The translations under genes were made by a program, and so were the position numbers. Shown piece after piece: positions 1-64,000 of a stretch of DNA of 64,000 bases. Every line of letters starts with the position of its first letter. Position 1 is the stretch's first letter. Below the pieces are notes generated by a model. It saw only the letters and a list, made by a program, of their open reading frames with translations. It was not told where the DNA came from and did no database searches. Where the stretch lies: assembly GCF_000620465.1 (NCBI RefSeq), contig NZ_JIBE01000003.1:1116001-1180000 (forward strand), written 5' to 3'. The DNA comes from Ralstonia sp. UNC404CL21Col (GTDB taxonomy: Bacteria; Pseudomonadota; Gammaproteobacteria; Burkholderiales; Burkholderiaceae).

Positions 1-128
1 CGCTCGATGCGCTCGTGCGCACGCGAAAGCTGCCAACGCCCGAGGGAGCACGTCAGCGCGATCAGCGCCACGCCGGCCAACATCGGCACAGGCGCAAACC
101 ACTGCCGCATCGGCACGCGCACGGTCAT
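1..128 (-). CDS. SURF1 family protein (5' part; runs off the window)
   Basis: Only the first 42 or so codons are present; the gene continues to the left of the window. The N-terminus has a short basic start, one hydrophobic membrane segment (about residues 10-27) and then LGRWQLSRA, the signature that follows the first transmembrane helix of SURF1/Shy1 proteins. SURF1 helps insert heme a into subunit I of cytochrome c oxidase. Its position at the 3' end of the cytochrome oxidase cluster fits this role. The assignment rests on this motif and the context, because the rest of the protein is outside the window. Confidence 0.75.
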   Translation of the reverse strand, partial: MTVRVPMRQWFAPVPMLAGVALIALTCSLGRWQLSRAHERIE

Positions 129-197
129 CGCTCAGCCCCGGTGCGATAATGCTCGGCAGTCATTTCCAACCTGTCATTGCCCAACCGGCAGCCCTCC

Positions 198-407
198 ATG
201 CGCATCGTTGTTGCCATTGCGTTTCTGCTGATCCTCGGCAGCCTTGCCTCCGCGCTGTTCTTCCTGATGCGCGACAAGGGCCACAGCAACCGCACCGTTC
301 GCTCGTTGATGTTCCGCGTCGGTTTCTCGATCGCGCTGTTCATCTTCATCCTCGTCGCGAACCGGCTGGGGTGGATTCACAGTACCGGCATCCGCTTCGG
401 CCAATAG
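198..407 (+). CDS. DUF2909 twin-transmembrane protein
   Basis: This is a 69-aa protein with two predicted membrane helices separated by a short basic loop (MRDKGHSNR, about residues 24-32). The start MRIVVAIAFLL matches the usual N-terminus of DUF2909 proteins, so the ATG at 198 is preferred over an in-frame ATG 21 bases upstream. Family members usually sit between ctaE and SURF1 genes in Burkholderiales oxidase clusters, and this one lies there on the opposite strand. The function is unknown; a part in oxidase assembly is only inferred from the neighbourhood. It converges with ctaE. Confidence 0.7.
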   Translation: MRIVVAIAFLLILGSLASALFFLMRDKGHSNRTVRSLMFRVGFSIALFIFILVANRLGWIHSTGIRFGQ

Positions 408-433
408 CCCACGTCAAATCAGTCAGGCCAGAA

Positions 434-470
434 AAGCGAAAACGCCGCAGCGGTGTCCCGTCTGCGGCAT
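434..470 (-). terminator. Possible terminator after the cytochrome oxidase operon
   Basis: A 7-bp stem (GCCGCAG at 444-450 pairs with CTGCGGC at 462-468) is followed on the minus strand by a T-rich stretch. It lies between the convergent ctaE and DUF2909 genes. The stem is short, so this is a moderate call. Confidence 0.4.
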
Positions 471-533
471 TGTCTTCGCCGGCCGTTGGCCAGGTCATGG
501 AGCGACGCTGCGCCGCCCCAATCCGATGCTGTC

Positions 534-1394
534 TTACAGCCAGTACACCACCACGTACAGGCCCAGCCACACCACGTCCACAAAGTGCCAGTACCACGCA
601 GCGCCTTCGAATGCGAAGTGATGCTCCGGCGTGAAGTGGCCCTTGATCACACGCCCCAGCACCACCGACAGCATGATCGCGCCCATGGTCACGTGGAAGC
701 CGTGGAAGCCCGTCAGCAGGAAGAATGTCGAACCGTAGATGCCCGAGGTCAGCTTCAGGTTCAGTTCGTGATAGGCGTGGATGTATTCGAACGCCTGGAA
801 GCCCATGAACGTGAAGCCCAGAAGGATCGTCAGCAGCAGGCCCTGGATGACCTGGGCACGCTTGCCCTCACGCAGCGCATGGTGCGCCCAGGTGAGCGTC
901 ACCCCGGAGGTCAGCAGCAGCGCCGTGTTGATCGTCGGGATCGGCCATGGGCCCATCGTCGTGAACGGCGAGACCGTGCCGGCCGGGCCCGCGTTCGGCC
1001 ACATCGCGTTGAAGTCGGGCCACAGCAGCTTGTTGTTCAGATCGCCCAGCCACGGCATGGCGATCGTGCGGGCATAGAACAGCGCGCCGAAGAACGCCGC
1101 GAAGAACATCACTTCCGAGAAGATGAACCAGCTCATCGACCAGCGGAACGAGGCATCCACGCGGTCGCCGTACTTGCCCGTCTCGGATTCGGAGATGGCG
1201 TCGGCAAACCACGCGCGCAGCACAAAGAGGAACCACAGCAGGCCGACCAGGAATGTCCAGGGGGCCCAGGGCTGCGCATTCACCCATGCCGCAGAACTCA
1301 GCAGCACGATCAGCAGGCCGAGGCTTGCCGTAATCGGATGCCGCGACGGTCCGGGCACGAAGTAGTACGGAGCGTTCGCTCGATTCGCACTCAT
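534..1394 (-). CDS. ctaE: Cytochrome c oxidase subunit III
   Basis: This 286-aa integral membrane protein has about seven transmembrane helices and the conserved C-terminal block EGAAWYWHFVDVVWLGLY, typical of heme-copper oxidase subunit III. It is the non-catalytic core subunit of the aa3-type cytochrome c oxidase, which stabilises subunit I and contributes to the oxygen path. The length matches bacterial family members. It is part of the minus-strand run ctaC-ctaD-small protein-ctaG-DUF2970-ctaE, so it is probably co-transcribed with the rest of the oxidase. Confidence 0.96.
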   Translation of the reverse strand: MSANRANAPYYFVPGPSRHPITASLGLLIVLLSSAAWVNAQPWAPWTFLVGLLWFLFVLRAWFADAISESETGKYGDRVDASFRWSMSWFIFSEVMFFAAFFGALFYARTIAMPWLGDLNNKLLWPDFNAMWPNAGPAGTVSPFTTMGPWPIPTINTALLLTSGVTLTWAHHALREGKRAQVIQGLLLTILLGFTFMGFQAFEYIHAYHELNLKLTSGIYGSTFFLLTGFHGFHVTMGAIMLSVVLGRVIKGHFTPEHHFAFEGAAWYWHFVDVVWLGLYVVVYWL

Positions 1395-1482
1395 CTCTTT
1401 TTCTCCAGCTCTATTTTTTTAAGAATCCACTCGATGTTGCCCGGCCCGCGCTGCAGAGCCGTCTCCTCAACCTTCTCAACCG

Positions 1483-1695
1483 TCAACCGACCACAGCTCG
1501 CACGATCAGCAACAGCACAACGACAAACATGACCGCCGCCAGAACGCCCGCAATGATCACGTGGACGGGATTCAACTGCGCCATGTCACGGTCGTGATCG
1601 CGGCCTTTGCGCACACCGAAGAAGGACCAGAACACCGCCTTCATCGTCTGTGCGAATGATGCGCGTCGCTTGGTCGCTTCCTTCAGTTCTTCCAT
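1483..1695 (-). CDS. DUF2970 small membrane protein
   Basis: This is a 70-aa protein with a basic N-terminal half (MEELKEATKRRASF) and one C-terminal transmembrane helix (about residues 46-68). The ATG at 1695 is chosen because it begins the usual DUF2970 start and lies just 4 nt after the ctaG stop codon; a longer reading would overlap ctaG. DUF2970 proteins occur between ctaG and ctaE in many Burkholderiales oxidase operons. Their role is not known to me; an accessory role in oxidase assembly is inferred from context only. Confidence 0.85.
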   Translation of the reverse strand: MEELKEATKRRASFAQTMKAVFWSFFGVRKGRDHDRDMAQLNPVHVIIAGVLAAVMFVVVLLLIVRAVVG

Positions 1696-1699
1696 GTCC

Positions 1700-2308
1700 T
1701 CACGTTCCCTTGTTCGGCATCGCCGGCGCAATGACCGACGGCGCGTGGATTTCAAAGAAAGTGTAGGACAAGGTGATCGTCTTCACGTCCTTGGGAAGAT
1801 CCGGATCAATCACAAACACCACCGGCATCTCGCGCGATTCGTTGGCCGTCAGCGTCTGCTGCTTGAAACAGAAACACTCGATCTTCTTGAAGAACTCGGT
1901 TGCCTGCTTGGGCGCGTAACTCGGGATGGCCTGCGCCTCCACCGTACGCCCCTCCTTGTTCACCACCTCGTAGACGATCTGGCTGATCTCGCCGGGGTGT
2001 ACATCCATGCTGTTCTTGACCGGGCGGAAGCGGAACGGCCCTTGGCTGTTCGAATCGAATTCCACCGTGATCGTGCGGGTCTTGTCGACCTGCGAGTTGC
2101 GCAGCGCGCCGCCGTCTTCATCACGCGTGTTGAGCACGTTGATGTTCGTGATCTCGCAGATCTTCTTGTACAGCGGCACCATCGCGTAGCCGAAGCCAAA
2201 CATGATCACGACCACGACGGCCAGCTTGCCGAGCATCGAGCGGTTCAGGCCGCGCTCCAGCGCTTTGTCGTTTTGGGTCGGATCCGGCTGCGCCGGTGTC
2301 TGGCTCAT
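1700..2308 (-). CDS. ctaG: Cytochrome c oxidase assembly protein CtaG/Cox11
   Basis: This 202-aa protein delivers copper to the CuB centre of oxidase subunit I. It has one N-terminal transmembrane helix (about residues 26-45) and a periplasmic beta-sandwich domain. The copper-binding motif CFCF is visible at residues 145-148 inside KKIECFCFKQQ, which is diagnostic of Cox11. The length is normal for the family. It lies between the 43-aa small protein and the DUF2970 gene in the oxidase operon, consistent with co-expression with its target CtaD. Confidence 0.96.
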   Translation of the reverse strand: MSQTPAQPDPTQNDKALERGLNRSMLGKLAVVVVIMFGFGYAMVPLYKKICEITNINVLNTRDEDGGALRNSQVDKTRTITVEFDSNSQGPFRFRPVKNSMDVHPGEISQIVYEVVNKEGRTVEAQAIPSYAPKQATEFFKKIECFCFKQQTLTANESREMPVVFVIDPDLPKDVKTITLSYTFFEIHAPSVIAPAMPNKGT

Positions 2309-2357
2309 AGAGGTCTCGCGAAATCTCGGTTCAGCGACCAGCGCATCGCTTGCCCGG

Positions 2358-2489
2358 CTAGCCGCCGAACACCACGCGCTTGAAAATCACACCCAGAAAG
2401 AAGACCAACGCGATCGTGCCAAGGATGACCCCCAGGCGACGGTTGGCTGCGCGTTGCTCGGGCGTTGGGCTTTTTTCTGGATTCGACAT
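2358..2489 (-). CDS. Cytochrome oxidase small assembly protein (43 aa)
   Basis: This very short gene fills the gap between ctaD and ctaG. It encodes 43 aa starting MSNPEKSPTPEQRAANRRLG, followed by one transmembrane helix (about residues 20-36) and a short basic tail ending RVVFGG. Proteins of this size and pattern occupy the same position in other Burkholderiales oxidase operons and are annotated as small oxidase assembly proteins. The start codon and stop (TAG at 2358-2360) are clear. The biochemical role is unproven; the call rests on position and pattern. Confidence 0.8.
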   Translation of the reverse strand: MSNPEKSPTPEQRAANRRLGVILGTIALVFFLGVIFKRVVFGG

Positions 2490-2541
2490 CGTTGTCCGGA
2501 GGACCGCGGGGCCGGCACTCGCCTGCCCCGCGACACCTGCA

Positions 2542-4146
2542 TTACTTCACGAGCGGCGGTTCTTCAAAGGTGTGGAACGGCGCCGGCGAGGGCACGGTCC
2601 ACTCCAGGCCTTCCGCGCCATCCCACGGCTTGTCGGCGGCCTTCTCGCCACCACGGTACGACGGCAGCACCACGAAGAAGAAGAAATACACCTGCATCAG
2701 GCCGAAACCCAGCGCGCCAATCGACGCGATCGCGTTGAAATCAGCGAACTGCTGCGGGTAATCCGCATAGCGGCGCGGCATGCCCGCCAGGCCCAGGAAG
2801 TGCATCGGGAAGAACGTGAGGTTGAAGGTGATCATCGAACCCCAGAAGTGGATCTTGCCGCGCGTTTCGCTGTACATGTAGCCCGACCACTTCGGACCCC
2901 AGTAGTAGAAGCCCGCGAACAGCGCGAACAGCGAACCGGCCACCAGAACGTAGTGGAAGTGCGCCACCACGTAGTAGGTGTCCTGCAGCTGGATGTCGAT
3001 CGGCGCTACGGCCAGGATCAGGCCCGTGAAGCCGCCCACCGTGAACACGAAGATGAAGCCGATCGCGAACAGCATCGGCGTCTCGAACGTCATCGAGCCG
3101 CGCCACATCGTGGCCACCCAGTTGAAGATCTTCACGCCGGTCGGCACCGCGATCAGCATCGTCGCGTACATGAAGAACAGCTGGCCCGTCACAGGCATGC
3201 CCGTCGTGAACATGTGGTGCGCCCACACGATGAACGACAGGATGGCGATCGACGCGGTGGCGTACACCATCGAGCTGTAGCCGAACAGCGGCTTGCGCGC
3301 GAAGGCCGGCACGATCTGGCTGACGATACCGAACGCCGGCAAGATCATGATGTACACCTCGGGGTGCCCGAAGAACCAGAAGATGTGCTGGTACATCACC
3401 GGGTCGCCGCCGCCGGCTGCAGAGAAGAAGCTCGTGCCGAAGTGGCGGTCGGTCAGCACCATGGTGATCGCGCCTGCCAGCACCGGCATCACGGCGATCA
3501 GCAGGTACGCCGTGATCAGCCACGTCCAGCAGAACATCGGCATCTTCATCAGCGTCATGCCGGGCGCGCGCATGTTCAGGATGGTCACGATGATGTTGAT
3601 CGCGCCCATGATGGAAGATGCGCCCATGATGTGGACTGCGAAGATCGCCATGTCCATGCCGGGGCCCATCTGGACCGACAGCGGCGCGTAGAGCGTCCAG
3701 CCGGCCGCCGTGGCACCGCCCGGTGCGAAGAACGAGCCCACCAGCAGCAGTGCCGCAGGCGGCAGCAGCCAGAAGCTGAAGTTGTTCATCCGCGCGAAGG
3801 CCATGTCGGAGGCCCCCACCTGCAGCGGGATCATCCAGTTCGCGAAGCCCACGAAGGCCGGCATGATGGCGCCGAACACCATGATCAGGCCGTGCAGCGT
3901 GGTGAACTGGTTGAACAGCTCCGGGTGGAAGAACTGCAGGCCGGGCTGGAACAGCTCAAGGCGGATCAGCAGGGCCAGCGTGCCGCCCGAGAGCAGCATC
4001 ATGAAAGAGAACAGCAGGTACAGCGTACCGATGTCCTTATGGTTGGTCGCGAACAGCCAACGGCGCCAGCCGTGCGGATGGTCGTGCGCGTGGTCGTCTC
4101 CATGACCGTGCGCGTGATCTTGCGGGTGCGTAACAGCGGTGCTCAT
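2542..4146 (-). CDS. ctaD: Cytochrome c oxidase subunit I
   Basis: This is the catalytic subunit of the aa3-type oxidase, 534 aa with about 12 transmembrane helices. The ligands are all visible: His85 (low-spin heme), His261 and Tyr265 in HPEVYIM (CuB and the cross-linked tyrosine), His310-His311 (CuB), and His396 and His398 in HFHYV (hemes). It reduces oxygen to water while pumping protons across the inner membrane. The N-terminal 25 residues are unusually rich in His and Asp, which might bind metal. It follows ctaC in the operon. Confidence 0.98.
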
Positions 4147-4186
4147 CGAGGAACTCCTAGGTTCGGTTCGTCACGCAGACGATCAA

Positions 4187-5443
4187 TCAGCCAGCGTTGC
4201 GGTCTTCGGCCGCATTCGCTTGTTTGGACGCCACCTTACCGGCGGATTCAGTTGCAGCAGTCTTGGCGGCCCCGCCTTCAGGCATCTTGCCGCCGCGCGC
4301 ATCCTTCACTTGCGTCGGCTGCAGCAGGTCACCGGTATGGTTGCCCCAGTTGTTGCGCTCGTAAGTGACGACGGCAGCGATTTCGACATCGTTCAGCGCC
4401 GAAGCCCAGGGCGGCATGGCGCCCTTGCCGTGCAGCACGATGCCAACGTGGTCGGCCAGCGGGCCATTGGCGATCTTCGAGCCATCCAGCGCCGGGAACG
4501 GGCCTCCGCCCTTGCCGTTCGGCTGGTGGCAGACCGCGCAGTTGGCGGTATAGACCTTCTCGCCGCGCGACTTCAGCTCGTCCAGCGTGTAGGTCTTGTT
4601 CGGGTCATCGGCCTTGGCGGCCATTTCCTTCTTCTTGCCGTCGACCCACTTGGTGTAGTCATCCTGCGAGAGCACGCGCACGACGATCGGCATGAAGGCG
4701 TGTTCCTTGCCGCACAGTTCAGCGCACTGGCCGCGATAGACGCCGACCTTCTCTGCCTTGAACCATGCGTCGCGCACGAAGCCCGGAATCGCATCCTGCT
4801 TCACGCCAAACGCCGGGATCATCCACGAGTGGATCACGTCGTTGGCGGTCGTGACGATGCGCACCTTGCGGTTGACCGGCACGACCAGCTCGTTGTCGAC
4901 TTCGATCAGGTACGTGGTGCTCTTGGGCGCCTGGTTGTTGATCTGGTCGCGGGGCGTGGTCAGCGTGGAGAGGAACGAGATGCCCTCGCCTTCGCCCTTC
5001 AGGTAGTCGTAACCCCACTTCCACTGGTAGCCGGTGGCCTTGATGGTGAGGTCGGAATTGGTGGTGTCCTTCATGGCGACCACGGCCTTGGTAGCCGGCA
5101 GCGCCATCCCGATCACGATCAGGAACGGCACGATGGTCCAGATGATTTCAACCGTGGTGCTTTCGTGGAACGTCGCAGGCTTGTGGCCGACCGACTTACG
5201 GTGCTTGAAAATGGAGTAGAACATCACCCCGAAAACACCGATGAAGATCACGATACAGATGATCAGCATCATCCAGTGCAGCCAATGGATCTCGGCAGCG
5301 ATCTTGGTGACCGGGGGCGCGAGATTGAGCTGCCGCACTGCGGGGCCGCCCGGCATGTCTTCCACTGCCAGGGCCGTTTGACTGAGGGCGAGGAGAGAGC
5401 CTGCCGCCAGCAAACTTGCCAATGTCTTATTCAACATTTTCAT
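4187..5443 (-). CDS. ctaC: Cytochrome c oxidase subunit II with C-terminal cytochrome c domain
   Basis: This 418-aa subunit receives electrons from cytochrome c. It has a signal peptide (residues 1-26), two transmembrane helices (about 58-82 and 104-126) and a periplasmic cupredoxin domain with the binuclear CuA ligands His215, Cys250, Cys254, His258 and Met261. A fused cytochrome c domain follows, with the heme motif CAVCH at residues 312-316. This makes it a caa3-like subunit II rather than the short form. The tail (about 380-418) is Ala/Lys rich and low in complexity. It is the first intact gene of the oxidase run. Confidence 0.97.
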   Translation of the reverse strand: MKMLNKTLASLLAAGSLLALSQTALAVEDMPGGPAVRQLNLAPPVTKIAAEIHWLHWMMLIICIVIFIGVFGVMFYSIFKHRKSVGHKPATFHESTTVEIIWTIVPFLIVIGMALPATKAVVAMKDTTNSDLTIKATGYQWKWGYDYLKGEGEGISFLSTLTTPRDQINNQAPKSTTYLIEVDNELVVPVNRKVRIVTTANDVIHSWMIPAFGVKQDAIPGFVRDAWFKAEKVGVYRGQCAELCGKEHAFMPIVVRVLSQDDYTKWVDGKKKEMAAKADDPNKTYTLDELKSRGEKVYTANCAVCHQPNGKGGGPFPALDGSKIANGPLADHVGIVLHGKGAMPPWASALNDVEIAAVVTYERNNWGNHTGDLLQPTQVKDARGGKMPEGGAAKTAATESAGKVASKQANAAEDRNAG

Positions 5444-5490
5444 TTTTTATCTACCCAATTGACAGATTCCACTCTGCCCCGGTGCGCGGC

Positions 5491-5878
5491 TCATGAGACC
5501 TGGGTTGGTTGCCCGTGTCTCAAACACCGGGAAAGCTCGTCCACAAGCTTGCGCCGCCAGACGCTCACCTGCTGGACTGCGAGCGCGCCATCTTCTCCAG
5601 CCAGACGTGCCCGTAATCGGAGGCGTGGCGGGCATAGTACAGCAATGCCCATCCGAGAATCGCGACCTCCAGCCCCCGCATCAGGCAGCACCAAACGCGC
5701 CTTGCCAAGCAGAAAACCAAGCGATGACGAACGGGGGAATGACGACCAAGGGGGTGAACCAGCCAATCTGGCGGGTTGAAAGCGAGCAGTTTCGCTTCAT
5801 GAGCCAGTTCTCGCGCGGCGATTCCGAGATGGTGGAGGCGCCGCATGCTGGGTGGAGCGCGGTTTCAATGTCGTGCAT
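5491..5878 (-). pseudogene. DUF2244 membrane protein gene broken by at least two frameshifts
   Basis: Three overlapping frames together spell one DUF2244-like protein. The first frame starts MHDIETALHP at 5878 and runs through RNCSLSTRQIGWF and a hydrophobic segment to a stop near 5681. The second continues with LEVAILGWALLYYARHASDY, the conserved second half of the domain, until a stop at 5565. The third gives EDGALAVQQVSVWRRKLVDE and ends at 5491. DUF2244 genes normally sit just upstream of ctaC in this order, so this is a decayed copy in its native place. A sequencing or assembly error cannot be excluded, although two independent shifts make decay more likely. Confidence 0.75.
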
Positions 5879-5973
5879 TGAACCACTCCTGCCTCGGATG
5901 CATACCCGAACGGTTCGCCCGTGGCAAAAACGGGATAGGCCTTTGGGGGACTGCTGCTGCGACAAACTGGCGC

Positions 5974-6002
5974 ATTATATGGCCGCGATTGACCCCAAAC
6001 AA
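5974..6002 (-). promoter_or_regulatory. Sigma-70-type promoter for the cytochrome oxidase operon
   Basis: On the minus strand a perfect TATAAT (5974-5979) lies 17 bp downstream of TTGTTT (5997-6002). Transcription would start near 5967, about 90 bases before the start of the broken DUF2244 gene, and read into ctaC. Spacing is ideal, but the -35 element is weak. Inferred from sequence only. Confidence 0.5.
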
Positions 6003-6072
6003 GGCAAAGCGCCTTTATGCAAGTCCCGGCTTGACAAGGTGCAGTCAATGCCCTTGCCGCATTAAAAGCGCT

Positions 6073-7014
6073 TCAGGCGCGCGGTTTGCGACCGATCTGA
6101 TCGATCGGGATCATCGCCCGTCCCTGGTCGTCCAGCGCCTGCCGCTGGGTCGGCGCAAGCTTCCAGGCATGGCCGTAAACGATTTCGAAGGTGAGCGGGA
6201 TCACACCGTCGGGATTGCGCTGCGCATCGAGTGCGTCGAATAGTCGCTGGCGCCAGCGGGGCGTGTGCAGGCCGGCGCCCGCGAGACTGCGGCCGGCGTC
6301 GTCCGTCAAGCCGGCCATGCCACCCAGCAAATGCACATCGGCCAGCAACGCCTGCGGCGTTTCGTAGGTGATCGTGATCTGCTCCATGTCCATGACAGGC
6401 GTGGACCAGCGGCTATGCACCAGCATGTCGCCAATGTCATGCATGTCGACAAAGCGCAGCGTATGGATGCCCGCGTCGATGCCGGCTAGGGCACTGCGCA
6501 GCTCGCGCAAGGTGTCGGGGCCGAACAGGCTGAACATCAGCAGACCACCTTCCGTGGTGATGCGGTGCCATTCGGGAAAGATCGCGTGCGGCGCCGGGTC
6601 CCAGTGCAGCGCCAGGTTCGACCACAGCAGGTCGAACGACGCGCCGGCAAAGGGCAGCGCTCGGAAATCCGCCTGGGCGAAATCAAAGACCGGGCGCTTC
6701 TTCAGCAGCCTGCCGAGCCACCCCGCGTCGGTGCGTTGCGGATCGAGTTTCTGCGCTTGCGCCAGCATGGCGGACGACCAGTCCACCCCGCAGATCTGCG
6801 CATCCGGATATTGCGCGCGCAGCACCGCCAAGCCTTGTCCCAAGCCGCAGCCCAGGTCCAGGGCCCGAGCGGGCATGGCCTTGATGTAGGACAGCCGGTC
6901 CTGCATGCGACTGCCCACTTCGCGCAGCAAGAAATCCACGTCGGCGAAACGTGCGGCGCGGCGATCGAAGGCGCGCCGCAAGGCGGCAGGGCGGGCAAGG
7001 ACGGGATCGGACAT
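6073..7014 (-). CDS. Class I SAM-dependent methyltransferase, BioC-like
   Basis: This 313-aa protein carries the SAM-binding motif I ALDLGCGLGQ at residues 51-60, with the acidic motif II following. The overall pattern (N-terminal FDRRAARF, then DLLWSNLALHW) resembles BioC, which methylates malonyl-ACP to prime pimelate synthesis for biotin. Related non-biotin methyltransferases look alike, so the substrate is not certain. The ATG at 7014 (MSDPVLARPA) is preferred to upstream in-frame starts because it matches family N-termini. It is divergent from comF. Confidence 0.8.
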   Translation of the reverse strand: MSDPVLARPAALRRAFDRRAARFADVDFLLREVGSRMQDRLSYIKAMPARALDLGCGLGQGLAVLRAQYPDAQICGVDWSSAMLAQAQKLDPQRTDAGWLGRLLKKRPVFDFAQADFRALPFAGASFDLLWSNLALHWDPAPHAIFPEWHRITTEGGLLMFSLFGPDTLRELRSALAGIDAGIHTLRFVDMHDIGDMLVHSRWSTPVMDMEQITITYETPQALLADVHLLGGMAGLTDDAGRSLAGAGLHTPRWRQRLFDALDAQRNPDGVIPLTFEIVYGHAWKLAPTQRQALDDQGRAMIPIDQIGRKPRA

Positions 7015-7122
7015 CGACAAGGCGGGGCGGGACACTGCGGTCGCCAAGTATACCGGCCCGCAGTTTGAGGCGCCGTCTGATAGCGCAGAAGCCGCAAATC
7101 GGCTTGGATAGCGGCTTTTTGC

Positions 7123-7845
7123 ATGCACAAACACACGTTATCGGCATGGTTTCGGGCCGGACTGCGCCATTTGCTGCCGTGCGCCTGCGCGCTTTGCGGC
7201 GCGGTCCAGGGCGACTTGGTGTGCAACGGCTGCACGGGCGACCTGGCCCCGCACCTGCACCGGCGGCGCTGCGTCCAATGCGCCATTGCACTGGACGCCC
7301 GGCACGTCGCCCGGCATTGCCGCGCGTGTTTGGCCGGCGCGCCCGACTTTGACGCGACCGTCGTCATCGCCGACTACGCCTGGCCGCTCGATCACCTGGT
7401 GACCGGATTGAAGTTTCGGGCGCAATTGCCACTGGCGGATTGGCTGGCAGACCAATTGGCTAACGCACTGGCGGCGGCGCCCGGCGACTTGCCCGACCTG
7501 CTGCTGCCAGTGCCGCTGTCACCCGCCCGGTTGCGCTCGCGCGGCTACAACCAGGCGTGGGAGATTGCCCGCCGGATCGCCCGCCGGTTGGACATTCCGG
7601 CCCACGCCGGCGCCCTGCATCGTGTGCGCGATAACGTCGCACAGGCCACGCTGGATCGCGCCGAGCGGCTGGCCAACCTCCACGGCGCATTTGTCGTTGC
7701 CGAGCCGGCGCGCATCGCGGGGCGTCACATCGGCATCGTCGACGATGTGATGACCACCGGCACGACTCTCGGCGAGATCGCCACACAACTCAAACGCGCC
7801 GGCGCGACCCGCGTCACCAACGTGGTCGCCTTGCGCACGCCTTGA
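7123..7845 (+). CDS. comF: ComF family phosphoribosyltransferase-like protein
   Basis: This 240-aa protein begins with a cysteine-rich zinc-ribbon region (pairs around residues 20-25, 34-37, 50-53 and 66-69). It ends with a phosphoribosyltransferase fold whose PRPP-binding loop is GIVDDVMTTGTT (204-215). The conserved RSRGYNQA block is at 138-145. ComF proteins are linked to DNA uptake and recombination in competent bacteria; no catalytic reaction is established. It is divergent from the BioC-like gene with about 110 bases between starts. Confidence 0.93.
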   Translation: MHKHTLSAWFRAGLRHLLPCACALCGAVQGDLVCNGCTGDLAPHLHRRRCVQCAIALDARHVARHCRACLAGAPDFDATVVIADYAWPLDHLVTGLKFRAQLPLADWLADQLANALAAAPGDLPDLLLPVPLSPARLRSRGYNQAWEIARRIARRLDIPAHAGALHRVRDNVAQATLDRAERLANLHGAFVVAEPARIAGRHIGIVDDVMTTGTTLGEIATQLKRAGATRVTNVVALRTP

Positions 7846-7956
7846 TCACGTGCTTATGCGACATTGTGTCGCGCCAACTGTGCCAAGCTGTGGCGGGGTG
7901 ACAACCCTTCCCAATGTGGATAAGCTCGCCGCCGAAATTCCTCCTGCCGCCCGGTC

Positions 7957-8427
7957 ATGTTCAACGTCGTCCTTGTCGAACCCGAAATCCCGCCCAATAC
8001 CGGCAATGTGATCCGCCTGTGCGCCAACACGGGCGCGCAACTGCATCTGATTGAACCGCTGGGTTTTCCGCTCGAGGATGCCCGCATGCGCCGCGCCGGC
8101 CTCGATTACCACGAGTACGCGACGATGCGCGTGCATGCCGATTGGGACGCCTTTCTGCGCGATGCGCAGCCCGATCCCGCGCGCATGTTCGCGCTCACGA
8201 CGCGCGGCTCGACGCCGTTTGCCAGCATGGCGTTTCAGCCGGGCGACTGGTTCGTGTTCGGGTCGGAAACGCGTGGGTTGTCGGAAGAGCGGCGCGAGTG
8301 GTTTCCCGCTTCGCAGCGGATTCGCCTGCCGATGCGGCCGGACAACCGGAGCCTGAATCTATCGAACACGGTGGCCGTGGTGGTGTTCGAAGCGTGGCGG
8401 CAGAACGGGTTCGCGGGCGGCGCCTGA
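7957..8427 (+). CDS. trmL: tRNA (cytidine(34)-2'-O)-methyltransferase
   Basis: This 156-aa SPOUT-class methyltransferase modifies the wobble base of tRNA-Leu. The trefoil-knot motifs are visible: NTGNVIRLCANTG near the N-terminus, FGSETRGLS in the middle and IRLPMRPDNRSLNLSNTVAV near the C-terminus. The length matches the small TrmL/YibK subfamily, which lacks extra RNA-binding domains. It starts 111 bases after comF and might be read from the same transcript. Confidence 0.94.
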   Translation: MFNVVLVEPEIPPNTGNVIRLCANTGAQLHLIEPLGFPLEDARMRRAGLDYHEYATMRVHADWDAFLRDAQPDPARMFALTTRGSTPFASMAFQPGDWFVFGSETRGLSEERREWFPASQRIRLPMRPDNRSLNLSNTVAVVVFEAWRQNGFAGGA

Positions 8428-8456
8428 TCCAGACGCGCCCGCTGATTGCGGCCTGG

Positions 8457-9473
8457 CTAGCGTGCCGATTCGGATTTGGCGTCGCGCTGCAGCAGACGCT
8501 CGACCGCTTTCGCAGCAGGAAGCCCTTCGAACAGGACTTCGCAGACGGTAAAGGTAATCGGCATATCCACGCCCTTGGCACGCGCAAGCGCCGCCACCGC
8601 CCGCGCACAACGCACGCCCTCTGCAACGTGACCCAGGCTGTGGAGGATATCGTCCAGCGGGCGGCCCTGCGCGAGCTGCATCCCGACCGTGCGATTGCGT
8701 GACAAGTCGCCGGTGGCGGTCAACAGCAGATCGCCCATGCCGGTCAGCCCCATGAAGGTTTCCGGTCGCCCCCCGAGCGCCAAGCCGAGGCGCGTCATCT
8801 CGGCCAGCCCGCGCGTCACCAGTGCGGCACGCGCGTTCAACCCCAGCCCCAGGCCGTCCGCGGCGCCTGTCGCGATGGCCAGCACGTTCTTCACGGCACC
8901 GCCGACTTCCACGCCGACGAGGTCATCGCTGGCGTACACGCGCATCGCGTGATGGTGAAAACCGCGCTGCGTGAGCTTGCACAGCGCCTCGCTAGTGGAG
9001 GCGACCGTCATGGCGCACGGCAGACCCTGCGCGACTTCCTTGGCGAAACTCGGGCCCGACAGCACGCCGACAGCAAGGTCGGTACGGCCCGACATCTTCA
9101 GCACATCGGCGACGATGGCATGCGGCAGTGCGCTGGTCTCGGGGTCGAAACCCTTGCATAGCCAGATCACATTGCGCACGCCGCCGTGCGCGGCAATCGT
9201 GCGGGTCAGGTCAGCCAGCCCGGCCACAGGCGAAGCGATGACGGCGAGCCCGTCGTCGCCGGCCGCATGATCGAGGGCGGCTTGCAAATCAGCAGAAAAA
9301 CGCAACGACGCCTGCAGCGTCATGCCCGGCAAATACGGCGCGTTGATGTGCGTGGCGGCCATCTGCGTGACGAGATTCGCGTCACGCCCCCACAGCACGA
9401 CGTCGTGCGATTGCGCCGCGTGGCTGGCCAGGGCAGTGCCCCAGGCACCGGCACCCAAAACGGAAATTCGCAT
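8457..9473 (-). CDS. gpsA: NAD(P)-dependent glycerol-3-phosphate dehydrogenase
   Basis: This 338-aa enzyme makes sn-glycerol 3-phosphate from dihydroxyacetone phosphate for phospholipid synthesis. The nucleotide-binding motif [12 protein letters not shown] is at the N-terminus, and the catalytic region includes [14 protein letters not shown] and [18 protein letters not shown]. The start [12 protein letters not shown] at 9473 is chosen over an ATG five codons upstream because family members begin this way. It lies downstream of secB, separated by a terminator. Confidence 0.96.
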
Positions 9474-9520
9474 GCGCGTGTTCAACATCGGTCAGGCAAA
9501 GGTCGAGCAACAGGTCGGGC

Positions 9521-9560
9521 AAAAAAAAAGCCCGCGCAAGCGTGCGGCTGGCGCGGGCCT
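9521..9560 (-). terminator. Rho-independent terminator after secB
   Basis: An 8-bp GC stem (9530-9537 with 9551-9558) is followed on the minus strand by nine T residues. It lies between the secB stop and the gpsA start, so gpsA probably has its own promoter or depends on read-through. Confidence 0.8.
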
Positions 9561-9581
9561 TTGGCGCAGTGCGCCTCGTAC

Positions 9582-10100
9582 TTAGTGGGTGGCCTGCGAG
9601 CCGTCCGGCATCACCAGACCAGCACCGCCGGCTTGGCCTTGCTGCTCCATGGCAGCGGCCAGGCGTTGTTCGTACAGCGCCTGGAAGTTGATCTCAGCCA
9701 GGTGGATCGGCTGGAAGCCGGCACGGCCGATGGTGTCGGCAATGTTCGAGCGCAGGTACGGGTACACGATGGTCGGGCAGGCGATGCCCAGCAGCGGGTC
9801 CATCTGCTCGGCAGGCACGTTGCGGATATCGAAGATGCCCGCTTGCTTGGCTTCCACCAGGAAGGCGACCTTCTCTTGCACCTTGGTCGTCACGGTACCG
9901 ATGACGGTCACTTCAAATACGCCTTCGGCCAGCTGCGATGCGGCCACATCGACCTGCACTTCGACGGACGGCTGTTCCTGCTCGAGGAAGATGTGCGGCG
10001 AGTTCGGTTGTTCCAGCGACAGGTCCTTCAGATAGACGCGCTGGATGTTGAAGAACGGCTGGCCATCCTGGCCCGGTTGCTGCTGTTGCTGGTCGCTCAT
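9582..10100 (-). CDS. secB: Protein-export chaperone SecB
   Basis: This 172-aa cytoplasmic chaperone keeps preproteins unfolded and hands them to SecA. It has the family landmarks [19 protein letters not shown] near the N-terminus and [15 protein letters not shown] in the second half. The N-terminus and C-terminus are Gln-rich, low-complexity extensions. It follows grxC and a rhodanese gene on the same strand, the grxC-secB-gpsA order common in proteobacteria. Confidence 0.97.
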
Positions 10101-10209
10101 GACTCGCCTTCAAATGGAATGTGGTCAGTGCTTGGCGGAAGCGTCCGCCGCGCAAGACGCGTATGGTACATGACCCAATGGTGCCCGCTATGGGCGCCGG
10201 CCCAAAAGT

Positions 10210-10238
10210 ACAACGCCCGGGCTAAGCCGGGCGTTTTC
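10210..10238. terminator. Terminator hairpin between grxC and secB
   Basis: A 9-bp stem AACGCCCGG / CCGGGCGTT (10212-10220 and 10227-10235) with a 6-base loop has short T runs on both sides. It would act on grxC transcripts on the minus strand. Confidence 0.6.
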
Positions 10239-10272
10239 GTGCGGTGCACAGGCGCGAGACAGAGCCGCCGGA

Positions 10273-10530
10273 TCAGGCAGCCAGCAACGGAACCAAGCCA
10301 CCTTCGCGGTCGAGCGCAGACAGATCGTCGAAGCCGCCGATGTGGCGCTCGTCGATATAAATCTGCGGGACCGTGCGGCGGTTCGTGCGCGTCATCATCT
10401 CTTCGCGCTTGCCGGGTTCGCGATCGATCAGGATCTTCTCGATCTGCTCGACACCGCGCTGCTTCAGGAGTCGTTCCGCTGCCACGCAATAGGGGCAGAC
10501 GGTGGTGCTGTACATGACCACGTGCGCCAT
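10273..10530 (-). CDS. grxC: Glutaredoxin 3
   Basis: This is an 85-aa dithiol glutaredoxin with the redox site CPYC at residues 12-15 and the conserved TVPQIYID and GGFDDL segments that bind glutathione. It reduces disulfides using glutathione; the genes for glutathione synthesis (gshA, gshB) lie elsewhere in this window. The length is typical of GrxC. It lies 18 bases downstream of the rhodanese gene and probably shares its transcript. Confidence 0.95.
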   Translation of the reverse strand: MAHVVMYSTTVCPYCVAAERLLKQRGVEQIEKILIDREPGKREEMMTRTNRRTVPQIYIDERHIGGFDDLSALDREGGLVPLLAA

Positions 10531-10548
10531 AACTTCAACCTCGTATCT

Positions 10549-11001
10549 TTATTTCACAACCGGAAGGCCGGCTTGTTGCCAGGCGGCCAATCCGCCCTCG
10601 AGCGAATACACCTCACTGTAACCGGCCTGCTTCAGGACTGCTTGGGCCCGCCCAGCGCGCTGGCCGGTCTGGCATACGAGGATGATGGGGGTCTCTTTGT
10701 TCTTTGCAAGGCTCGAAGCCTTGCCCTCAAGCTCGCCGAGCGGCGCGTGCTTCGCTTGCGGCAGATGCCCTGCGGCGTATTCGCCGCTTTCGCGCACATC
10801 CACCACCACGGCGTTGCGGCGGTTGATGAGCTGTGTGGCCACGGAGGCACTCACCTTGGCGCCACCGCCGCCCGCGATCCGGCGCTGGATGGGCGCCCAG
10901 AGCAGCAGCAGACCCGAAACGATGGCGACAGCGAGCAGTGCGAGGTTGTTGTAATCGGCGAAGAACTTCACGGTATCGGTTTCCTGGGATGAGTCGGGCA
11001 A
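10549..11001 (-). CDS. Membrane-anchored rhodanese-like protein
   Basis: This 150-aa protein has one transmembrane helix (about residues 16-36) and a single rhodanese domain. The expected catalytic cysteine is Cys110 in the loop CQTGQRAGRA. The conserved VVVDVRESGEYAAGHLPQA segment is at 65-83. Such proteins move sulfane sulfur; the physiological acceptor is unknown here. It lies at the head of the probable rhodanese-grxC transcription unit, before secB. Confidence 0.9.
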   Translation of the reverse strand: MPDSSQETDTVKFFADYNNLALLAVAIVSGLLLLWAPIQRRIAGGGGAKVSASVATQLINRRNAVVVDVRESGEYAAGHLPQAKHAPLGELEGKASSLAKNKETPIILVCQTGQRAGRAQAVLKQAGYSEVYSLEGGLAAWQQAGLPVVK

Positions 11002-11148
11002 GTCTAATGGGCGAACATCAGCCGAACGGTTCGGGGGCCCAAAGCCCGCGGCATTATAAAATAGCTGGTTTCGGCGGCCGCACGATGACGTACGACACGT
11101 CGCCCAGCAAGCCGCGCGCAGGTTTTCTCACTTCTCATCATGGCAGTC

Positions 11149-11895
11149 ATGCATAAGCTCGTCCTCATCCGCCACGGCGAATCGACGTGGAATCTGGAGA
11201 ACCGTTTCACCGGCTGGGTCGATGTCGACCTGACCGACACGGGCGTCGCCCAGGCCCGCCAAGGCGGCAAACTGCTGCGCGAAGCCGGCTTCACGTTCGA
11301 TCTGGCCTACACCTCGGTGCTCAAGCGCGCGATCCGCACGCTGTGGCATGTGCAGGATGAAATGGACCTGATGTGGATCCCGACCCGCAACGAATGGCGC
11401 CTGAACGAGCGCCACTACGGCGCGCTGTCGGGCCTGAACAAGGCCGAAACCGCCGCGCAGTATGGCGACGAGCAAGTCCTCGTCTGGCGCCGCAGCTACG
11501 ACACGCCGCCGCCCGCGCTCGAACCCGGGGCCGACAACGACGCCTTCGGCAACCCGCGTTATGCGGGCCTCACGCGCGAGCAAGTGCCCCTGACCGAATG
11601 CCTGAAGGACACCGTCGCACGCGTGATGCCGCTGTGGGAAGAATCGATTGCACCGGCCATCAAGAGCGGCAAGCGCGTGGTGATCGCCGCGCACGGCAAC
11701 AGCATCCGCGCGCTGGTGAAGTACCTGGACGGCATTTCCGACGCGGACATCGTCGGTCTGAACATTCCCAACGGCACGCCGCTTGTGTATGAGCTGGACG
11801 CCGACCTCAGGCCGATCCGCCATTACTACCTGGGCGACCAGGAAGCGATTGCCGCCTCGCTCGCGGCGGTGGCCAGCCAAGGCAAGTCGAAATAA
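11149..11895 (+). CDS. gpmA: 2,3-bisphosphoglycerate-dependent phosphoglycerate mutase
   Basis: This 248-aa glycolytic enzyme interconverts 3- and 2-phosphoglycerate. The active-site histidine is His9 in LIRHGEST, and the second catalytic block AAHGNS is in the C-terminal third. The start [13 protein letters not shown] at 11149 gives exactly the length usual for the family, so it is preferred over the ATG three codons upstream. It is divergent from the rhodanese gene. Confidence 0.97.
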
Positions 11896-11947
11896 ACCGT
11901 AACGGGCGCTGCGGCACTCCAACGCCTTTATACTGTCGAAGCCTGTA

Positions 11948-11976
11948 GCCCGGGATGTGCGCGAGCCGTCCCGGGC
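11948..11976 (+). repeat. Perfect inverted repeat in the leader of the S41 protease gene
   Basis: GCCCGGGA (11948-11955) pairs perfectly with TCCCGGGC (11969-11976) across a 13-base loop, about 40 bases before the start codon. There is no T tract, so it is not a standard terminator. It could be an mRNA leader hairpin or a protein-binding palindrome. Confidence 0.5.
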
Positions 11977-12013
11977 CATGTTTATCTACTGTTCCCACGT
12001 CCACGCTCGACAC

Positions 12014-13630
12014 ATGCGAACTTCGCTCAAGAACATCAGCTTGATCGCCATCGGCCTCGTCACCGGGGTGCTAGCGACGCTCCAGCTCTCCGCCACCGCG
12101 CAAAACGCGACGGTCGGGCCGCTTCCGCTGGAGAAGCTCAGGCTCATGGCGGACATCTTTGGCCAGATCAAGCGCGAGTATGTCGAGCCGGTGGACGACG
12201 ACAAGCTGCTGACCGAAGCCATCAAGGGCATGGTCGCCAGCCTCGACCCGCATTCCGCCTACCTGGACAAGAAGGACTTCCAGGAACTGCAGGAAGGGAC
12301 CCAGGGCCGCTTTGCCGGTCTGGGCATCGAGATCTCGCAGGAAGAAGGCCTGGTCAAGGTCATCAACCCGATCGAAGACACCCCCGCCTTCCGCGCTGGC
12401 GTGCAACCGGGCGACCTGATCACCCGCATCGACGACAAACCTGTGCGTGGCATGCCGCTCGAGCAAGCCGTCAAGCGCATGCGCGGCGCGCCGGGCACCA
12501 AGGTCACGCTCACGATCTATCGCAAGAAGGAAGAGCGCACATTCCCGCTGACCATCACCCGCGCCGAGATCCAGGTGCAGTCGGTCAAGGCCAAGATGCT
12601 CGACAACGGCATCGCCTGGGTGCGCATCACCAGCTTCCAGGAACGCACCGTGCCGGACCTGGCCAAGAAGCTCAATGACCTGGCCAAGCAGGACGCCCAC
12701 CTCAAGGGCCTGATTCTGGATCTGCGCAACAACGGCGGCGGCGTGCTGCAGGCGGCGGTTGGCGTGTCGGCTGCCTTCCTGCCGCCGGACGTGACGGTGG
12801 TGTCGACCAACGGCCAGGTGCCGGATGCAAAGCGCACGTACAAGGCGACCTTCGCCAACTACCGCTTGAGCAACTTCGATTCCGATCCGCTGGCCAACCT
12901 GGACCCCGAGTTCAAGACCGTGCCGATCATCGTGCTGACCAACGCCTACACGGCGTCGGCGTCGGAGATCGTGGCTGGCGCCCTGCAGGATCATCACCGC
13001 GCCAAGACGATGGGCAAGACGACTTTCGGCAAGGGTTCGGTGCAAACGGTGCGTCCGCTGTCGAACGACACCGGCATCAAGCTGACCATCGCGTACTACT
13101 ACACGCCGTCGGGCAAATCGATCCAGGCCAAGGGCATCCGCCCGGATATTCCGGTTGATCAGAACCCGGACGGCGACCCGGACGATGCGCTGATCACGCG
13201 CGAGATCGACACCGAACGCCACCTGCACAACAAGCAGGAATCGGAAGAAGCCGAGATGACCGAGCGCGAAAAGCGCCGCGTTGAAGAGCTGCGTCGCCTG
13301 GAAGAAGAAAACGCCAAGAAGACGCCCGAGCAACGCGAGAAGGAGCGCAACAAGAAGCCGATCGAGTTCGGTTCGGCCGAAGACTTCATGCTGCAACAGG
13401 CCATCGCCGACTTGAAGGGTCAGCCAGTCAAGCGCTCGAAGTCGGTGCTGGAAGCTGCGGCGGCCGCGGTGCCGGACAAGGCGGTGAAGTCGCCGGCGGC
13501 CAAGGAATCCAGCGCCCCGGCCAAGTTGCCCAAGGGTAAGGCCGCGCCGGCTTCCGAGCCGGCCGCACCGAAGCCCAATGTTCCTGCGAGCGGCGTGCAG
13601 CCTGCCCCGGAACCGACCGGCGCCCGTTAA
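12014..13630 (+). CDS. Carboxy-terminal processing protease, S41 family
   Basis: This 538-aa protein (CtpA/Prc type) has an N-terminal signal or anchor sequence (about residues 8-29), a PDZ domain (about 98-170) and the S41 catalytic domain. The likely Ser-Lys dyad is Ser315 in YTASASEI and Lys340 in TTFGKGSVQ, 25 residues apart as in the family. The last 130 residues are a charged coiled region followed by an Ala/Pro/Lys-rich tail. It cleaves periplasmic proteins near their C-termini. The start MRTSLKNISL at 12014 gives a proper export signal; longer in-frame starts do not. Confidence 0.93.
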   Translation: MRTSLKNISLIAIGLVTGVLATLQLSATAQNATVGPLPLEKLRLMADIFGQIKREYVEPVDDDKLLTEAIKGMVASLDPHSAYLDKKDFQELQEGTQGRFAGLGIEISQEEGLVKVINPIEDTPAFRAGVQPGDLITRIDDKPVRGMPLEQAVKRMRGAPGTKVTLTIYRKKEERTFPLTITRAEIQVQSVKAKMLDNGIAWVRITSFQERTVPDLAKKLNDLAKQDAHLKGLILDLRNNGGGVLQAAVGVSAAFLPPDVTVVSTNGQVPDAKRTYKATFANYRLSNFDSDPLANLDPEFKTVPIIVLTNAYTASASEIVAGALQDHHRAKTMGKTTFGKGSVQTVRPLSNDTGIKLTIAYYYTPSGKSIQAKGIRPDIPVDQNPDGDPDDALITREIDTERHLHNKQESEEAEMTEREKRRVEELRRLEEENAKKTPEQREKERNKKPIEFGSAEDFMLQQAIADLKGQPVKRSKSVLEAAAAAVPDKAVKSPAAKESSAPAKLPKGKAAPASEPAAPKPNVPASGVQPAPEPTGAR

Positions 13631-13699
13631 GACACCCGCCGGCAAACACTGGCAAACTTACGAGGCCGTGCACCGCACGGCCTTTTTCATTGTTCCGCC

Positions 13700-14449
13700 A
13701 TGAACGACAATCAACTGCTGCGGTACTCCCGCCATATCCTGCTCGACGAAATCGGCATCGAAGGGCAAACGCGCCTGCTTGAGAGCCATGTACTCGTCAT
13801 CGGTGCGGGCGGGCTTGGCGCCGCGGCCCTGCCCTATCTGGCTGCGGCCGGCGTGGGCACGCTCACCATCGTCGACGACGACACAGTGGACTTGACCAAT
13901 CTGCAGCGCCAGATCATCCACACCACGGAATCGGTCGGACAACCGAAGGTGGCATCGGCCCAGGCGGCCATTGCCCGACTGAATGCGGACGTGCGCGTGA
14001 ATGCCTTACAGCGCCGGCTCGATGCCGACGCCATTGGCGCGCTCCTACAAGGCGTGAGCGTGGTGCTGGACTGCTCCGATAACTTCGGCACCCGCCAGGC
14101 CACCAACCTTGCCTGCGTGCGGGCTGGGGTGCCGCTGGTGTCGGGCGCCGCCATCCGTTTTGACGGGCAGATCAGCGTATTTGACAGCCGCGCCGGCGGC
14201 CCCTGCTACGCGTGCCTGTTCCCGCCTGACGAGCCCGCACCCGACGTCGCATGCGCAACGATGGGCGTGTTCTCGCCGCTGGTGGGCATGGTGGGTACGG
14301 TGCAGGCTGCCGAGGCGCTGAAGCTGATCGCGCGCGTCGGCCAGTCTCTTGCTGGTCGCCTGCTGATGCTCGATGGCCTCTCGATGGAATGGACGACGAT
14401 GCGCATCACGCGTCAGCCGTCGTGCCCGGTCTGTGGCGAAGCGCACTGA
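13700..14449 (+). CDS. moeB: Molybdopterin-synthase adenylyltransferase / ThiF family
   Basis: This 249-aa E1-like enzyme adenylates the C-terminal glycine of a small sulfur carrier (MoaD or ThiS). It has the ATP-binding motif VIGAGGLGAA (about residues 31-40) and two zinc-binding cysteine pairs, CYACLFP and CPVCGE. The length fits MoeB/HesA without a rhodanese extension. MoeB and ThiF cannot be told apart by sequence alone with certainty. It follows the S41 protease by about 70 bases. Confidence 0.9.
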   Translation: MNDNQLLRYSRHILLDEIGIEGQTRLLESHVLVIGAGGLGAAALPYLAAAGVGTLTIVDDDTVDLTNLQRQIIHTTESVGQPKVASAQAAIARLNADVRVNALQRRLDADAIGALLQGVSVVLDCSDNFGTRQATNLACVRAGVPLVSGAAIRFDGQISVFDSRAGGPCYACLFPPDEPAPDVACATMGVFSPLVGMVGTVQAAEALKLIARVGQSLAGRLLMLDGLSMEWTTMRITRQPSCPVCGEAH

Positions 14450-14469
14450 GAGGTCCGAAACCGCGCAAC

Positions 14470-14502
14470 AAAAAAGGAGGCCGAGGCCTCCTTCTTTTTT
14501 TC
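14470..14502. terminator. Bidirectional terminator between moeB and bfr
   Basis: A 9-bp stem AAGGAGGCC / GGCCTCCTT (14474-14482 and 14485-14493) lies between convergent genes. It has a T tract downstream on the plus strand and an A tract upstream that serves the minus strand. Confidence 0.85.
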
Positions 14503-14517
14503 GCCGCCTGACGAGAC

Positions 14518-14997
14518 TTACTCGCCCTCGGGCTCCATCTGCGATTGCAGGTAGTTCTGGATGCCGATCTTGTCGATCAGCTCGAGCTGCGTTTCCAGCC
14601 AGTCGATGTGCTCTTCGGTGTCGTCCAGGATGTCGACCAGAATTTCGCGGCTGACGTAGTCCTTCACGGATTCGCAATAGGCGATGCCCTCGACCACGGT
14701 GCCGTGTGCGGCGCGCTCCAGCTTCAAGTCGCACTCGATGATCTCTTTCGTGTCCTGGCCGATGAAGATCTTGCCGAGATCCTGCAGGTTGGGCAGGCCG
14801 TCGAGCATCAGGATGCGCTCGATCAGGCGATCGGCATGCTTCATCTCGCCGATCGACTCCTTGTATTCGTGGTCCCCAATGCGCTTGAGCCCCCAGTGGC
14901 CGTACATGCGGGCGTGGAGGAAGTACTGGTTGATGGCGGTCAGCTCGTTCTTGAGCTGGGCGTTCAGATATTGGATGACCTTCTTATCGCCTTTCAT
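14518..14997 (-). CDS. bfr: Bacterioferritin
   Basis: This 159-aa subunit forms the 24-mer heme-containing iron store. The ferroxidase ligands Glu18, Glu51, His54, Glu94 and His130 and the heme ligand Met52 are present. Position 127, a Glu ligand in E. coli Bfr, is Thr here (DDTEEHIDW), an oddity discussed as a finding. The ATG at 14997 ([10 protein letters not shown]) is the normal family start. It lies next to bfd, which encodes the ferredoxin that releases its iron. Confidence 0.95.
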
Positions 14998-15145
14998 TCT
15001 TGGGGCTCCAGCAAAGTGCAACTGCGGTGATGGACGCACGCACGCGTCCGCTCAAGGCGAGCCCAGTGCCTGACCAGAAAGCAACAAATGCCACCGAGGC
15101 TCAACGCCTGGGCGGCAATTCGCGGCGACAGGAAAAAACGGGGAA

Positions 15146-15421
15146 TCAGGCAGCCAACGCTCCGGGCGCAATGGCCTGATCATTGGCAACGGGCTCGTCG
15201 CGACGTTCGATTATGGCATGCGTGCTGGCACGGCCCAAGATTTGATCGACGGGGATGCAGCTCACCGCTTCGGCAAGCACCTGCTTGGCGCAGTCCCGGC
15301 ATTGTCCGCAGCACGTGCCCACGCCGAGCGTTTCGGCAAGTTCGTCCATTGTCGACACGCCCAGACGGGCGGCGCCATGGATTTCGCGGTCGGTCACTTG
15401 GTTGCAGATACAGACGTACAC
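15146..15421 (-). CDS. bfd: Bacterioferritin-associated ferredoxin
   Basis: This 91-aa protein carries a [2Fe-2S] cluster with the ligand pattern C-x-C (Cys4, Cys6) and C-x2-C (Cys38, Cys41) in GTCCGQCRDC. In other bacteria it binds bacterioferritin and passes electrons to its heme to mobilise stored iron. The C-terminal third (after residue 60) is a low-conservation extension. It is transcribed toward bfr, with 148 bases between them, and an iron-type operator candidate lies upstream. Confidence 0.93.
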   Translation of the reverse strand: MYVCICNQVTDREIHGAARLGVSTMDELAETLGVGTCCGQCRDCAKQVLAEAVSCIPVDQILGRASTHAIIERRDEPVANDQAIAPGALAA

Positions 15422-15482
15422 GGGATTCCTCCGCAGCGCTCAGAACGCGCTGTAAAACCAGAATAACAGAGAATGGAAATGA

Positions 15483-15497
15483 GAACAATTCTTGTTC
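15483..15497 (-). promoter_or_regulatory. Possible Fur box upstream of bfd
   Basis: A perfect inverted repeat GAACAA-TTC-TTGTTC sits in an A/T-rich run (AATGAGAACAATTCTTGTTC) 62 bases upstream of the bfd start. It resembles the degenerate 7-1-7 Fur consensus only partly. Iron control of bfd is common, so the position is sensible, but the match is not strong. Confidence 0.4.
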
Positions 15498-15650
15498 GAC
15501 CCCATTCCGCACGGAGGGTCATGCAGGTGCGCGCGAGCCGTCTTTATAGAGAAAGACGTGCAATTTCAATCACTTAGGGAGGAACTCCGCCAACGGAGGC
15601 GACGCGTCGGCGCGACACCCGGTGCAGCCGACGCTTGAGAAAACCGCGTG

Positions 15651-17402
15651 TCAGGCTCGCGCCAGCGCGTCGAGCGCCTCTTCGATTTCGGCCGGTTCGC
15701 AGGCATGCAGCAGGCGGTCGGCCTCGCGCATCAGACGCGGCCGGTCCGCGCGCAGAATCTGCTGCTTGACGCTCAGCAACTGCGACGGATGCATCGAAAA
15801 CTCGGTGAGGCCCATGCCGAGCAGCAGGCGCGTCATGGAGGCATCGCCCGCCATCTCGCCGCACACCGACACCGGTTTGCCGGCCTGATGCGCCTCTCGG
15901 ATGGTGCGCGCGATCAATTGCAGCACCGCCGGATGCAGCGGGTCGTACAGATGCGCGACCGCGTTGTCAGCGCGGTCGATGGCGAGCGTGTATTGGATCA
16001 GGTCATTCGTGCCGATCGAGAGAAAATCCATGCGGCGCAGGAACACCGGCAGGATCAGCACCGCAGCCGGAATCTCGATCATGGCGCCGACTTTGATGCC
16101 CGGATCATAGGCCAGCCCGTCGGCGTCGAGCGAAGCCTTGGCGCGCGCCAGCAATTCCAGCGTCTGGTCGATTTCGCGGGCGTGCGCCAACATCGGCACG
16201 AGAATCTTGGTCGGCCCAAATGCGGACGCCCGCAGCAGCGCGCGCAACTGCGTCAGGAACATCGCCGGTTCCGACAGCGACCAGCGAATCGCACGCAAAC
16301 CCAGCGCCGGATTGGGCGCGGTCTCGAACACGTCGTCGCGGATGTCCAGCGGCTTGTCGGCGCCGATGTCGATGGTGCGGATCGTGACGGGCAAGCCCAT
16401 CATCGATTCAACGGCGGTGCGGTACGCGCGGAACTGCTCTTCCTCGTCGGGCAGCGCGCCACGACGGTTCATGAAGAGGAATTCGGAGCGGAACAGGCCC
16501 ACGCCCACGGCGCCGGCTTTGACGGCGGCGGCCGCGTCTTCCGGCATTTCGATGTTTGCCTGAAGGTCAATCTGCGTACCGTCGAGCGTGACGGTGGGCG
16601 TATGGCGCAGGCGTTCGAGGCGCTTCTTCTGCAGCTCGCCTTCGCTGCGGCGATGGCGGTATTCCTCGAGGATGGATGTGTTCGGATCGACAATGACGAT
16701 GCCGTTGTCGCCGTCGATGACGACGATGTCGTCCTGACGAATCAGCGTGCTCGCGTTGTGTACGCCCACGGCGGCCGGAATGTCGAGGCTGCGCGCCACG
16801 ATGGCGGTATGTGAAGTACGACCGCCGAGATCCGTCACAAAGCCGGCGAAGGTCTGACCGCGGAACTGCAGCATGTCGGCCGGCGCAATATCGTGCGCGA
16901 CGACGATCATGCCGGCGTCCGGATCGCAGCCGACCGCCACCGGCGCGGGCGCCAGCGCGGGCGCACCGGCGAGCACCTTCAGAATGCGTTCGACCACCTG
17001 CTCGATGTCGGCCTTGCGCTCGCGCAGGTATTCGTCTTCGATTTCGCCAAACTGGCGGATCAGTTCTTCAAGCTGCGTTGTGAGCGCCCACTCTGCGTTG
17101 TAGCGTCGCTGGCGAATCAGCGTCTCGGGCACCTGTGAGAGCAACGCGTCGTCCAGAATCATCGCGTGCACATCGAGGAAGGCGCCCATCTCTTCGGGCA
17201 CGTCGGTAGGCAGGTCACGCTTGAGTGCGGCCAGTTCGGCACGCACGGTCGCGCGGGCATTGCGCAGGCGCTCGACCTCGGCGTCGAGCTTGTCTTCATC
17301 GACGAGGTAATGCGACACATCGAGCGCCGCACGCGCCAGCATGTGGGCGCGGCCGATGGAGATGCCGCGCGAGACCGGAATACCGTGCAGGGTAAAAGGC
17401 AT
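15651..17402 (-). CDS. ptsI: Phosphoenolpyruvate-protein phosphotransferase (PTS enzyme I)
   Basis: This 583-aa enzyme takes phosphate from PEP and gives it to HPr. The phosphorylated histidine lies in GGRTSHTAIVAR in the first third; the PEP-binding TIM-barrel contains LFRSEFLFM, VPMLAHAREI and CGEMAGD. It starts 44 bases after the ptsH stop, in the unit EIIA-ptsH-ptsI. No sugar permease (EIIBC) is present in the window, so a regulatory PTS is inferred. Confidence 0.97.
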   Translation of the reverse strand: MPFTLHGIPVSRGISIGRAHMLARAALDVSHYLVDEDKLDAEVERLRNARATVRAELAALKRDLPTDVPEEMGAFLDVHAMILDDALLSQVPETLIRQRRYNAEWALTTQLEELIRQFGEIEDEYLRERKADIEQVVERILKVLAGAPALAPAPVAVGCDPDAGMIVVAHDIAPADMLQFRGQTFAGFVTDLGGRTSHTAIVARSLDIPAAVGVHNASTLIRQDDIVVIDGDNGIVIVDPNTSILEEYRHRRSEGELQKKRLERLRHTPTVTLDGTQIDLQANIEMPEDAAAAVKAGAVGVGLFRSEFLFMNRRGALPDEEEQFRAYRTAVESMMGLPVTIRTIDIGADKPLDIRDDVFETAPNPALGLRAIRWSLSEPAMFLTQLRALLRASAFGPTKILVPMLAHAREIDQTLELLARAKASLDADGLAYDPGIKVGAMIEIPAAVLILPVFLRRMDFLSIGTNDLIQYTLAIDRADNAVAHLYDPLHPAVLQLIARTIREAHQAGKPVSVCGEMAGDASMTRLLLGMGLTEFSMHPSQLLSVKQQILRADRPRLMREADRLLHACEPAEIEEALDALARA

Positions 17403-17446
17403 AGACGCTGGCCGGAGCGGCGTTGAAGTGGAGTGTGTCGAGCGGG

Positions 17447-17716
17447 TTATTCGCCTTCGCCGAAGCGATCGTTGATGAGCGCGACGAGACCATCCATGGC
17501 GTCGTGCTCGTCGGGCCCGTCGATCTCCAGCGTGACGGTGGAGCCGATGCCCGCAGCCAGCATCATCACGCCCATGATGCTCTTGGCGTCGACCTGACGG
17601 CCGTTGCGCGACATCTTGATCTGGCTGTCGAACTTGCTGGCGAGCTGCGTGAGTTTGGCGGAGGCGCGGGCATGCAGCCCGAGCTTATTGATGATGGTGA
17701 TATCCCTCTGCAGCAT
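17447..17716 (-). CDS. ptsH: Phosphocarrier protein HPr
   Basis: This 89-aa protein has the phosphorylated His15 in KLGLHARAS and also a Ser46 in DAKSIMGVM. Ser46 is the site used by HPr kinase/phosphorylase in bacteria that have it, so dual control is possible. The gene's 5' end overlaps the 3' end of the EIIA gene by 32 bases, which suggests translational coupling. The ATG at 17716 (MLQRDITIIN) is the normal family start. Confidence 0.95.
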   Translation of the reverse strand: MLQRDITIINKLGLHARASAKLTQLASKFDSQIKMSRNGRQVDAKSIMGVMMLAAGIGSTVTLEIDGPDEHDAMDGLVALINDRFGEGE

Positions 17717-18140
17717 ATTTGTCCGGATGGTTGGCAACCTGGTTCTGAACGGCTGTCGAGCCGACCTGCAGTACGCCTTGCGCGCCGCCGGCCAGGGCCT
17801 TGGCGGCAAGTTGTTCGAGTTTTTCGGAGCGATAGCAGATGGCGCGCACGAGCATCGGCAGGTTCACGCCGGCCAGCACGCGCACGCGGCCCGGATCGGC
17901 CAAGCGCGAGGCGATATTGGCGGGCGTCGCCCCGAAGATGTCGGTGAGCACCAGCGCGCCGTTGGCTTCAATGAGTTCGGCGAGCTTGTCGCGCGCCTGC
18001 GCCAGCACGGCGGCCGGCTCGGCATCAGGCAGGACATCGATTGCGCCCAGCCGTTCGGGCTGACCGCAATAGACGTGTGCAGCGCAATCGCGCAGTGCGC
18101 TGGCCAGCGGCGCATGAGCGATGATCAGAATCCCTGCCAT
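17685..18140 (-). CDS. PTS mannose-family EIIA protein
   Basis: This 151-aa stand-alone EIIA of the mannose family begins MAGILIIAHAPL; the phosphorylated histidine is His9. The conserved LVLTDIFGATPAN segment is at about residues 64-76. No EIIB, EIIC or EIID gene is nearby, so it is probably a regulatory phosphoacceptor rather than part of a sugar permease. It heads the EIIA-ptsH-ptsI unit and overlaps ptsH by 32 bases. Confidence 0.93.
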   Translation of the reverse strand: MAGILIIAHAPLASALRDCAAHVYCGQPERLGAIDVLPDAEPAAVLAQARDKLAELIEANGALVLTDIFGATPANIASRLADPGRVRVLAGVNLPMLVRAICYRSEKLEQLAAKALAGGAQGVLQVGSTAVQNQVANHPDKYAAEGYHHHQ

Positions 18141-18259
18141 GATCGAAAAGCGAATCGGTGTAACGCCGATTGTATCAGGGCCATTTGACGCGATTGCCGG
18201 CCTGTACCCCGAATCTCCCCCTTGTGGAGGACCCTCGGCGGAGGGGCCACGCCGCCCTT

Positions 18260-19231
18260 TTAGGCGGGCTTGCGTCCCAGCCCGCTTGTCTTGCCTGCGG
18301 CACGCTCCAGCGCGTCGATGAACATCCCCGCCACGTTGAAGCCCGTCTGCTGCGTGATTTCCTGGAAGCACGTGGGACTCGTAACGTTGACCTCGGTGAG
18401 GTAATCCCCAATGACATCCAGGCCGACGAGCAGCAGACCGCGTTGCCACAGCACCGGCGCAAGTGCATGTGCAATCACATGGTCGCGCTCCGACAGCGGC
18501 TGCGCCTTGCCCGTACCACCGGCAGCCAGATTGCCGCGGACCTCACCGGCCATCGGCACGCGCGCCAGCGAATGCGGCACCGGCGAACCGCCGATGAGCA
18601 GGATGCGTTTGTCGCCTTCACGGATGGCAGGGATGTACTGCTGAGCCATGATCGTGCGGGCGCCGTTGTCGGTCAGCGACTCGATCACTGCGCCGAGATT
18701 CATGCCGTCCGGGCCCACGCGGAAGATACCGGCGCCGCCCATGCCGTCGAGCGGCTTGAAGATGACGTCGCCTTGCTCGGCGTGGAATTCACGCAGGCGC
18801 TTGGCATCGCGCGACACGATGGTCGGCACGGTGAACTCGCGGAACTGCGCGATGGCGAGCTTCTCCGAATGGTCGCGAATCGCCTGCGGCTTGTTGAAGA
18901 CCCGCGCGCCCTGGCGCTCGGCAATCTCCAGCAGCCACGTGCTGGTGACGTACTCCATGTCGAACGGAGGGTCCTTGCGCATCAGGACCGCGTCAAAGCC
19001 TGTCAGCGGCAGCAGGCGCGCATCGCCGGCGCGGTACCAGTCGTGCTCGTCGCCGGTCAGGGCGATTGGCGTGGCAACGGTTTCGACGACGTTGTTCGCC
19101 AGCGTGAGCTGCGACTGCAGGCACGTGTAGATGGCATAGCCGCGCGCCGCCGCCTCGCGCATCATCGCGAAGGTGGAATCCTTGTAGGTCTTGAACGTCG
19201 ACAGCGGATCGACGATGAACAGGATGCGCAT
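18260..19231 (-). CDS. gshB: Glutathione synthetase
   Basis: This 323-aa ATP-grasp ligase joins glycine to gamma-glutamylcysteine. It starts MRILFIVDPLSTFKTYKDST, typical of proteobacterial GshB, and has the ATP-grasp segments DVIFKPLDGMGGAGIFR and VGLDVIGDYLTEVNVTSPT. It is immediately downstream of gshA (31 bases), so both steps of glutathione synthesis are encoded together. It is followed by the PTS genes on the same strand. Confidence 0.97.
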   Translation of the reverse strand: MRILFIVDPLSTFKTYKDSTFAMMREAAARGYAIYTCLQSQLTLANNVVETVATPIALTGDEHDWYRAGDARLLPLTGFDAVLMRKDPPFDMEYVTSTWLLEIAERQGARVFNKPQAIRDHSEKLAIAQFREFTVPTIVSRDAKRLREFHAEQGDVIFKPLDGMGGAGIFRVGPDGMNLGAVIESLTDNGARTIMAQQYIPAIREGDKRILLIGGSPVPHSLARVPMAGEVRGNLAAGGTGKAQPLSERDHVIAHALAPVLWQRGLLLVGLDVIGDYLTEVNVTSPTCFQEITQQTGFNVAGMFIDALERAAGKTSGLGRKPA

Positions 19232-19262
19232 GGCGGTTCCTTCTACAGCGTTTTATGGCCGA

Positions 19263-20558
19263 TCAGATCAGCGGGTTCGGGTCGGTCTTCTCAAGCTCGA
19301 GCGATGCAGCCAGCAGTGCCAAGCGCGCCACGACGCCGTACATGTAGAAGCGGTTCGGCTCGCCGGCGCCCGGCTTGGCATGGCTGTCCGGCAACGAATT
19401 CGAGGCAAACGGCAGCGGCACGAAATGCATGCCCGGCGCATTCAGATTTTCGTCCACGCCGCGGCCGGTGTGAACCCGGTAGAAACCGCCCACCACATAG
19501 CGGTCGATCATATAGACGACCGGCTCGGCCACCGCCTCGTTGATCTTCTCGAAGGTGTGCACGCCTTCCTGCACGATCACTTCGGAGACCTCCAGGCCCT
19601 CCTTGACCACGCTCATCTTGTTGCGCTCCTTCCGGTTGAGGCCCTTGACCTCGGAAGGATCGCGCACCGTCATCACGCCCATGCCATAGGTGCCGGCGTC
19701 GGCCTTGACCACCACGTACGGGGTCTCGTTCACGCCGTATTCCTTGTATTTCTTGGCGGTCTTCTTGAGCACCGTCTCCACCGCGTGCGCGAGTTCTTCC
19801 TCGCCGGCGCGCTCATGGAAGTCCAGCCCGCTGCACTTGGTGAAGTACGGGTTGACCATCCACGGGTCGATGTCGATCAGCTTGGCAAACTTCTTGGCCA
19901 CTTCGTCGTAGGCGGCAAAGTGGTGGGTCTTGCGACGCTGTGACCAGCCGGCATGGAGCGGCGGCAGCAGATATTGTTCGTTGATGTTCTCGAGGATGGG
20001 CGGCACGCCGGCTGACAGATCGTTGTTCAGCAGGATCGAGCACGGATCGAAGTCTTCCATGCCCAGGCGACGGCCCTTGGTGCCGATGCGCTTGATCGGC
20101 TCGACGACGAGGCGCTGCCCATCCGGCAAATCGATCGGCGTCGGCTCGGTGATGTCCTCGGAGAGCGATCCCAGGCGCACATTCAAGCCGGCTTGACGCA
20201 TGATCTGCGACAGGCGCGCGACGTTCTGCAGATAGAACATGTTGCGCGTGTGGCGCTCCGGGATCAGCAGGAGGTTCTTGGCGTCCGGACAGATCTTCTC
20301 GATGGCGGCCATGGCGGCCTGCACAGCCAGGGGCAGCATCTCGGGCGCCAGGTTGTTGAAGCCGCCGGGGAACAGGTTCGTGTCGACGGGAGCCAGCTTG
20401 AAGCCGGCGTTGCGCAAATCGACGGAACAGTAGAACGGCGGCGTGTGTTCCTGCCACTCCAGGCGGAACCAGCGTTCGATGGCGGGCGTGGCGTCAAGAA
20501 TCTTCTGCTCGAGCTCCAGCAGCGGCCCGTTCAGCGCGGTGATCAAGTGCGGAACCAT
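19263..20558 (-). CDS. gshA: Glutamate-cysteine ligase, proteobacterial type
   Basis: This 431-aa enzyme makes gamma-glutamylcysteine, the first step of glutathione synthesis. It belongs to the family found in beta-proteobacteria that is not homologous in length to E. coli GshA (about 518 aa). Recognisable segments include PVDTNLFPGGFNNL, TPYVVVKADAGTYGMGVMTV and VYMIDRYVVGGFYRVH. The ATG at 20558 (MVPHLITALN) fits family starts; the longer frame runs upstream without a conserved sequence. Confidence 0.93.
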   Translation of the reverse strand: MVPHLITALNGPLLELEQKILDATPAIERWFRLEWQEHTPPFYCSVDLRNAGFKLAPVDTNLFPGGFNNLAPEMLPLAVQAAMAAIEKICPDAKNLLLIPERHTRNMFYLQNVARLSQIMRQAGLNVRLGSLSEDITEPTPIDLPDGQRLVVEPIKRIGTKGRRLGMEDFDPCSILLNNDLSAGVPPILENINEQYLLPPLHAGWSQRRKTHHFAAYDEVAKKFAKLIDIDPWMVNPYFTKCSGLDFHERAGEEELAHAVETVLKKTAKKYKEYGVNETPYVVVKADAGTYGMGVMTVRDPSEVKGLNRKERNKMSVVKEGLEVSEVIVQEGVHTFEKINEAVAEPVVYMIDRYVVGGFYRVHTGRGVDENLNAPGMHFVPLPFASNSLPDSHAKPGAGEPNRFYMYGVVARLALLAASLELEKTDPNPLI

Positions 20559-20593
20559 ACCCTTCCTATTGATGTTATTTATCGCCGACTCCG

Positions 20594-20622
20594 ATTGTAG
20601 AGGAACAGGCAATAGCTTGCAG
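20594..20622 (-). promoter_or_regulatory. Possible gshA promoter
   Basis: On the minus strand TACAAT (20594-20599) lies 17 bp downstream of CTGCAA. Transcription would start near 20587, about 30 bases before the gshA ATG. The -10 is good but the -35 is weak. Confidence 0.35.
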
Positions 20623-20710
20623 ACGATAGCGGACTATCGATATGCGGTTAGGAAAGAGGATTCGCAAGAGGCAAAGTGCGGCAGTGCAGCAGGCCACACA
20701 AACTGACGGA

Positions 20711-20740
20711 CAAAAAAAAAGCGCGGGGCTGCCGCGCTTG
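20711..20740 (-). terminator. Second terminator-like hairpin downstream of amtB
   Basis: A stem GCGCGG/CCGCGC (about 20721-20737) is followed on the minus strand by nine T residues. It lies about 140 bases beyond the first amtB terminator and may back it up, insulating gshA. Confidence 0.65.
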
Positions 20741-20878
20741 GGGAATAGCCTGACAGATACGGGGAGCGTTCTGCAGGTGGAGGAAACCACGTCTGCAATG
20801 TAAGCGTCCGCATAACGAGAGGCAATTGAACGTTTTTAACATCGGACTTAAGGACGCCCGGCTCAGAAGCGGCGTAAC

Positions 20879-20907
20879 AAAAAACCCGGCGCTGAGCCGG
20901 GTCTTTT
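20879..20907 (-). terminator. Rho-independent terminator after amtB
   Basis: A 7-bp stem ACCCGGC/GCCGGGT (20884-20890 and 20896-20902) with a 5-base loop is followed on the minus strand by a T-rich run. It lies just after the amtB stop codon. Confidence 0.8.
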
Positions 20908-20925
20908 GCAGGACGAGGCAGACGA

Positions 20926-22476
20926 TCAGTCTTCGTAGGCGGTTTCGCCGTGGGACGTGATGTCCAGACCCTCGCGCTCCTCTTCTTCCGGCACGCGCAG
21001 GCCGACGATCGCGTCGACGATCTTGTACGAGATGAACGCCACCACTCCGGACCAGATGACCGTGGTCGCCACGCCCTGGAACTGGATCCACAGCTGGCCA
21101 CCGATCGAGTAGTCATCGGCAACCTTGTTGGCGACATAGTCGTAGATACCGGTGCCGCCGAGGCTCGGCGACGCCAGCACGCCCGTCAGCAGCGCGCCGA
21201 GGATACCGCCCACGCCGTGCACGCCGAACACGTCCAGCGTGTCGTCCATGCCCAGCATGCGCTTGAGGCCGTTCACGCCCCACAGGCACAGCAGGCCGGC
21301 GAGGATACCGAGCACGATCGAGCCCATCGGGCCGACAAAGCCGGCAGCCGGGGTGATGGCAACCAGGCCAGCCACGGCGCCCGACGCAGCACCCAGCATC
21401 GACGGCTTGCTCTTGCCGATCCACTCACCGAAGCTCCACGACAGCACGGCAGCGGCGGTCGCCAGCAGCGTGTTGACGAAGGCCAGCGCGGCGCTGCCGT
21501 TGGCTTCCAGGGCCGAACCGGCGTTGAAGCCGAACCAGCCGAACCACAGCAGCGAGGCACCGACCATCGTCAGCGTCAGGCTGTGCGGCTTGAGCGCCTC
21601 GCGGCCAAAGCCGATGCGTTTGCCGAACAGGAATGCGCCCACCAGACCGGCCACAGCGGCGTTGATGTGCACGACGGTGCCGCCGGCAAAGTCCAGCGCG
21701 CCCTTCTGGAACAGCCAGCCAGACTTGGCCGTCATCGCTTCAGCAGCCTTGGCATCCGTGAAGCCATCCGGACCCGGCCAGAACCAGACCATGTGCGCGA
21801 TCGGCAGGTAGCTGAAGGTGAACCACAGCACCACGAACAGCAGCACGGCCGAGAACTTCGCACGCTCGGCGAAAGCGCCGATGATCAGCGCGCAGGTAAT
21901 CGCCGCAAATGCACCCTGGAAAGCGAAGTACGCATATTCCGGCACCACCACGCCCTTGCTGAAGGTGACCGCCACCGAATCCGGCGTCAGGCCCTTCAGG
22001 AACAGGCGATCCAGGCCGCCGAAGAAGGCGTTGCCCTCGGTGAACGCGAAGCTGTAGCCGTAGATGGCCCACAGGATGATGATGAGCGAGAAGATGCCGG
22101 TACATTGCATCAGCACCGACAGCATGTTCTTCTTGCGCACCAGGCCGCCGTAGAACAGCGCCAGGCCCGGCAGCGTCATCAGGATGACGAAGGCGGTGGA
22201 GACCAGCAGCCACGCCGTATCGCCCTTGTTGGGGACGGGCGTAGCGGCGGCGGCGGGCGCAGCGGCAGCCGGAGCAGCTGCGGCGGCAGGCGCTGCAGCC
22301 GGGGCCGCGGCAGCCGGTGCGGCAGCGGCCGGCTCGGAAGCGGCAGTCGCGGCAACCGGCGCCGAAGCTTCAGCCGCCGGCTTGTCCTGTGCAACGGCCG
22401 GCGCCGACATCACGGCGCCTGCGAGCACGGCAGCGACGGCCCCAGCCGTCAGGAATCGTGTGAACCAGGTTTTCAT
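20926..22476 (-). CDS. amtB: Ammonium transporter
   Basis: This 516-aa inner-membrane channel imports ammonium. It has a cleavable signal peptide (about residues 1-29) followed by a long Ala/Pro-rich spacer (about 33-85) and then the 11-helix Amt fold, starting at DTAWLLVSTAFVILM. The spacer makes it longer than E. coli AmtB (about 428 aa). It is 30 bases downstream of glnK, whose product blocks the channel when nitrogen is plentiful. The operon appears to be driven by the sigma-54 promoter upstream of torF. Confidence 0.96.
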   Translation of the reverse strand: MKTWFTRFLTAGAVAAVLAGAVMSAPAVAQDKPAAEASAPVAATAASEPAAAAPAAAAPAAAPAAAAAPAAAAPAAAATPVPNKGDTAWLLVSTAFVILMTLPGLALFYGGLVRKKNMLSVLMQCTGIFSLIIILWAIYGYSFAFTEGNAFFGGLDRLFLKGLTPDSVAVTFSKGVVVPEYAYFAFQGAFAAITCALIIGAFAERAKFSAVLLFVVLWFTFSYLPIAHMVWFWPGPDGFTDAKAAEAMTAKSGWLFQKGALDFAGGTVVHINAAVAGLVGAFLFGKRIGFGREALKPHSLTLTMVGASLLWFGWFGFNAGSALEANGSAALAFVNTLLATAAAVLSWSFGEWIGKSKPSMLGAASGAVAGLVAITPAAGFVGPMGSIVLGILAGLLCLWGVNGLKRMLGMDDTLDVFGVHGVGGILGALLTGVLASPSLGGTGIYDYVANKVADDYSIGGQLWIQFQGVATTVIWSGVVAFISYKIVDAIVGLRVPEEEEREGLDITSHGETAYED

Positions 22477-22506
22477 GTTTTGACCTCTTCCTTGGCGGAT
22501 TGGGGC

Positions 22507-23707
<1,201 letters not shown>

Positions 23708-24238
23708 AACGGCTCTCCCCCTTTAGACAGTCGCAACGGAATGGAAAAAAAATCGCACCAGTTCTGCAACTGTCATGCCATGTCGTTGTCGCCGGACTGG
23801 AGGCCGTCTTCGGTTACGGCGCGGGCTGCGCCACACCGCAAAAGCAGAGGAAATTGGGGACGGGTCACGCGGGACATCGCCGGCAGCCCGCCAACGGTTG
23901 CCGCAAGCGGGTTCACCCTTGGCTGCCCACGCCGTCATGGCGCGATAAAAACCATGTGATAGAGTGATTTCAGCCCGATGCGATTGCGCGCGGGGCCCGG
24001 CGCGGAAGCTGCGGCGGCCCGTTCTGTCCCCGTTTGTATGGCGACGCCAATGCCGCATCGCAGCGAGATTTGACGGAAGGTGTGCCGTTCACGACGCTCA
24101 GCCGGTACCATCGCGGCCAGCAGCACCGAAACCACGCGCCTGAGGCAGGCGTTCGCACCACGACACAGCAATTCACGCGCACGGTTACGGTGCATGCACC
24201 GGCCTGGCGCAGACAGCACGACCCACGGAGCAAACAAC
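23708..24238. other. Intergenic region with the torF-glnK-amtB control sequences
   Basis: This 531-base stretch lies between divergent torF and ubiK and holds no convincing gene. It contains the sigma-54 promoter at 23765-23780. NtrC sites would be expected upstream of it (about 23850-23950), but I see no clear dyad. The rest is presumably the ubiK promoter region. Confidence 0.6.
23765..23780 (-). promoter_or_regulatory. Sigma-54 promoter of torF-glnK-amtB
   Basis: The minus strand reads TGGCATGACAGTTGCA, matching the sigma-54 consensus TGGCACG-N4-TTGCA at every fixed base except one (T for C). The GG and GC doublets are correctly spaced. Transcription would start near 23753, about 46 bases before the torF ATG. 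Sigma-54 with NtrC is the expected control for glnK-amtB. Confidence 0.85.
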
Positions 24239-24496
24239 ATGAAACCGACCGACCTCTTTTCCGACTTCCAAAACCGCGTGAGCGAAGCGCTGCGCAACTC
24301 GCCGGCAGCCGATATCGAGAAGAACGTCCGCGCGATGATGACCCAGGGCTTCTCCAAGCTCGATCTGGTCACGCGCGAGGAATTCGACGTGCAATCGCAG
24401 GTCCTGGCGCGTACCCGTGCGCGTCTGGAAGAACTGGAAACCCGCGTTGCCGCCCTGGAAGCGCAGCTCAAGTCTGCCGCCCCCGCAGATCAGTAA
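24239..24496 (+). CDS. ubiK: Ubiquinone biosynthesis accessory factor UbiK
   Basis: This 85-aa protein (YqiC/BMFP family) has an N-terminal amphipathic region (MKPTDLFSDFQNRVSEAL) and a C-terminal coiled coil (about residues 45-78, LARTRARLEELETRVAALEA). Family members form trimers that bind lipids and assist aerobic ubiquinone synthesis. The ATG at 24239 fits the family length. It is transcribed divergently from the nitrogen operon. Confidence 0.9.
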   Translation: MKPTDLFSDFQNRVSEALRNSPAADIEKNVRAMMTQGFSKLDLVTREEFDVQSQVLARTRARLEELETRVAALEAQLKSAAPADQ

Positions 24497-24666
24497 ACCG
24501 CCCGCCCGGTGTTGCGCCGGCAGCGCATCGGCCGGGCCGCTGTGCAGACCGCCGCACCCCTGCTGCGGCGCACAGCGAAAAGATCGATGTGCCGCCTTGT
24601 TGCGGCTGGCGAACTGATCTAGAACGTCCTTAAGACGCACGCGCAGCCGCGCTTGAGGAGAAGATC

Positions 24667-25179
24667 ATGCAGCATCGCCTCTACTTCCTGATGCCGGACG
24701 TCGTCAGCGCCCGGCGCGTGATGAATGACCTCCTGCTGGCGCGCATCACCGAGCGCCACATCCACTTCGTCTCCAAGCCCGGCATCGATCTCACCGGCCT
24801 GCACGAAGCCAACATCCTCCAGACCTCCGACATCGTCCACGCCACGCAGAACGGCTTGGTGATCGGCGGCGGTGCGGGTGTGCTGGCCGGCATCGTGGCG
24901 GCCATCTTCCCCGTCATCGGCGAGGGGCCGCAGTGGGGGATGGTCGGCATTACCACCGTGGTGGGAGCGCTGTTTGGCGCGTGGGCTTCCAGCATGATTG
25001 GCAGTTCGGTGCCGAACAGCCGCCTGAAACCGTTCAAGCAGGCAGTGGAGGATGGGCAGATCCTGCTGATGGTCGATGTGCCGCGCTCGCGCGTAAGCGA
25101 GATTCGCGCGCTGCTGCAGAAGACGCATCCCGAAGGCCACTTCAGCGGCGAAGACACGGCCATGCCAGCCTTCCCCTGA
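24667..25179 (+). CDS. DUF1269-like conserved membrane protein
   Basis: This 170-aa protein begins with a cytoplasmic domain (MQHRLYFLMPDVVSARRVMN) followed by two closely spaced Gly/Ala-rich membrane segments (about residues 66-85 and 90-112) and a C-terminal soluble domain (QILLMVDVPRSRVSEIRALL). The layout resembles DUF1269 proteins. The function is unknown. An AGGAG ribosome site precedes the start. It stands alone between ubiK and comM and has its own terminator. Confidence 0.75.
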   Translation: MQHRLYFLMPDVVSARRVMNDLLLARITERHIHFVSKPGIDLTGLHEANILQTSDIVHATQNGLVIGGGAGVLAGIVAAIFPVIGEGPQWGMVGITTVVGALFGAWASSMIGSSVPNSRLKPFKQAVEDGQILLMVDVPRSRVSEIRALLQKTHPEGHFSGEDTAMPAFP

Positions 25180-25198
25180 ACTGATCTGCCGACAACAA

Positions 25199-25228
25199 AG
25201 CCGGAGCCGAGTGCTCCGGTTTTTTTTT
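25199..25228 (+). terminator. Rho-independent terminator after the DUF1269-like gene
   Basis: A 7-bp stem CCGGAGC/GCTCCGG (25201-25207 and 25213-25219) is followed by nine T residues. Confidence 0.9.
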
Positions 25229-25391
25229 GTCCGTTTCTCATGCCGGCGCGATCGTCAAATTTGGATGCCGGTGGCCATGGCAGCGCAACGCGGCTGGCAC
25301 AGTGGAGGGTTCCGCAACCGTCACGCTCTGTCGCCATGCACCGATGCCCCGCCCTCCGTCTTGCTCGTGAGTTTTCCCGGAGGGCAGCGCA

Positions 25392-26924
25392 ATGAGCCTT
25401 GCCGTACTGCGTTCGCGCGCACTCTCGGGCATCGACGCGCCGGCCGTCTCGGTGGAAGTTCATCTGGCGAATGGCCTTCCCTCGTTCACCATCGTCGGCC
25501 TGCCCGATACCGAGGTGAAGGAGAGCAAGGATCGCGTGCGTGCAGCGATCCAGAACAGCCGCTTCGAGTTTCCGGCGCGGCGCATCACCGTCAACCTCGC
25601 TCCGGCCGATCTTCCGAAAGAATCCGGCCGGTTCGACCTCGCTATCGCGCTGGGCATCCTCGCTGCGAGCCGGCAGATTCCGCACACGCATCTTGATGCG
25701 CACGAGTTTGCGGGCGAGTTGTCGCTCTCCGGCGACCTGCGGCCGATTCGCGGTGCGCTGGCGATGGCGTATGCGCTGTCGCGCAACCCCGCTTCGGCCG
25801 ATGGCGACGCACCGCTCGCGCGGGCTTTCGTGCTGCCCGCCGAGAACGCCGCTGAAGCTGCGCTCGTCAGCGGCACCAAAGTCCTGCCCGCGCGCACGCT
25901 CATCGAGGTGTGCGACCACCTGAGCGCGCCGGATCGCAAGCTCGCGCCGGCCCTGCCCGCGCCGGTCGACGTGGACATCCGCTATCCCGACCTGGCTGAC
26001 GTGCGCGGCCAGCCGCAGGCGCGGCGGGCGCTGGAAGTTGCGGCCGCGGGTGGTCACTCCATGCTGATGATCGGGCCGCCCGGAACCGGCAAGTCGATGC
26101 TCGCCCAGCGGTTTCCGGGCTTGCTGCCGGACATGAGCGACGACGAAGCGCTCTCCGCCGCCGCCGTGATGAGCCTGACCACGCGGGGCTTCGATGCGCG
26201 ACGCTGGAAGGTGCGCCCGTTCCGCTCGCCACACCACACGGCGTCGGCTGTGGCGATGGTGGGCGGGGGCAATACGCCAAGGCCGGGCGAAATCTCGCTG
26301 GCGCATCAGGGCGTGCTTTTCCTCGATGAACTTCCCGAGTTCGAACGCCGCGTGCTCGAAGTCCTGCGCGAGCCGCTGGAAACCGGCCACATCACCATCT
26401 CGCGTGCGGCGCATCAGACCGACTTTCCGGCCAGCTTCCAACTGATCGCGGCAATGAACCCGTGCCCGTGCGGCTATCGCGGCCATCCGCTGCGGGCGTG
26501 CCGCTGCACGCCGGATCAGGTGGAGCGTTACCAGGCGCGCATCTCCGGACCGCTACTTGATCGCATCGACGTGCAGATCGAGGTGCCGACGCCCTCGCAG
26601 GAAGAACTGCTCGACGGGCCGCCAGGTGAGCCGACGGTCAACGTGGCCCAGCGTGTCGCTGCCGCGCACGCGCGACAGCTCGCACGACAAGGCAAGCGCA
26701 ACGCCTTGCTGGGCGGCCATGAAATCGATCTGCATTGCAGCCGCACCGATGCGGCCGATGGCTTGCTTCGCCACGCGATGACGCGCTTTTCGTGGTCGGC
26801 CCGCGCCTATGCGCGCGTGCTGAAACTTGCACGCACGATTGCCGACTTGGCGGGTGACGAGCAGATCGATGCCGCGCATGTGGGCGAGGCCATCCAGTAT
26901 CGGCGCGGGGTGAAGGCGGATTAA
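25392..26924 (+). CDS. comM: YifB/ComM family Mg-chelatase-like AAA+ ATPase
   Basis: This 510-aa protein has an N-terminal Lon-protease-like fold (about residues 1-170), a central AAA+ domain with Walker A GPPGTGKS and Walker B VLFLDELPEF, and a C-terminal Mg-chelatase domain. ComM is a helicase that aids branch migration during natural transformation. The window also carries comF, so both competence-linked genes are nearby. The length matches the family. Confidence 0.95.
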   Translation: MSLAVLRSRALSGIDAPAVSVEVHLANGLPSFTIVGLPDTEVKESKDRVRAAIQNSRFEFPARRITVNLAPADLPKESGRFDLAIALGILAASRQIPHTHLDAHEFAGELSLSGDLRPIRGALAMAYALSRNPASADGDAPLARAFVLPAENAAEAALVSGTKVLPARTLIEVCDHLSAPDRKLAPALPAPVDVDIRYPDLADVRGQPQARRALEVAAAGGHSMLMIGPPGTGKSMLAQRFPGLLPDMSDDEALSAAAVMSLTTRGFDARRWKVRPFRSPHHTASAVAMVGGGNTPRPGEISLAHQGVLFLDELPEFERRVLEVLREPLETGHITISRAAHQTDFPASFQLIAAMNPCPCGYRGHPLRACRCTPDQVERYQARISGPLLDRIDVQIEVPTPSQEELLDGPPGEPTVNVAQRVAAAHARQLARQGKRNALLGGHEIDLHCSRTDAADGLLRHAMTRFSWSARAYARVLKLARTIADLAGDEQIDAAHVGEAIQYRRGVKAD

Positions 26925-26938
26925 CGCAGCCGGACGGA

Positions 26939-27436
26939 TCAGCCTCCGTCGACACGCTGCCCTTCGATCAGCTTCCCCAACAGCTTTGCCAGCTGCCGCT
27001 GCTCCGTCTCGGTCAGCACGGAAAGCACGGCGCGCTGGTTCGCCACATGCGCGCCAACAACCTCATCGATGAGCGCAAACCCCGCCTTGGTGAGCGCGAC
27101 GAGCGTGCCGCGCCCGTCTTCGGGGTTCGGGCGACGCTCAACCCAGCCGGCCTGCTGCAGGCGATCAATGCGATTGGTCATGCCGCCCGAGGACATCATC
27201 GCCGCGTCGTACAGCGCGGTGGGCGTGAGCGCATACGGGGCGCCGCTGCGGCGCAGGGTGGCGAGCACGTCGAACTCGCCGGGCTGCAGCCCGTACTCCG
27301 CAAACAGCGGATTCAGCCGTTCACGCGCGATGACGAGCGCCGCTTCGCCCAGGCGCCCGAGCAGCAGCATCGAGCTGACGTCCAAATCCGGGCGCTCGCG
27401 ATTCCATTGTTCGACGGCTTGGGCAGCGCGGTCCAT
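26939..27436 (-). CDS. MarR family transcriptional regulator
   Basis: This 165-aa regulator has the winged-helix of MarR proteins: GEFDVLATLRRSGAPYALTP, then MSSGGMTNRIDRLQQAGWV as recognition helix and wing NPEDGRGTLVALT. It is divergent from an MFS exporter gene, and two near-perfect palindromes lie between them. It therefore probably represses both genes until a small phenolic or toxic compound binds. A GGAGGAAGGGAG ribosome site precedes the start. Confidence 0.92.
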   Translation of the reverse strand: MDRAAQAVEQWNRERPDLDVSSMLLLGRLGEAALVIARERLNPLFAEYGLQPGEFDVLATLRRSGAPYALTPTALYDAAMMSSGGMTNRIDRLQQAGWVERRPNPEDGRGTLVALTKAGFALIDEVVGAHVANQRAVLSVLTETEQRQLAKLLGKLIEGQRVDGG

Positions 27437-27457
27437 TCTCCCTTCCTCCAGCGGTGG

Positions 27458-27477
27458 TTATCTTGACGTCGAGATAA
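27458..27477. promoter_or_regulatory. Palindromic operator 1 of the MarR regulator
   Basis: TTATCTTGACGTCGAGATAA is a 20-bp palindrome with one mismatch, 22 bases upstream of the marR-type gene start. It shares the half-site ATCTTGAC with the second palindrome. Confidence 0.75.
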
Positions 27478-27485
27478 CTCGTTTT

Positions 27486-27503
27486 TATCTTGACGCCAAG
27501 ATA
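27486..27503. promoter_or_regulatory. Palindromic operator 2 of the MarR regulator
   Basis: TATCTTGACGCCAAGATA is an 18-bp palindrome with one mismatch, centred 27 bp from operator 1. Both lie in the divergent promoter region of the MarR and MFS genes. Confidence 0.75.
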
Positions 27504-27599
27504 GTGCGATACGGATTCGGCGGATGCAAGCGGGCTGTCACAACGTGGCACCACCGCGCGTCTTCGAGATGGCACTGAACCTCTTTGCTGGAGCGCAAG

Positions 27600-29027
27600 A
27601 TGAGTCCAACCTCGATCAACGCAGACGAAGCCTCTTGGCTTGACCTGTTTCGCGGCGCCAACGCGCTGCGCGTGCTGGTGCTGGCTGCCGGCGTGGCGTT
27701 GCACGCCATCAATCTCTACCTGACCACGACCATCCTGCCGAGCGTGGTCGACGATATCGGCGGCGTGGCCTTCTATGCGTGGAACACGACGCTGTTCATC
27801 GTCGCGCCGATCACGGGGGCGGGGGTGGCTGCCCAGGTGATCCAGCATGCGGGGCCGCGCGGCGCCTACCTGCTGGGGGCGGCGGTGTTCGGCGGCGGCT
27901 CGGCGCTGTGCGCGCTGGCGCCCACCATGCCGGTGCTCCTGATTGGCCGCGTACTGCAGGGGCTCGGTGGTGGCGTGCTGCTGTCGGCGCCGTATGTGCT
28001 GATGCGCACCGTGCTGCCGGAGCCGCTGTGGCCGCGCGCGCTGGCGCTGCTGTCTGGCATGTGGGGCATTGCCACGCTGCTGGGGCCGGCCGTGGGCGGC
28101 GTGTTTGCGCAGTATGCAACGTGGCGGTTGGCGTTCTGGTCTCTGGTGGCGCTGATCGGCCTGGCGGCTGCGGCTGCCGTGGTGGTGCTCAAGCCAACGT
28201 CTGGGCACGCCGAGCAACCGACGCCCGTGCCGGGGCGCCAGCTCGTGCTGCTGGCGGTCGCCGTGGTCGCAGCATCGTGGAGCAGCGTCAGCGCTACGCC
28301 GTGGCTCGGCGCCCTCGGGATGATCGCCGCAGCGGCCACGATGCTGGCCATCCGCCACGTCGAGATGCGCTCATCGCGCCGCATCCTGCCGGCCGATGCG
28401 TACACGGGCCGCACCACGCTCGCGGCACTCTACGGCGTATCCGCCTTGCTGGCCGTGACGGTCACTTGCACGGAGATCTTCGTGCCGCTCTTCCTGCAGC
28501 GGCTGCATGGGCAAAGCCCATTGATTGCCGGCTACATCGCGGCGACGGCCTCGGCGGGCTGGACGCTCGGTGCCATCCTGAGCGCCACGCTGCGAGAATC
28601 GTCCGCCACGCGCGTGATCGGAGCGGCGCCGTGGGCGTGTGCACTGGGCCTGCTGGTGCTGGCGATGCTCGTGCCGACGGGCGCGGGCGATGCGTGGATG
28701 ACCGGGCTCATCATCGTCGCGCTGACGCTGGTGGGGCTGGGCGTGGGCGTGGCGTGGCCGCACCTGGCCAATCGCATCATGACGGCGGTGCCGGCGGAAG
28801 ACCACGATCGCGCGTCAGCATCGATCGTAACGGTGCAGTTGGTGGCGACCGCGTTGGGGGCAGCGCTGGGCGGCGTCGTGCTCAATACGCTGGGCACGGC
28901 CGGCCCGTCGCCCGATCTGGGGGTGGCGTCGCGCTGGCTGTTCCTCCTGTTTGCGGCGGCGCCGGTGGGGGCGCTGCTGATTGCGCGCGCGGGGCTCGGC
29001 ACGCAGCCCGCCCCGCTGGCGCGATAA
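27600..29027 (+). CDS. MFS transporter (multidrug-type exporter)
   Basis: This 475-aa membrane protein has about 14 hydrophobic segments and MFS landmarks such as LIGRVLQGLGGGVLLSAPYV. This suggests a DHA2-like drug:proton antiporter. The ATG at 27600 (MSPTSINADEASW) has a GGAG ribosome site six bases upstream, so it is preferred over the TTG at 27585. Its control by the divergent MarR regulator through two palindromes is inferred from the layout. The substrate is unknown. Confidence 0.88.
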   Translation: MSPTSINADEASWLDLFRGANALRVLVLAAGVALHAINLYLTTTILPSVVDDIGGVAFYAWNTTLFIVAPITGAGVAAQVIQHAGPRGAYLLGAAVFGGGSALCALAPTMPVLLIGRVLQGLGGGVLLSAPYVLMRTVLPEPLWPRALALLSGMWGIATLLGPAVGGVFAQYATWRLAFWSLVALIGLAAAAAVVVLKPTSGHAEQPTPVPGRQLVLLAVAVVAASWSSVSATPWLGALGMIAAAATMLAIRHVEMRSSRRILPADAYTGRTTLAALYGVSALLAVTVTCTEIFVPLFLQRLHGQSPLIAGYIAATASAGWTLGAILSATLRESSATRVIGAAPWACALGLLVLAMLVPTGAGDAWMTGLIIVALTLVGLGVGVAWPHLANRIMTAVPAEDHDRASASIVTVQLVATALGAALGGVVLNTLGTAGPSPDLGVASRWLFLLFAAAPVGALLIARAGLGTQPAPLAR

Positions 29028-29030
29028 GGC

Positions 29031-29672
29031 TCAGTTGGTCTGCCGCTTCACGAAGAACAGCGCCGCACCAATGCTCATCAGCATGCCGCCGAAGAAACGG
29101 CTCTGCCAGCGCAGCGCGCGCGGGTTGCGGAACAGGCGCTGCGCCCGCGAGGCCAGCAGCGCATAACCGTGCATGACGATCAGGTCGACGAACACCATCG
29201 TCGCCGCCAGGATGCCGAGCTGCGAAAGCAGCGGCTTGGCCGGATCGATGAACTGCGGCAGCACGGCCACCATGAACAGGATGCCCTTCGGGTTCGTCAG
29301 GTTGGTCAGCAACCCGACCAGGAACCGGCGGCGCGCCCCGCTGCCCGAAACCTTCACGGGCTCGCCCTCAGCCGGCTTGTTGATCTGGATGGGCGTGCGC
29401 CATTGCACGATGCCCAGGTAGATGAGGTACATCGCGCCGATGATCTTGATGGCCATGAAGGCGTGCTCGGATGCAATCAACAGCGCGCCCAGCCCCGCGC
29501 CGGCAATGAACAGGATGACGACAATGCCCAGTTCCAGCCCGGCAATCGTGACCGACGTGCGGCGCACGCCGTGCGTCAGGCCGTGGCTCATGCAAAGAAT
29601 GGCGCCGGACCCCGGCGAGATGGCGATCACCCAGGCGGCCAGAAAAAAGGCCAGCCAGACTTGCAACGTCAT
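29031..29672 (-). CDS. LysE family amino-acid exporter
   Basis: This 213-aa protein has about six membrane helices and the family signature ISPGSGAILCMSHGLTHGVR near the N-terminus, with NLTNPKGILFMVAVLPQFID in the middle. LysE/RhtB proteins export amino acids or derivatives. The start at 29672 (MTLQVWLAFFLAAW) is chosen because upstream residues are not membrane-like. It converges with the MFS gene with almost no gap. Confidence 0.92.
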   Translation of the reverse strand: MTLQVWLAFFLAAWVIAISPGSGAILCMSHGLTHGVRRTSVTIAGLELGIVVILFIAGAGLGALLIASEHAFMAIKIIGAMYLIYLGIVQWRTPIQINKPAEGEPVKVSGSGARRRFLVGLLTNLTNPKGILFMVAVLPQFIDPAKPLLSQLGILAATMVFVDLIVMHGYALLASRAQRLFRNPRALRWQSRFFGGMLMSIGAALFFVKRQTN

Positions 29673-29696
29673 GATGGTTCCCCGTGATGTGGTGGA

Positions 29697-29725
29697 CGTG
29701 TAGCGTGTAGCGTGTAGCGTGTTGC
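29697..29725. repeat. Short tandem repeat upstream of the LysE gene
   Basis: The unit TAGCGTG is repeated about three times in a row in the region just before the LysE-family start. Its role is unknown; it could vary in length and affect expression. Confidence 0.55.
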
Positions 29726-29787
29726 GATACAGCGGAAGACGCCGATTGTGCACCGGCTGCGGCCGATGTGCTTGTCCTGCTCAGGGC

Positions 29788-30357
29788 CTAATACGGGTGG
29801 AAGCTGGAGAGGAACTGGTCGACCTGTTCCTGCTGGCGCGCGTCGCGAGCGGCATCGCCCGATTCCAGCACGACGGCCTGGTAGGCGTGCTTGCCCGTGG
29901 CGACGACGCGGGCGGTCAGCCGGCGCGGCGCGGGATCGTCTCCGCCCGCACCCTGCGCAATCAACTCCACCGCCGGCAATGACAACGGCGGCTGCGCGGC
30001 GGTTTGCACGGCGATGTCGCGTGCGGTCACGGGGCCCTTCAGGTTGGCGGACAAGCCGGTGCGCAGCGCCTCCACCGCGCGCTGACGCCAGACCGGATCA
30101 TCCGCCGGCAGTTCCACCACACCGACGGCGAAGAGCGTGCCGTCGACGCTGGCGGCCTGCATGGTCATCGGCATGCGCTGGCCGTTGATGACGATGGGGC
30201 GCGCTTCCGCGGTGGGCTTGGCGGGGTAATCCACGGCGTAGGCGCCTTCGTTGGAATGGACCGTGCGCCAGTCGTACTTGGGCGAACAGGCCATCAGCAG
30301 CGCGCACGCCAACGCGCCCAACCCCATCCGCCAGCCTGCCCTCGCTTTGACTGCCAC
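29788..30357 (-). CDS. Predicted lipoprotein of unknown function
   Basis: This 189-aa protein has a lipoprotein signal (LGALACALLMAC, cleavage before Cys24) and a C-terminal mixed domain ending FLSSFHPY. The start is most likely GTG at 30357 because GGGAGG lies just upstream; an ATG ten codons in is the alternative. I do not recognise a named family. It is divergent from the macro-domain gene. Confidence 0.75.
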   Translation of the reverse strand: MAVKARAGWRMGLGALACALLMACSPKYDWRTVHSNEGAYAVDYPAKPTAEARPIVINGQRMPMTMQAASVDGTLFAVGVVELPADDPVWRQRAVEALRTGLSANLKGPVTARDIAVQTAAQPPLSLPAVELIAQGAGGDDPAPRRLTARVVATGKHAYQAVVLESGDAARDARQQEQVDQFLSSFHPY

Positions 30358-30447
30358 GTCGCCTCCCGTCCGTTTTCGGTCCGATTCTGAGCCGCCTATT
30401 ATCGAGCAGAGACGCCCGCCCTCGTCTTCCCCGTCAAGGACCGCGCC

Positions 30448-30963
30448 ATGCCATCCTCGTCCGTCACGCTGCGTGCCCTGCGCGGCGACATCACCACGCT
30501 CGAGTGCGATGCCATCGTCAACGCTGCGAACAGCTCGCTGCTGGGCGGGGGCGGTGTCGATGGCGCGATCCACCGCGCGGCGGGGCCGGAATTGCTGGAG
30601 GCGTGCCGCGCACTCCATGGCTGCCGGACCGGTGAAGCCAAACTCACGCCGGGCTTCGCGCTGCCGGCGCGCTACGTCATCCACACGGTCGGGCCGATCT
30701 GGCGCGGCGGCCGGCAGGACGAGGCGGCGCTGCTGGCCGCGTGTTACCGCAACAGCCTGGAACTGGCGTGCAAATACGAGGTACGCAGCATCGCGTTTCC
30801 GTGCATCAGCACCGGCGTGTATGGCTTTCCGCCGCAATTGGCCGCGCCGATTGCAGTACGTGCCGCCCGCGAGCATGGCAGCCGTCTGGAGACGATCACC
30901 TTTTGCTGCTTCTCGGCTGCGGATTTGATCCTGTACGAAGCCGCCCTCGGCAACGGAAAGTGA
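30448..30963 (+). CDS. Macro-domain O-acetyl-ADP-ribose deacetylase
   Basis: This 171-aa protein is a single macro domain with the ADP-ribose binding segments [30 protein letters not shown] and [10 protein letters not shown]. It matches the YmdB/MacroD type, which removes acetyl from O-acetyl-ADP-ribose or ADP-ribose from proteins. The length is normal. It precedes the TlpA-like thioredoxin gene by about 100 bases. Confidence 0.93.
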
Positions 30964-31065
30964 TTCCTGAATCGCACTGCGGACGGATTGACGCGACGCA
31001 CATGCGGCGGGGGCACGGCGGGCCTACAATAGGCGTCTGATTTCTTTCCGGATCCCGTTGCCGAC

Positions 31066-31623
31066 ATGGCCTCGACCCTGACTTCCTCCGCAGCCCCGGC
31101 ATCTGGCGCCACCTCAGGCGGGCGCCGCTGGCTGCTTCCCGTGATCGTGCTGGTGCTGGCCGTGGCCGGCTGGTTCGGCTGGCGTGCGTTTTCGCCGTCG
31201 CAGCAGGTCCCGGCGGCGACCTTCACGCTGCTGGATGGGCAAAAACTTTCGACGCAAGACCTGAAGGGCAAGGTCTATCTCGTCAATTTCTGGGCCACGA
31301 GTTGCGCGACCTGCGTCAAGGAAATGCCCAACATGGTCCAGACGTACAACAAGTACAAAGGCGAGGGGCTAGAGTACGTGGCTGTGGCGATGAGCTACGA
31401 CGCGCCAATGTATGTGATGAACTTCAGCCAGACGCGCCAATTGCCCTTCAAGGTCGCGATGGATGCCGATGGCTCGGCCGCCAAGGCCTTCGGCGACGTG
31501 CAGCTCACGCCGACCACGTTCCTGGTCGACCGCGACGGCCACATCCTCAAGCGCTACGTGGGCGAACCGGAATGGTCATCGTTCGACGCGCTGCTCAAGC
31601 AGACGCTCGGCAAGCAGGCCTGA
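31066..31623 (+). CDS. TlpA-like membrane-anchored thioredoxin
   Basis: This 185-aa protein has one N-terminal membrane anchor (about residues 22-40) and a periplasmic thioredoxin fold with the redox motif CATC in WATSCATCVKEM. The cis-proline segment is LTPTTFLVDRDGHI. Such proteins reduce disulfides in the periplasm, often for cytochrome or metal-site maturation. The partner is unknown here. A terminator follows. Confidence 0.9.
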   Translation: MASTLTSSAAPASGATSGGRRWLLPVIVLVLAVAGWFGWRAFSPSQQVPAATFTLLDGQKLSTQDLKGKVYLVNFWATSCATCVKEMPNMVQTYNKYKGEGLEYVAVAMSYDAPMYVMNFSQTRQLPFKVAMDADGSAAKAFGDVQLTPTTFLVDRDGHILKRYVGEPEWSSFDALLKQTLGKQA

Positions 31624-31645
31624 GCGTCCACGCCTCAATTCAAAC

Positions 31646-31677
31646 GAAACGCCCGGTGAATGCCGGGCGTTTTTGTT
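31646..31677 (+). terminator. Rho-independent terminator after the TlpA-like gene
   Basis: A 9-bp stem AACGCCCGG/CCGGGCGTT (31648-31656 and 31663-31671) is followed by a T run. Confidence 0.85.
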
Positions 31678-31760
31678 TCCGGGCAACGCACGTTCCACAC
31701 TAGGTTCACGCGGGCCTGCTGCAATGGCGGTCCGTCAATCCCGGGTTCGATGGAGCGCGC

Positions 31761-32498
31761 ATGGTCAATCACTACTGCATGTTCAAGGGCAAGCTGAAAT
31801 TCGGTGTGCCGTATCTGGAGGGCTACAACGGCAATCCGCATTACGCGATCGTGGTGGAAGCGCCGGACGGGTCGGAATTCGTGGTGCTGGCCAACGTGAA
31901 ATCCGACTCGAGCATGCCGGGCGCCGGCGCCGCGGGTTATCACGTGCTGTATCAGTGGACGACGGATCTGCAGCTGCCGATCACCGCCGACCTCGCCGCG
32001 CTGGCCCCCGGCCTGCACGAGAGCGGCTTCCCGCGCCTGGATTACGTGCGCGACGCCGGGCTGGTCGACTTCCCCAACATGCGGCCGATCGCGCTGGATA
32101 CCGCGACGGAGCACAACGACATCAACGCGCTCGTTGACGACATGCTCAACCTCGACCGAACCGCCGCGCCCATCGACTACGTCTATCACGGCAGTTCCGG
32201 CGACGACGACCGCAAAGGCTGGCCGCCACGCACCGACGTGACGGTCTACGGCTTCGGCTTCCTGTTCGAGCCGCAGCACAACGGGCTGCACGAAACGCAC
32301 ATGAACCAGGGCAATCCGGTGGTGCATACGCCAGGTGTGAAGGACCATTCTCGCGAAAACGGTATACGGCAGGACGGTGCTGTCATCGTGGAAATCGACG
32401 GCAAATTCCAGGCGCTTCTGATCGCGTTTCAGACGCAGCGGATTCCGACGGATAACCGCGGATATCCGGTGGCGAATGCGCATCCGATTCTGGGTTGA
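31761..32498 (+). CDS. DUF2278 family protein
   Basis: This 245-aa protein begins MVNHYCMFKGKLKFGVPYLE and matches the pattern of DUF2278 (YukJ-like) proteins: NPHYAIVVEAPDG, LDYVRDAGLVDF, then GFGFLFEPQHNGLHETHMNQ and DGAVIVEIDGKFQALLIAFQ. Conserved His residues in NGLHETHMNQGN might bind metal. No signal peptide is present. The biochemical function is not known to me. It converges with dctD across a terminator. Confidence 0.8.
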   Translation: MVNHYCMFKGKLKFGVPYLEGYNGNPHYAIVVEAPDGSEFVVLANVKSDSSMPGAGAAGYHVLYQWTTDLQLPITADLAALAPGLHESGFPRLDYVRDAGLVDFPNMRPIALDTATEHNDINALVDDMLNLDRTAAPIDYVYHGSSGDDDRKGWPPRTDVTVYGFGFLFEPQHNGLHETHMNQGNPVVHTPGVKDHSRENGIRQDGAVIVEIDGKFQALLIAFQTQRIPTDNRGYPVANAHPILG

Positions 32499-32504
32499 GC
32501 GCGA

Positions 32505-32540
32505 AAAGAAAAAGAAAACGCCCGGTCGATGCCGGGCGTG
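32505..32540 (-). terminator. Terminator after dctD
   Basis: An 8-bp stem ACGCCCGG/CCGGGCGT (32518-32525 and 32532-32539) is followed on the minus strand by a long T-rich run. Confidence 0.75.
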
Positions 32541-32560
32541 TTGCGTGCGAGCGTGCCGGG

Positions 32561-33877
32561 TCAAAGGCCGTATCGCTTGATCTTGTCATACAGCGTGGCG
32601 CGGCCGACCTGCAGAATGTCCGCCGCCTGATGCACCGAGCCGCCGGTGCGTGCCAGCGTTTCGGCAATCACCGTGCGCTCGTAACGCTCGACGCGTTCCT
32701 TGAGCGGCATGCCGTCTTCCGATGCATCCGACACGACCGGCGTGCGGCCCACGCCAAGCACCAGACGATCGGCCGCGTTGCGCAGTTCGCGCACATTGCC
32801 GGGCCAGTTCGACTGCATCAGCTCGTGGCGCTGACGCTCCGCGAGCATCGGCAGCGGCCGCTGATAGCGCACGGCGGCTTCGAGCAGGAAATGTTCGAAC
32901 AGCGGGATGATGTCTTCGCGACGTTCACGCAGCGGCGGCAGATCGATGGCAACAACGTTCAGGCGGTAATACAGATCGCGCCGGAAACCGCCCGCCTCGA
33001 TCAGCGCCTCCATATCGCCCTTGGCGGCCGCGACGATGCGCACGTCGATGCGCACCGAGGCATTCGAGCCGAGCCGCTCCAGCGCGCCCTCCTGCAGCAC
33101 GCGCAGCAGCTTGACCTGCAGCGCGATCGGCATGCTCTCAATCTCGTCAAGGAACAGCGTGCCGCCCGAAGCGTGCTCGAGCTTGCCGATGCGGCGCTTG
33201 CCCGCGCCGGTGAATGCGCCGGCTTCGTGGCCGAACATCTCGCTCTCGAAAATCTGTTCGGGCACCGCGCCGCAGTTCAACGCAATGAATGGCTTGTCGT
33301 GACGCGGCGACAGCATGTGCAGACTGCGCGCCACCAGTTCCTTGCCCGTGCCGGTCTCGCCGTTGATGAGCACCGGCGCATCGGTGGTCGCAACGTTTTC
33401 GATCAGCGCGCGCACGGCGCCCATCGCAGGCGAGCGCCCGATGATGCGCGTGCCGGCCGCCGGGCCTGCCAGTTCACGGCGCAGTGCGCGGTTCTCCAGC
33501 TCCAGCGCGCGGCGTTCGACGGCGCGGCGCACGGTCTCGGTCAGGCGCTCGGCGGGAAACGGCTTCTCGATGAAGTCGAACGCGCCTTCGCGCATCGCCT
33601 GCACGGCCATCGTGATGTCGCCATGGCCGGTGACGAGCACCACGGGAATCCCCGTGCCAAACGACTGGCAGTGGGCGAGCACGTCCAGGCCGCTCGCGCC
33701 CGGCAGGCGCAGATCGCTCACCACGACGCCGGGGAAGTTCGCGTCGATCTTGCCGACGGCCTCTTCGGCGCTGCCGAACGCCTGCACGTTGAAGCCCGCC
33801 AGTTCCAGGCTCTGCGCGGTGGCCTGGCGCACAGGCGGGTCGTCTTCGATGAAAAGAACGGTCAAGCCTTCGGACAT
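32561..33877 (-). CDS. dctD: C4-dicarboxylate response regulator, sigma-54 activator
   Basis: This 438-aa NtrC-type activator has a receiver domain with phosphorylated Asp55 and Lys104, an AAA+ domain with Walker A GETGTGKE (173-180), the sigma-54 contact loop GAFTGA (220-225) and Walker B LFLDE (241-245), and a C-terminal Fis-type HTH ending LQVGRATLYDKIKRYGL. Its gene follows dctB by 25 bases. The target is the dctA sigma-54 promoter at 37443-37458. Confidence 0.95.
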   Translation of the reverse strand: MSEGLTVLFIEDDPPVRQATAQSLELAGFNVQAFGSAEEAVGKIDANFPGVVVSDLRLPGASGLDVLAHCQSFGTGIPVVLVTGHGDITMAVQAMREGAFDFIEKPFPAERLTETVRRAVERRALELENRALRRELAGPAAGTRIIGRSPAMGAVRALIENVATTDAPVLINGETGTGKELVARSLHMLSPRHDKPFIALNCGAVPEQIFESEMFGHEAGAFTGAGKRRIGKLEHASGGTLFLDEIESMPIALQVKLLRVLQEGALERLGSNASVRIDVRIVAAAKGDMEALIEAGGFRRDLYYRLNVVAIDLPPLRERREDIIPLFEHFLLEAAVRYQRPLPMLAERQRHELMQSNWPGNVRELRNAADRLVLGVGRTPVVSDASEDGMPLKERVERYERTVIAETLARTGGSVHQAADILQVGRATLYDKIKRYGL

Positions 33878-33902
33878 GGTTCGTGTCTGTGTGAAAAACG
33901 GA

Positions 33903-35921
33903 TCAGAGGGAAGCCGCGGAGGTGACGTCGGCGCGTACCAGCGTCAGCGTAAATTGCGCGCCGCCGCCCGGCACGTTTGCAGCCGACAGCGAGCCGCCAA
34001 AGTCCCGCGCAATGCTGGTGGAAATCGCCAGCCCCAGGCCCAGTCCCTGGCCGATTTCCTTGGTGGTGAAGAACGGCTCGAACAGATGCGGCATGGCGTC
34101 GGGCGGAATGCCGGGGCCGTTGTCGCGCACGGCAATGGACAGCTGATTCGACGGCGCCTGCGCTCCTTCGATCGGGCCGATGATAATGTCGATGCGGCCG
34201 GCGCGTACCGGCTCATTGGCGTTGATGGCGTCGAGCGCATTGCCAACCAGATTGATCAGCACTTGCTCCAGCTTCAGTTCATCCGCGCGAACGACTGCCT
34301 CTGTCTCGGGGATGCGCCAGTGCAGTTCGACCAACACGTCCCCCAGGCGCGGGCGCAGCAGCGCGAGCGTGTGATCGAGCGCCACACGCACCTGCACATC
34401 GACCACCTTGCGCCGTGAGCGGCCCGCGAACAGCTTGAGCTGCGCGGTGATCTTGCCCATGCGTTCGGTGAGGTCGGCAATCGCCTGCAGGTTATCGGTG
34501 GCGGCGCCGTGCTGGCCGCGTTCGAGCAGGATGCGCGTGTTGTCGGAGAACGTGCGCAACGCGGCCAGCGGCTGGTTCAGTTCGTGCGTGATGCCGGCGG
34601 CCATCTGGCCCAGCGCGGCAAGCTTGCTGGCCTGCACGAGTTCGTCCTGCGTGGCGCGCAGTTCGGCCTCGGCACGCGTGCGGTCGACGATCTCGTGCTG
34701 CAGTTGTTCGTTGGTGGCCATCAGGTCGGCCGTGCGGTCTTCCACACGGCGTTCGAGCTGGTCGTATGCGGCTTCCAGCAGGCGGCGGCTACGCAGCATC
34801 TCCATCATGCGCAGGCGGCGCTGGCGCCAATAGAAGAGCAGCAGGCACGCAAACGCGAAGGCAAACGCCGCCGCCACGGTCGCGCTGCGCGCGGCGCCCA
34901 TCACGGGCTCCACCGGCGTGAGATACATCAGCGTCCAGTCGGGCTCGACCAGGTCACGCGAAACCTGCAGATAGCGCGTGGCGTTCGTGCGCTCGCCCAC
35001 GCGGATCAGCTCTGCGCCTTCCGGCAACCTTCCGGTCAATCGCAGGAAGGCCGGCGCCTCGGGCTGCAACGGCAGCGGCGTGATCTGCTTGCGGTAATAC
35101 TGGCGCGTCGCCTCCAGCTGCGCCTGCAGTTTCGACGTGAGAGGTTCCACCGTGCGGTACTGCCACGCGGGCACGGATGACAGGAAAATCACGCCGTTCT
35201 CGTCGGCCACCATCACCGGCTCCGACGCGTCGTGGCTGGCGCGGCCGAACCATTCGAGGTTGAGCTTGACGACCGTGACGCCGATCACGCGGCCGTCCTG
35301 CATGACGGGCTGCGAGATGTAATAGCCCGGCTCTTCACGCGTGATGCCAATGCCGTAAAAGCGCCCGACGTGGCCTTCTGCCGCCTGCTGGAAGTACGGC
35401 CGGAACAGATATTCGGCGCCGACGAAGCTGTCAGGCTGGTTGTAGTTCGATGCGGCCAGCGCCTTGCCGCTGGGGGCGATCACATAGGTGGCGGTCGCGT
35501 GCGCGCGATCGTTGACTTCCCGCAGATAGCGGTTCGCCCGGTCGACATTGGCAGGCGTCGGATTGGCAAGCAGATCGTGGATGAACGGATGCAGCGCCAC
35601 CAGCGCCGGCAGGTATTCGTAGCGGTCGAGCGTGCTCTTGAGGTTGGCGGCATAGCGATCGACCCGACCGCCGGCGGCCTGCTGGGCCTGTGCGAGGCCC
35701 CGGTTCCACGCCACCACAAAGGTGGTCGCGCACACCACGGTCATTACCACCACGAGCCCGAGCGCCACCAGCCACCAGAAGCCGCGTCGCGGGCCGGAGG
35801 CGCTGGTCAGGGAGAAATCGGGATCGGACATCGGCTGGAGCTGGGCGGCGGAGGGTGATGCCGTGCCTTCCAACGCCGTGCCGGCAGTCGGCATGTCGCC
35901 GAGGTGCTTCACGGAGTGCAT
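33903..35921 (-). CDS. dctB: C4-dicarboxylate sensor histidine kinase
   Basis: This 672-aa sensor has a transmembrane helix (about residues 49-72), a periplasmic Cache-type sensing domain to about residue 335, a second helix, a coiled region and the kinase core with phosphorylated His in ITHELNQPLAALRTFSDN. The ATPase boxes DNGPGIPPDA and GLGLGLAIS follow. It senses C4-dicarboxylates and phosphorylates DctD. The start is uncertain: the first ATG at 35921 directly follows the dctA terminator, and MSDPDFSL at 35831 is a plausible alternative. Confidence 0.93.
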   Translation of the reverse strand: MHSVKHLGDMPTAGTALEGTASPSAAQLQPMSDPDFSLTSASGPRRGFWWLVALGLVVVMTVVCATTFVVAWNRGLAQAQQAAGGRVDRYAANLKSTLDRYEYLPALVALHPFIHDLLANPTPANVDRANRYLREVNDRAHATATYVIAPSGKALAASNYNQPDSFVGAEYLFRPYFQQAAEGHVGRFYGIGITREEPGYYISQPVMQDGRVIGVTVVKLNLEWFGRASHDASEPVMVADENGVIFLSSVPAWQYRTVEPLTSKLQAQLEATRQYYRKQITPLPLQPEAPAFLRLTGRLPEGAELIRVGERTNATRYLQVSRDLVEPDWTLMYLTPVEPVMGAARSATVAAAFAFAFACLLLFYWRQRRLRMMEMLRSRRLLEAAYDQLERRVEDRTADLMATNEQLQHEIVDRTRAEAELRATQDELVQASKLAALGQMAAGITHELNQPLAALRTFSDNTRILLERGQHGAATDNLQAIADLTERMGKITAQLKLFAGRSRRKVVDVQVRVALDHTLALLRPRLGDVLVELHWRIPETEAVVRADELKLEQVLINLVGNALDAINANEPVRAGRIDIIIGPIEGAQAPSNQLSIAVRDNGPGIPPDAMPHLFEPFFTTKEIGQGLGLGLAISTSIARDFGGSLSAANVPGGGAQFTLTLVRADVTSAASL

Positions 35922-35923
35922 CC

Positions 35924-35963
35924 CAAAAAAGAAGCGGGGCCGTCTGGAAGGACAGGCCCCGCA
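35924..35963 (-). terminator. Rho-independent terminator after dctA
   Basis: An 8-bp stem GCGGGGCC/GGCCCCGC (35934-35941 and 35955-35962) is followed on the minus strand by a T run. It ends 3 bases before the first possible dctB start. Confidence 0.8.
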
Positions 35964-36022
35964 ATCATACGCTTTGCGCTTTCAGGCGCCGGCGCCCGCA
36001 GGCGCCAGCCAGAACCCACAGG

Positions 36023-37312
36023 TCAAGCTGCCGGGGTGGCCGGCACGCCCTCGTCGCTGCGGTCGCCCGACAGCACGCGCGCCAGCTTGGCGCGATCCAG
36101 TTCACGCTCCCAGGCCGAGATCACCACGCAGGCCACGCCGTTGCCGGTGATGTTGGTCAGGGCACGGCACTCGCTCATGAAACGGTCGATACCGAGAATC
36201 AGCACCATGCCCGCCACCGGAATATCCGGCACGACGGCCAGCGTTGCAGCCAGCGTGATGAAGCCCGCGCCGGTGATGCCCGATGCGCCCTTCGACGTCA
36301 GCATGGCAACGGCCAGGATGGTCAGTTGCTGCGTCCAGGTCAGCTCGATGTTCAGCGCCTGCGAAATGAAGATCACCGCCATCGTCATGTAGATGTTGGT
36401 GCCGTCCAGGTTGAACGAATAACCGGTCGGAACCACCAGGCCCACCACCGACTTCGAGCAGCCCAGCTTCTCCATCTTTTCCATCAGGTGCGGCAGCGCC
36501 GATTCCGACGAGCTGGTGCCGAGCACGATCAGCAGTTCTTCCTTGATGTACGCAACGAAGCGGAAGATGTTGAAACCCGTCAGACGCGCGATGATGCCCA
36601 GCACCACCACCACGAAGATGATGGCCGTCAGGTAGAACGTGCCGATCAGCTTGAGCAGCGGCACCAGCGACACCACGCCGTACTTGCCGATGGTGAAGGC
36701 CATTGCGCCGAAGGCACCGAGCGGGGCCACGCGCGTGATGACGTGCACGATGCGGAAGAACACATGCGCGATCTGGTCGATGAAATCCGTCACCATCTGT
36801 GCACGATCGCCCATTGCCGACAGCGCACCGCCGAACAGCAGCGCGATCAGCAGGATCTGCAGGATGTCGCCCTTGGCGAAGGCATCCACCACCGTGCTCG
36901 GGATGATGTTGAGCAGGAAGTCGACCGTGCTGGCCGACTGCGCCTTGGCGGCGTACTGGGCCACGGCCTTGGCGTCGATAGTGTTCACATCGACGTTGAA
37001 GCCCGAGCCCGGGTTGAAGATGTGGCCCGCGGCCAGACCGATCACCAGCGCGAAGGTCGAGACGATCTCAAAGTAGATCAGCGCCTTGCCGCCCACGCGG
37101 CCCACCTTCTTCATGTCGCGCATGCCGGCAATGCCGGAGACGACGGTACAGAAGATGATCGGCCCGATCACCATCTTGATCAGTTGGATGAAGCCATCGC
37201 CCAGCGGCTTCATCTTGACGGCGAGCGCGGGCGAGTAATGGCCAAGCAGAACGCCGATGACGATCGCCGCCAGCACCTGTACGTACAGGATTTTGTAGAA
37301 CGGTTTTTTCAT
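36023..37312 (-). CDS. dctA: C4-dicarboxylate:cation symporter
   Basis: This 429-aa protein belongs to the glutamate/dicarboxylate symporter fold (DAACS). It has the conserved serine-rich hairpin [17 protein letters not shown] and the transport-site segments [17 protein letters not shown] and [15 protein letters not shown]. It imports succinate, fumarate and malate. The ATG at 37312 ([12 protein letters not shown]) has GAGGA six bases upstream. It has its own sigma-54 promoter and is followed by dctB-dctD, its regulators. Confidence 0.96.
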
Positions 37313-37763
37313 GTCTTCCTCGAGTGTCACAGACCGGCCGTGCGCTCAACTGCTCGCCCGGTCCGACCCGCCCTGGTGTGGTCTCTCTCCTGCCTCGATA
37401 CGCTGATGTGTCCGGCGTTTCCCGCAGCAGGTCGGTCGTTATTGCAAGGGCTATGCCAACACGTATTTCCACTGCCTGCGGCCCGCCAGCCCTTGTACCA
37501 GCTTGGTGTGACTACGATGGCACCCGCCCCAGCCGTCGTCAATCCCGGAATCCGCGCAGAGGGGCGTCCAGACATCCGGAAAACGTGTTGCGACGCAGCA
37601 TCGCGCGTTGCGCGGAGCCCGCGTGTTGGAAGGACGCGCGACACCGGGGTCGTATAATGCCGGCTCGTTACGCAAATCCACATATGTGCGCGACGCCAGG
37701 AAAGTCTGCTGAGTCCTGCCGCGCGTACCGTCACGCAGCCCTCCCAGCCTTCTCGGTCCGCCC
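37313..37763. other. Intergenic control region between dctA and the ferredoxin gene
   Basis: This 451-base stretch holds no gene. On the minus strand it carries the dctA sigma-54 promoter (37443-37458) and should hold DctD-binding sites upstream of it. A short dyad TGCGACGCA near 37587 is a weak candidate. On the plus strand a TATAAT at 37653-37658 may be the -10 of the ferredoxin gene promoter. Confidence 0.6.
37443..37458 (-). promoter_or_regulatory. Sigma-54 promoter of dctA
   Basis: The minus strand reads TGGCATAGCCCTTGCA, with correctly spaced GG and GC doublets and only small departures from the consensus. Transcription would start near 37432, giving a leader of about 120 bases. DctB-DctD control of dctA through sigma-54 is known in related bacteria. 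Confidence 0.8.
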
Positions 37764-38093
37764 ATGAGCAGCCACTACCAGCACCACGTTTTCTTTTGCC
37801 TGAACGAACGCGAGGACGGCTCGCGCTGCTGCGCCGACTTTGGCGCCAAGGCCATGCAGGAATACGCCAAGAAGCGCTGCAAGGAACTCGGCATCAACGG
37901 TGAAGGCCGCGTGCGGATCAACAAGGCCGGCTGCCTGGACCGCTGCGAACTCGGTCCGGTCATGGTGGTCTACCCCGAGGCCGTCTGGTACACCTTCGTC
38001 GACAAGGAAGACATCGACGAGATCATCCAGAGCCATCTGATCGAAGGCAAACCCGTTGAACGGTTGATGGTCGACCGCCCTGCCAACGCGTGA
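37764..38093 (+). CDS. Thioredoxin-like [2Fe-2S] ferredoxin
   Basis: This 109-aa protein matches the (2Fe-2S) ferredoxin domain with a thioredoxin fold. Likely cluster ligands are Cys12, Cys22 or Cys23, Cys57 and Cys61 (NKAGCLDRCELGPVMVVYP). The partner enzyme is unknown. It ends where a GTG alternative start of the hydrolase gene begins, so the two genes are probably co-transcribed. Confidence 0.88.
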   Translation: MSSHYQHHVFFCLNEREDGSRCCADFGAKAMQEYAKKRCKELGINGEGRVRINKAGCLDRCELGPVMVVYPEAVWYTFVDKEDIDEIIQSHLIEGKPVERLMVDRPANA

Positions 38094-38128
38094 GCCTGCG
38101 CTTTACCGCATCTGTTTCTCCAGCTTCC

Positions 38129-38776
38129 ATGAACGTTCATACCGAAGAACGCCTGATTCCCGGCCCCGTCGGGCAGATCGACCTGTCGATCGACCAGCCG
38201 GACGGCGCACCGCGCGGCCTGGCGCTGATCGGCCATCCGCATCCGCTGTTCGGCGGCACCAAGGACAACAAGGTCGCGCAGACGCTGGCACGCACCTTCG
38301 TCGGCCTCGGCTACGCGACGGTGCGCCTGAATTTTCGCGGTGTGGGCAAGACCGAAGGCACGCACGACAACGGCATCGGCGAGCAGGACGACATGCTGGC
38401 CGTGCTCGACTGGATGCGGACACAGACCGAATGGTCCGCCGATGTGGCCACGCTGCCGCTGGCACTGGGCGGTTTCTCGTTCGGCAGCTTTGTCGTCTCT
38501 CAGGTGGCGCGCCGCCTGAACGAAGCCGGCACACCCGCCGAGCGCCTGGCGCTGGTGGGCACCGCCACCTCGCGCTGGGATGTGGCACCGGTGCCGGCCG
38601 ACACCATCATCATCCACGGCGAACAAGACGACACCGTGCCGCTCATCGACGTGCTCAACTGGGCGCGCCCGCAGGAGCTGCCCGTGATCGTCATCCCCGG
38701 CGCCGATCATTTCTTCCACCGCAAGCTGCATCTGATCCGGCAGCTCATTACCGGCGCCTGGGCGCCAAAACCGTAA
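38129..38776 (+). CDS. Alpha/beta hydrolase
   Basis: This 215-aa protein has the alpha/beta hydrolase nucleophile elbow GFSFGS, an oxyanion region GHPHPLFGGT and the late catalytic His in GADHFFHRKL. The acid is probably Asp in HGEQDDTVP. This is the compact KANL3/Tex30-like group; the substrate is unknown. The ATG at 38129 (MNVHTEERL) fits relatives; a GTG at 38090 overlapping the ferredoxin stop is the alternative. Confidence 0.85.
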   Translation: MNVHTEERLIPGPVGQIDLSIDQPDGAPRGLALIGHPHPLFGGTKDNKVAQTLARTFVGLGYATVRLNFRGVGKTEGTHDNGIGEQDDMLAVLDWMRTQTEWSADVATLPLALGGFSFGSFVVSQVARRLNEAGTPAERLALVGTATSRWDVAPVPADTIIIHGEQDDTVPLIDVLNWARPQELPVIVIPGADHFFHRKLHLIRQLITGAWAPKP

Positions 38777-38867
38777 CACCCACCCGTTGACTTTCCGGGC
38801 GCCGCGCCTCCCCCCGTTTTTCTGGCAGGCGGCGCCATTGAATTCCAAGCAGACCGCAGGACCCGAC

Positions 38868-40070
38868 ATGCAGACCCGCTTCGCCCATTTCACGCCCTCC
38901 GCCTTCCATTCCGCCGCAGCGACCGCCGTAGCCGCCGCCGTGCTTGCTACCGCGTTGCCCGCCATGGCGCAGCCGGTGCCGGCCCCGCAAGTCGCGGCCC
39001 GCTCGTGGATGCTGACCGACGTGACCAGTGGCCAAGTGCTCGGCGGTGCCAACATGGACGAGCGCATCGAGCCCGCGTCGCTCACCAAGCTGATGACGGC
39101 CTACCTGGTCTTCGAAGCCGTGCGCGACGGCAAGCTCAAGTACGACCAGATGATCACGCCCACCGAGACCGTGCGCACCGTCAAGACCGACGAATCGCGC
39201 ATGTTCCTGGAAGCCGGCAAGCCCGTCTCGCTGCGTGAACTGACGCAAGGTCTGATCATCCAGTCGGGCAACGATGCGGCCCTCGTGCTGGCCGAGGCGG
39301 TGGGCGGCACCGAGACCAACTTCGTGATGCTGATGAACCGCGAAGCCGAGCGCCTGGGCATGAAGAACACGCACTTCATGAATGCCGCCGGCCTGCCCGA
39401 CCCGAATCACTACTCCACCGCACGTGATCTTTCGATCCTGACCGCGGCGCTGATCAAGGATTTCCCGCAGGACTACAAGTTCTACTCGCAGAAGGATTTC
39501 ACCTATAACAACATCAAGCAGTCCAACCGCAACCGCCTGCTGTGGCTTGATCCGACCGTCGACGGCGGCAAGACGGGCCACACCAAGTCGGCCGGCTACT
39601 GCCTCGTCACATCGGCCAACCGCCCGCTGCCGGATGTGCCGGGTGCAAGCCGCCGCCTGCTGTCGGTCATCGTCGGCACCAAGAGCGACGCCATCCGCAC
39701 GCAGGAAAGCCTGAAGGTCCTGAATTACGGCTATCAGTTCTTCGATACGGTGCGGCTGTACCAGGCCAAGGAAGCGCTGCAGACGCCCGACGTCTACAAG
39801 GGCCAGGCCAAGAGCGTGAAACTCGGCGTGGCGGAAGACAAGTGGATCACCGTGCCCAAGGGCGCAGGTGCGCGCCTGAAGCCGGTGCTGGAGCGCAAGG
39901 ACCCGCTGATCGCCCCGATCGCCCAGGGCCAGCAACTGGGCACGGTCAAGGTGATGGACGGCTCGACCGTGGTGTCGGAATTCCCGGTGGTGGCACTCGA
40001 AGCGGTGCCGGAAGCCGGCTTTATCGGCCGCACTATCGACGCGGTCAAGCTGTGGTTTAAAAAGAAGTAA
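38868..40070 (+). CDS. D-alanyl-D-alanine carboxypeptidase (PBP5/6 type)
   Basis: This 400-aa exported enzyme trims the terminal D-Ala from peptidoglycan stem peptides. After a signal peptide (ending PAMAQ, about residue 35) come the three catalytic motifs: SLTK (71-74), SGN (133-135) and KTG (235-237). A C-terminal beta domain and an amphipathic membrane anchor (AVKLWFKKK) complete the PBP5 layout. The ATG at 38868 is preferred because it gives a clean signal peptide. The ybeD-type gene follows directly, as in E. coli. Confidence 0.95.
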   Translation: MQTRFAHFTPSAFHSAAATAVAAAVLATALPAMAQPVPAPQVAARSWMLTDVTSGQVLGGANMDERIEPASLTKLMTAYLVFEAVRDGKLKYDQMITPTETVRTVKTDESRMFLEAGKPVSLRELTQGLIIQSGNDAALVLAEAVGGTETNFVMLMNREAERLGMKNTHFMNAAGLPDPNHYSTARDLSILTAALIKDFPQDYKFYSQKDFTYNNIKQSNRNRLLWLDPTVDGGKTGHTKSAGYCLVTSANRPLPDVPGASRRLLSVIVGTKSDAIRTQESLKVLNYGYQFFDTVRLYQAKEALQTPDVYKGQAKSVKLGVAEDKWITVPKGAGARLKPVLERKDPLIAPIAQGQQLGTVKVMDGSTVVSEFPVVALEAVPEAGFIGRTIDAVKLWFKKK

Positions 40071-40090
40071 TCGTCCCCATTTACTTCGAC

Positions 40091-40390
40091 ATGACCTCCT
40101 CCCACACTCCCCCGCCGGGCCACATTCCGCCCGAACAGTCGCTCATCGAGTACCCGAGCGATTTCCCCATCAAGGTGATGGGGCCGATGCATGACGATTT
40201 TGCCCGGACCATCGTCGAAGTCGTCCGTCTGCACGACCCCGAATTCCACGAAGGGCGCCTGGAAAAACGTCCGTCTTCGAGCGGCAACTATCTGGGCCTG
40301 ACCGTGACCGTGCGCGCGACGAGCCGCGAACAGCTCGATGCGCTGTACCAGGCACTGACCAGTCATCCGATGGTAAAAATCGTGCTGTAA
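40091..40390 (+). CDS. DUF493 (YbeD-like) protein
   Basis: This 99-aa protein has the DUF493 core YPSDFPIKVMGPMHDDFAR and the ACT-like end QLDALYQALTSHPMVKIVL. YbeD proteins are small ferredoxin-like-fold proteins of uncertain role, found beside the dac and lipB genes in many proteobacteria. That synteny is kept here. A terminator follows. Confidence 0.93.
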   Translation: MTSSHTPPPGHIPPEQSLIEYPSDFPIKVMGPMHDDFARTIVEVVRLHDPEFHEGRLEKRPSSSGNYLGLTVTVRATSREQLDALYQALTSHPMVKIVL

Positions 40391-40417
40391 CGCGCCTCTG
40401 CGGCCCCCGCTGCAAGC

Positions 40418-40447
40418 AAAAACGCCCCGGTCATGCCGGGGCGTTTT
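40418..40447. terminator. Bidirectional terminator between ybeD-like and LysR genes
   Basis: A perfect stem AAAACGCCCCGG/CCGGGGCGTTTT with a 5-base loop lies between convergent genes. T runs occur on both strands. Confidence 0.9.
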
Positions 40448-40480
40448 GCGTTTATCGGAGCGCTTTTGGATGCCCGGGCC

Positions 40481-41443
40481 TCAGCCCTTCGAGACGTGCC
40501 CCAGGCACACCGCGTTGTCGTTCATCAGCCCCGCCAGCTTGAGCTTGAACGCGGCAATCTCGGGCAGCAGCCAGGCGCGAAACGCCTGCATCTTGGGCGT
40601 CTGCAGGGCGCTGTGCGGACAGACGAAGTAGTAGTTCCACGGACACGGGATCGTCGTCTCGGACAGGCGCACCACACGACCGGTCAGCAAATCATTGAAA
40701 GCCAGCGTCGGGCGGATCAGCGCAATACCCTGCCCCGCTGCCGCCGCCTGCAGCAGCAACGACGAATCCTGGAACATCAGCCCGCCGCGCGGCTCCACAA
40801 ACCCCTCAAGGCCGGCTGCATCGAACCACGGTTTCCATGCCTCGCCCTCGCTGCGCAGCAGGGTCATGCCGGCCATCTCGGCGGGCGTGCGCGGCAGGCG
40901 GCCGCCGTTGAACGACGGGCTGCAGATCGGGAAGAACACATCGTCGAGCAGTTTTTCCACGTACAGGCCCGGATAGTTGCCCGAACCCATGCGCAGCGCC
41001 ACGTCCATCTCTTCGCGCGCAAAGTCGACCAGCGCGGGGCTGGAGAACAGTTCCACCTCCAACTCGGGATGGCGCTCGATGAAGGTGCCGATATGCGGCG
41101 TCAGCCACCGCGCCGCGAACGACGGCATCGTGCTGATCGCCAAGCGGTTGTCACGATTGCCGGCGCGCAGTTGATGCGTGGCCTGCGCGATCTGGTCGAG
41201 CGCCTCGCGCACGCGATCGGCATAGGCGCGGCCCGCGTGCGTGAGCATGACGCGCTTGCCGCGCCGCTCGAACAGCGGCACGCCCAGCTCGTCTTCCAGG
41301 GTGCGCATCTGGTGGCTGACAGCCCCATGCGTGACGAACAGCTCCGTCGCTGCACGCGAAAAACTCTCATAGCGCGCCGCCGCCTCGAACACCCGCAAGG
41401 CGCCAAGTGACGGCAAGCGCATCGGTTCGCGGATTTCGGTCAT
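40481..41443 (-). CDS. LysR family regulator, GcvA-like
   Basis: This 320-aa regulator starts MTEIREPMRLPSLGALRVFE, with the HTH in SFSRAATELFVTHGAVSHQM, followed by the GcvA-like linker and a periplasmic-binding-protein-like effector domain. The ATG at 41443 has a GGAGG ribosome site, so it is preferred over a start further upstream. It is divergent from the DUF2917 gene and a palindrome lies between them. The effector is unknown. Confidence 0.92.
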   Translation of the reverse strand: MTEIREPMRLPSLGALRVFEAAARYESFSRAATELFVTHGAVSHQMRTLEDELGVPLFERRGKRVMLTHAGRAYADRVREALDQIAQATHQLRAGNRDNRLAISTMPSFAARWLTPHIGTFIERHPELEVELFSSPALVDFAREEMDVALRMGSGNYPGLYVEKLLDDVFFPICSPSFNGGRLPRTPAEMAGMTLLRSEGEAWKPWFDAAGLEGFVEPRGGLMFQDSSLLLQAAAAGQGIALIRPTLAFNDLLTGRVVRLSETTIPCPWNYYFVCPHSALQTPKMQAFRAWLLPEIAAFKLKLAGLMNDNAVCLGHVSKG

Positions 41444-41500
41444 CGTTCCCTCCGGGTTTTCGTAGCACGGCGTGGTTTTTATGTGAGCTGTGCTATCAAG

Positions 41501-41520
41501 AAACGCAATATATATCGTTT
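41501..41520. promoter_or_regulatory. AT-rich palindrome between the LysR and DUF2917 genes
   Basis: AAACG and CGTTT form a perfect 5-bp dyad around a 10-base A/T-rich centre. Its place in a divergent LysR intergenic region suggests a LysR operator, but the type T-N11-A site was not confirmed. Confidence 0.4.
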
Positions 41521-41593
41521 GGTACAAGGCAACCAAGCGCCTAGACTTCCTTCAACGGCAAGGCCCCATCCCACTGCCGTGAAGGAGCCGATC

Positions 41594-41953
41594 ATGAAAG
41601 CTGTACTAACAAAAATTGTATTCACTCTGCAGCCCGGCGAGGTGGTGGCACTGCGCATGCCGGCCAACCAGAATGTGCGCGTCGAAGAAGCCTCCGGGCG
41701 CGACGTATGGATCACACACGAGAACAAAGCCGGCGACGAATGGCTGCGCGCGGGCGGCAGCGTTGCCGTGAAGCGCGGCGAAGAAATCGTCGTCTCGGTA
41801 GACCCGAAAGCCCTCGGCCCGGTCGCACTGGCCGTGGAAGCCACCGACGGCCACATGCCGCGCAAGCCATGGCACGTCGCGAACGGCTGGCGCCACACGC
41901 TCGCGGCGCTCGGCTGGAACGAGCACGCCGACACGCCCATCGTGGCCGCCTGA
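41594..41953 (+). CDS. DUF2917 domain protein
   Basis: This 119-aa protein resembles DUF2917 proteins: a small beta-rich domain with [20 protein letters not shown] and [19 protein letters not shown]. The ATG at 41594 ([10 protein letters not shown]) follows an AGGAG-like site. The function is unknown. It is divergent from the LysR regulator, which may control it. A terminator follows. Confidence 0.75.
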
Positions 41954-42002
41954 GCCCGGAAACCTGTTTCAAGCCTCCTTTTGCGGCCTCTGCCGCAGAA
42001 GC

Positions 42003-42045
42003 CGATGCCGGCGCCGATGCCTCCCATCGCGCCGGCATTTTTTTG
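42003..42045 (+). terminator. Rho-independent terminator after the DUF2917 gene
   Basis: A perfect 10-bp stem ATGCCGGCGC/GCGCCGGCAT (42005-42014 and 42029-42038) is followed by a T run. Confidence 0.85.
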
Positions 42046-42114
42046 CCCGACCCTGCAACCAAAGCGGGCAAAGGCGCACGGCGACATCGGCGGCCCTGCG
42101 CTACACTCGCGGGC

Positions 42115-42804
42115 ATGATTCCGATTGACATCGTCGAACGCGGCCTGCAGGACTACGCCACCTGCTTCGACGAAATGCAGACCTTTACCGCACAGCGGGG
42201 CCCCGATACGCCCGACACGATCTGGCTGGTCGAACACCCGCCGGTGTTCACGCTCGGCCTGGCGGGCGATCCGGCACATCTGTTGGCCCCCGGCAACATC
42301 CCCCTGGTGAAAGTCGACCGTGGCGGCCAGATCACTTATCACGGCCCCGGCCAAGTCGTTGCCTACCTTTTGCTGGATTTACGCCGCCGCGGGCTGTTCG
42401 TGAAAGCGCTGGTCGACGCGATCGAGGCGGCCGTCATCGAGACGCTCGCCACGTATAATGTCGCCTCCGAACGCAAGGCTGGCGCCCCCGGCATCTACCT
42501 GTCGAGCGGGCCGCACGCTGGCGCCAAGATTGCCGCGCTGGGCCTGAAGATCCGCAACGGCTGTAGCTACCACGGCGTGAGCCTGAACCTGGCGATGGAC
42601 CTGTCGCCCTTCACGCAGATCAACCCGTGTGGCTATGCCGGCCTGGAAACCGTCGATATGGTGACCGCCGGCGCCCGTGATGCGTCCGGACGCGCCGTCG
42701 ATGCGAACGACTGGCAAACCGTTTCCCGCGGCCTGGCCGATGCGCTGGTCGCCCAATTGCAGCAACGCGCGCAAGCGCACCCCGCCGAGGCCGCTACCGC
42801 ATAG
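42115..42804 (+). CDS. lipB: Octanoyl-[acyl-carrier-protein]-protein transferase
   Basis: This 229-aa enzyme transfers octanoate from ACP to lipoyl domains. Family motifs are [20 protein letters not shown] (70-89) and the catalytic Lys138 and Cys172 in AKIAALG and NPCGYAGLE. The product is completed by LipA, encoded 42 bases downstream. The ATG at 42115 gives the usual length. Confidence 0.97.
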
Positions 42805-42846
42805 CGCCCGGAAATGCACGAGCCGCAAGCCCGTGCGGAGAACACG

Positions 42847-43848
42847 ATGACCGATTCCGCCGCCGGCGCCACTGAAGTCGCCACCCCTGCCACCCCGTCG
42901 AACAAGCCGTACGACGCGACGGCCAAGCAGAAGTCGCTCGACAAGACCGCCCGCATCCCCATCAAGATCGTGCCGGCCGAGAAGCTCAAGAAGCCGGACT
43001 GGATTCGCGTGCGCGCCGCTACCGGCAACTCGCGCTTCTACGAGATCAAGGACATCCTGCGCGCCAACAATCTCGTGACGGTGTGCGAAGAGGCCAGCTG
43101 CCCGAACATCGGCGAGTGCTTCGGCAAGGGCACGGCCACGTTCATGATCATGGGCGACAAGTGCACGCGCCGCTGCCCCTTCTGCGATGTCGGGCACGGC
43201 CGCCCGGACCCGCTCGACGTGAACGAGCCGGAAAACCTGGCCAAGACGATCGCCGAACTCAAGCTCAACTACGTCGTCATCACGAGCGTCGACCGCGACG
43301 ACCTGCGTGACGGCGGCGCCCAGCATTACGTCGATTGCATCTCGCGCACGCGCGCCCTGTCGCCGGCCACGCGCATCGAAGTGCTGGTGCCGGACTTCCG
43401 CGGCCGCCTGGAGAAGGCGCTGGACATCCTCCAGGAATGCCCGCCCGACGTGATGAACCACAACCTCGAAACGGTGCCCCGCCTGTACAAGCAGGCGCGC
43501 CCGGGTGCGGACTACGCACACTCGCTCAAGCTGCTGAAGGACTTCAAGGCCCGCAACCCGAACGTGCCAACCAAGTCCGGCCTGATGGTCGGCCTGGGCG
43601 AGACGGATGAGGAAATCCTGGAAGTCATGCGCGACATGCGCGAGCACGACATCGACATGCTCACCATCGGCCAGTATCTGGCGCCGTCGGGCCACCATCT
43701 GCCGGTGCTGCGCTATGTGCACCCGGACACCTTCAAGATGTTCGAAGAGAAGGCGTACGAGATGGGCTTTACGCACGCGGCCGTGGGCGCCATGGTGCGC
43801 AGTTCGTACCACGCGGATCAGCAGGCACACGAAGCCGGCGTGGTCTAA
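42847..43848 (+). CDS. lipA: Lipoyl synthase
   Basis: This 333-aa radical SAM enzyme inserts two sulfurs into protein-bound octanoate. Both [4Fe-4S] clusters are visible: the auxiliary cluster at Cys80, Cys85 and Cys91, and the radical SAM cluster at Cys106, Cys110 and Cys113 (CTRRCPFC). The ATG at 42847 is preferred over the in-frame ATG at 42814. It is co-transcribed with lipB and ends at a terminator. Confidence 0.97.
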
Positions 43849-43872
43849 TTACCGCTGGAACGCCGCAGAAAC

Positions 43873-43907
43873 AAAAAGGGCCTTGGGGTAGAACCCAAGG
43901 CCCTTTT
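43873..43907. terminator. Bidirectional terminator between lipA and the repeat-protein gene
   Basis: A perfect 14-bp stem AAAAGGGCCTTGGG/CCCAAGGCCCTTTT lies between convergent genes. Confidence 0.9.
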
Positions 43908-43924
43908 GCTTTGGTGCGGCTCGA

Positions 43925-44386
43925 TCAGGCTTGCGAAGCGGCGTCCTTCGGATACGAGGCATCGCCGTTCCACGACAGATAGCCGTAAGTGTCGGCCTGA
44001 CGATCGGCACCCTGCGTGTAGACGTCGTACTTGGCAGCGGCGCCGTCGGTGTACGGATCGACCTTGGCGATGGCGCCATCGGTGTACGGGTCAGCCTTGC
44101 CCACGGCACCTTGGGTGTACGGATCGAAGCGATCGTTCTTCCACGACAGATAGCCGTAGGTATCAGCTTGACGGTCCGCACCTTGGGTATAGACGTCGTA
44201 CTTGGCGGCAGCACCCTGCGTGTAGGGGTCAGCCTTGGCGACAGCGCCTTGCGTGTACTGATCGGCGCGACCTTGCACCGCGGCAGCGGCCGGCTGGGCC
44301 GACAGCAGCGCAGCGGAAGCGGAAAGCGTGGCCACCAGGGCCAGCAGCGTATTGCGGGAGAAAGCGGTTGCGAGACGGGTGTTCAT
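43925..44386 (-). CDS. Secreted protein of 11-residue tandem repeats
   Basis: This 153-aa protein has a signal peptide (residues 1-36, ending QPAAAA) and then 11-residue repeats of the form D-x-Y-T-(Q/D)-G-A-x-x-(K/Q)-x, starting at Asp42, 53, 64, 75, 88, 99, 110, 121 and 132. The repeats group into two super-blocks, each ending ADTYGYLSW. No known domain is recognised. The regular Asp/Tyr/Gly pattern suggests a beta-type or metal-binding repeat, but this is a guess. It lies between lipA and a stretch with two hairpins. Confidence 0.8.
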   Translation of the reverse strand: MNTRLATAFSRNTLLALVATLSASAALLSAQPAAAAVQGRADQYTQGAVAKADPYTQGAAAKYDVYTQGADRQADTYGYLSWKNDRFDPYTQGAVGKADPYTDGAIAKVDPYTDGAAAKYDVYTQGADRQADTYGYLSWNGDASYPKDAASQA

Positions 44387-44518
44387 GATGGGCTCCTGAT
44401 CTGTCTGGATATTCGGTTGCGCTCAGTTCGTTGCGCTTGAGATCAGAATAGATCGTTGCCCTTGATGAATAAATGTCCAATCCAAGAAAATACTGTTCTC
44501 CAAAAATCAACAATTAGG

Positions 44519-44548
44519 ACAGGCCATGTTCTGCATAAAGTGGCCTGT
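44519..44548. repeat. Perfect inverted repeat upstream of the repeat-protein gene
   Basis: ACAGGCCA (44519-44526) pairs with TGGCCTGT (44541-44548) across 14 bases. There is no T tract on either side. The half-site AGGCCA/TGGCCT recurs upstream of betB. Confidence 0.5.
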
Positions 44549-44584
44549 GAACCATATTCGCGGGGTAGAGGCAATAAGAGACCC

Positions 44585-44617
44585 CAAAAAAAACCGCGTA
44601 CGTGGACGCGGTTTTGG
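44585..44617. terminator. Terminator at the end of the bet operon
   Basis: An 8-bp stem AACCGCGT/ACGCGGTT is followed on the minus strand by a run of T residues. It lies just after the CBU_0592-type gene. Confidence 0.85.
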
Positions 44618-44632
44618 TCGTGCTCGGCGAAC

Positions 44633-44935
44633 CTACTGCTGCGCCGGGTGACCCGGACGCGGTGCGCCCGGAACCTCGGCCACTGGCCGCCCCGCCTGCT
44701 TGTTGCGCCACCAGCCCATCAGCGTCAACGCCAGCCAGAAGAACTGGGTGAGGAACGACGCAAGATTGAACGCGCCCATCAACGAAATCAGGATGCAAAT
44801 CGGTCCAAGGAGATTGAGGCGAACGGCAAATGCGCCGGTCGGGGGCTTATGCAGGACCTGCACGCCAAAGTGTGCAGAGACGTACGCGGCGACGCCGACC
44901 AGACCGACAACGTCGGTAAAACCCAGGGAGGCCAT
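44633..44935 (-). CDS. CBU_0592-type small membrane protein
   Basis: This 100-aa protein has two to three membrane helices (about residues 8-26, 40-58 and 60-77) and a Pro/Ala-rich cytoplasmic tail. It resembles the CBU_0592 membrane family. Function is unknown. It is the last gene before the terminator at 44585 and lies 65 bases after torF, so it is probably co-transcribed with betB-betA-torF. Confidence 0.75.
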   Translation of the reverse strand: MASLGFTDVVGLVGVAAYVSAHFGVQVLHKPPTGAFAVRLNLLGPICILISLMGAFNLASFLTQFFWLALTLMGWWRNKQAGRPVAEVPGAPRPGHPAQQ

Positions 44936-45000
44936 GGTGTGTGCTTTGAAAGCAGAGGTTGTGGAGAAAGGGTTGCAGGTAAAACGCCGTCGCCCGCCGC

Positions 45001-45810
45001 TCAGTACCTCGCCGTCAGCTTGAGGGCGACGGTGCGTCGGCCGAGCGTCATGCGATCCATGCCGTTGCGGGTGGAGAGTTGGTGGGCATAGGCGGATGCG
45101 TCCGCGCCGGTCAAAGCGGCAGACAGCGTCACGAACTTGTTGATGGGTCGGGAGAGTTCAACGCGGTAATCGGTAAAGCTGAATGCGCTGTGGTTGCGCA
45201 CATGCTCGTGGCCGACGTGCAGCCCGAGTGTGAAGTTGTTCGGCAAGGGCACGGCCCAGTTGGCTTCGGCGTAAGTGGAGCCGCGGCTGCCGCGGTCGAT
45301 GCCGTCCGCCAGCGAATTGCCATCGAAGCCGAAGTAGTTCGACAGCGTCGTCCATAACCTGACCGACACGCCGCGCCAGCCGGCCCCGACCATCCATTCC
45401 GTGTAGTCGTAGCCGGTGGCGGGGCCGCCGCCAGCGGCCTTGTCGTAGCGGGCACCGGGATACCAGTAGCGATAGAGCCCGGTGGTCAGTTCGACGCCGT
45501 GCGCGACGGTGGTGGCATAGCCGAGGTAGGTGTCGATTTCGGCATGCGCACCGGCGATGACGTGGTCGCTGACCTGCGAGCCCCACACGCCGGCATAAAA
45601 ACCGCTCGGCGATGTGTAGTCGACGCCCGCTTGGAGCGCAGGTTTTCCCCATGTCTGGCGCAGGCCGCGCGACACGTATTGCGAGACAACCGATGCATTG
45701 GCCGACCAGCGTCTGTCATCGCCCGCCGGCACCTCGTCCGCCAATGCCGGCAGCGCAGCTGCACACGCCGCCGCCCCGCCCAGCATTGCGGTGACCTTGC
45801 GCCAGCGCAT
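45001..45810 (-). CDS. TorF family putative outer-membrane porin (choline operon copy)
   Basis: This 269-aa exported protein has a signal peptide (residues 1-24, ALPALA) and the TorF-type barrel start VVSQYVSRGLRQTWGKPALQ, ending with aromatic Tyr as barrels do. It is a distant paralogue of the protein at 22892-23707. Its start codon shares one base with the betA stop (TGATG), so translation is coupled to betA. A role in passing choline, betaine or related compounds across the outer membrane is inferred. Confidence 0.85.
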   Translation of the reverse strand: MRWRKVTAMLGGAAACAAALPALADEVPAGDDRRWSANASVVSQYVSRGLRQTWGKPALQAGVDYTSPSGFYAGVWGSQVSDHVIAGAHAEIDTYLGYATTVAHGVELTTGLYRYWYPGARYDKAAGGGPATGYDYTEWMVGAGWRGVSVRLWTTLSNYFGFDGNSLADGIDRGSRGSTYAEANWAVPLPNNFTLGLHVGHEHVRNHSAFSFTDYRVELSRPINKFVTLSAALTGADASAYAHQLSTRNGMDRMTLGRRTVALKLTARY

Positions 45811-47531
45811 CAGGCCGCCACCAGTTCACTGGCAACCAGCGGCTTGACCGGCGCCTGCAGCGGCGATTTGCCGTGCACATAGAACGCCGCATCGGAGCGG
45901 GCGAGCGGCGCCACACCGCGAATCCGGTCGGCGATCTTCTCGGCCATCATGATCGTCGGCGCGTTGAGGTTGCCGGTGATGATGCGCGGCATGATCGACG
46001 CATCCACCACGCGCAGACCCTGCAAGCCATGCACACGGCCTTCGTTGTCGACCACGGCCATCGGATCGTCGGCCGAACCCATCTTGCAGGTGCAGGACGG
46101 ATGCAGCGCAGTCTCGGCGTGTTGCCGCACGAAGGCGTCGATCTCGGCGTCGGTCTGTACGCTCGGGCCCGGGCTGATCTCACGACCGCGGTATTGGTCG
46201 AACGCACGCTGCGCGATGATGTCGCGCGTGATGCGTACACCGGCGCGGAATTCACGCCAATCCACGTCATGCGCCATGTAGTTGAAGAGGATGCGGGGCT
46301 TGTCACGCGGATCGCGCGAGGCGAGCTTCACGTAACCGGTGGACGGCGAACGCATCGAACCCACGTGGCACTGGAACCCATGCATCTTCACCGGGTTGCT
46401 GCCGTCGTAGTTCACGGCCAGCGGCAGGAAGTGGTACTGGATGTTCGGCCATTCGAAGCTGTCATCGCTGCGGATGAACCCACCCGCCTCGAAGTGGTTG
46501 CTGGCGCCGGGGCCGGTGCCGTGCATGTACCACTCCAGCCCGACCTTCGGCTTGTTGTACCAAAGCGTGTTTTCGTAGATCGACACCGGGCGCAGGCACT
46601 CGTACTGGATGTACATCTCCAGATGGTCCTGCAGGTTCTCGCCCACACCGGGCAGATGCGCCACCGAGTGGATGCCCAGGGCGCGCAGCTCGTCGGCATT
46701 GCCGACGCCCGAGCGCTGCAGCAACTGCGGCGAAGCGATAGCGCCACTGGCGACGATCACCTCGCGGCGCGCGCGCCATGTTTCGCGGTTGCCGTCCATC
46801 AGCGCCTCGACGCCGACCGCACGCGTGCCATCGAAGATCACGCGATCGGCCAGCACGCGCGGCAGCACCGTCAGCGTGGACCGCTTGCGCGCCTCGTCGA
46901 GATAGCACAGCGATGTGCTGGCGCGGCGGCCCTTGGCGGTGACGGTGCGATCCATCGGGCCCAGGCCCTCCTGGCGATAGCCGTTCAGGTCGTCCGTGGC
47001 CGGAATACCGGCTTGCTCACCGGCTTCGATAAAGGCGTGGAACAGCAGGCTGTTGTCGTGCTTGGGCGTGCTGACCTGCAGCGGGCCCGAATCGCCGTGC
47101 CAGTCGTTGGCGCCCTTGTCATACGTTTCCGATTTGCGGAAGTACGGCAGGCAGTCGGCATACGTCCAGTCGGGCAAGTTGAAATCGCTCGCCCAGCGCT
47201 CGTAATCCATCGCGTTGCCGCGAATGAAACACATGCCATTGATGAGCGACGACCCGCCCAGCCCCTTGCCGCGGCCTTGCGCCATACGGCGGTTGTTCAT
47301 GTGCGGCTCGGGCTCGGTTTCGTAGGCCCAGTTGTACGTGGTGCCTTGCAGCGGATACGCCAGCGCCGCCGGCATCTGCGTGCGGAAATCCCAGCGGTGG
47401 TCGGGGCCGCCGGCTTCCAGCAGCAGCACGGTCACGTCCGCGTCTTCGGTCAGGCGCGCAGCCAGCGTGCAACCAGCCGAGCCCGCGCCCACGATGATGT
47501 AGTCGTACTCCTGTACGGTGTTTGTGGTCAA
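45810..47531 (-). CDS. betA: Choline dehydrogenase
   Basis: This 573-aa FAD enzyme of the GMC family oxidises choline to betaine aldehyde. It has the FAD-binding motif [34 protein letters not shown] and a C-terminal GMC block [18 protein letters not shown]. The start is probably TTG at 47531, because GGAGGG lies just upstream; the longer frame has only a GTG overlapping the betB stop. It lies 16 bases after betB. Other GMC alcohol oxidases are possible but the pairing with betB supports choline. Confidence 0.93.
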
Positions 47532-47547
47532 AACATGCCCTCCGTTC

Positions 47548-49071
47548 TTACTCAGCACCGGCGCCGAACCAGCCCATCGGCTGCGGTGCGAGGTTGATGT
47601 AGCTGTGCTTCAGTTCGGTGTACTCGTCGAGACCGCCCCGGCCCAGTTCGCGGCCGATGCCGCTGGCCTTGTAGCCGCCCCACGGCGCCTCAGGGAAGTA
47701 CGGGTGATAGTCGTTGGCCCACACGGTGCCGAAACGCAGTGCGCGGGTCACCCGGTTGGCGCGGTTCAGGTCGGCCGTCCACACCGCGCCCGCCAAGCCG
47801 AACGGCGTGGCGTTGGCGCGGCGCACCGCTTCTTCTTCGGTGGAGAAGCGCTCAACGGTCAGCGCCGGGCCGAAGATTTCTTCGGTGGCGATCTTCATGT
47901 CGTCGCGCACATTGGCGAGCACGGTCGGCTCCAGCCAGAAGCCGCGCTCGAACGCCTCGCCCTCCGGCGCCTTGCCGCCACAGCGCAGCACCGCACCTTC
48001 CTGCACGCCGGCCTGGATCATGTTGATGATCTTCTGGCGCTGGAATGCGGATTGCACCGGGCCCATCTCCGTGCCTTCGGCAAAGCCGTTGCCGATACGG
48101 ATGCGCTTGACGCGCTCGACCAGCGCATCGACAAAGCGGTCGTGAATGCCGTCTTGCAGCATCAGGCGCGATCCGGCCGAGCACACCTGGCCCGCGTGGA
48201 AGAACGCCGCATTGACTGCGTAGTCGACGGCGGCATCGAAATCTGCGTCGTCGAAGATGATGTTCGGGTTCTTGCCGCCCAGCTCCAGGGCGACTTTCTT
48301 GAAGTTGCCGATGGCCGCATTCATGACCGCCGCGCCGGCAACCGCCCCACCGGTGAACGAAACGAGATCCACGTCCAGATTGCGCGACAGCTCGGCCCCG
48401 GCCTCGCCCGCACCGGTGACAAGGTTGAACACGCCCGCCGGCACGCCAACCTCGATCAGCAGTTCGGCAAAGCGGTGCGTGGTCAGCGGCGTCAGGTTGC
48501 TCGGCTTGACGATGACGGTGTTGCCCGCGCCCAGTGCCGGCGCGATTTTCCAGGCGGCTTGCAGCAGCGGGTAGTTCCACGGCGTGATGAGGCCGCATAC
48601 GCCCACCGGCTCGCGCAGCGTGCGGCTGATGACCGTGTCGGGCGCCTCGTTGATGAGACCGGATTCCGTGGCAACCAACCCCGCGAAATAGCGGAACGTC
48701 GCGGCAATGCCGTCCATGTCCCAGCGGCTTTCGGTGATCGTCTTGCCGGTGTTGAGCGATTCGAGCGTCGCGAGGTTCTCGGCGTCTGCGTCGATGGCGT
48801 CGGCAATGCGGTTGAGCAGGCGAGCGCGATCGCGGGTGCCCGTCTGGCGCCACGGCCCTTCGTCAAACGCGCGGCGGGCGGCGGCAATGGCGCGCTGCAC
48901 ATCGGCCACGGAGGCATCGGCCGCCTGCGTCAGGACGTTTTCGGTGGCGGGATCGACGATGTCGCGGTACACGCCGCCCTCGGGCTGCACCCACTGGCCG
49001 TCGATATAGAGATCAAGACGGGGTGCCAGCGTGGCGGAATGGAATTCGGTGGAAAGGGAAGCTTGCGTCAT
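47548..49071 (-). CDS. betB: Betaine aldehyde dehydrogenase
   Basis: This 507-aa aldehyde dehydrogenase makes glycine betaine. Catalytic Glu263 is in [12 protein letters not shown] and Cys297 is in AGQVCSAG. The NAD-binding segment FTGGAVAGA is normal. The start at 49071 ([10 protein letters not shown]) is preferred over the 33-residue longer frame. It is the first gene of the bet operon, divergent from the HTH-PAS regulator. Specificity is inferred from operon context. Confidence 0.93.
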
Positions 49072-49240
49072 ATCCAGTACCCCTGGTGAATGGCTGGCGC
49101 ACAAAGAGACGGCGCCCGAAATGCCGACACCGTAGCGTCTTGGCAGACGACATTCGGCGTGGCGACCCATAAATTCACTGTTGGTGTTTTTATTTACCTT
49201 TGGAGAATTTTGGACTAGTCTAGGAAAAATTAGTTGCGTC

Positions 49241-49259
49241 AGGCCAATCGTTATGGCCT
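49241..49259. promoter_or_regulatory. Palindrome between betB and the HTH-PAS regulator
   Basis: AGGCCA and TGGCCT form a perfect 6-bp dyad with a 7-base centre in an A/T-rich intergenic region. It is the best operator candidate for the divergent regulator. The same half-sites occur at 44519-44548. Confidence 0.45.
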
Positions 49260-49338
49260 AACGGTGCCAAATTTCGATAAATTTTCACTATTTTTAACGC
49301 GTTATACTCTCGGGAATCACTGCCAGTAAATCTGCCCC

Positions 49339-50784
49339 ATGACCGCCGCAGCACTTCCGCCGCCCGACGGCCCCATCGATGACGACAGCTTTGCCGGCCG
49401 CCTCAAAGGCGTGCTGACACGCGGCCGCATCCAGCTCAAGCAGGTGGCGGCGGCGCTGCGCGTATCCCCCTCGGCGGTCCACAAATGGACGCGTGGCGGC
49501 GAGATCGAATACGCCAACCTGCTGGCATTGGCCCGCTTCCTGAACGTGAATTGGCTGTGGCTGCGCTACGGCGATCGCGCCCTCGCCGATCTGGAAGCCA
49601 GCCTGACCACCGACGTCCGCGCCCGCGAAGGCCGCCAGAAGCACATCGCCGCCATCATGGAAAGCGAGGCGCGCATGACCTTCGCGCAGGAGATTTCCGG
49701 CGTGGTCACGTGGGAGTGGAACCTGTTGACGGACGCGGTCGCGTATTCACCGAATGCCGCCCGCCTCTTTGGCCGGCCGATCCGCACGCTGGACGATTTT
49801 TGGCAATGCGTGCTTCCCGAAGACGTGCCCGGCGTGCAGGCCGCGGTCTCGCAGAACCTCAGCGCGGGCGGCGTCTACGAGCATGAATTCCGCATTGCGC
49901 CGGCGCCGGACGTGGTGCGCTGGATCGTCTCGCGGGCAACGCTCGTGCGTGATGCGCAGGACCGCCCGGTCAAGATGATCGGCCTGAGCCTGGACACCAC
50001 GGAGCGCCACACCGCCGAAGCCGCGTTGCGCGATTCGGAGGCGTTGCTGGCCAAGGCGCAGCAGATCGCCCACCTCGGCAGCTGGCTCTGGGAACCGGGC
50101 ACCGATGCCTGCCGATGGACGGACGAGGCTTACCGCATCTTCGGCTGGGCGCCGCAATCCACGCCCGTGACGATGGCGCGCTATCTGGAGGCCATCGTTC
50201 CCGCAGATCGCGCCCGCGTGCAGGCCGTGCTGGACCGCGCCGTGGCATCGCGCCAGCCGTATCGCGTTGAATACACCATCACCCTGCCCGACGGTTCCCA
50301 CCGCCATCTTCGTGAAGAAGGCGAAGCGCAGGACCCATCGGCCGCCACGCCCACGATGATCGGCGCGGCGCAGGACATCACCGCTGAAGTGGAAGCCCAA
50401 GCTGCCTTCCGCGACAGCGAAGCCAAGCTGCGGACGTTGTTCGAACAGGTGCCCGTCGGCATCGCGCAGGTCAGCCTGGAAGGCCGCTGCCTGCGCGCCA
50501 ACCCGTGGCTTTGCACGCTGCTGGGCCAGTCGGAAACAGCGCTGCAGCAGCGGACGCTGCTCGACCTCACGCACCGCAACGACCTCGCTCGCCACCTGCG
50601 CCAGTACGGTGAGTTGCTCGCCGGCACGGTACCAACGTATGCGCTATCGCTGCAGTTGGTACGCGGGGATGGCTCTGCCGTACCGGTGCGGATCACCACG
50701 TCCTTGGCGCGCGATCCGGCTACGGACGCACCGCTGCATCTGATTACCGTGGTCGACACCGTGCCCGAGGCGGGGGCCTCGTAG
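49339..50784 (+). CDS. HTH protein with three PAS domains
   Basis: This 481-aa protein has an N-terminal XRE-type helix-turn-helix (about residues 19-75; LKQVAAALRVSPSAVHKWTR), then three PAS/PAC repeats (about 115-235, 245-350 and 365-478; the third begins LRTLFEQVPVGIAQVSLEGR). No kinase, GGDEF or EAL output domain follows. It is therefore a DNA-binding sensor rather than a two-component kinase. It is divergent from betB and precedes the EamA unit, so control of choline genes is likely. Ligands or cofactors of the PAS domains cannot be read from sequence. Confidence 0.85.
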   Translation: MTAAALPPPDGPIDDDSFAGRLKGVLTRGRIQLKQVAAALRVSPSAVHKWTRGGEIEYANLLALARFLNVNWLWLRYGDRALADLEASLTTDVRAREGRQKHIAAIMESEARMTFAQEISGVVTWEWNLLTDAVAYSPNAARLFGRPIRTLDDFWQCVLPEDVPGVQAAVSQNLSAGGVYEHEFRIAPAPDVVRWIVSRATLVRDAQDRPVKMIGLSLDTTERHTAEAALRDSEALLAKAQQIAHLGSWLWEPGTDACRWTDEAYRIFGWAPQSTPVTMARYLEAIVPADRARVQAVLDRAVASRQPYRVEYTITLPDGSHRHLREEGEAQDPSAATPTMIGAAQDITAEVEAQAAFRDSEAKLRTLFEQVPVGIAQVSLEGRCLRANPWLCTLLGQSETALQQRTLLDLTHRNDLARHLRQYGELLAGTVPTYALSLQLVRGDGSAVPVRITTSLARDPATDAPLHLITVVDTVPEAGAS

Positions 50785-50976
50785 CCTCGTAGCCCAGCAC
50801 ACCCCGACGTCACAGACGTCAACTTCTGACAATCCCGTCAACCCTTGCGACTTTTTCCGGCATGCCTGGAGGGCCGGCATAGACTCTAGAAAACTCATAG
50901 TTAATTTATCAACCTCCAGTAACTAAAGCGTCACCCAGGTTTTCGGGACTGACGCGTACAGAACAAGGAGATCGGT

Positions 50977-52047
50977 TTGGCTTCTTCCTCCGCCGCCCGC
51001 GCGGCCCATCATCAACGCACACTGCAGTGGGGTTACCGCTGGGCCTTATGGGCCGCCATCCTCTGGGGCGCTTGGTACGTGCCCGGCACGGCCGTCTGGC
51101 ATGAATCCCCATTCGCCGCGATGGACCTTTCCGACCCGCGCGTGTTCCTGGTCTGCGCAGCGGTCATCACGGCGTTCCACAGCGTCATGGTGACGGTCTT
51201 CCAGTGGGTGTGGCTCGGCTCGCTCGGCAAGCTGGGGGATTACTTCCGCACCCTCGGCCAATTCCGCAAGATCTCGCGCTGGTACTTCATTGCGGCGGTC
51301 GTGGGCGGGCTGATGGCCAACTTCGGCTCGTATCTCGCGATGGGCTATGTGGGCGCCGTGTTTGCGGCCGTCGCCGGGCTGCTGTATCCGGTGGTGGGCG
51401 CGACGGTGGCCAAGCTTTGGTACAACGAGCGCATCAGCGCACGGGCGGCGGTGGGCATCGCCATCATCATCCTGGGCGGGGTGGCGATCTACGCGCCGGC
51501 ACTGATGGCCGAATCGCACAGCGGCAGCCATCAGTGGATCGGCTACCTGGGTGGCGCCATGGCCGCCATCGGCTGGGGCCTGGAAGGCGCGATCGTCGGA
51601 CGCGCCATGGACGTGACAGATCCCGACTGCGGGGTCTCCATCCGCTACACCGCCGAGGCCATCTACTGGGTCGTTTTCATCCTGCCGGCCATCGCGCTGT
51701 TCGTGCATGTGCCGGTGCCCGTGACGGAGATTGCCTCGGGCATCGTCCACAGCAAGGCGCTGCTGTGGCTGGTCGTGGGCGGCCTCACCTTCTCGTTCTG
51801 CGCAGTCGCCTGGTACAAGTCGTTCCCGTTGATCGGCGTGGGACGCGGGCAGGCGCTGGGCGCGTTCTACGCAATGTTCGCCACCCTCTTCACAGCCATC
51901 TTCACGCTGCAGTTTCCGGAGTGGTATTTCCTGATCGGGCTGGCGCTGGTGATCTTCGGCGGCTTCGTGATGGTGTCGGAAAGCGCGGAAAACCTGGAAG
52001 TCATCCGCGGCGGCACGGCACCTGCAACCACGGAGACGCACGCATGA
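50977..52047 (+). CDS. EamA-like 10-TM transporter
   Basis: This 356-aa membrane protein has about ten helices in two EamA-like halves (first half WALWAAILWGAWYVPGTAVW; pair of segments around YLAMGYVGAVFAAVAGLLYP). Start is TTG at 50977, with AAGGAG six bases upstream. It belongs to the DMT superfamily, but the substrate is unknown; its place between the bet regulator and phospholipase C suggests a choline-related or phosphocholine-related solute. Its stop overlaps the next start by ATGA. Confidence 0.85.
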   Translation: MASSSAARAAHHQRTLQWGYRWALWAAILWGAWYVPGTAVWHESPFAAMDLSDPRVFLVCAAVITAFHSVMVTVFQWVWLGSLGKLGDYFRTLGQFRKISRWYFIAAVVGGLMANFGSYLAMGYVGAVFAAVAGLLYPVVGATVAKLWYNERISARAAVGIAIIILGGVAIYAPALMAESHSGSHQWIGYLGGAMAAIGWGLEGAIVGRAMDVTDPDCGVSIRYTAEAIYWVVFILPAIALFVHVPVPVTEIASGIVHSKALLWLVVGGLTFSFCAVAWYKSFPLIGVGRGQALGAFYAMFATLFTAIFTLQFPEWYFLIGLALVIFGGFVMVSESAENLEVIRGGTAPATTETHA

Positions 52048-52346
52048 AACTGCACATGAAGGGCTACGTCCTGCAACTGCTCGCGGGCAGCGACATGCTG
52101 TGGGACAGCGAAATCGCCCATCGCACCTGCATCGAATACGGCAAACCCGAAGACGAGTACTGGACCGGCAGCGTTCGCGCCATCCTCTCAGACCTGTACT
52201 CCGGAGGCCTGGTGCAAACCTCCGAAGACCAGCTCGACGACGCCACCAACAAGATGCACTTCCGCTACGCCATCACCGAGTTTGGCCGTCAGCGCATGGC
52301 CGACACCGGCCTGCTCGACCTCGAATCGAAGGAGACCACGCAATGA
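52044..52346 (+). CDS. Small winged-helix-like protein, coupled to the transporter
   Basis: This 100-aa soluble protein has a winged-helix look: LHMKGYVLQLLAGSDMLWDS, then VRAILSDLYSGGLVQTSED and a strand-turn-strand NKMHFRYAITEFGRQRM. This resembles PadR-type DNA-binding domains but no clear family is recognised. It overlaps the transporter gene by four bases and its own stop overlaps the next start by four bases. It may be a regulator or a cytoplasmic partner of the transporter. Confidence 0.75.
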   Translation: MKLHMKGYVLQLLAGSDMLWDSEIAHRTCIEYGKPEDEYWTGSVRAILSDLYSGGLVQTSEDQLDDATNKMHFRYAITEFGRQRMADTGLLDLESKETTQ

Positions 52347-52453
52347 CGCAGTATTGGGGCTATCCGTTTGCCGATGTCCTGGCGATCGTGGTGATCGTCG
52401 GGCTGAGCGCGCTGGCGCTGTACCAGGCACGCACGTACACGAAACAACTCTGA
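52343..52453 (+). CDS. 36-aa single-helix membrane microprotein
   Basis: This very short gene encodes 36 aa: a polar start MTQYWGYPFADV, one transmembrane helix (about residues 12-28) and a basic tail ARTYTKQL. The four-base ATGA overlap with the preceding gene and the terminator just after it support a real gene. Single-helix microproteins often adjust larger transporters; here that is inferred for the EamA-like protein. Confidence 0.7.
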   Translation: MTQYWGYPFADVLAIVVIVGLSALALYQARTYTKQL

Positions 52454-52473
52454 CGCTGGGCGTCGCAAGGAAA

Positions 52474-52513
52474 AAAACGGCCCGCTGGCAAGTCACGCCA
52501 GCGGGCCGTTTTG
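52474..52513. terminator. Strong bidirectional terminator between the EamA unit and phospholipase C
   Basis: A perfect 14-bp stem AACGGCCCGCTGGC/GCCAGCGGGCCGTT (52476-52489 and 52497-52510) lies between convergent genes, with T runs on both sides. Confidence 0.9.
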
Positions 52514-52525
52514 CTGGGGTGTCGC

Positions 52526-54628
52526 TTATGCGCTCAGCGCCGGATCGGACGCGCTGACACGGCCGGTCTCAACGTGGCCAGCAAGGCGACGCTCAAAGCC
52601 GGCATCGCTGCTGGCCGTGACGGTCATGTCGTACCAGGCGTGCTGGCTGCGCAGGTCCAGGTACACCGCCGCATCGTCACCGCCGCGCACTTCACGTTGC
52701 ACGCTCTCGCCCGTGTAGGCGCTCTTGATGGTGAAGACGGTAGGCGCGCGGCCGTGGTTGATGAGACGCAGTTGCAGGTTGCCGTTGGCTACGTCGTAGC
52801 CTTCCTTCACTTCCAACGCGCGACCATGCGGACGCAGCAGGCCCGACAGCGTGAGCTTGCCGACAAAGCGGCGCAGGAAGCCGTTGGGGCCATGCACCGT
52901 GAAGTCATACGCGCCGCCAGCGTTGACGGCCAGCTTGTCCGACAGGCGCTTGCCTGCCTCGACGGTGTAGGTGCGCGGTGCGTCCGTGCTGCCGGTGGTG
53001 TAGACGAGGAAGGCGGCGCCCAAGTCCCCGGTGTTCACGAATTCCAGTTGGAACTTGCCGGCGGCTTCGTCCTGGCGGCCGCGCACGAACAGTTCGTACG
53101 GCAGCGCACGCGATGGGCGCCCGCCGGCTTCCTGCTTGGGTACGGCCTGCACCAGCGGCGGCAGCGGTACGTAGCTGGCGTGGCGCAGCTTGTCTTTCGG
53201 CACATAGGCGGTGGTGCTCGGCAGCGCGGGCACCACCTCGTTGGGCGTGGCGAAGTTGAACGCCGACGTCAGATCGCCGCAGACGGCGCGACGCCACTTC
53301 GAGATGTTGGGCGAGCGCACGTTGTGCGTGCGCTTGAAGCGCTGTTCGATGAAACGGATGATCGACGTGTGGTCGAACGTTTCCGAGCACACGAAGCCGC
53401 CCTTGGACCACGGCGACACCACGAGCATCGGCACGCGCTGGCCCAGGCCGTAGCTGCCGGCGCCGTACGTGCTGTTGCCCGGAAAGTATTCGCCGCTGGT
53501 GTCGACCGTCGACAGGCCATTGCTGCCCGACGATGCAAACGGCGGGACGAGGTGGTCGAAGAAACCGTCGTTCTCGTCGTAGGTGATGAACACCGCGGTC
53601 TTGCTCCACACCTCGGGGTTCGAAGTCAGGATCTGCAGGACTTGGTCGATGTACCAGGCGCCATAGTTGGCCGGCCAGTTCGGATGCTCGGAGAACGCTT
53701 CCGGCGCGGCAATCCACGACACCTGCGGCAACGTGCCGTACTGCACGTCGCGCTTGAGGATGTCGAAGTAGCCGTCGCCGGCTGCTGCGTTGGTGCCGGT
53801 GCGCGCCTTGTCGTACAGCGGGCTGCCGGGCTGTGCATTCTGGTATTGCTTGAAGTACAGCAGCGAGTTGTCGCCGTAGTTGCCGATGTAGGCGTCGCTC
53901 GTCCAGCCCCAGGAGCCCGCGGCGTCCAGGCCCGTGCCGATGTCCTGGTAGATCTTCCACGAGATGCCGGCGGCCTCCAGCACCTCCGGATACGTCGACC
54001 AGCCGTAGCCCGCTTCTGCGTTGTCGATCACGGGGCCGCCGCCGACGTTGTCGTTGCCGACGTAGCCGGTCCACATGTAGTAGCGGTTCGGATCGGTCGA
54101 CGTGGGTGTCGCGCAGTGATAGGCGTCGCAGATGGTGAAGGCGTCGGCCAGCGCGTAGTGGAACGGAATGTCCTGGCGCGTCAGGTACGCCATCGTCGTG
54201 GTGCCCTTGTGCGGGACCCAGCCATCGTAACGGCCGCCGTTGACGGCAAGGTGCGTGTCGTTCCAGCCGTGCGGCAGGTCTTGCAGGAACTGCAGGCCCA
54301 GATCGGGCGCGCTCGGGCGGAACGGCAGCACTTCGCCCACGCCACCGGCCATCGGCTGATGCCACACGCTCTTGCCGGTCGGCAGCGTGACGGTGCGCGT
54401 ATCGCCATACCCGCGCACGCCACGCAGCGTGCCGAAGTAATGGTCGAACGAGCGGTTTTCCTGCATGAGGATCACGATGTGCTGCACGTCTTCGATCGTG
54501 CGGTGCGCGTTATGGGCGGGAATCGCCAGCGCTTGGCGAATGCCTTCGGGCACCGCGCCCATGGCTGCAGATGCAGCAGCCAACTGGGCAGCGGAACGGA
54601 GAAAACCACGGCGACTGTTGGAGGTCAT
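52526..54628 (-). CDS. plcN: Phosphocholine-type phospholipase C, Tat-exported
   Basis: This 700-aa enzyme hydrolyses phosphatidylcholine to diacylglycerol and phosphocholine. It starts with a twin-arginine signal (SRRGFLRSAAQLAAASAAMG) and has the phosphoesterase site IVILMQENRSFDHYFGTLRG, followed by two C-terminal beta domains typical of PlcH/PlcN. The start at 54628 has a GGAG site (TTGGAGGTCAT read on the plus strand context). It ends at the strong terminator. Choline release from its product would feed betA-betB. The hemolytic or non-hemolytic type is not decided from sequence. Confidence 0.93.
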   Translation of the reverse strand: MTSNSRRGFLRSAAQLAAASAAMGAVPEGIRQALAIPAHNAHRTIEDVQHIVILMQENRSFDHYFGTLRGVRGYGDTRTVTLPTGKSVWHQPMAGGVGEVLPFRPSAPDLGLQFLQDLPHGWNDTHLAVNGGRYDGWVPHKGTTTMAYLTRQDIPFHYALADAFTICDAYHCATPTSTDPNRYYMWTGYVGNDNVGGGPVIDNAEAGYGWSTYPEVLEAAGISWKIYQDIGTGLDAAGSWGWTSDAYIGNYGDNSLLYFKQYQNAQPGSPLYDKARTGTNAAAGDGYFDILKRDVQYGTLPQVSWIAAPEAFSEHPNWPANYGAWYIDQVLQILTSNPEVWSKTAVFITYDENDGFFDHLVPPFASSGSNGLSTVDTSGEYFPGNSTYGAGSYGLGQRVPMLVVSPWSKGGFVCSETFDHTSIIRFIEQRFKRTHNVRSPNISKWRRAVCGDLTSAFNFATPNEVVPALPSTTAYVPKDKLRHASYVPLPPLVQAVPKQEAGGRPSRALPYELFVRGRQDEAAGKFQLEFVNTGDLGAAFLVYTTGSTDAPRTYTVEAGKRLSDKLAVNAGGAYDFTVHGPNGFLRRFVGKLTLSGLLRPHGRALEVKEGYDVANGNLQLRLINHGRAPTVFTIKSAYTGESVQREVRGGDDAAVYLDLRSQHAWYDMTVTASSDAGFERRLAGHVETGRVSASDPALSA

Positions 54629-54724
54629 GTTCTCGTCCTGATGTCTGTGTGTTTGGGGTTGGGGGTGGGGGGGAGTTGCGGGGACAACACGGGGCAACGC
54701 CAGACTAAGCGCGAGCGAACGCAG

Positions 54725-54844
54725 TCAGTCGACGGTGTGGATCACGGGAGGCACATGAGGATCAGCCGCATCGCCACCGCTCAACGCGAGCGCAGACACC
54801 ACGGGCAATCGACGGCGAGCGCCGGCGTTTTGGCTGGCAGACAC
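54725..54844 (-). CDS. Possible 39-aa small protein upstream of phospholipase C
   Basis: A GTG start at 54844 has AGGAGG six bases upstream, an ideal ribosome site. The frame encodes 39 aa (MSASQNAGARRRLPVVSALA at the start) and ends at 54725. GC at third positions is about 67 percent, lower than in neighbours, so coding is uncertain. If real it could be a leader peptide for phospholipase C. Confidence 0.3.
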   Translation of the reverse strand: MSASQNAGARRRLPVVSALALSGGDAADPHVPPVIHTVD

Positions 54845-54846
54845 AG

Positions 54847-54864
54847 ATGACCTCCTGATGACAT
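54847..54864 (-). promoter_or_regulatory. Possible Pho box upstream of phospholipase C
   Basis: On the minus strand ATGTCAT-CAGG-AGGTCAT matches the Pho-box direct repeat CTGTCAT-N4-CTGTCAT at 11 of 14 positions with the correct 11-bp period. Phospholipases C are phosphate-regulated in other bacteria. It overlaps the ribosome site of the possible small frame, so at most one of the two is likely correct. Confidence 0.35.
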
Positions 54865-55109
54865 TCGCGAGCAGGACGGGGCAGCGCGCGCCGTCAGCTC
54901 ATCAGGCGCTAAGGTAGAAAGGATTCATGTCGGTTACGTGAAGACGGCGCGCGCCGGCATCACCGCGCGTCTGCGCTGGAGGGGACGGGTGTATTCGGGT
55001 GGCGCGCGGGTTTTGTCGCCATGACGGCGATGTACCTCGGGGCACTGCTGGCACTGATTGCGGTACGCCGCGCAGCGTCACCGCGTGCGGCAGCGGCCGC
55101 AGCGCGCGC

Positions 55110-56300
55110 TCAACGCGCCTGACGTCCGGCGCGCCGCTGTAGCTGCGTCTGCTCGGCGCGCCAGGCCAGATAGCCCAGGCCGAGAAACGGCCACAGCCAG
55201 CCGATCCATTGCGACAGGCTGTTGAAATGGACGAAGCGCCCGAGCCGCCAGCTCTGCGCCGACACCCACGAATACGGGCTCGGCGGCAGCACGTTGGACA
55301 GAATGATCAGCGCAATCAGCAGCGTCATGGCCAGCGCGCCGCGCAGCCAGCGCGGCAACCGCACCAGCAGCACCAACACCAGCGAGCCGACGACCAACCC
55401 GAAACGTGCGCCGGACGAAAGCCAATCCCACGCGCCGCCCAGCGGAAACTGCAGCACCGTCGCCCCCGCCTTCACCAGCAGCGCCCCGGCGAGCAGCGCC
55501 GCCAGCAGGCGCAGCATCGGCGCACCGCGGCGCATGGCCACGCTGGCCAGCAACCCGGTGCCGATCCAGCTGCAGGCGGTGATGAGCGCTTCGAGCAGCT
55601 CCTGGCGCTGCAGTGCTTCCGGATGTGCCGTCAGCTTGTCCTGCCAGTCGAACAGCTCCGGAAACCAGCCGTTGAGGAGATTGACCACAAACGCATCCGG
55701 CGATGGATCGAGCAGGATGCTGCGGATCACCCCGCCCATACTGAAGAGGAATTCCTGCGGAAAGATCTGCGCGAACGGCCACACCAGCATCAGCAGGATG
55801 GCGAAGGTCGCATGCGGCTCGAACCACCGGCGGCGCAGGCGGCGCAACCCGCCCCGGTCGATGAGCCGCGCTGAAAACGGCAGCATGACGATGCCGCCCA
55901 GCAAGGCGCCCAGCGTGTTCGTGGCCAGATCGACATTGGAGGACACGCGCGTGGGCAGATAGGTCTGGATCGCCTCCATCGCGCCGGAAAGCAGCAGCCC
56001 CGCCAGCAACGCCAGCAACGCCGCACGCCAGCCGGTGATGCGCGGATGCAGCGCCAGCACCGTCAGCATGCCCAGCGGCATGTAGCCCCACACGTTGGTG
56101 AGCATGTCGAAGCCGGTGTTGTAGCGCGGCAGCGGCGCGCTCAGGAAGGCGAACGGCGACACACCGGTGTCCGTCCAGCCGGCAAACGGATACAGACTTG
56201 CGTAGACGACCAGCAATACGAACCAGCCCAGCCCGGCGCGCGCAAGCGGCGAGTGACGATGCGAGGTGGGCGCGGCGGGTTGCGAGTGGAAGTCCGTCAC
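55110..56300 (-). CDS. VanZ-like membrane protein
   Basis: This 396-aa protein has about ten hydrophobic helices. The N-terminal part, with NTGFDMLTNVWGYMPLGMLT and VSSNVDLATNTLGALLGG, matches the VanZ-like domain. The C-terminal half adds further helices, making it longer than VanZ itself. The role is unknown in Gram-negative bacteria; antibiotic resistance should not be assumed. It converges with nothing and lies between phospholipase C and the MCE operon. Confidence 0.8.
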   Translation of the reverse strand: MTDFHSQPAAPTSHRHSPLARAGLGWFVLLVVYASLYPFAGWTDTGVSPFAFLSAPLPRYNTGFDMLTNVWGYMPLGMLTVLALHPRITGWRAALLALLAGLLLSGAMEAIQTYLPTRVSSNVDLATNTLGALLGGIVMLPFSARLIDRGGLRRLRRRWFEPHATFAILLMLVWPFAQIFPQEFLFSMGGVIRSILLDPSPDAFVVNLLNGWFPELFDWQDKLTAHPEALQRQELLEALITACSWIGTGLLASVAMRRGAPMLRLLAALLAGALLVKAGATVLQFPLGGAWDWLSSGARFGLVVGSLVLVLLVRLPRWLRGALAMTLLIALIILSNVLPPSPYSWVSAQSWRLGRFVHFNSLSQWIGWLWPFLGLGYLAWRAEQTQLQRRAGRQAR

Positions 56301-56415
56301 CGGAGAAGCTGCAATCTAGAAGGAGGGGCGGACGTGCCCGGAAGAAGCCGCCCATGATAGCGTCCGATGCCGCGCATCACGGATGGTTCCTCCGTCCGGT
56401 GGAGAAGTCGAGGTC

Positions 56416-57090
56416 TCAGCGCCGGGGCATCCCAGAGGCAGCCGCGGACCTCGCGGGCGCGGAGGACGGCGAGGCCGCGAGCGGCAGGCCCGCCACCCAG
56501 TCGAGCACCTCGCTAATGGCCTTGTCCGACGCCTGTGTGAGCGCCGCCACGCCACCTGCTGCATCTGCGCTGGGCGCCGGCGCGTCGGCCTGCACCACAC
56601 GCTGGTCGATCACACCGCGCGCCAGCGACACCGTCGCCCGCAACCGCACCACGCCGCGGCTGGCGTCCGGCCTGTCAAACACCTGTGAAAAATCGACCAG
56701 CTCGACGCGCAGGCTCGGCACTTCCGGCGTGGGATAGCCGATCACCTGGCCGCGCCCCGCCGCCGCATTGCGCAAACGGGCATCGAACAGACTCACCGGC
56801 GATTCCACCCAGCGGCTGTTGGCGTAGACGTCGGTGCGCTGGCTTTGCGCATAGGCGAGGCGGTAATAGATGGCGTTGCCGTCCATCCAGCCCGGGCCGG
56901 CCACGTCGGCCACGCGCAGGGCGGTGGGCAGGCGCGCGCCAGCGCTTGCGGCCGGCGCGAGCCCAAAGTCATACAGGGCAGCGGGCGCCACGGGTGCGCT
57001 CGAGCAGGCTGCCAGGAGCGACAGCGCCATCAGCGCAGGCAGCGCAGGCAGCGCAAAGGCGCGGCGGAACACAGCAGACAACATCGGCAT
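56416..57090 (-). CDS. ABC-type transport auxiliary lipoprotein (PqiC-like)
   Basis: This 224-aa lipoprotein has the lipobox LLAAC (Cys29) and a domain with YDFGLAPAA and WMDGNAIYYRLAYAQSQRTD, typical of auxiliary lipoproteins of MCE transporters (PqiC/LptE-like group). The C-terminus is Ala/Ser rich. It is 9 bases downstream of the MCE gene and is the last gene of the four-gene unit. It probably sits in the outer membrane and receives the MCE bridge. Confidence 0.88.
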   Translation of the reverse strand: MPMLSAVFRRAFALPALPALMALSLLAACSSAPVAPAALYDFGLAPAASAGARLPTALRVADVAGPGWMDGNAIYYRLAYAQSQRTDVYANSRWVESPVSLFDARLRNAAAGRGQVIGYPTPEVPSLRVELVDFSQVFDRPDASRGVVRLRATVSLARGVIDQRVVQADAPAPSADAAGGVAALTQASDKAISEVLDWVAGLPLAASPSSAPARSAAASGMPRR

Positions 57091-57099
57091 GGAATCTCC

Positions 57100-58071
57100 T
57101 CAGGGCTGGACCGAAGCGCGGGCGGCGGGGGCGGTAAAGCCCGTTTCACCGGGGCCGGGCGCGCCGGGTGCGGGGCCAAACAGCACGCTTTGCGGCCGGG
57201 CGTTGAAGTCGGTCACGGCATGATCGAAGCCGCGCACGGCCTGGCGGGCCTCACGCGCAAAGCCATTGAGCTGCGGCAGCGTTTCGTACGTCAGCACATT
57301 GGCGGCGGATTGCATCGACTGCGTTGCCGCCGTCAGATCGGTGCCGGCACCGGAAAGCGTCGTCATCAACGGCCCCTTCGGATCCGACAGCGACTGCGTG
57401 AGCTTGCGCGTGGCCACCAGCGTGGAATCGAGGTTGTCGGCAATCTGCGGCAGGCGGCGCATGGTCGGTTCAGCCTGCTGTGCGAGCGTGCTGTAGGCGT
57501 CCATCGTCTTCTGGAACGATTGCAGCGACGCAGTGACCTGCTGGCGATGCTCGTCGTCAAACATGATCGACAGCGAACTGAGCGTCTGATCGAGTTTGGA
57601 AAGCATCTGGTCGCCGCGCTTGTCGAGTTCGTCCAGGAAGCCGGCTTCCATGCGGATGCGCGCGGGGTTCTTCTCCGACGTGGCCAGGTGCGTGGGGCTC
57701 GGCGCACGCTTGCTGTTGTCGAAACCGCGATCGTCGAGCTGCACATAGGCGAGGCCCGTCACGCCCTGGTACGCCAGACGCCCATACGTCGTGGTGGTGA
57801 TGGGCGCATCCTTGTCGACCAGCACGCGCACGACGATCTGCCCGGGCACCTTATCGTCAAAACGGATGCTGTCGACCTTGCCGACATCCAGGCCGCGGTA
57901 CTTCACGGAAGCCTGCGGGTTCAGCCCGTTGACAGTGGAACGGGTGACCACTTCGTAGGGCACACGCACCGTCTGGTCGCGGTTGAACCACATGACTGCC
58001 AGTCCGATGAAGATGACCAGCCCGATCGTAAACAGCCCGGCCAGGAATGCGTGGGCTTTGTTTTCCATCAA
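57100..58071 (-). CDS. MCE/MlaD family lipid-binding protein
   Basis: This 323-aa protein has an N-terminal membrane helix (about residues 9-29) and one MCE domain (YRGLDVGKVDSIRFD), followed by a long helical region. MCE proteins form hexameric rings that carry lipids across the periplasm. Its ATG overlaps the stop of the ATPase gene. The longer C-terminal helix fits the PqiB/YebT-like or single-MCE Mla type rather than E. coli MlaD (about 183 aa). Confidence 0.92.
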   Translation of the reverse strand: MMENKAHAFLAGLFTIGLVIFIGLAVMWFNRDQTVRVPYEVVTRSTVNGLNPQASVKYRGLDVGKVDSIRFDDKVPGQIVVRVLVDKDAPITTTTYGRLAYQGVTGLAYVQLDDRGFDNSKRAPSPTHLATSEKNPARIRMEAGFLDELDKRGDQMLSKLDQTLSSLSIMFDDEHRQQVTASLQSFQKTMDAYSTLAQQAEPTMRRLPQIADNLDSTLVATRKLTQSLSDPKGPLMTTLSGAGTDLTAATQSMQSAANVLTYETLPQLNGFAREARQAVRGFDHAVTDFNARPQSVLFGPAPGAPGPGETGFTAPAARASVQP

Positions 58072-58949
58072 TCCTCCTGCGTCGAAAGCGAGGCCGCGGC
58101 CACCGCCTCCGTCATCTGCGGGCCCAGCGCCATGAGGGCCCGTTTGCCCCGTTCACCGAGGAAATATTCCTTGATGAAGGGATGATCGATCTGAATGATC
58201 TGGTCCAGCGGTTTGGCCGCCAGCACCTTGCGATCCGCCAGCACGGCAATGCGGTCGGACAGTGCCACCAGCGTGTCGAGATCGTGCGTCACCATCACCA
58301 CGGTCAGGCCCAATTCTTGGCGCAACTCGCGGATGAGCGCGACGTAGTCGTCCGACGCGCGCGGGTCCAGCCCAGCCGTCGGCTCGTCCAGAAACACCAG
58401 CTCCGGCTCCAGCGACAACGCCCTCGCCAGCGCCACGCGCTTGATCATCCCGCCCGACAGGTCCGACGGCATCTTGTCGGCATCGGTGGATTTGAGCCCC
58501 ACCATCTGCAGCTTCAGCATCGCCACGCGCTGGATGAACGCGTCGGGCAGCGTGCGCAATTCGCGCATCGGCAACGCCACGTTGTCGATCACGGACAACG
58601 CAGAGAACAGCGCGCCGTGCTGGAACTGCATGCCCCAGCGATTGCGCATCGACTGCAGATCGTTGCCGACCTGGCAGGTCAACTCCTCGCCAAAGATGTG
58701 GATCGTGCCCGAGGTGGGTTTCTCCAGCCCCACCACCTGGCGCAGCAGCGTCGTCTTGCCGCTGCCCGAACCGCCCACGATGGAAAGCACCTCGCCGCGA
58801 AAAACGTCCAGGTTGATGTTGTCGAGCACCGTCACCTTGCCGTAGCGCTTGGTGACACTGCGCACCTCGATCACGCGTTCGCGCGCGGGCGTGATGGCCT
58901 CGGGTGCGGCCCCGGCGTGCTCGATATGCGGATGACGGGGTCGCGTCAT
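58068..58949 (-). CDS. ABC transporter ATPase, MlaF-like
   Basis: This 293-aa ATPase has Walker A GGSGSGKTT, signature LSGGMIKRV and Walker B LVFLDEPTAGLD, and matches the MlaF/Ttg2A group. It powers the MCE lipid transporter. Its ATG at 58949 overlaps the permease stop. It has an N-terminal extension of about 25 residues before the ATPase core begins. Confidence 0.94.
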   Translation of the reverse strand: MTRPRHPHIEHAGAAPEAITPARERVIEVRSVTKRYGKVTVLDNINLDVFRGEVLSIVGGSGSGKTTLLRQVVGLEKPTSGTIHIFGEELTCQVGNDLQSMRNRWGMQFQHGALFSALSVIDNVALPMRELRTLPDAFIQRVAMLKLQMVGLKSTDADKMPSDLSGGMIKRVALARALSLEPELVFLDEPTAGLDPRASDDYVALIRELRQELGLTVVMVTHDLDTLVALSDRIAVLADRKVLAAKPLDQIIQIDHPFIKEYFLGERGKRALMALGPQMTEAVAAASLSTQED

Positions 58950-60070
58950 ATCCCGATGTCCTTGAAAAGGATGGCGAACACCGCGTCCGCCAGGATGACG
59001 ATGGTGATCGATACCACGACGGACGTCGTCGTGCCCTCGCCGAGGCTCTGCGTGTTGGGCTGGATGCGCAGACCAAAGTGGCACGCCACCAGCGCGATCA
59101 GCATGCCAAACACCACGCCCTTGCCGATGCCGAGCCACAGATTGGCCACCGGCACCGCATCGGGCAACGAGGTGATGAAATACGTCGGGCTGATATCGAG
59201 TTGGAACTTGGCCGCGAGAATACCGCCCGCCAGCGCAAGCAGATCGGTCCACGCCACGAGCAGCGGCATGGCGATCGCCAACGCAATCACCTTGGGCAGG
59301 ATCAGCCGGAAGCCGTGCGAGATGCCCATCACGCGCATCGCATCCAGCTCTTCGGTCACCCGCATCACGCCGATCTGCGCCGTGATGGCCGAGCCCGAAC
59401 GCCCGGCCACCAGAATCGCGGCCAGCACCGGCCCAAGCTCCCGGATGATGGCCATCCCGAGAATATTGACGATGAAGATGCTGGCCCCGAATACGCGCAG
59501 CTGGTTGGCCGACAGGTAGCTCAGCACGATGCCGATCAGGAAGCCGACCAGCGCCGTGATGCCCAGCGCCTTGTAGCCCGTGCTGTAGATGTTGGCGGAA
59601 ATCTCGCGCCACGGCCCGCGATGCGGCGCGGCCAGAAACCTGCCGAAGTCGAACACGAGCTGCCCCACCATGGCGATGCCGTCACGGGCGTGATCAAAGA
59701 AGTCGAGCATGCCTGCGCCGAGGATCGCCACCGGGTTCATGCGCGGCGCCAGGCGTTGTTTCCAGCCGCCGGGGTCGAGCTTGGCCACGCGGTCGATCAT
59801 GCGGCGCTGGTCGGGCCGGGCGTCAAGGTGTTCGGGCCACTGGTTGCCCCAGGCACGCCAGAGCAGCTGCGCGCCAAAGTGGTCGATACGGCCGACTTCG
59901 GTCAGGCACCACGCGTTGGCGTTGTCCAGCCCGGCGCGGATCTGCTGGCGCGCGCTGCGCACGCCGGCGCGTTCGGCCAGGGCAAGCGTCGTCCAGTCGC
60001 CAGAGAGGAAGGCGACGGAGCGTCCATCGACGACGCGCACCTCAAGCTGCGGTGTACGGCAGGTGATCAA
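58946..60070 (-). CDS. MlaE-type permease with N-terminal STAS-like domain
   Basis: This 374-aa protein joins an N-terminal STAS-like domain (about residues 1-110) to an MlaE permease domain (GFLIGIVLSYLSANQLRVFG, IIRELGPVLAAILVAGRSGS). The permease half has about five helices. In E. coli, MlaB (STAS) is a separate protein; the fused form replaces it here. It is the first gene of the four-gene unit. Confidence 0.93.
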   Translation of the reverse strand: MITCRTPQLEVRVVDGRSVAFLSGDWTTLALAERAGVRSARQQIRAGLDNANAWCLTEVGRIDHFGAQLLWRAWGNQWPEHLDARPDQRRMIDRVAKLDPGGWKQRLAPRMNPVAILGAGMLDFFDHARDGIAMVGQLVFDFGRFLAAPHRGPWREISANIYSTGYKALGITALVGFLIGIVLSYLSANQLRVFGASIFIVNILGMAIIRELGPVLAAILVAGRSGSAITAQIGVMRVTEELDAMRVMGISHGFRLILPKVIALAIAMPLLVAWTDLLALAGGILAAKFQLDISPTYFITSLPDAVPVANLWLGIGKGVVFGMLIALVACHFGLRIQPNTQSLGEGTTTSVVVSITIVILADAVFAILFKDIGI

Positions 60071-60130
60071 ACGGTTCTCCGTAAGCGGTGATGCCGGATA
60101 TCGGTCGAATTGTAGCCAACGCGCCGCCGA

Positions 60131-60157
60131 ACACTGTCACACTGGCTCCCACACTGT
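60131..60157. repeat. Direct repeats between the MCE operon and birA
   Basis: ACACTGT occurs at 60131 and 60151, exactly 20 bp apart, with a further ACACTG at 60139. The spacing of two helical turns could suit a dimeric regulator of this divergent promoter region. Confidence 0.35.
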
Positions 60158-60257
60158 GAGGCCTTTGCGTCGCTTGAAGCAAGCGCCGGGCCCATGTTTG
60201 CAACGCCGCTCGTACAATGCGCGCATTCTCAGCGCGAACCTGATCGCCCGTTTTTCT

Positions 60258-61139
60258 ATGTCTCTTGCCGAACCCTCCGCGCGATGGCGCCTTGCGCGCG
60301 AGCGTATCCAGCCCAGCGGCCCGGCCGCCGGCTGGCCTGTCGACGTGGTCGAAGCCACCGGCTCCACCAGCGCAGACCTGATGGCCGCGGTGCGTGATGC
60401 CGCATGGCCTGCCAACACGGCGGCTCCCGCCCCTGCCGGCACGGCGCCGCTGCTCGGCGCGCGGGTGCTGGCCGCGCAGCGCCAGACGGCAGGACGCGGC
60501 CGTCAGGGGCGCCCCTGGAGCGGCGACCACGGCCTGACCTTCTCCGTCGCCTGCGCCTTTGCCGGTGAGCCTGCGCAACTCGGCGGCCTGAGCCTGGCCG
60601 TGGGTGTGGCCGTGGCCGACGCCGTGGCTGGATACGCGGAAGCGCGGGGCGGCAGCGGACAGGCGCTCGGCCTCAAATGGCCCAACGATGTGCAGATCGC
60701 CGGGCGCAAGCTGGCCGGCATCCTGGTCGAGACCGTGCGAAAGGAGCCGGGCCAGACCTGGGCCGTCATCGGCATCGGCCTAAACCTGGAACGGCCGCGC
60801 GTGCTGGAGACCGCCCTGGGCCGAGGCCTGTCGGGCGTGGAAGAACTGGTGGATGCGCCCGAACCGAACGCCGTGTTTTCGGCGATGCTCACGTCGCTGG
60901 GGGAACATCTACAGCGTTTCGGCGCGCAGGGCCTGGCGCCGTTCGTTGCGCCGTTTGCCGCCCGTGATGCCTTTGCCGGCGAACGCGTGCGCCTGTGGCA
61001 GGACGGCACCGTGGTGCTCGAAGGCGTGGCGCATGGCATCGACGCGCAAGGCCGCCTCGCGATTGAATCGGGCGGACGTGTGCAGTGGGTCCACAGCGGC
61101 GAGGTCTCCTTGCGCAGCGCAGACGCGGAGCAGCCATGA
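60258..61139 (+). CDS. birA: Biotin-[acetyl-CoA-carboxylase] ligase
   Basis: This 293-aa ligase attaches biotin to carboxylases. It has the biotinyl-AMP loop [11 protein letters not shown] and the segment [20 protein letters not shown]. No N-terminal HTH precedes, so it does not repress biotin genes as E. coli BirA does. It overlaps coaX by ATGA, so the two are co-transcribed. Confidence 0.94.
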
Positions 61140-62017
61140 CACGTCAGAAGGTCTCGGCCGCGCACGCCGCCCCCGCCCGTCCGCTGTTGCTGATCGACGC
61201 AGGAAATACGCGCATCAAATGGGCGTGGATTGCCGGCGGCGCCGATGCCGAACTCGCCCTGCCCGAAGAACCCGGCGGCACGCCCTGGCAGCATGCCGGC
61301 GCCCGCGCCCACGATCGATTGGCAGAATTGGTGGAAGACTGGCGCGATTGCCACGCCTCCGGCGTTGCCCCACCCGAGGTGTGGATCAGCGCGGTGGCCG
61401 GCCCGGCACTGCGCGATGCACTCACCGCCCGCATCGCCCGCGTGTTCGACGGGGCACGCGTACGCATTGCGGCATCGGAAGACGCCACCGCCGGCCTGCG
61501 CAACGGATATCGCGACCCGACGCAACTCGGCACTGACCGATGGGTCGGCGCGGTCGGCGCCCGCCATCTGTGGCCCGACACCGCCCTTCTGCTCGTGACG
61601 GCCGGCACCGCCACCACGCTGGACATCGTCACGCCCGACGGCCTGTTTGCCGGCGGCCTGATCCTGCCCGGCCTCACGTTGATGATGCGCGCACTGTCCC
61701 GCAACACCGCGCAGTTGCCCGAAGTGGATGTCAGCTACCTGAGTGCGGGCGACGTCGTGGCACCACCCTGGGCCGACAACACGCAAGACGCCATCGCGCT
61801 GGGCTGCGTCATCGCGCAGGCGGGCGCCATTGCGCAGACGTGGATGGCACTACAGAAGCAACATCCCGGGCCGGCACGCTGCGTGCTGAGCGGCGGCGCG
61901 CGCGCTGCGCTGGGGCCGCATCTGCGCATGCCGTTCCAGATGCACGATAATCTCGTGCTGCTCGGCCTGCAGGTGCTGGCGCGTGCGAGCCGGGAAGGCG
62001 CCGCGACGCTGGCTTAG
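61136..62017 (+). CDS. coaX: Type III pantothenate kinase
   Basis: This 293-aa kinase makes phosphopantothenate, the first step of coenzyme A synthesis. Motifs are [11 protein letters not shown] (phosphate loop) and [11 protein letters not shown], with [12 protein letters not shown] in the second half. The ATG at 61136 overlaps the birA stop, so it is preferred over the start at 61085. The length is slightly longer than the usual 250-260 aa. Confidence 0.95.
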
Positions 62018-62118
62018 TCTCACCAAGCCGGGCTGCTGTGTTCGCCTGACGTTTTACCGTTGTTGCTGCTGTGTTTCTGCATTCCGAGCCACCATCCGAA
62101 TCCACGTCCGTTCGCACC

Positions 62119-62892
62119 ATGACGCTTCGCCTCGCCCTGCTGCTCCTGCTGCTCGTCAACGGCGTTCTGCTCGCGGCCAATACCGGCGTGTTCGGGCCCG
62201 AAGTGTCCAAGGCGTGGTTCGAAAGCGAGCGCGAGCCTGATCGCATGCGTCGCCAGATCCGCACCGAAGAGATCCGCATTCTCGAGCCGGCACCCGCTTC
62301 TGCACCGGCCGCAACCGTACCCAAATCGTCGCCGGCTGGCGCCGCACCAGCCGCATCGGGCTCGCAAGCCAACATCGAGCCTGCGGCGCTGACCACTGCC
62401 GGCACCGCTGAAAGCGGCGGCAGTTGCACCGAGCTGGGCGGCCTGACCGAAGCACAGGCCACGCGGGGCATCGATCAGCTGAAGCAGCTGGCGGGCGTGC
62501 AGGTTGAGCGCATCACGCGTCAGGAAGACAACCGCTGGTGGGTCCACATGCCGGCCCGCGACACGCGCGACGATGCCGAGCGCAAGGTCTCTGAACTCAA
62601 GCGCCGCAACGTGGCGGATTCAGCCATCGTGCAGGAAGGCAATACGTTTGTGGTGTCGCTGGGCCTGTTCCGCGACAAGGAGCGCGCGCAGCAGCGCCTC
62701 GATGAACTGCGCGCCAAGGACGTGCGCACGGCCGTGGTCACGCAAACGCGCCGGCTTGGCTCGCAGACGTCGCTGCGCGTGACCACCACCGCCGATGCGG
62801 CTTCGGGCGTCGCAGCCCAACTGGCCGCGCTGAAGAAAACCCTGGGCGCCGAAGACCTGCACGCTTGCGCGGCGGTCACGGCATCGCGCTAA
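62119..62892 (+). CDS. SPOR domain protein
   Basis: This 257-aa protein has one N-terminal membrane helix (about residues 3-20), a Pro/Ala-rich linker, and a C-terminal SPOR-type domain (NTFVVSLGLFRDKERAQQRL). SPOR domains bind denuded peptidoglycan at the division septum. The ATG at 62119 (MTLRLALLLLLLVNG) gives a clean anchor. It follows coaX by about 100 bases. Confidence 0.85.
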   Translation: MTLRLALLLLLLVNGVLLAANTGVFGPEVSKAWFESEREPDRMRRQIRTEEIRILEPAPASAPAATVPKSSPAGAAPAASGSQANIEPAALTTAGTAESGGSCTELGGLTEAQATRGIDQLKQLAGVQVERITRQEDNRWWVHMPARDTRDDAERKVSELKRRNVADSAIVQEGNTFVVSLGLFRDKERAQQRLDELRAKDVRTAVVTQTRRLGSQTSLRVTTTADAASGVAAQLAALKKTLGAEDLHACAAVTASR

Positions 62893-62896
62893 CCCT

Positions 62897-63394
62897 TCAG
62901 GACGTCGCGCGCACGCGCTTGAGCAGGGCCGTCGTCGAGCGATCGTGCTCGAACGGAATCGCCAGCGCCGTGCCGCCCCAGCTACGCACCACGCGCGTTT
63001 CTTCGAGCGCATCGATGTCGTAGTCGCCGCCTTTCACGTAGATGTCAGGGCGCACGCGCTTGATGAGTTCGACCGGCGTGCGCTCGGCAAACAACACCAC
63101 CAGACTCACCGCTTCCAGCGCAGCCAGCACGGCCAGGCGATCGTCCTGTGTGTTGAGCGGGCGGTCGTCGCCCTTGCCCAGCATTCGCACCGAGGCATCG
63201 GTGTTCACCCCCACCACGAGCGACGCGCCCAACGCACGCGCCTGCGCCAGATACGTGGCGTGACCGCGATGCAGGATGTCGAACACGCCGTTGGTGAAGA
63301 CCAAGGGGCGCGGCAAGGCGCGCACGCGGGCTTCCACATCGGCGGCGTCGCAGATCTTCTGTTCAAAGGCGGGTGCGGGCTGGCGAGCGGTCAT
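62897..63394 (-). CDS. rfaE2: D-glycero-beta-D-manno-heptose 1-phosphate adenylyltransferase
   Basis: This 165-aa nucleotidyltransferase has the signature FTNGVFDILHRGHATYLAQA (HxGH) and KGGDYDIDALEETRVV. It adenylates heptose 1-phosphate for lipopolysaccharide core synthesis. It is the stand-alone C-terminal half of HldE; the kinase must be encoded elsewhere. The ATG at 63394 fits relatives. It follows a desaturase-like gene on the same strand with a terminator between. Confidence 0.93.
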   Translation of the reverse strand: MTARQPAPAFEQKICDAADVEARVRALPRPLVFTNGVFDILHRGHATYLAQARALGASLVVGVNTDASVRMLGKGDDRPLNTQDDRLAVLAALEAVSLVVLFAERTPVELIKRVRPDIYVKGGDYDIDALEETRVVRSWGGTALAIPFEHDRSTTALLKRVRATS

Positions 63395-63417
63395 GGCAAA
63401 AGCGGAATCGGAGTGGA

Positions 63418-63448
63418 AAACAAAACGGCCCATCGAATCGATGGGCCG
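63418..63448 (-). terminator. Terminator after the desaturase-like gene
   Basis: A perfect 9-bp stem CGGCCCATC/GATGGGCCG (63426-63434 and 63440-63448) has a T-rich run on the minus strand. Confidence 0.75.
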
Positions 63449-63468
63449 CTGGCTGCCAGTGGCAAGGA

Positions 63469-64000
63469 TCAGGCAGCTTGTTCGGTCGAGCCGAGCAGAC
63501 GTGCGTTCAGTTCCTTGCGATAGCGGTTCAGGTCTTGCACGGTCTCGAAAGTGCGCTCGAACAGCAGGCCCATGTTGTGCAGGATGCGCTCGATGACCTT
63601 CTTTTCCCAGCCGGCGTCGAACTTGATCTGCTCGTCCAGCCAGTGCTCCAGCCAATCCGGGTTCGGCAGGCGCGACTGCACCGTGTCTTGCGGGAACAGC
63701 GCCTTGTTGACATGCAGGTTGGTCGGGTGGAGCGGCTTTTCGGTGCGACGTGCCGAGGCCATCAGCACGCCGATCTTGGCGAATGCGCTGCGCGCGCTGT
63801 CGCCAAACTGGCCGAGGTATTTCTTCATGTAGCGCAGGTAGGCGCCGCCGTGGCGGGCTTCGTCCTGCGACAGATGCTTGTAGATCGCCTTGATGACCGG
63901 CTCGGTGTGCCATTCGGAGGCACGGCGGTACCAGTGGTTCAGGCGGATTTCGCCGCAGAAGTGCAGCATCAGCGTTTCCAGCGGCGGGGCCGGATCGAAC
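63469..64000 (-). CDS. Acyl-ACP desaturase-like diiron protein (3' part; runs off the window)
   Basis: About the last 176 codons are present; the start lies beyond the right edge. The diiron motif DEARHGG with an earlier EIRLNHWYRRASEW fits the fatty acid desaturase type 2 / ferritin-like group. Ligands typical of plant acyl-ACP desaturases are ExxH, and this segment gives the second one. The likely reaction is desaturation of acyl chains on ACP, but a ferritin-like role is possible. Confidence 0.75.
   Translation of the reverse strand, partial: FDPAPPLETLMLHFCGEIRLNHWYRRASEWHTEPVIKAIYKHLSQDEARHGGAYLRYMKKYLGQFGDSARSAFAKIGVLMASARRTEKPLHPTNLHVNKALFPQDTVQSRLPNPDWLEHWLDEQIKFDAGWEKKVIERILHNMGLLFERTFETVQDLNRYRKELNARLLGSTEQAA

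Follow-up and report, generated by a model that had tools for sequence, protein, structure and literature searches.

What do a transporter, a winged-helix protein and a membrane microprotein do when their genes stand directly one after the other? This question is raised by a locus of Ralstonia sp. UNC404CL21Col, located in a window of 64,000 nucleotides (the whole stretch of DNA that was analysed) on contig NZ_JIBE01000003.1. The three genes, here called T, W and M, and the features around them are listed in Table 1. The first description of the locus, a sequence-only reading, had presented the three genes as a complete unit, joined by ATGA overlaps and closed by a strong bidirectional terminator.

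Table 1. Features of the T-W-M locus and its surroundings, numbered from the first nucleotide of the window.
Feature	Position	Strand	Basis
TorF-family (Gcw_chp) putative porin	45001..45810	-	Pfam Gcw_chp 7.5e-39
BetA, choline dehydrogenase	45810..47558	-	TIGR01810, 861 bits vs cut-off 732
Betaine-aldehyde-dehydrogenase-like protein	47548..49170	-	TIGR01804, 620 bits, below cut-off 669
HTH + PAS sensor/regulator, directly upstream of T	49339..50784	+	Pfam HTH_3, PAS_3
Ribosome-binding site of T, AAGGAG and spacer ahead of the TTG start	50965..50976	+	sequence
T, EamA/DMT-superfamily transporter, 356 aa, TTG start	50977..52047	+	frames checked base by base
W, predicted winged-helix protein, 100 aa	52044..52346	+	frames checked base by base
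M, predicted single-span membrane microprotein, 36 aa	52343..52453	+	frames checked base by base
Terminator hairpin flanked by A and T runs	52474..52512	.	folding and conservation
Phosphocholine-specific phospholipase C, converging on the trio	52526..54697	-	TIGR03396, 866 bits vs cut-off 580

Both overlaps could be verified, as ATGA forms the T/W and the W/M junction with four bases each. The hairpin downstream of M, which is common to the trio and the converging phospholipase C gene, has a folding energy of -33.4 kcal/mol (z -4.5 vs shuffles), and its flanking A and T runs suit both strands, so that the bidirectional terminator stands as described. Hairpin, TTG start and ribosome-binding site recur in the 13 aligned rows of the genus, which represent 12 different loci (L012 and L024 are the same contig); CAGAACARGGAG together with TTG is kept in all 13. 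The overlaps are, however, not general. Among 15 representatives, the T/W junction overlaps in 6, the W/M junction in 4 and both in 2. The four-base overlaps are thus a lineage trait, typical of Ralstonia, and the conserved features are adjacency and order. In representatives without overlap, gaps of 1-62 bases were found. The distance between W and M is 150-296 bases in three Chromobacterium loci (L026, L027, L028) and exceeds that of the other loci examined.

The conservation of the trio was analysed by searches starting from W and from T. The W-led search was positive in 15 of 299 genomes from the family, in 4 of 369 from the class, in 2 of 398 from the phylum and in 2 of 346 from the phylum of an actinobacterial (Geodermatophilaceae) MAG. 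The first three tallies include the window's genome, and the last one includes the MAG itself (G667), which had been found through T. In total, 21 different W-positive genomes were obtained. T is located directly upstream of W in 19 of these, being cut by the contig start in one of them (G507), and M follows W in all 21, in one case (G419) with a frameshift. The T-led search of genome contigs revealed 15 loci, ten of them on the same contigs as before; the new ones are a Crenobacter and four Chromobacterium loci. A lack of conservation of the two small frames (100 and 36 aa) next to the transporter in related genomes had been named as the observation that would speak against a unit; W and M are present in 15/15 of the T-led loci. 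Five plasmid records were found with T, of which four carry W, and M was found in three of the four in which it was sought. All three are also adjacent in genomes of other classes and of a second phylum, and the trio is conserved beyond chance.

Purifying selection was apparent within the genus. For T, dN/dS against the window is 0.04-0.09 in 6 of 11 comparisons, the five with a T of other length being left out. W and M, with 0.17-0.41 (the top value, L016, resting on ten differences) and 0-0.42 (highest in L024) in 11 comparisons each, both look purified by this sequence measure.

Some loci hold partial copies. In a degraded genome of the window's genus (G058; L015, 1394-1640), T and W are each reduced to their end and M is intact, as if the operon had been deleted from within. 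In G419 (L047, minus strand), W near 9099-9389 and the frameshifted M near 8936-9037 lie beside a trimethylamine dehydrogenase cluster, and no T was found in this genome; a second trimethylamine dehydrogenase gene is located at G419:C14. The Geodermatophilaceae MAG has a second, partial T of 161 residues (G667:C209, L095, 4591-5055), which runs off the contig end and adjoins a second formate-tetrahydrofolate ligase gene (92% identical). A T from a methanogen, 39% identical, is encoded on a Methanohalobium evestigatum plasmid (L034, 7971-9056) near an IS630-type transposase, with neither W nor M in the stretch examined.

T contains an EamA domain above the Pfam cut-off (39.3 vs 28.2 bits), and its predicted structure shows the DMT fold. 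LicB is its only sequence match in the PDB and heads the fold comparison, in which a triose-phosphate translocator comes next, within 2.3 Z. The PDB entries of LicB from Streptococcus pneumoniae (7b0k, 7paf) are titled as a choline importer. T and LicB thus share the DMT/EamA fold, and the W-G-S-E motif of LicB aligns with W-G-x-E at residues 200-203 of T, whereas their identity is 19-20% over the structure. LicB is part of the lic phosphorylcholine pathway, whereas T is found in oxidation clusters, and we know of no small partner proteins of LicB.

A second relative is MttP, a putative trimethylamine permease of methanogens, which belongs to the DMT superfamily and is coded beside trimethylamine enzymes, its function being unproven according to the available text of PMC11708041. 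MttP and LicB were the top matches of an EamA protein of a choline-demethylation cluster, as given in the accessible part of PMC12155760. The comparison of T with MttP was made by description: both are DMT proteins, and T has a methanogen relative in Methanohalobium, although this relative is without W or M alongside. TmoP, the TMAO permease of Methylocella, is presumably an APC-superfamily protein, and T is probably distinct from it, judged by this family assignment. Within the DMT superfamily, T can be placed as a newly found member of the LicB/MttP-like group, and its best reading is that of a putative importer of choline- or trimethylamine-type substrates.

The gene neighbourhood points to the same substrate class. 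In Chromobacterium, the choline dehydrogenase, aldehyde dehydrogenase and HTH-PAS genes of the window are kept at all four loci. Upstream of the Crenobacter trio lie genes for a carnitine monooxygenase (3.9e-121 to 6y8j) and an HTH-PAS protein, and a reductase gene follows directly downstream; an assignment of this oxygenase as glycine betaine monooxygenase was rejected (145 bits vs a cut-off of 670). The HTH-PAS homologues of Chromobacterium and Crenobacter, likewise upstream of T, reach 52-56%. In G1072, a trimethylamine monooxygenase gene immediately precedes T. Downstream of M, genes for TMAO demethylase and trimethylamine monooxygenase come in this order in G937, and in G667 the gene after M is a TMAO demethylase cut by the contig end. 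Trimethylamine dehydrogenase clusters that also encode an iron-sulfur protein and electron transfer flavoproteins were found in Azoarcus, Cupriavidus, G004, G176 and Paracoccus. The dehydrogenases of these five are 67-72% identical to the G419 enzyme, which itself matches 1djn with 1237 bits. A NarL-type two-component system is encoded near the cluster in the first four and not in Paracoccus.

Altogether, 12 of 14 bacterial lineages, by our own grouping, have an enzyme for N-trimethyl compounds encoded within 20 kb of the trio or of a remnant consisting of W and M (Ralstonia, Chromobacterium, Crenobacter, Cupriavidus, Azoarcus, Paracoccus, G004, G176, G419, G667, G937 and G1072). No marker enzyme was found near the trio in G507 and G563, on contigs of 6 and 10 kb, and the archaeal locus of Methanohalobium is a further miss. 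The complete three-gene unit of the sequence-only reading is real and conserved, but it is no free-standing unknown, since it mostly lies inside N-trimethyl gene clusters, a placement that indicates its likely function.

Two further genes of these clusters were recorded. In a trimethylamine dehydrogenase cluster (L033), the gene of an LRV/HEAT-type (leucine-rich-repeat-variant) protein (3535-4920) has the iron-sulfur protein gene on one side and the electron transfer flavoprotein genes on the other, and an unnamed gene of similar size takes the same place in the Azoarcus cluster (L061, 3171-4616). TorF porin genes occur in the Azoarcus, Cupriavidus and G004 clusters, with a weaker match in that of G419; the TorF of the window and that of Azoarcus are 40% identical over 205 residues. 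The porin was discarded as evidence for import, since TorF-like genes also occur in trimethylamine dehydrogenase clusters that lack W (L091, L092). A TorF-family porin is a possible outer-membrane partner of these pathways.

The three genes might be passengers, i.e. a generic EamA operon of unrelated function carried along with catabolic islands. The patchy distribution (4/369, 2/398 and 2/346 genomes, query or centre genome included) and the plasmid-borne trios fit horizontal transfer, but the N-trimethyl theme is common to different islands of unrelated enzymes, and the trio directly adjoins the trimethylamine monooxygenase gene in G1072 and the TMAO demethylase gene in G937 and G667. This explanation is regarded as very improbable.

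The association was also analysed in terms of co-occurrence. Two draws of 369 genomes of the class showed the same handles, which is the basis for comparing W with trimethylamine dehydrogenase. A trimethylamine-dehydrogenase-like gene (E<=1e-150, at most three candidates scored per genome) was found in 12 of the 369 genomes, namely in 3 of 4 W-positive and 9 of 365 W-negative ones (p 1e-4, relatedness uncorrected). The match in G563 is only 44% identical. Five genomes have an orthologue with at least 71% identity, and just two of them carry W (G419, without T, and G507), so the trio would be one among several solutions. Near the cluster of G353, a transporter of the amino-acid-permease type was found instead, three G353 proteins alone having been compared with Pfam. 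The nine W-negative, dehydrogenase-positive genomes had no T at E<=1e-20. For G438, G640 and the second dehydrogenase cluster of G419, no alternative permease was recognised in 19 kb, where the high G + C content confused the simple gene caller.

Within the genus, the intact trio is present in 12 genomes, all of which have a BetA of at least 92% identity, and in four genomes without the trio the best BetA match is 45-46%. Because BetA is encoded close to the trio, one deletion may account for the loss of both. BCCT carriers are present in 5 of the 12 trio-bearing genomes and absent from 7, including the window's genome, and were found in one of the four without the trio. An OpuAC-type binding protein was detected in 5/5 genus genomes checked, with and without the trio. 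Other choline routes therefore exist in the genus.

The substrate class of T, N-trimethyl compounds, is well supported, and its exact substrate and the transport direction are what we infer. The gene context itself is compatible with import or export, and with any one N-trimethyl compound. T could also work outwards and rid the cell of trimethylamine, betaine aldehyde or other amines, toxic or in surplus, that the neighbouring enzymes produce. Many EamA proteins are exporters, and carnitine monooxygenase produces trimethylamine, which fits the Crenobacter trio between the genes for this enzyme and a reductase. On the other hand, the amine is a substrate worth keeping in the trimethylamine dehydrogenase and monooxygenase clusters, and LicB, the closest known relative, is titled an importer in the PDB. 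Export is therefore considered improbable.

For W, a winged helix was predicted with a pLDDT of 90.6, comprising three helices and a two-stranded wing, so that the winged-helix-like character suspected from the sequence was borne out. Its structure is closest to RosR, PadR and MarR. In 11 sequences, the invariant residues include H4, K6-G7, W20-D21, Y32, Y39, R45, G55-L56, F80-G81 and R84-M85. The net charge spans -10 to +4, a range that matches neither DNA binding nor a single fixed electrostatic contact; the idea of W as an acidic protein-binding module was dropped on this account. Among viral contigs, 45 pattern matches were obtained, with no W relative among them.

The fold would allow W to be an ordinary DNA-binding regulator (PadR/RosR-like) of local genes, with M as a separate membrane protein and T transporting alone. 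W, however, scores 14 bits with the Pfam PadR model, for which the cut-off is 27 bits, its wing tip and wing-loop residues are poorly conserved, its C-terminal helix is short (79-88), and it is encoded between a transporter and a membrane microprotein. Across 18 loci, no shared operator-like palindrome was found in the 200 bases upstream of T. Other, changing regulators are already encoded nearby (HTH-PAS, or a histidine kinase with a NarL-like protein). Each W-positive genome has one W match, and a full T is lacking beside it only in G419, the degraded G058 and the contig-cut G507. A plain regulator seems unlikely, though clearly less so than export by T. Gene order, near-inseparability and the unrelated regulators of the same clusters favour a role of W as a partner over that of a plain repressor.

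In Crenobacter (L023), an AT-rich palindrome, TTTGGTAAATTAATTAACCAAT, is located about 83-104 bases before T; comparable sites are present in Chromobacterium, some Ralstonia have a partial one, and about 3-9% of shuffled sequences do as well. The clusters having this palindrome also have the HTH-PAS protein, for which it may be a candidate operator.

M was predicted to form one hydrophobic helix, with a hydrophobic stretch of 19 residues from residue 9. Its length of 36-37 aa in 15/15 representatives agrees with the single helix of 36 residues proposed at the outset. The sequence starts with [F/Y]-W-G-[Y/F] in 11 of the 15 and has A-R near the C-terminus in 14. The nine C-terminal residues carry a net charge of +2 here and of +2 to +4 across the sequences, which by the positive-inside rule predicts an N-out, C-in orientation. 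No Pfam family matched M at E<=1, and an NCBIfam match (0.17; 12.5 bits vs a cut-off of 80) was taken as chance. M is missing from the gene tables, themselves incomplete, of two annotated plasmids that carry it, and it may therefore be overlooked elsewhere too. With AcrZ, KdpF and MgtS, which are single-helix proteins binding a large membrane transporter, M shares the character of a small single-helix protein; to our knowledge, no single-helix partner of a DMT carrier has been described.

The recurrence of the trio beside genes for the breakdown of choline, carnitine, trimethylamine or TMAO suggests that the three proteins probably make up a single uptake system for N-trimethyl compounds, with M as a membrane subunit and W as a cytosolic partner, a reading that we favour with some reservation. 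In this uptake system, T would act as a LicB-type DMT carrier whose imported substrate differs with the cluster: choline where Ralstonia and Chromobacterium have their choline-oxidation genes, probably carnitine in Crenobacter, and trimethylamine or TMAO wherever trimethylamine dehydrogenase, trimethylamine monooxygenase or TMAO demethylase is encoded. M would be a single-span accessory subunit in N-out/C-in orientation that packs against T and stabilises or tunes it. W may dock at the cytosolic side of T and M, where it would gate transport or report the state of the transporter. A physical T-W-M complex and this action of W are what we infer from conserved order and predicted folds. More tentatively, the trio may represent a heteromeric DMT transporter, in which a LicB-like carrier is combined with a dedicated single-span subunit and a dedicated, membrane-held winged-helix subunit, so that a domain of the DNA-binding type would gate or directly signal the uptake of trimethylamine, choline or carnitine.

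In the literature searched (LicB, MttP, TmoP, EamA with microprotein, and trimethylamine enzymes), a collection from which subscription journals are missing, the T-W-M trio is undescribed; to this extent, the initial remark that no described system with this set was known is upheld. Trimethylamine uptake by microbes is poorly known, and the trio is one candidate system. In its available text, a paper from 2024 implicates two carriers, MttP, which is unproven, and TmaT, a sodium/trimethylamine symporter of the BCCT family (PMC11708041). TmaT has the substrate proposed for T in the trimethylamine clusters, but it belongs to the BCCT family, whereas T is an EamA protein, and the window's genome has no match to the BCCT model.

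The trio ranges over the Pseudomonadota and two genomes in the phylum of the Geodermatophilaceae MAG. The clusters that contain it are those of trimethylamine dehydrogenase, trimethylamine monooxygenase, TMAO demethylase, carnitine or choline, so that a single series of assays could clarify several pathways. Should M and W turn out to be subunits, the system would combine a DMT carrier with accessory proteins, and a winged helix would serve as a transporter partner. Such a heteromeric transporter, if true, would provide a missing entry route of trimethylamine for bacteria with trimethylamine dehydrogenase or monooxygenase.

What the first reader, a model, noticed from the sequence alone, without database searches (positions are those of the whole stretch)
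50977..52453. Three-gene unit: transporter, winged-helix-like protein and 36-aa membrane microprotein joined by ATGA overlaps
The transporter stop overlaps the second start, and the second stop overlaps the third start, by four bases each, which indicates coupled translation. The 100-aa protein looks like a small DNA-binding or partner domain, and the last protein is one helix of 36 residues. I know of no described system with this set. A strong bidirectional terminator follows the third gene, so it is a complete unit.
Basis: partly seen in the sequence, partly recalled or inferred. Interest (0 to 1): 0.7.

Follow-up and report, generated by a model that had tools for sequence, protein, structure and literature searches.

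The report
Three-part choline or trimethylamine transporter
Three neighbouring genes, one for a membrane carrier, one for a small DNA-binding-like protein and one for a 36-residue membrane peptide, travel together in many distantly related bacteria, mostly next to genes that break down trimethylamine or choline, so they probably form an undescribed multi-part uptake system for these compounds.

Summary
The trio is real: carrier g1 50977-52047, winged-helix protein g2 52044-52346, 36-residue peptide g3 52343-52453, with two ATGA overlaps. In 76 loci found through g2 alone plus 3 plasmid hits, g3 is present in all 79 and g1 in 77, in Pseudomonadota, Actinomycetota and Bacillota. Neighbours suggest the function. 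Of 80 loci including the window, 52 hold a trimethylamine (TMA) pathway cluster in the stretch held; 14, the window among them, instead hold choline dehydrogenase betA; 14 hold neither. Among 16 Ralstonia genomes, the 12 with g2 are exactly the 12 with betA over cut-off, about 4.5 kb away. Among 198 Pseudomonadaceae genomes, all 9 with g2 have TMA monooxygenase one gene away. The only solved structure related to g1 by sequence is the choline importer LicB, which also ranks first by fold, tied with others. Best reading: a three-component importer of trimethylammonium compounds, choline in the window's clade and TMA elsewhere, with g3 as single-helix subunit and g2 as cytoplasmic partner. The carrier type is known (LicB, MttP); I found no description of the two partners. 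Substrate, direction and physical association are inferred.

The parts
50977..52047 (+). g1: 10-helix DMT/EamA carrier, 356 aa, TTG start
   Evidence: Pfam EamA 39.3 bits over a 28.2 cut-off; AlphaFold pLDDT 88; only PDB sequence match LicB, E 1.5e-9; DMT structures as best folds, LicB first
52044..52346 (+). g2: 100-aa winged-helix protein, unannotated family
   Evidence: No Pfam or NCBIfam match over cut-off; model pLDDT 90; RosR/PadR-like folds
52343..52453 (+). g3: 36-aa single-helix membrane microprotein
   Evidence: Found after g2 in 79 of 79 loci; no Pfam or NCBIfam family over cut-off; own ribosome-binding sequence
52474..52512 (-). terminator hairpin between g3 and the convergent phospholipase gene
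   Evidence: accepted on the minus strand only
49339..50784 (+). HTH plus PAS-repeat regulator directly upstream of g1
   Evidence: Pfam HTH_3 and PAS_3; its cluster is directly upstream of g1 in 14 of 71 loci with an upstream neighbour, all 14 betA-linked
47548..49170 (-). aldehyde dehydrogenase, betaine-aldehyde dehydrogenase (BetB) like
   Evidence: Best NCBIfam model BADH TIGR01804, 619.8 bits, below its 668.6 cut-off
45810..47558 (-). choline dehydrogenase BetA
   Evidence: TIGR01810 861.2 bits over the 732.1 cut-off
45001..45810 (-). TorF-family putative outer-membrane porin
   Evidence: TIGR02001 128.9 bits over the 47.15 cut-off

Best explanation
g1, g2 and g3 form one secondary transport system for trimethylammonium compounds. 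g1 is the carrier, a LicB-like DMT protein that binds the cation in a pocket rich in aromatic residues. g3 is a single-helix accessory subunit (outside N-terminus with an aromatic FWGY-type motif, inside basic C-terminus ARTxxxKL) that packs on g1. g2 is a soluble winged-helix protein that docks on the inner face, probably on the conserved tail of g1 (consensus VLEVxRAV) and the tail of g3, and stabilises or gates the carrier. In the window's clade (Ralstonia, Crenobacter, Chromobacterium) the substrate is choline, fed to BetA and BetB; in most other lineages it is trimethylamine. SHOWN: conservation, co-occurrence, gene order, neighbours, predicted folds. INFERRED: substrate, import rather than export, physical association, topology of g3, role of g2.
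Confidence: 0.6

Rival explanations
1. g1 with g3 is the transporter, and g2 is an ordinary PadR-type transcription regulator of the operon, perhaps autoregulatory, with no contact to the carrier.
For: g2 models as a winged helix; best structural matches include DNA-binding RosR and PadR proteins; weak Pfam PadR match E 0.052; 19 of 59 members are not acidic (pI 6 or more).
Against: The PadR match is below the gathering score (14 vs 27 bits) and appears in 1 of 13 members at E 0.1. g2 is mostly acidic (pI below 6 in 40 of 59, median net charge -3). Several lineages carry other regulators near the trio: HTH-PAS, IclR, NarXL-type, sigma-54. D21 and R84 are invariant in 59 sequences from three phyla, unusual for a local regulator (inference).
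Confidence: 0.3
2. The trio is an exporter or safety valve for amines or a pathway intermediate, not an importer.
For: Many DMT proteins export (recalled); in G121 an SMR gene, best model a Qac-type exporter below its cut-off, sits between g1 remnants.
Against: The only PDB sequence relative is an importer, LicB; the neighbours are catabolic genes for TMA or choline and, in the betA clade, a putative porin.
Confidence: 0.12
3. g3, alone or with g2, acts apart from the carrier (for example as a membrane anchor or signal), and is only co-transcribed with g1.
For: g2-g3 lie about 11 kb from the g1 remnants in G121; in L037 g1 is separated from g2-g3.
Against: g1, g2 and g3 distances correlate (0.91, 0.87, 0.80, which shared descent also raises). 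The Rhodobacterales g1 nest in Actinomycetota beside Amycolatopsis L069, and g1 and g3 of these six loci have Actinomycetota as the three nearest outside relatives, consistent with movement as a set; g2 is less clear.
Confidence: 0.15

Closest known systems
LicB, pneumococcal choline importer (DMT superfamily, PDB 7b0k, 7paf)
   Different: About 20% identity; different gene context; no accessory proteins named in the entry titles. I could not read the LicB paper.
MttP, putative TMA permease of methanogenic archaea (DMT superfamily)
   Same: DMT carrier beside TMA methyltransferase genes; superfamily and unproven role as stated in PMC11708041 (introduction read). L022 of our family also lies beside TMA methyltransferase genes, L023 and L027 by cluster.
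   Different: I had no MttP sequence or locus to compare; whether g2 or g3 accompany it is unknown.
EamA transporter WP_038350934 of Eubacterium limosum
   Same: Lies in a choline demethylation cluster; its best database hits are MttP and LicB (PMC12155760, passages seen).
   Different: No accessory small proteins mentioned in the passages seen; sequence not compared.
TmaT, Na+/TMA symporter
   Same: Would do the same job, TMA uptake (PMC11708041, abstract and introduction).
   Different: BCCT family, 12 helices, homotrimer; g1 is DMT/EamA.
Small single-helix transporter partners such as KdpF, AcrZ, MetS (recalled)
   Same: One short helix that works with a larger transporter.
   Different: No Pfam or NCBIfam family matched g3 over cut-off; I know of none described for a 10-helix DMT carrier (recalled).

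Membership tests
DMT/EamA superfamily (g1) | EamA domain over the curated cut-off | tested here: met
   39.3 vs 28.2 bits
DMT/EamA superfamily (g1) | 10-helix DMT fold | tested here: met
   Model pLDDT 88; DMT structures fill the top matches
LicB-type choline importer (g1) | Sequence and fold relation to LicB | tested here: met
LicB-type choline importer (g1) | Transports choline | not testable with these tools
   Only gene context
MttP family (g1) | Sequence clade with archaeal MttP | not tested
   No MttP sequence obtained
MttP family (g1) | Location beside mttB | tested here: not met
   No MttB match in the window's genome; cluster present in 3 of 80 loci of the family
TmaT / BCCT (g1) | BCCT domain PF02028 | tested here: not met
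   g1 matches EamA; BCCT is not among its Pfam matches up to E 1; no BCCT in the window's genome at E 1e-30
PadR family (g2) | PF03551 over gathering score | tested here: not met
   14 vs 27 bits
PadR family (g2) | Winged-helix fold | tested here: met
   matches to PadR and RosR chains
PadR family (g2) | DNA binding | not testable with these tools
   Mostly acidic charge argues against, fold for
Known small transporter subunits (g3) | Match to a described small-subunit family | tested here: not met
   No Pfam family up to E 1; NCBIfam only a chance match far below cut-off

The most novel reading that the evidence does not exclude
The first 10-helix DMT carrier with obligate accessory subunits: a single-helix membrane subunit (g3) and a cytoplasmic winged-helix subunit (g2) recruited from the DNA-binding fold, which leaves DNA or docks on the carrier according to substrate flux, so that the transporter is also its own sensor. 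The same three-part machine moved between phyla and was retuned from trimethylamine to choline in one clade, with candidate specificity changes in g1 such as Tyr to Ala at window residue 276, Phe to Tyr at 224 and Ile to Asn at 115.
Probability: 0.3. Interest if true: 0.85.

Novelty: new variant of a known kind. Interest (0 to 1): 0.7.

Why it matters
How TMA enters bacteria that use it is little known: PMC11708041 (introduction) names two implicated proteins, TmaT (shown) and MttP (unproven). This family offers a candidate found in three phyla beside four different TMA- or TMAO-related enzyme types, plus a choline version. TMA and choline turnover matters for marine nitrogen and methane cycles. 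It also gives a conserved unannotated 36-residue protein a concrete partner and a testable role, and would show that 10-helix DMT carriers, usually thought of as single proteins (recalled), can have accessory subunits.

Tried and rejected
Rejected: chance frames (conservation across phyla). Rejected: g1 as BCCT. Set aside: g2 as a PadR member (below gathering score). Set aside: a toxin-antitoxin reading of g2-g3 (thought of, not tested). Literature: 10 searches; in the titles and abstract starts listed I saw no description of the trio or of g3. The lists were capped (for example 20 of 601, 12 of 65, 10 of 15), the library lacks most subscription papers, and the LicB structure paper is not held. 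Papers seen: PMC11708041 abstract, introduction and passages; PMC13390433, PMC4543880, PMC3017947, PMC12155760, PMC5688252, PMC7374477, PMC4287430 passages only. The structural second look does not single LicB out: it ties with 5y78 within 1 Z. A comparison with archaeal MttP was not possible with the scans left. The g2 tree has too few columns to resolve the cross-phylum placement. An aromatic cage in g2 was considered; no model coordinates were at hand to test it. The last protein search was not used: g3 is too short for it.

Full report
WHAT IS THERE. Searches confirm three plus-strand genes: g1 50977-52047 (356 aa), g2 52044-52346 (100 aa) and g3 52343-52453 (36 aa), joined by two ATGA overlaps. 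The window lies in a 5.09 Mb genome whose relatives of g2 and g1 are Ralstonia. g1 is an EamA/DMT carrier. g2 and g3 belong to no Pfam or NCBIfam family over cut-off.

CONSERVATION. A protein search with g2 found 30 relatives, and with a 13-row profile 215, of which 120 were listed. A scan of one genome per species with a g2 profile gave 76 loci in Pseudomonadota, Actinomycetota and Bacillota; three of the four plasmid records found by DNA similarity were read. I then looked for g3, which is not annotated in the two plasmid records that carry annotation. A motif scan found it in 63 of 79 loci and a profile in 75 of 79; together 79 of 79. Among 20145 fragments of 25-150 residues from these loci the profile hit nowhere else at E 0.1. 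It also follows g2 in G265, G209 and G121, which were not used for the profile. g1 was found in 78 of 80 loci counting the window; L075 begins inside g2 and L080 holds only part of g2. The common g3 pattern is M-S-[DE]-F-W-G-[YF] at one end and A-R-[TS]-F-V-x-K-[LI] at the other, with variants.

NEIGHBOURS. ORFs in the stretches held (up to 8 kb each side, 4 kb for plasmids, less where contigs end) were clustered and representatives named with curated models. Counts over 80 loci: TMA monooxygenase cluster 33, TMAO demethylase or GcvT-like cluster 22, TMA-dehydrogenase-like cluster 8 (a Methylophaga member matches the solved TMA dehydrogenase over its length with 1501 bits), TMA corrinoid methyltransferase cluster 3 (the two L022 matches end at model position 313 and fall below the full-length cut-off), betA 16, betB 17. 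52 loci hold at least one TMA-type cluster, 14 hold betA without one, 14 hold neither; two Marinobacter loci (L056, L079) hold both betA and the monooxygenase. Clusters are by similarity, so some members may differ in function; the GcvT-like members in Rhodobacterales are such a case. Directly upstream of g1 is the monooxygenase in 19 and the HTH-PAS regulator in 14 of 71 loci.

CONTROLS. In 198 Pseudomonadaceae genomes g2 occurs in 9 and the monooxygenase over cut-off in 52; all 9 are among the 52, and in all 9 the two lie about 1.1 kb apart, room for g1. In 43 genomes that hold the trio, 23 have the monooxygenase over cut-off and 20 do not. In 16 Ralstonia genomes g2 occurs in 12; betA over cut-off occurs in the same 12, on the same contig about 4.5 kb away, and in none of the other 4; none of the 16 has the monooxygenase at E 1e-80. 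Weaker betA-like genes occur in many of the 16, including the 4 without g2. A BCCT carrier is present in 6 of 16 (5 of the 12) and absent from the window's genome. In 369 genomes of the class, g2 occurs in 4 and the g1 group (E up to 1e-25) in 4; three are the same genomes. The exceptions: G085 has two g1 copies in tandem at a contig end, so its g2 may be cut off; G121 has g2-g3 without an intact g1.

G121. There g2 and g3 lie beside frames that, judged by eye and not tested, look like a TorF porin, a GcvT-like protein and TMA dehydrogenase. About 11 kb away two short pieces of g1 flank a gene of the SMR family (best model Qac-type, 118.4 bits against a cut-off of 188). This may be gene decay or an assembly fault. 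It is a result against strict dependence of g2-g3 on g1, and also a hint that another DMT-superfamily transporter gene was inserted there.

EVOLUTION. In the g1 tree (quick method, 73 rows) the 14 carriers with betA and no TMA gene nearby form one clade with SH-aLRT 100; its nearest relatives are unsure because of long branches, as the tool warned. Rhodobacterales g1 nest inside Actinomycetota next to Amycolatopsis L069 (99); the three nearest outside relatives of g1 and g3 of these six loci are Actinomycetota, those of g2 mixed. In the betA clade g1 has fixed or nearly fixed differences, among them Ala instead of Tyr at 276 (57 of 58 others Tyr), Tyr for Phe at 20 and 224 (58 of 58), Asn for Ile at 115 (55 of 58). 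Residue 276 aligns with a Tyr of LicB, itself a choline carrier, which speaks against a simple 'Ala means choline' rule; whether that Tyr touches choline I could not check. Among close relatives, non-synonymous against synonymous codon differences are 10:43 for g3 (252 codons), 85:74 for g2 (600 codons) and 76:337 for g1 (1780 codons; sums), so g2 changes fastest.

MECHANISM. Committed reading: import of a trimethylammonium cation by g1, with g3 as membrane subunit and g2 as cytoplasmic subunit or gate. My odds: functional unit 0.97; substrate class trimethylammonium 0.8; choline in this window 0.65; g3 a physical subunit 0.7; g2 a carrier partner 0.55 against 0.3 for a plain regulator. The tail of g1 (residues 335-344, consensus TExxxVLEVxRAV, R344 invariant, diverged in Methylophaga and kin) is the predicted docking site (inference).

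NOVELTY. LicB and MttP are known DMT carriers or candidates for choline and TMA. The two conserved partners are what is new. In the listings of my ten paper searches nothing describes them, with the limits stated under Tried and rejected.

Noticed in passing
L089 8419-9201 (genome G121): An SMR (best model Qac-type, below cut-off) transporter gene lies between two short remnants of g1, near ETF-like frames; g2-g3 persist about 11 kb away.
   Followed up: partly
L080 around 8001-8180: Ralstonia pickettii H2Cu5 keeps only the last part of g2 plus g3, with no g1 cluster member found in the stretch: the trio may have been lost there.
   Followed up: no
window 45001-45810; same cluster in L013, L014, L016, L037 and others: A TorF-family putative porin cluster recurs near the trio in 13 of 80 loci, a candidate outer-membrane route for the same substrate.
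   Followed up: partly
L037 1242-3421: Gene order is changed: g2 and g3 come first and g1 follows about 0.6-0.8 kb later, so direct adjacency is not strictly needed.
   Followed up: no
L088 2-1579 (genome G085): Two g1 copies in tandem at a contig end, beside frames that look like sarcosine oxidase subunits (by eye); no g2 match in that genome.
   Followed up: partly
L052, L068, L074: Near-identical trios (g1 97-99%) in records labelled Peribacillus and Paenibacillus; FAD-synthetase-like and cupin genes near the L068 copy: recent transfer or a mislabelled record; the substrate there is unclear.
   Followed up: no
L001, L002, L013, L014, L016: In Azoarcus, Aromatoleum and Cupriavidus relatives a NarX-like sensor cluster lies near the trio, with none of the TMA or betA clusters counted.
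   Followed up: no
L061 9071-9178 and L038 1098-1205: In two Methylophaga loci g3 lies about 790 and 410 bases after g2, separated by a frame of about 105 aa (cluster C92) of unknown kind.
   Followed up: no
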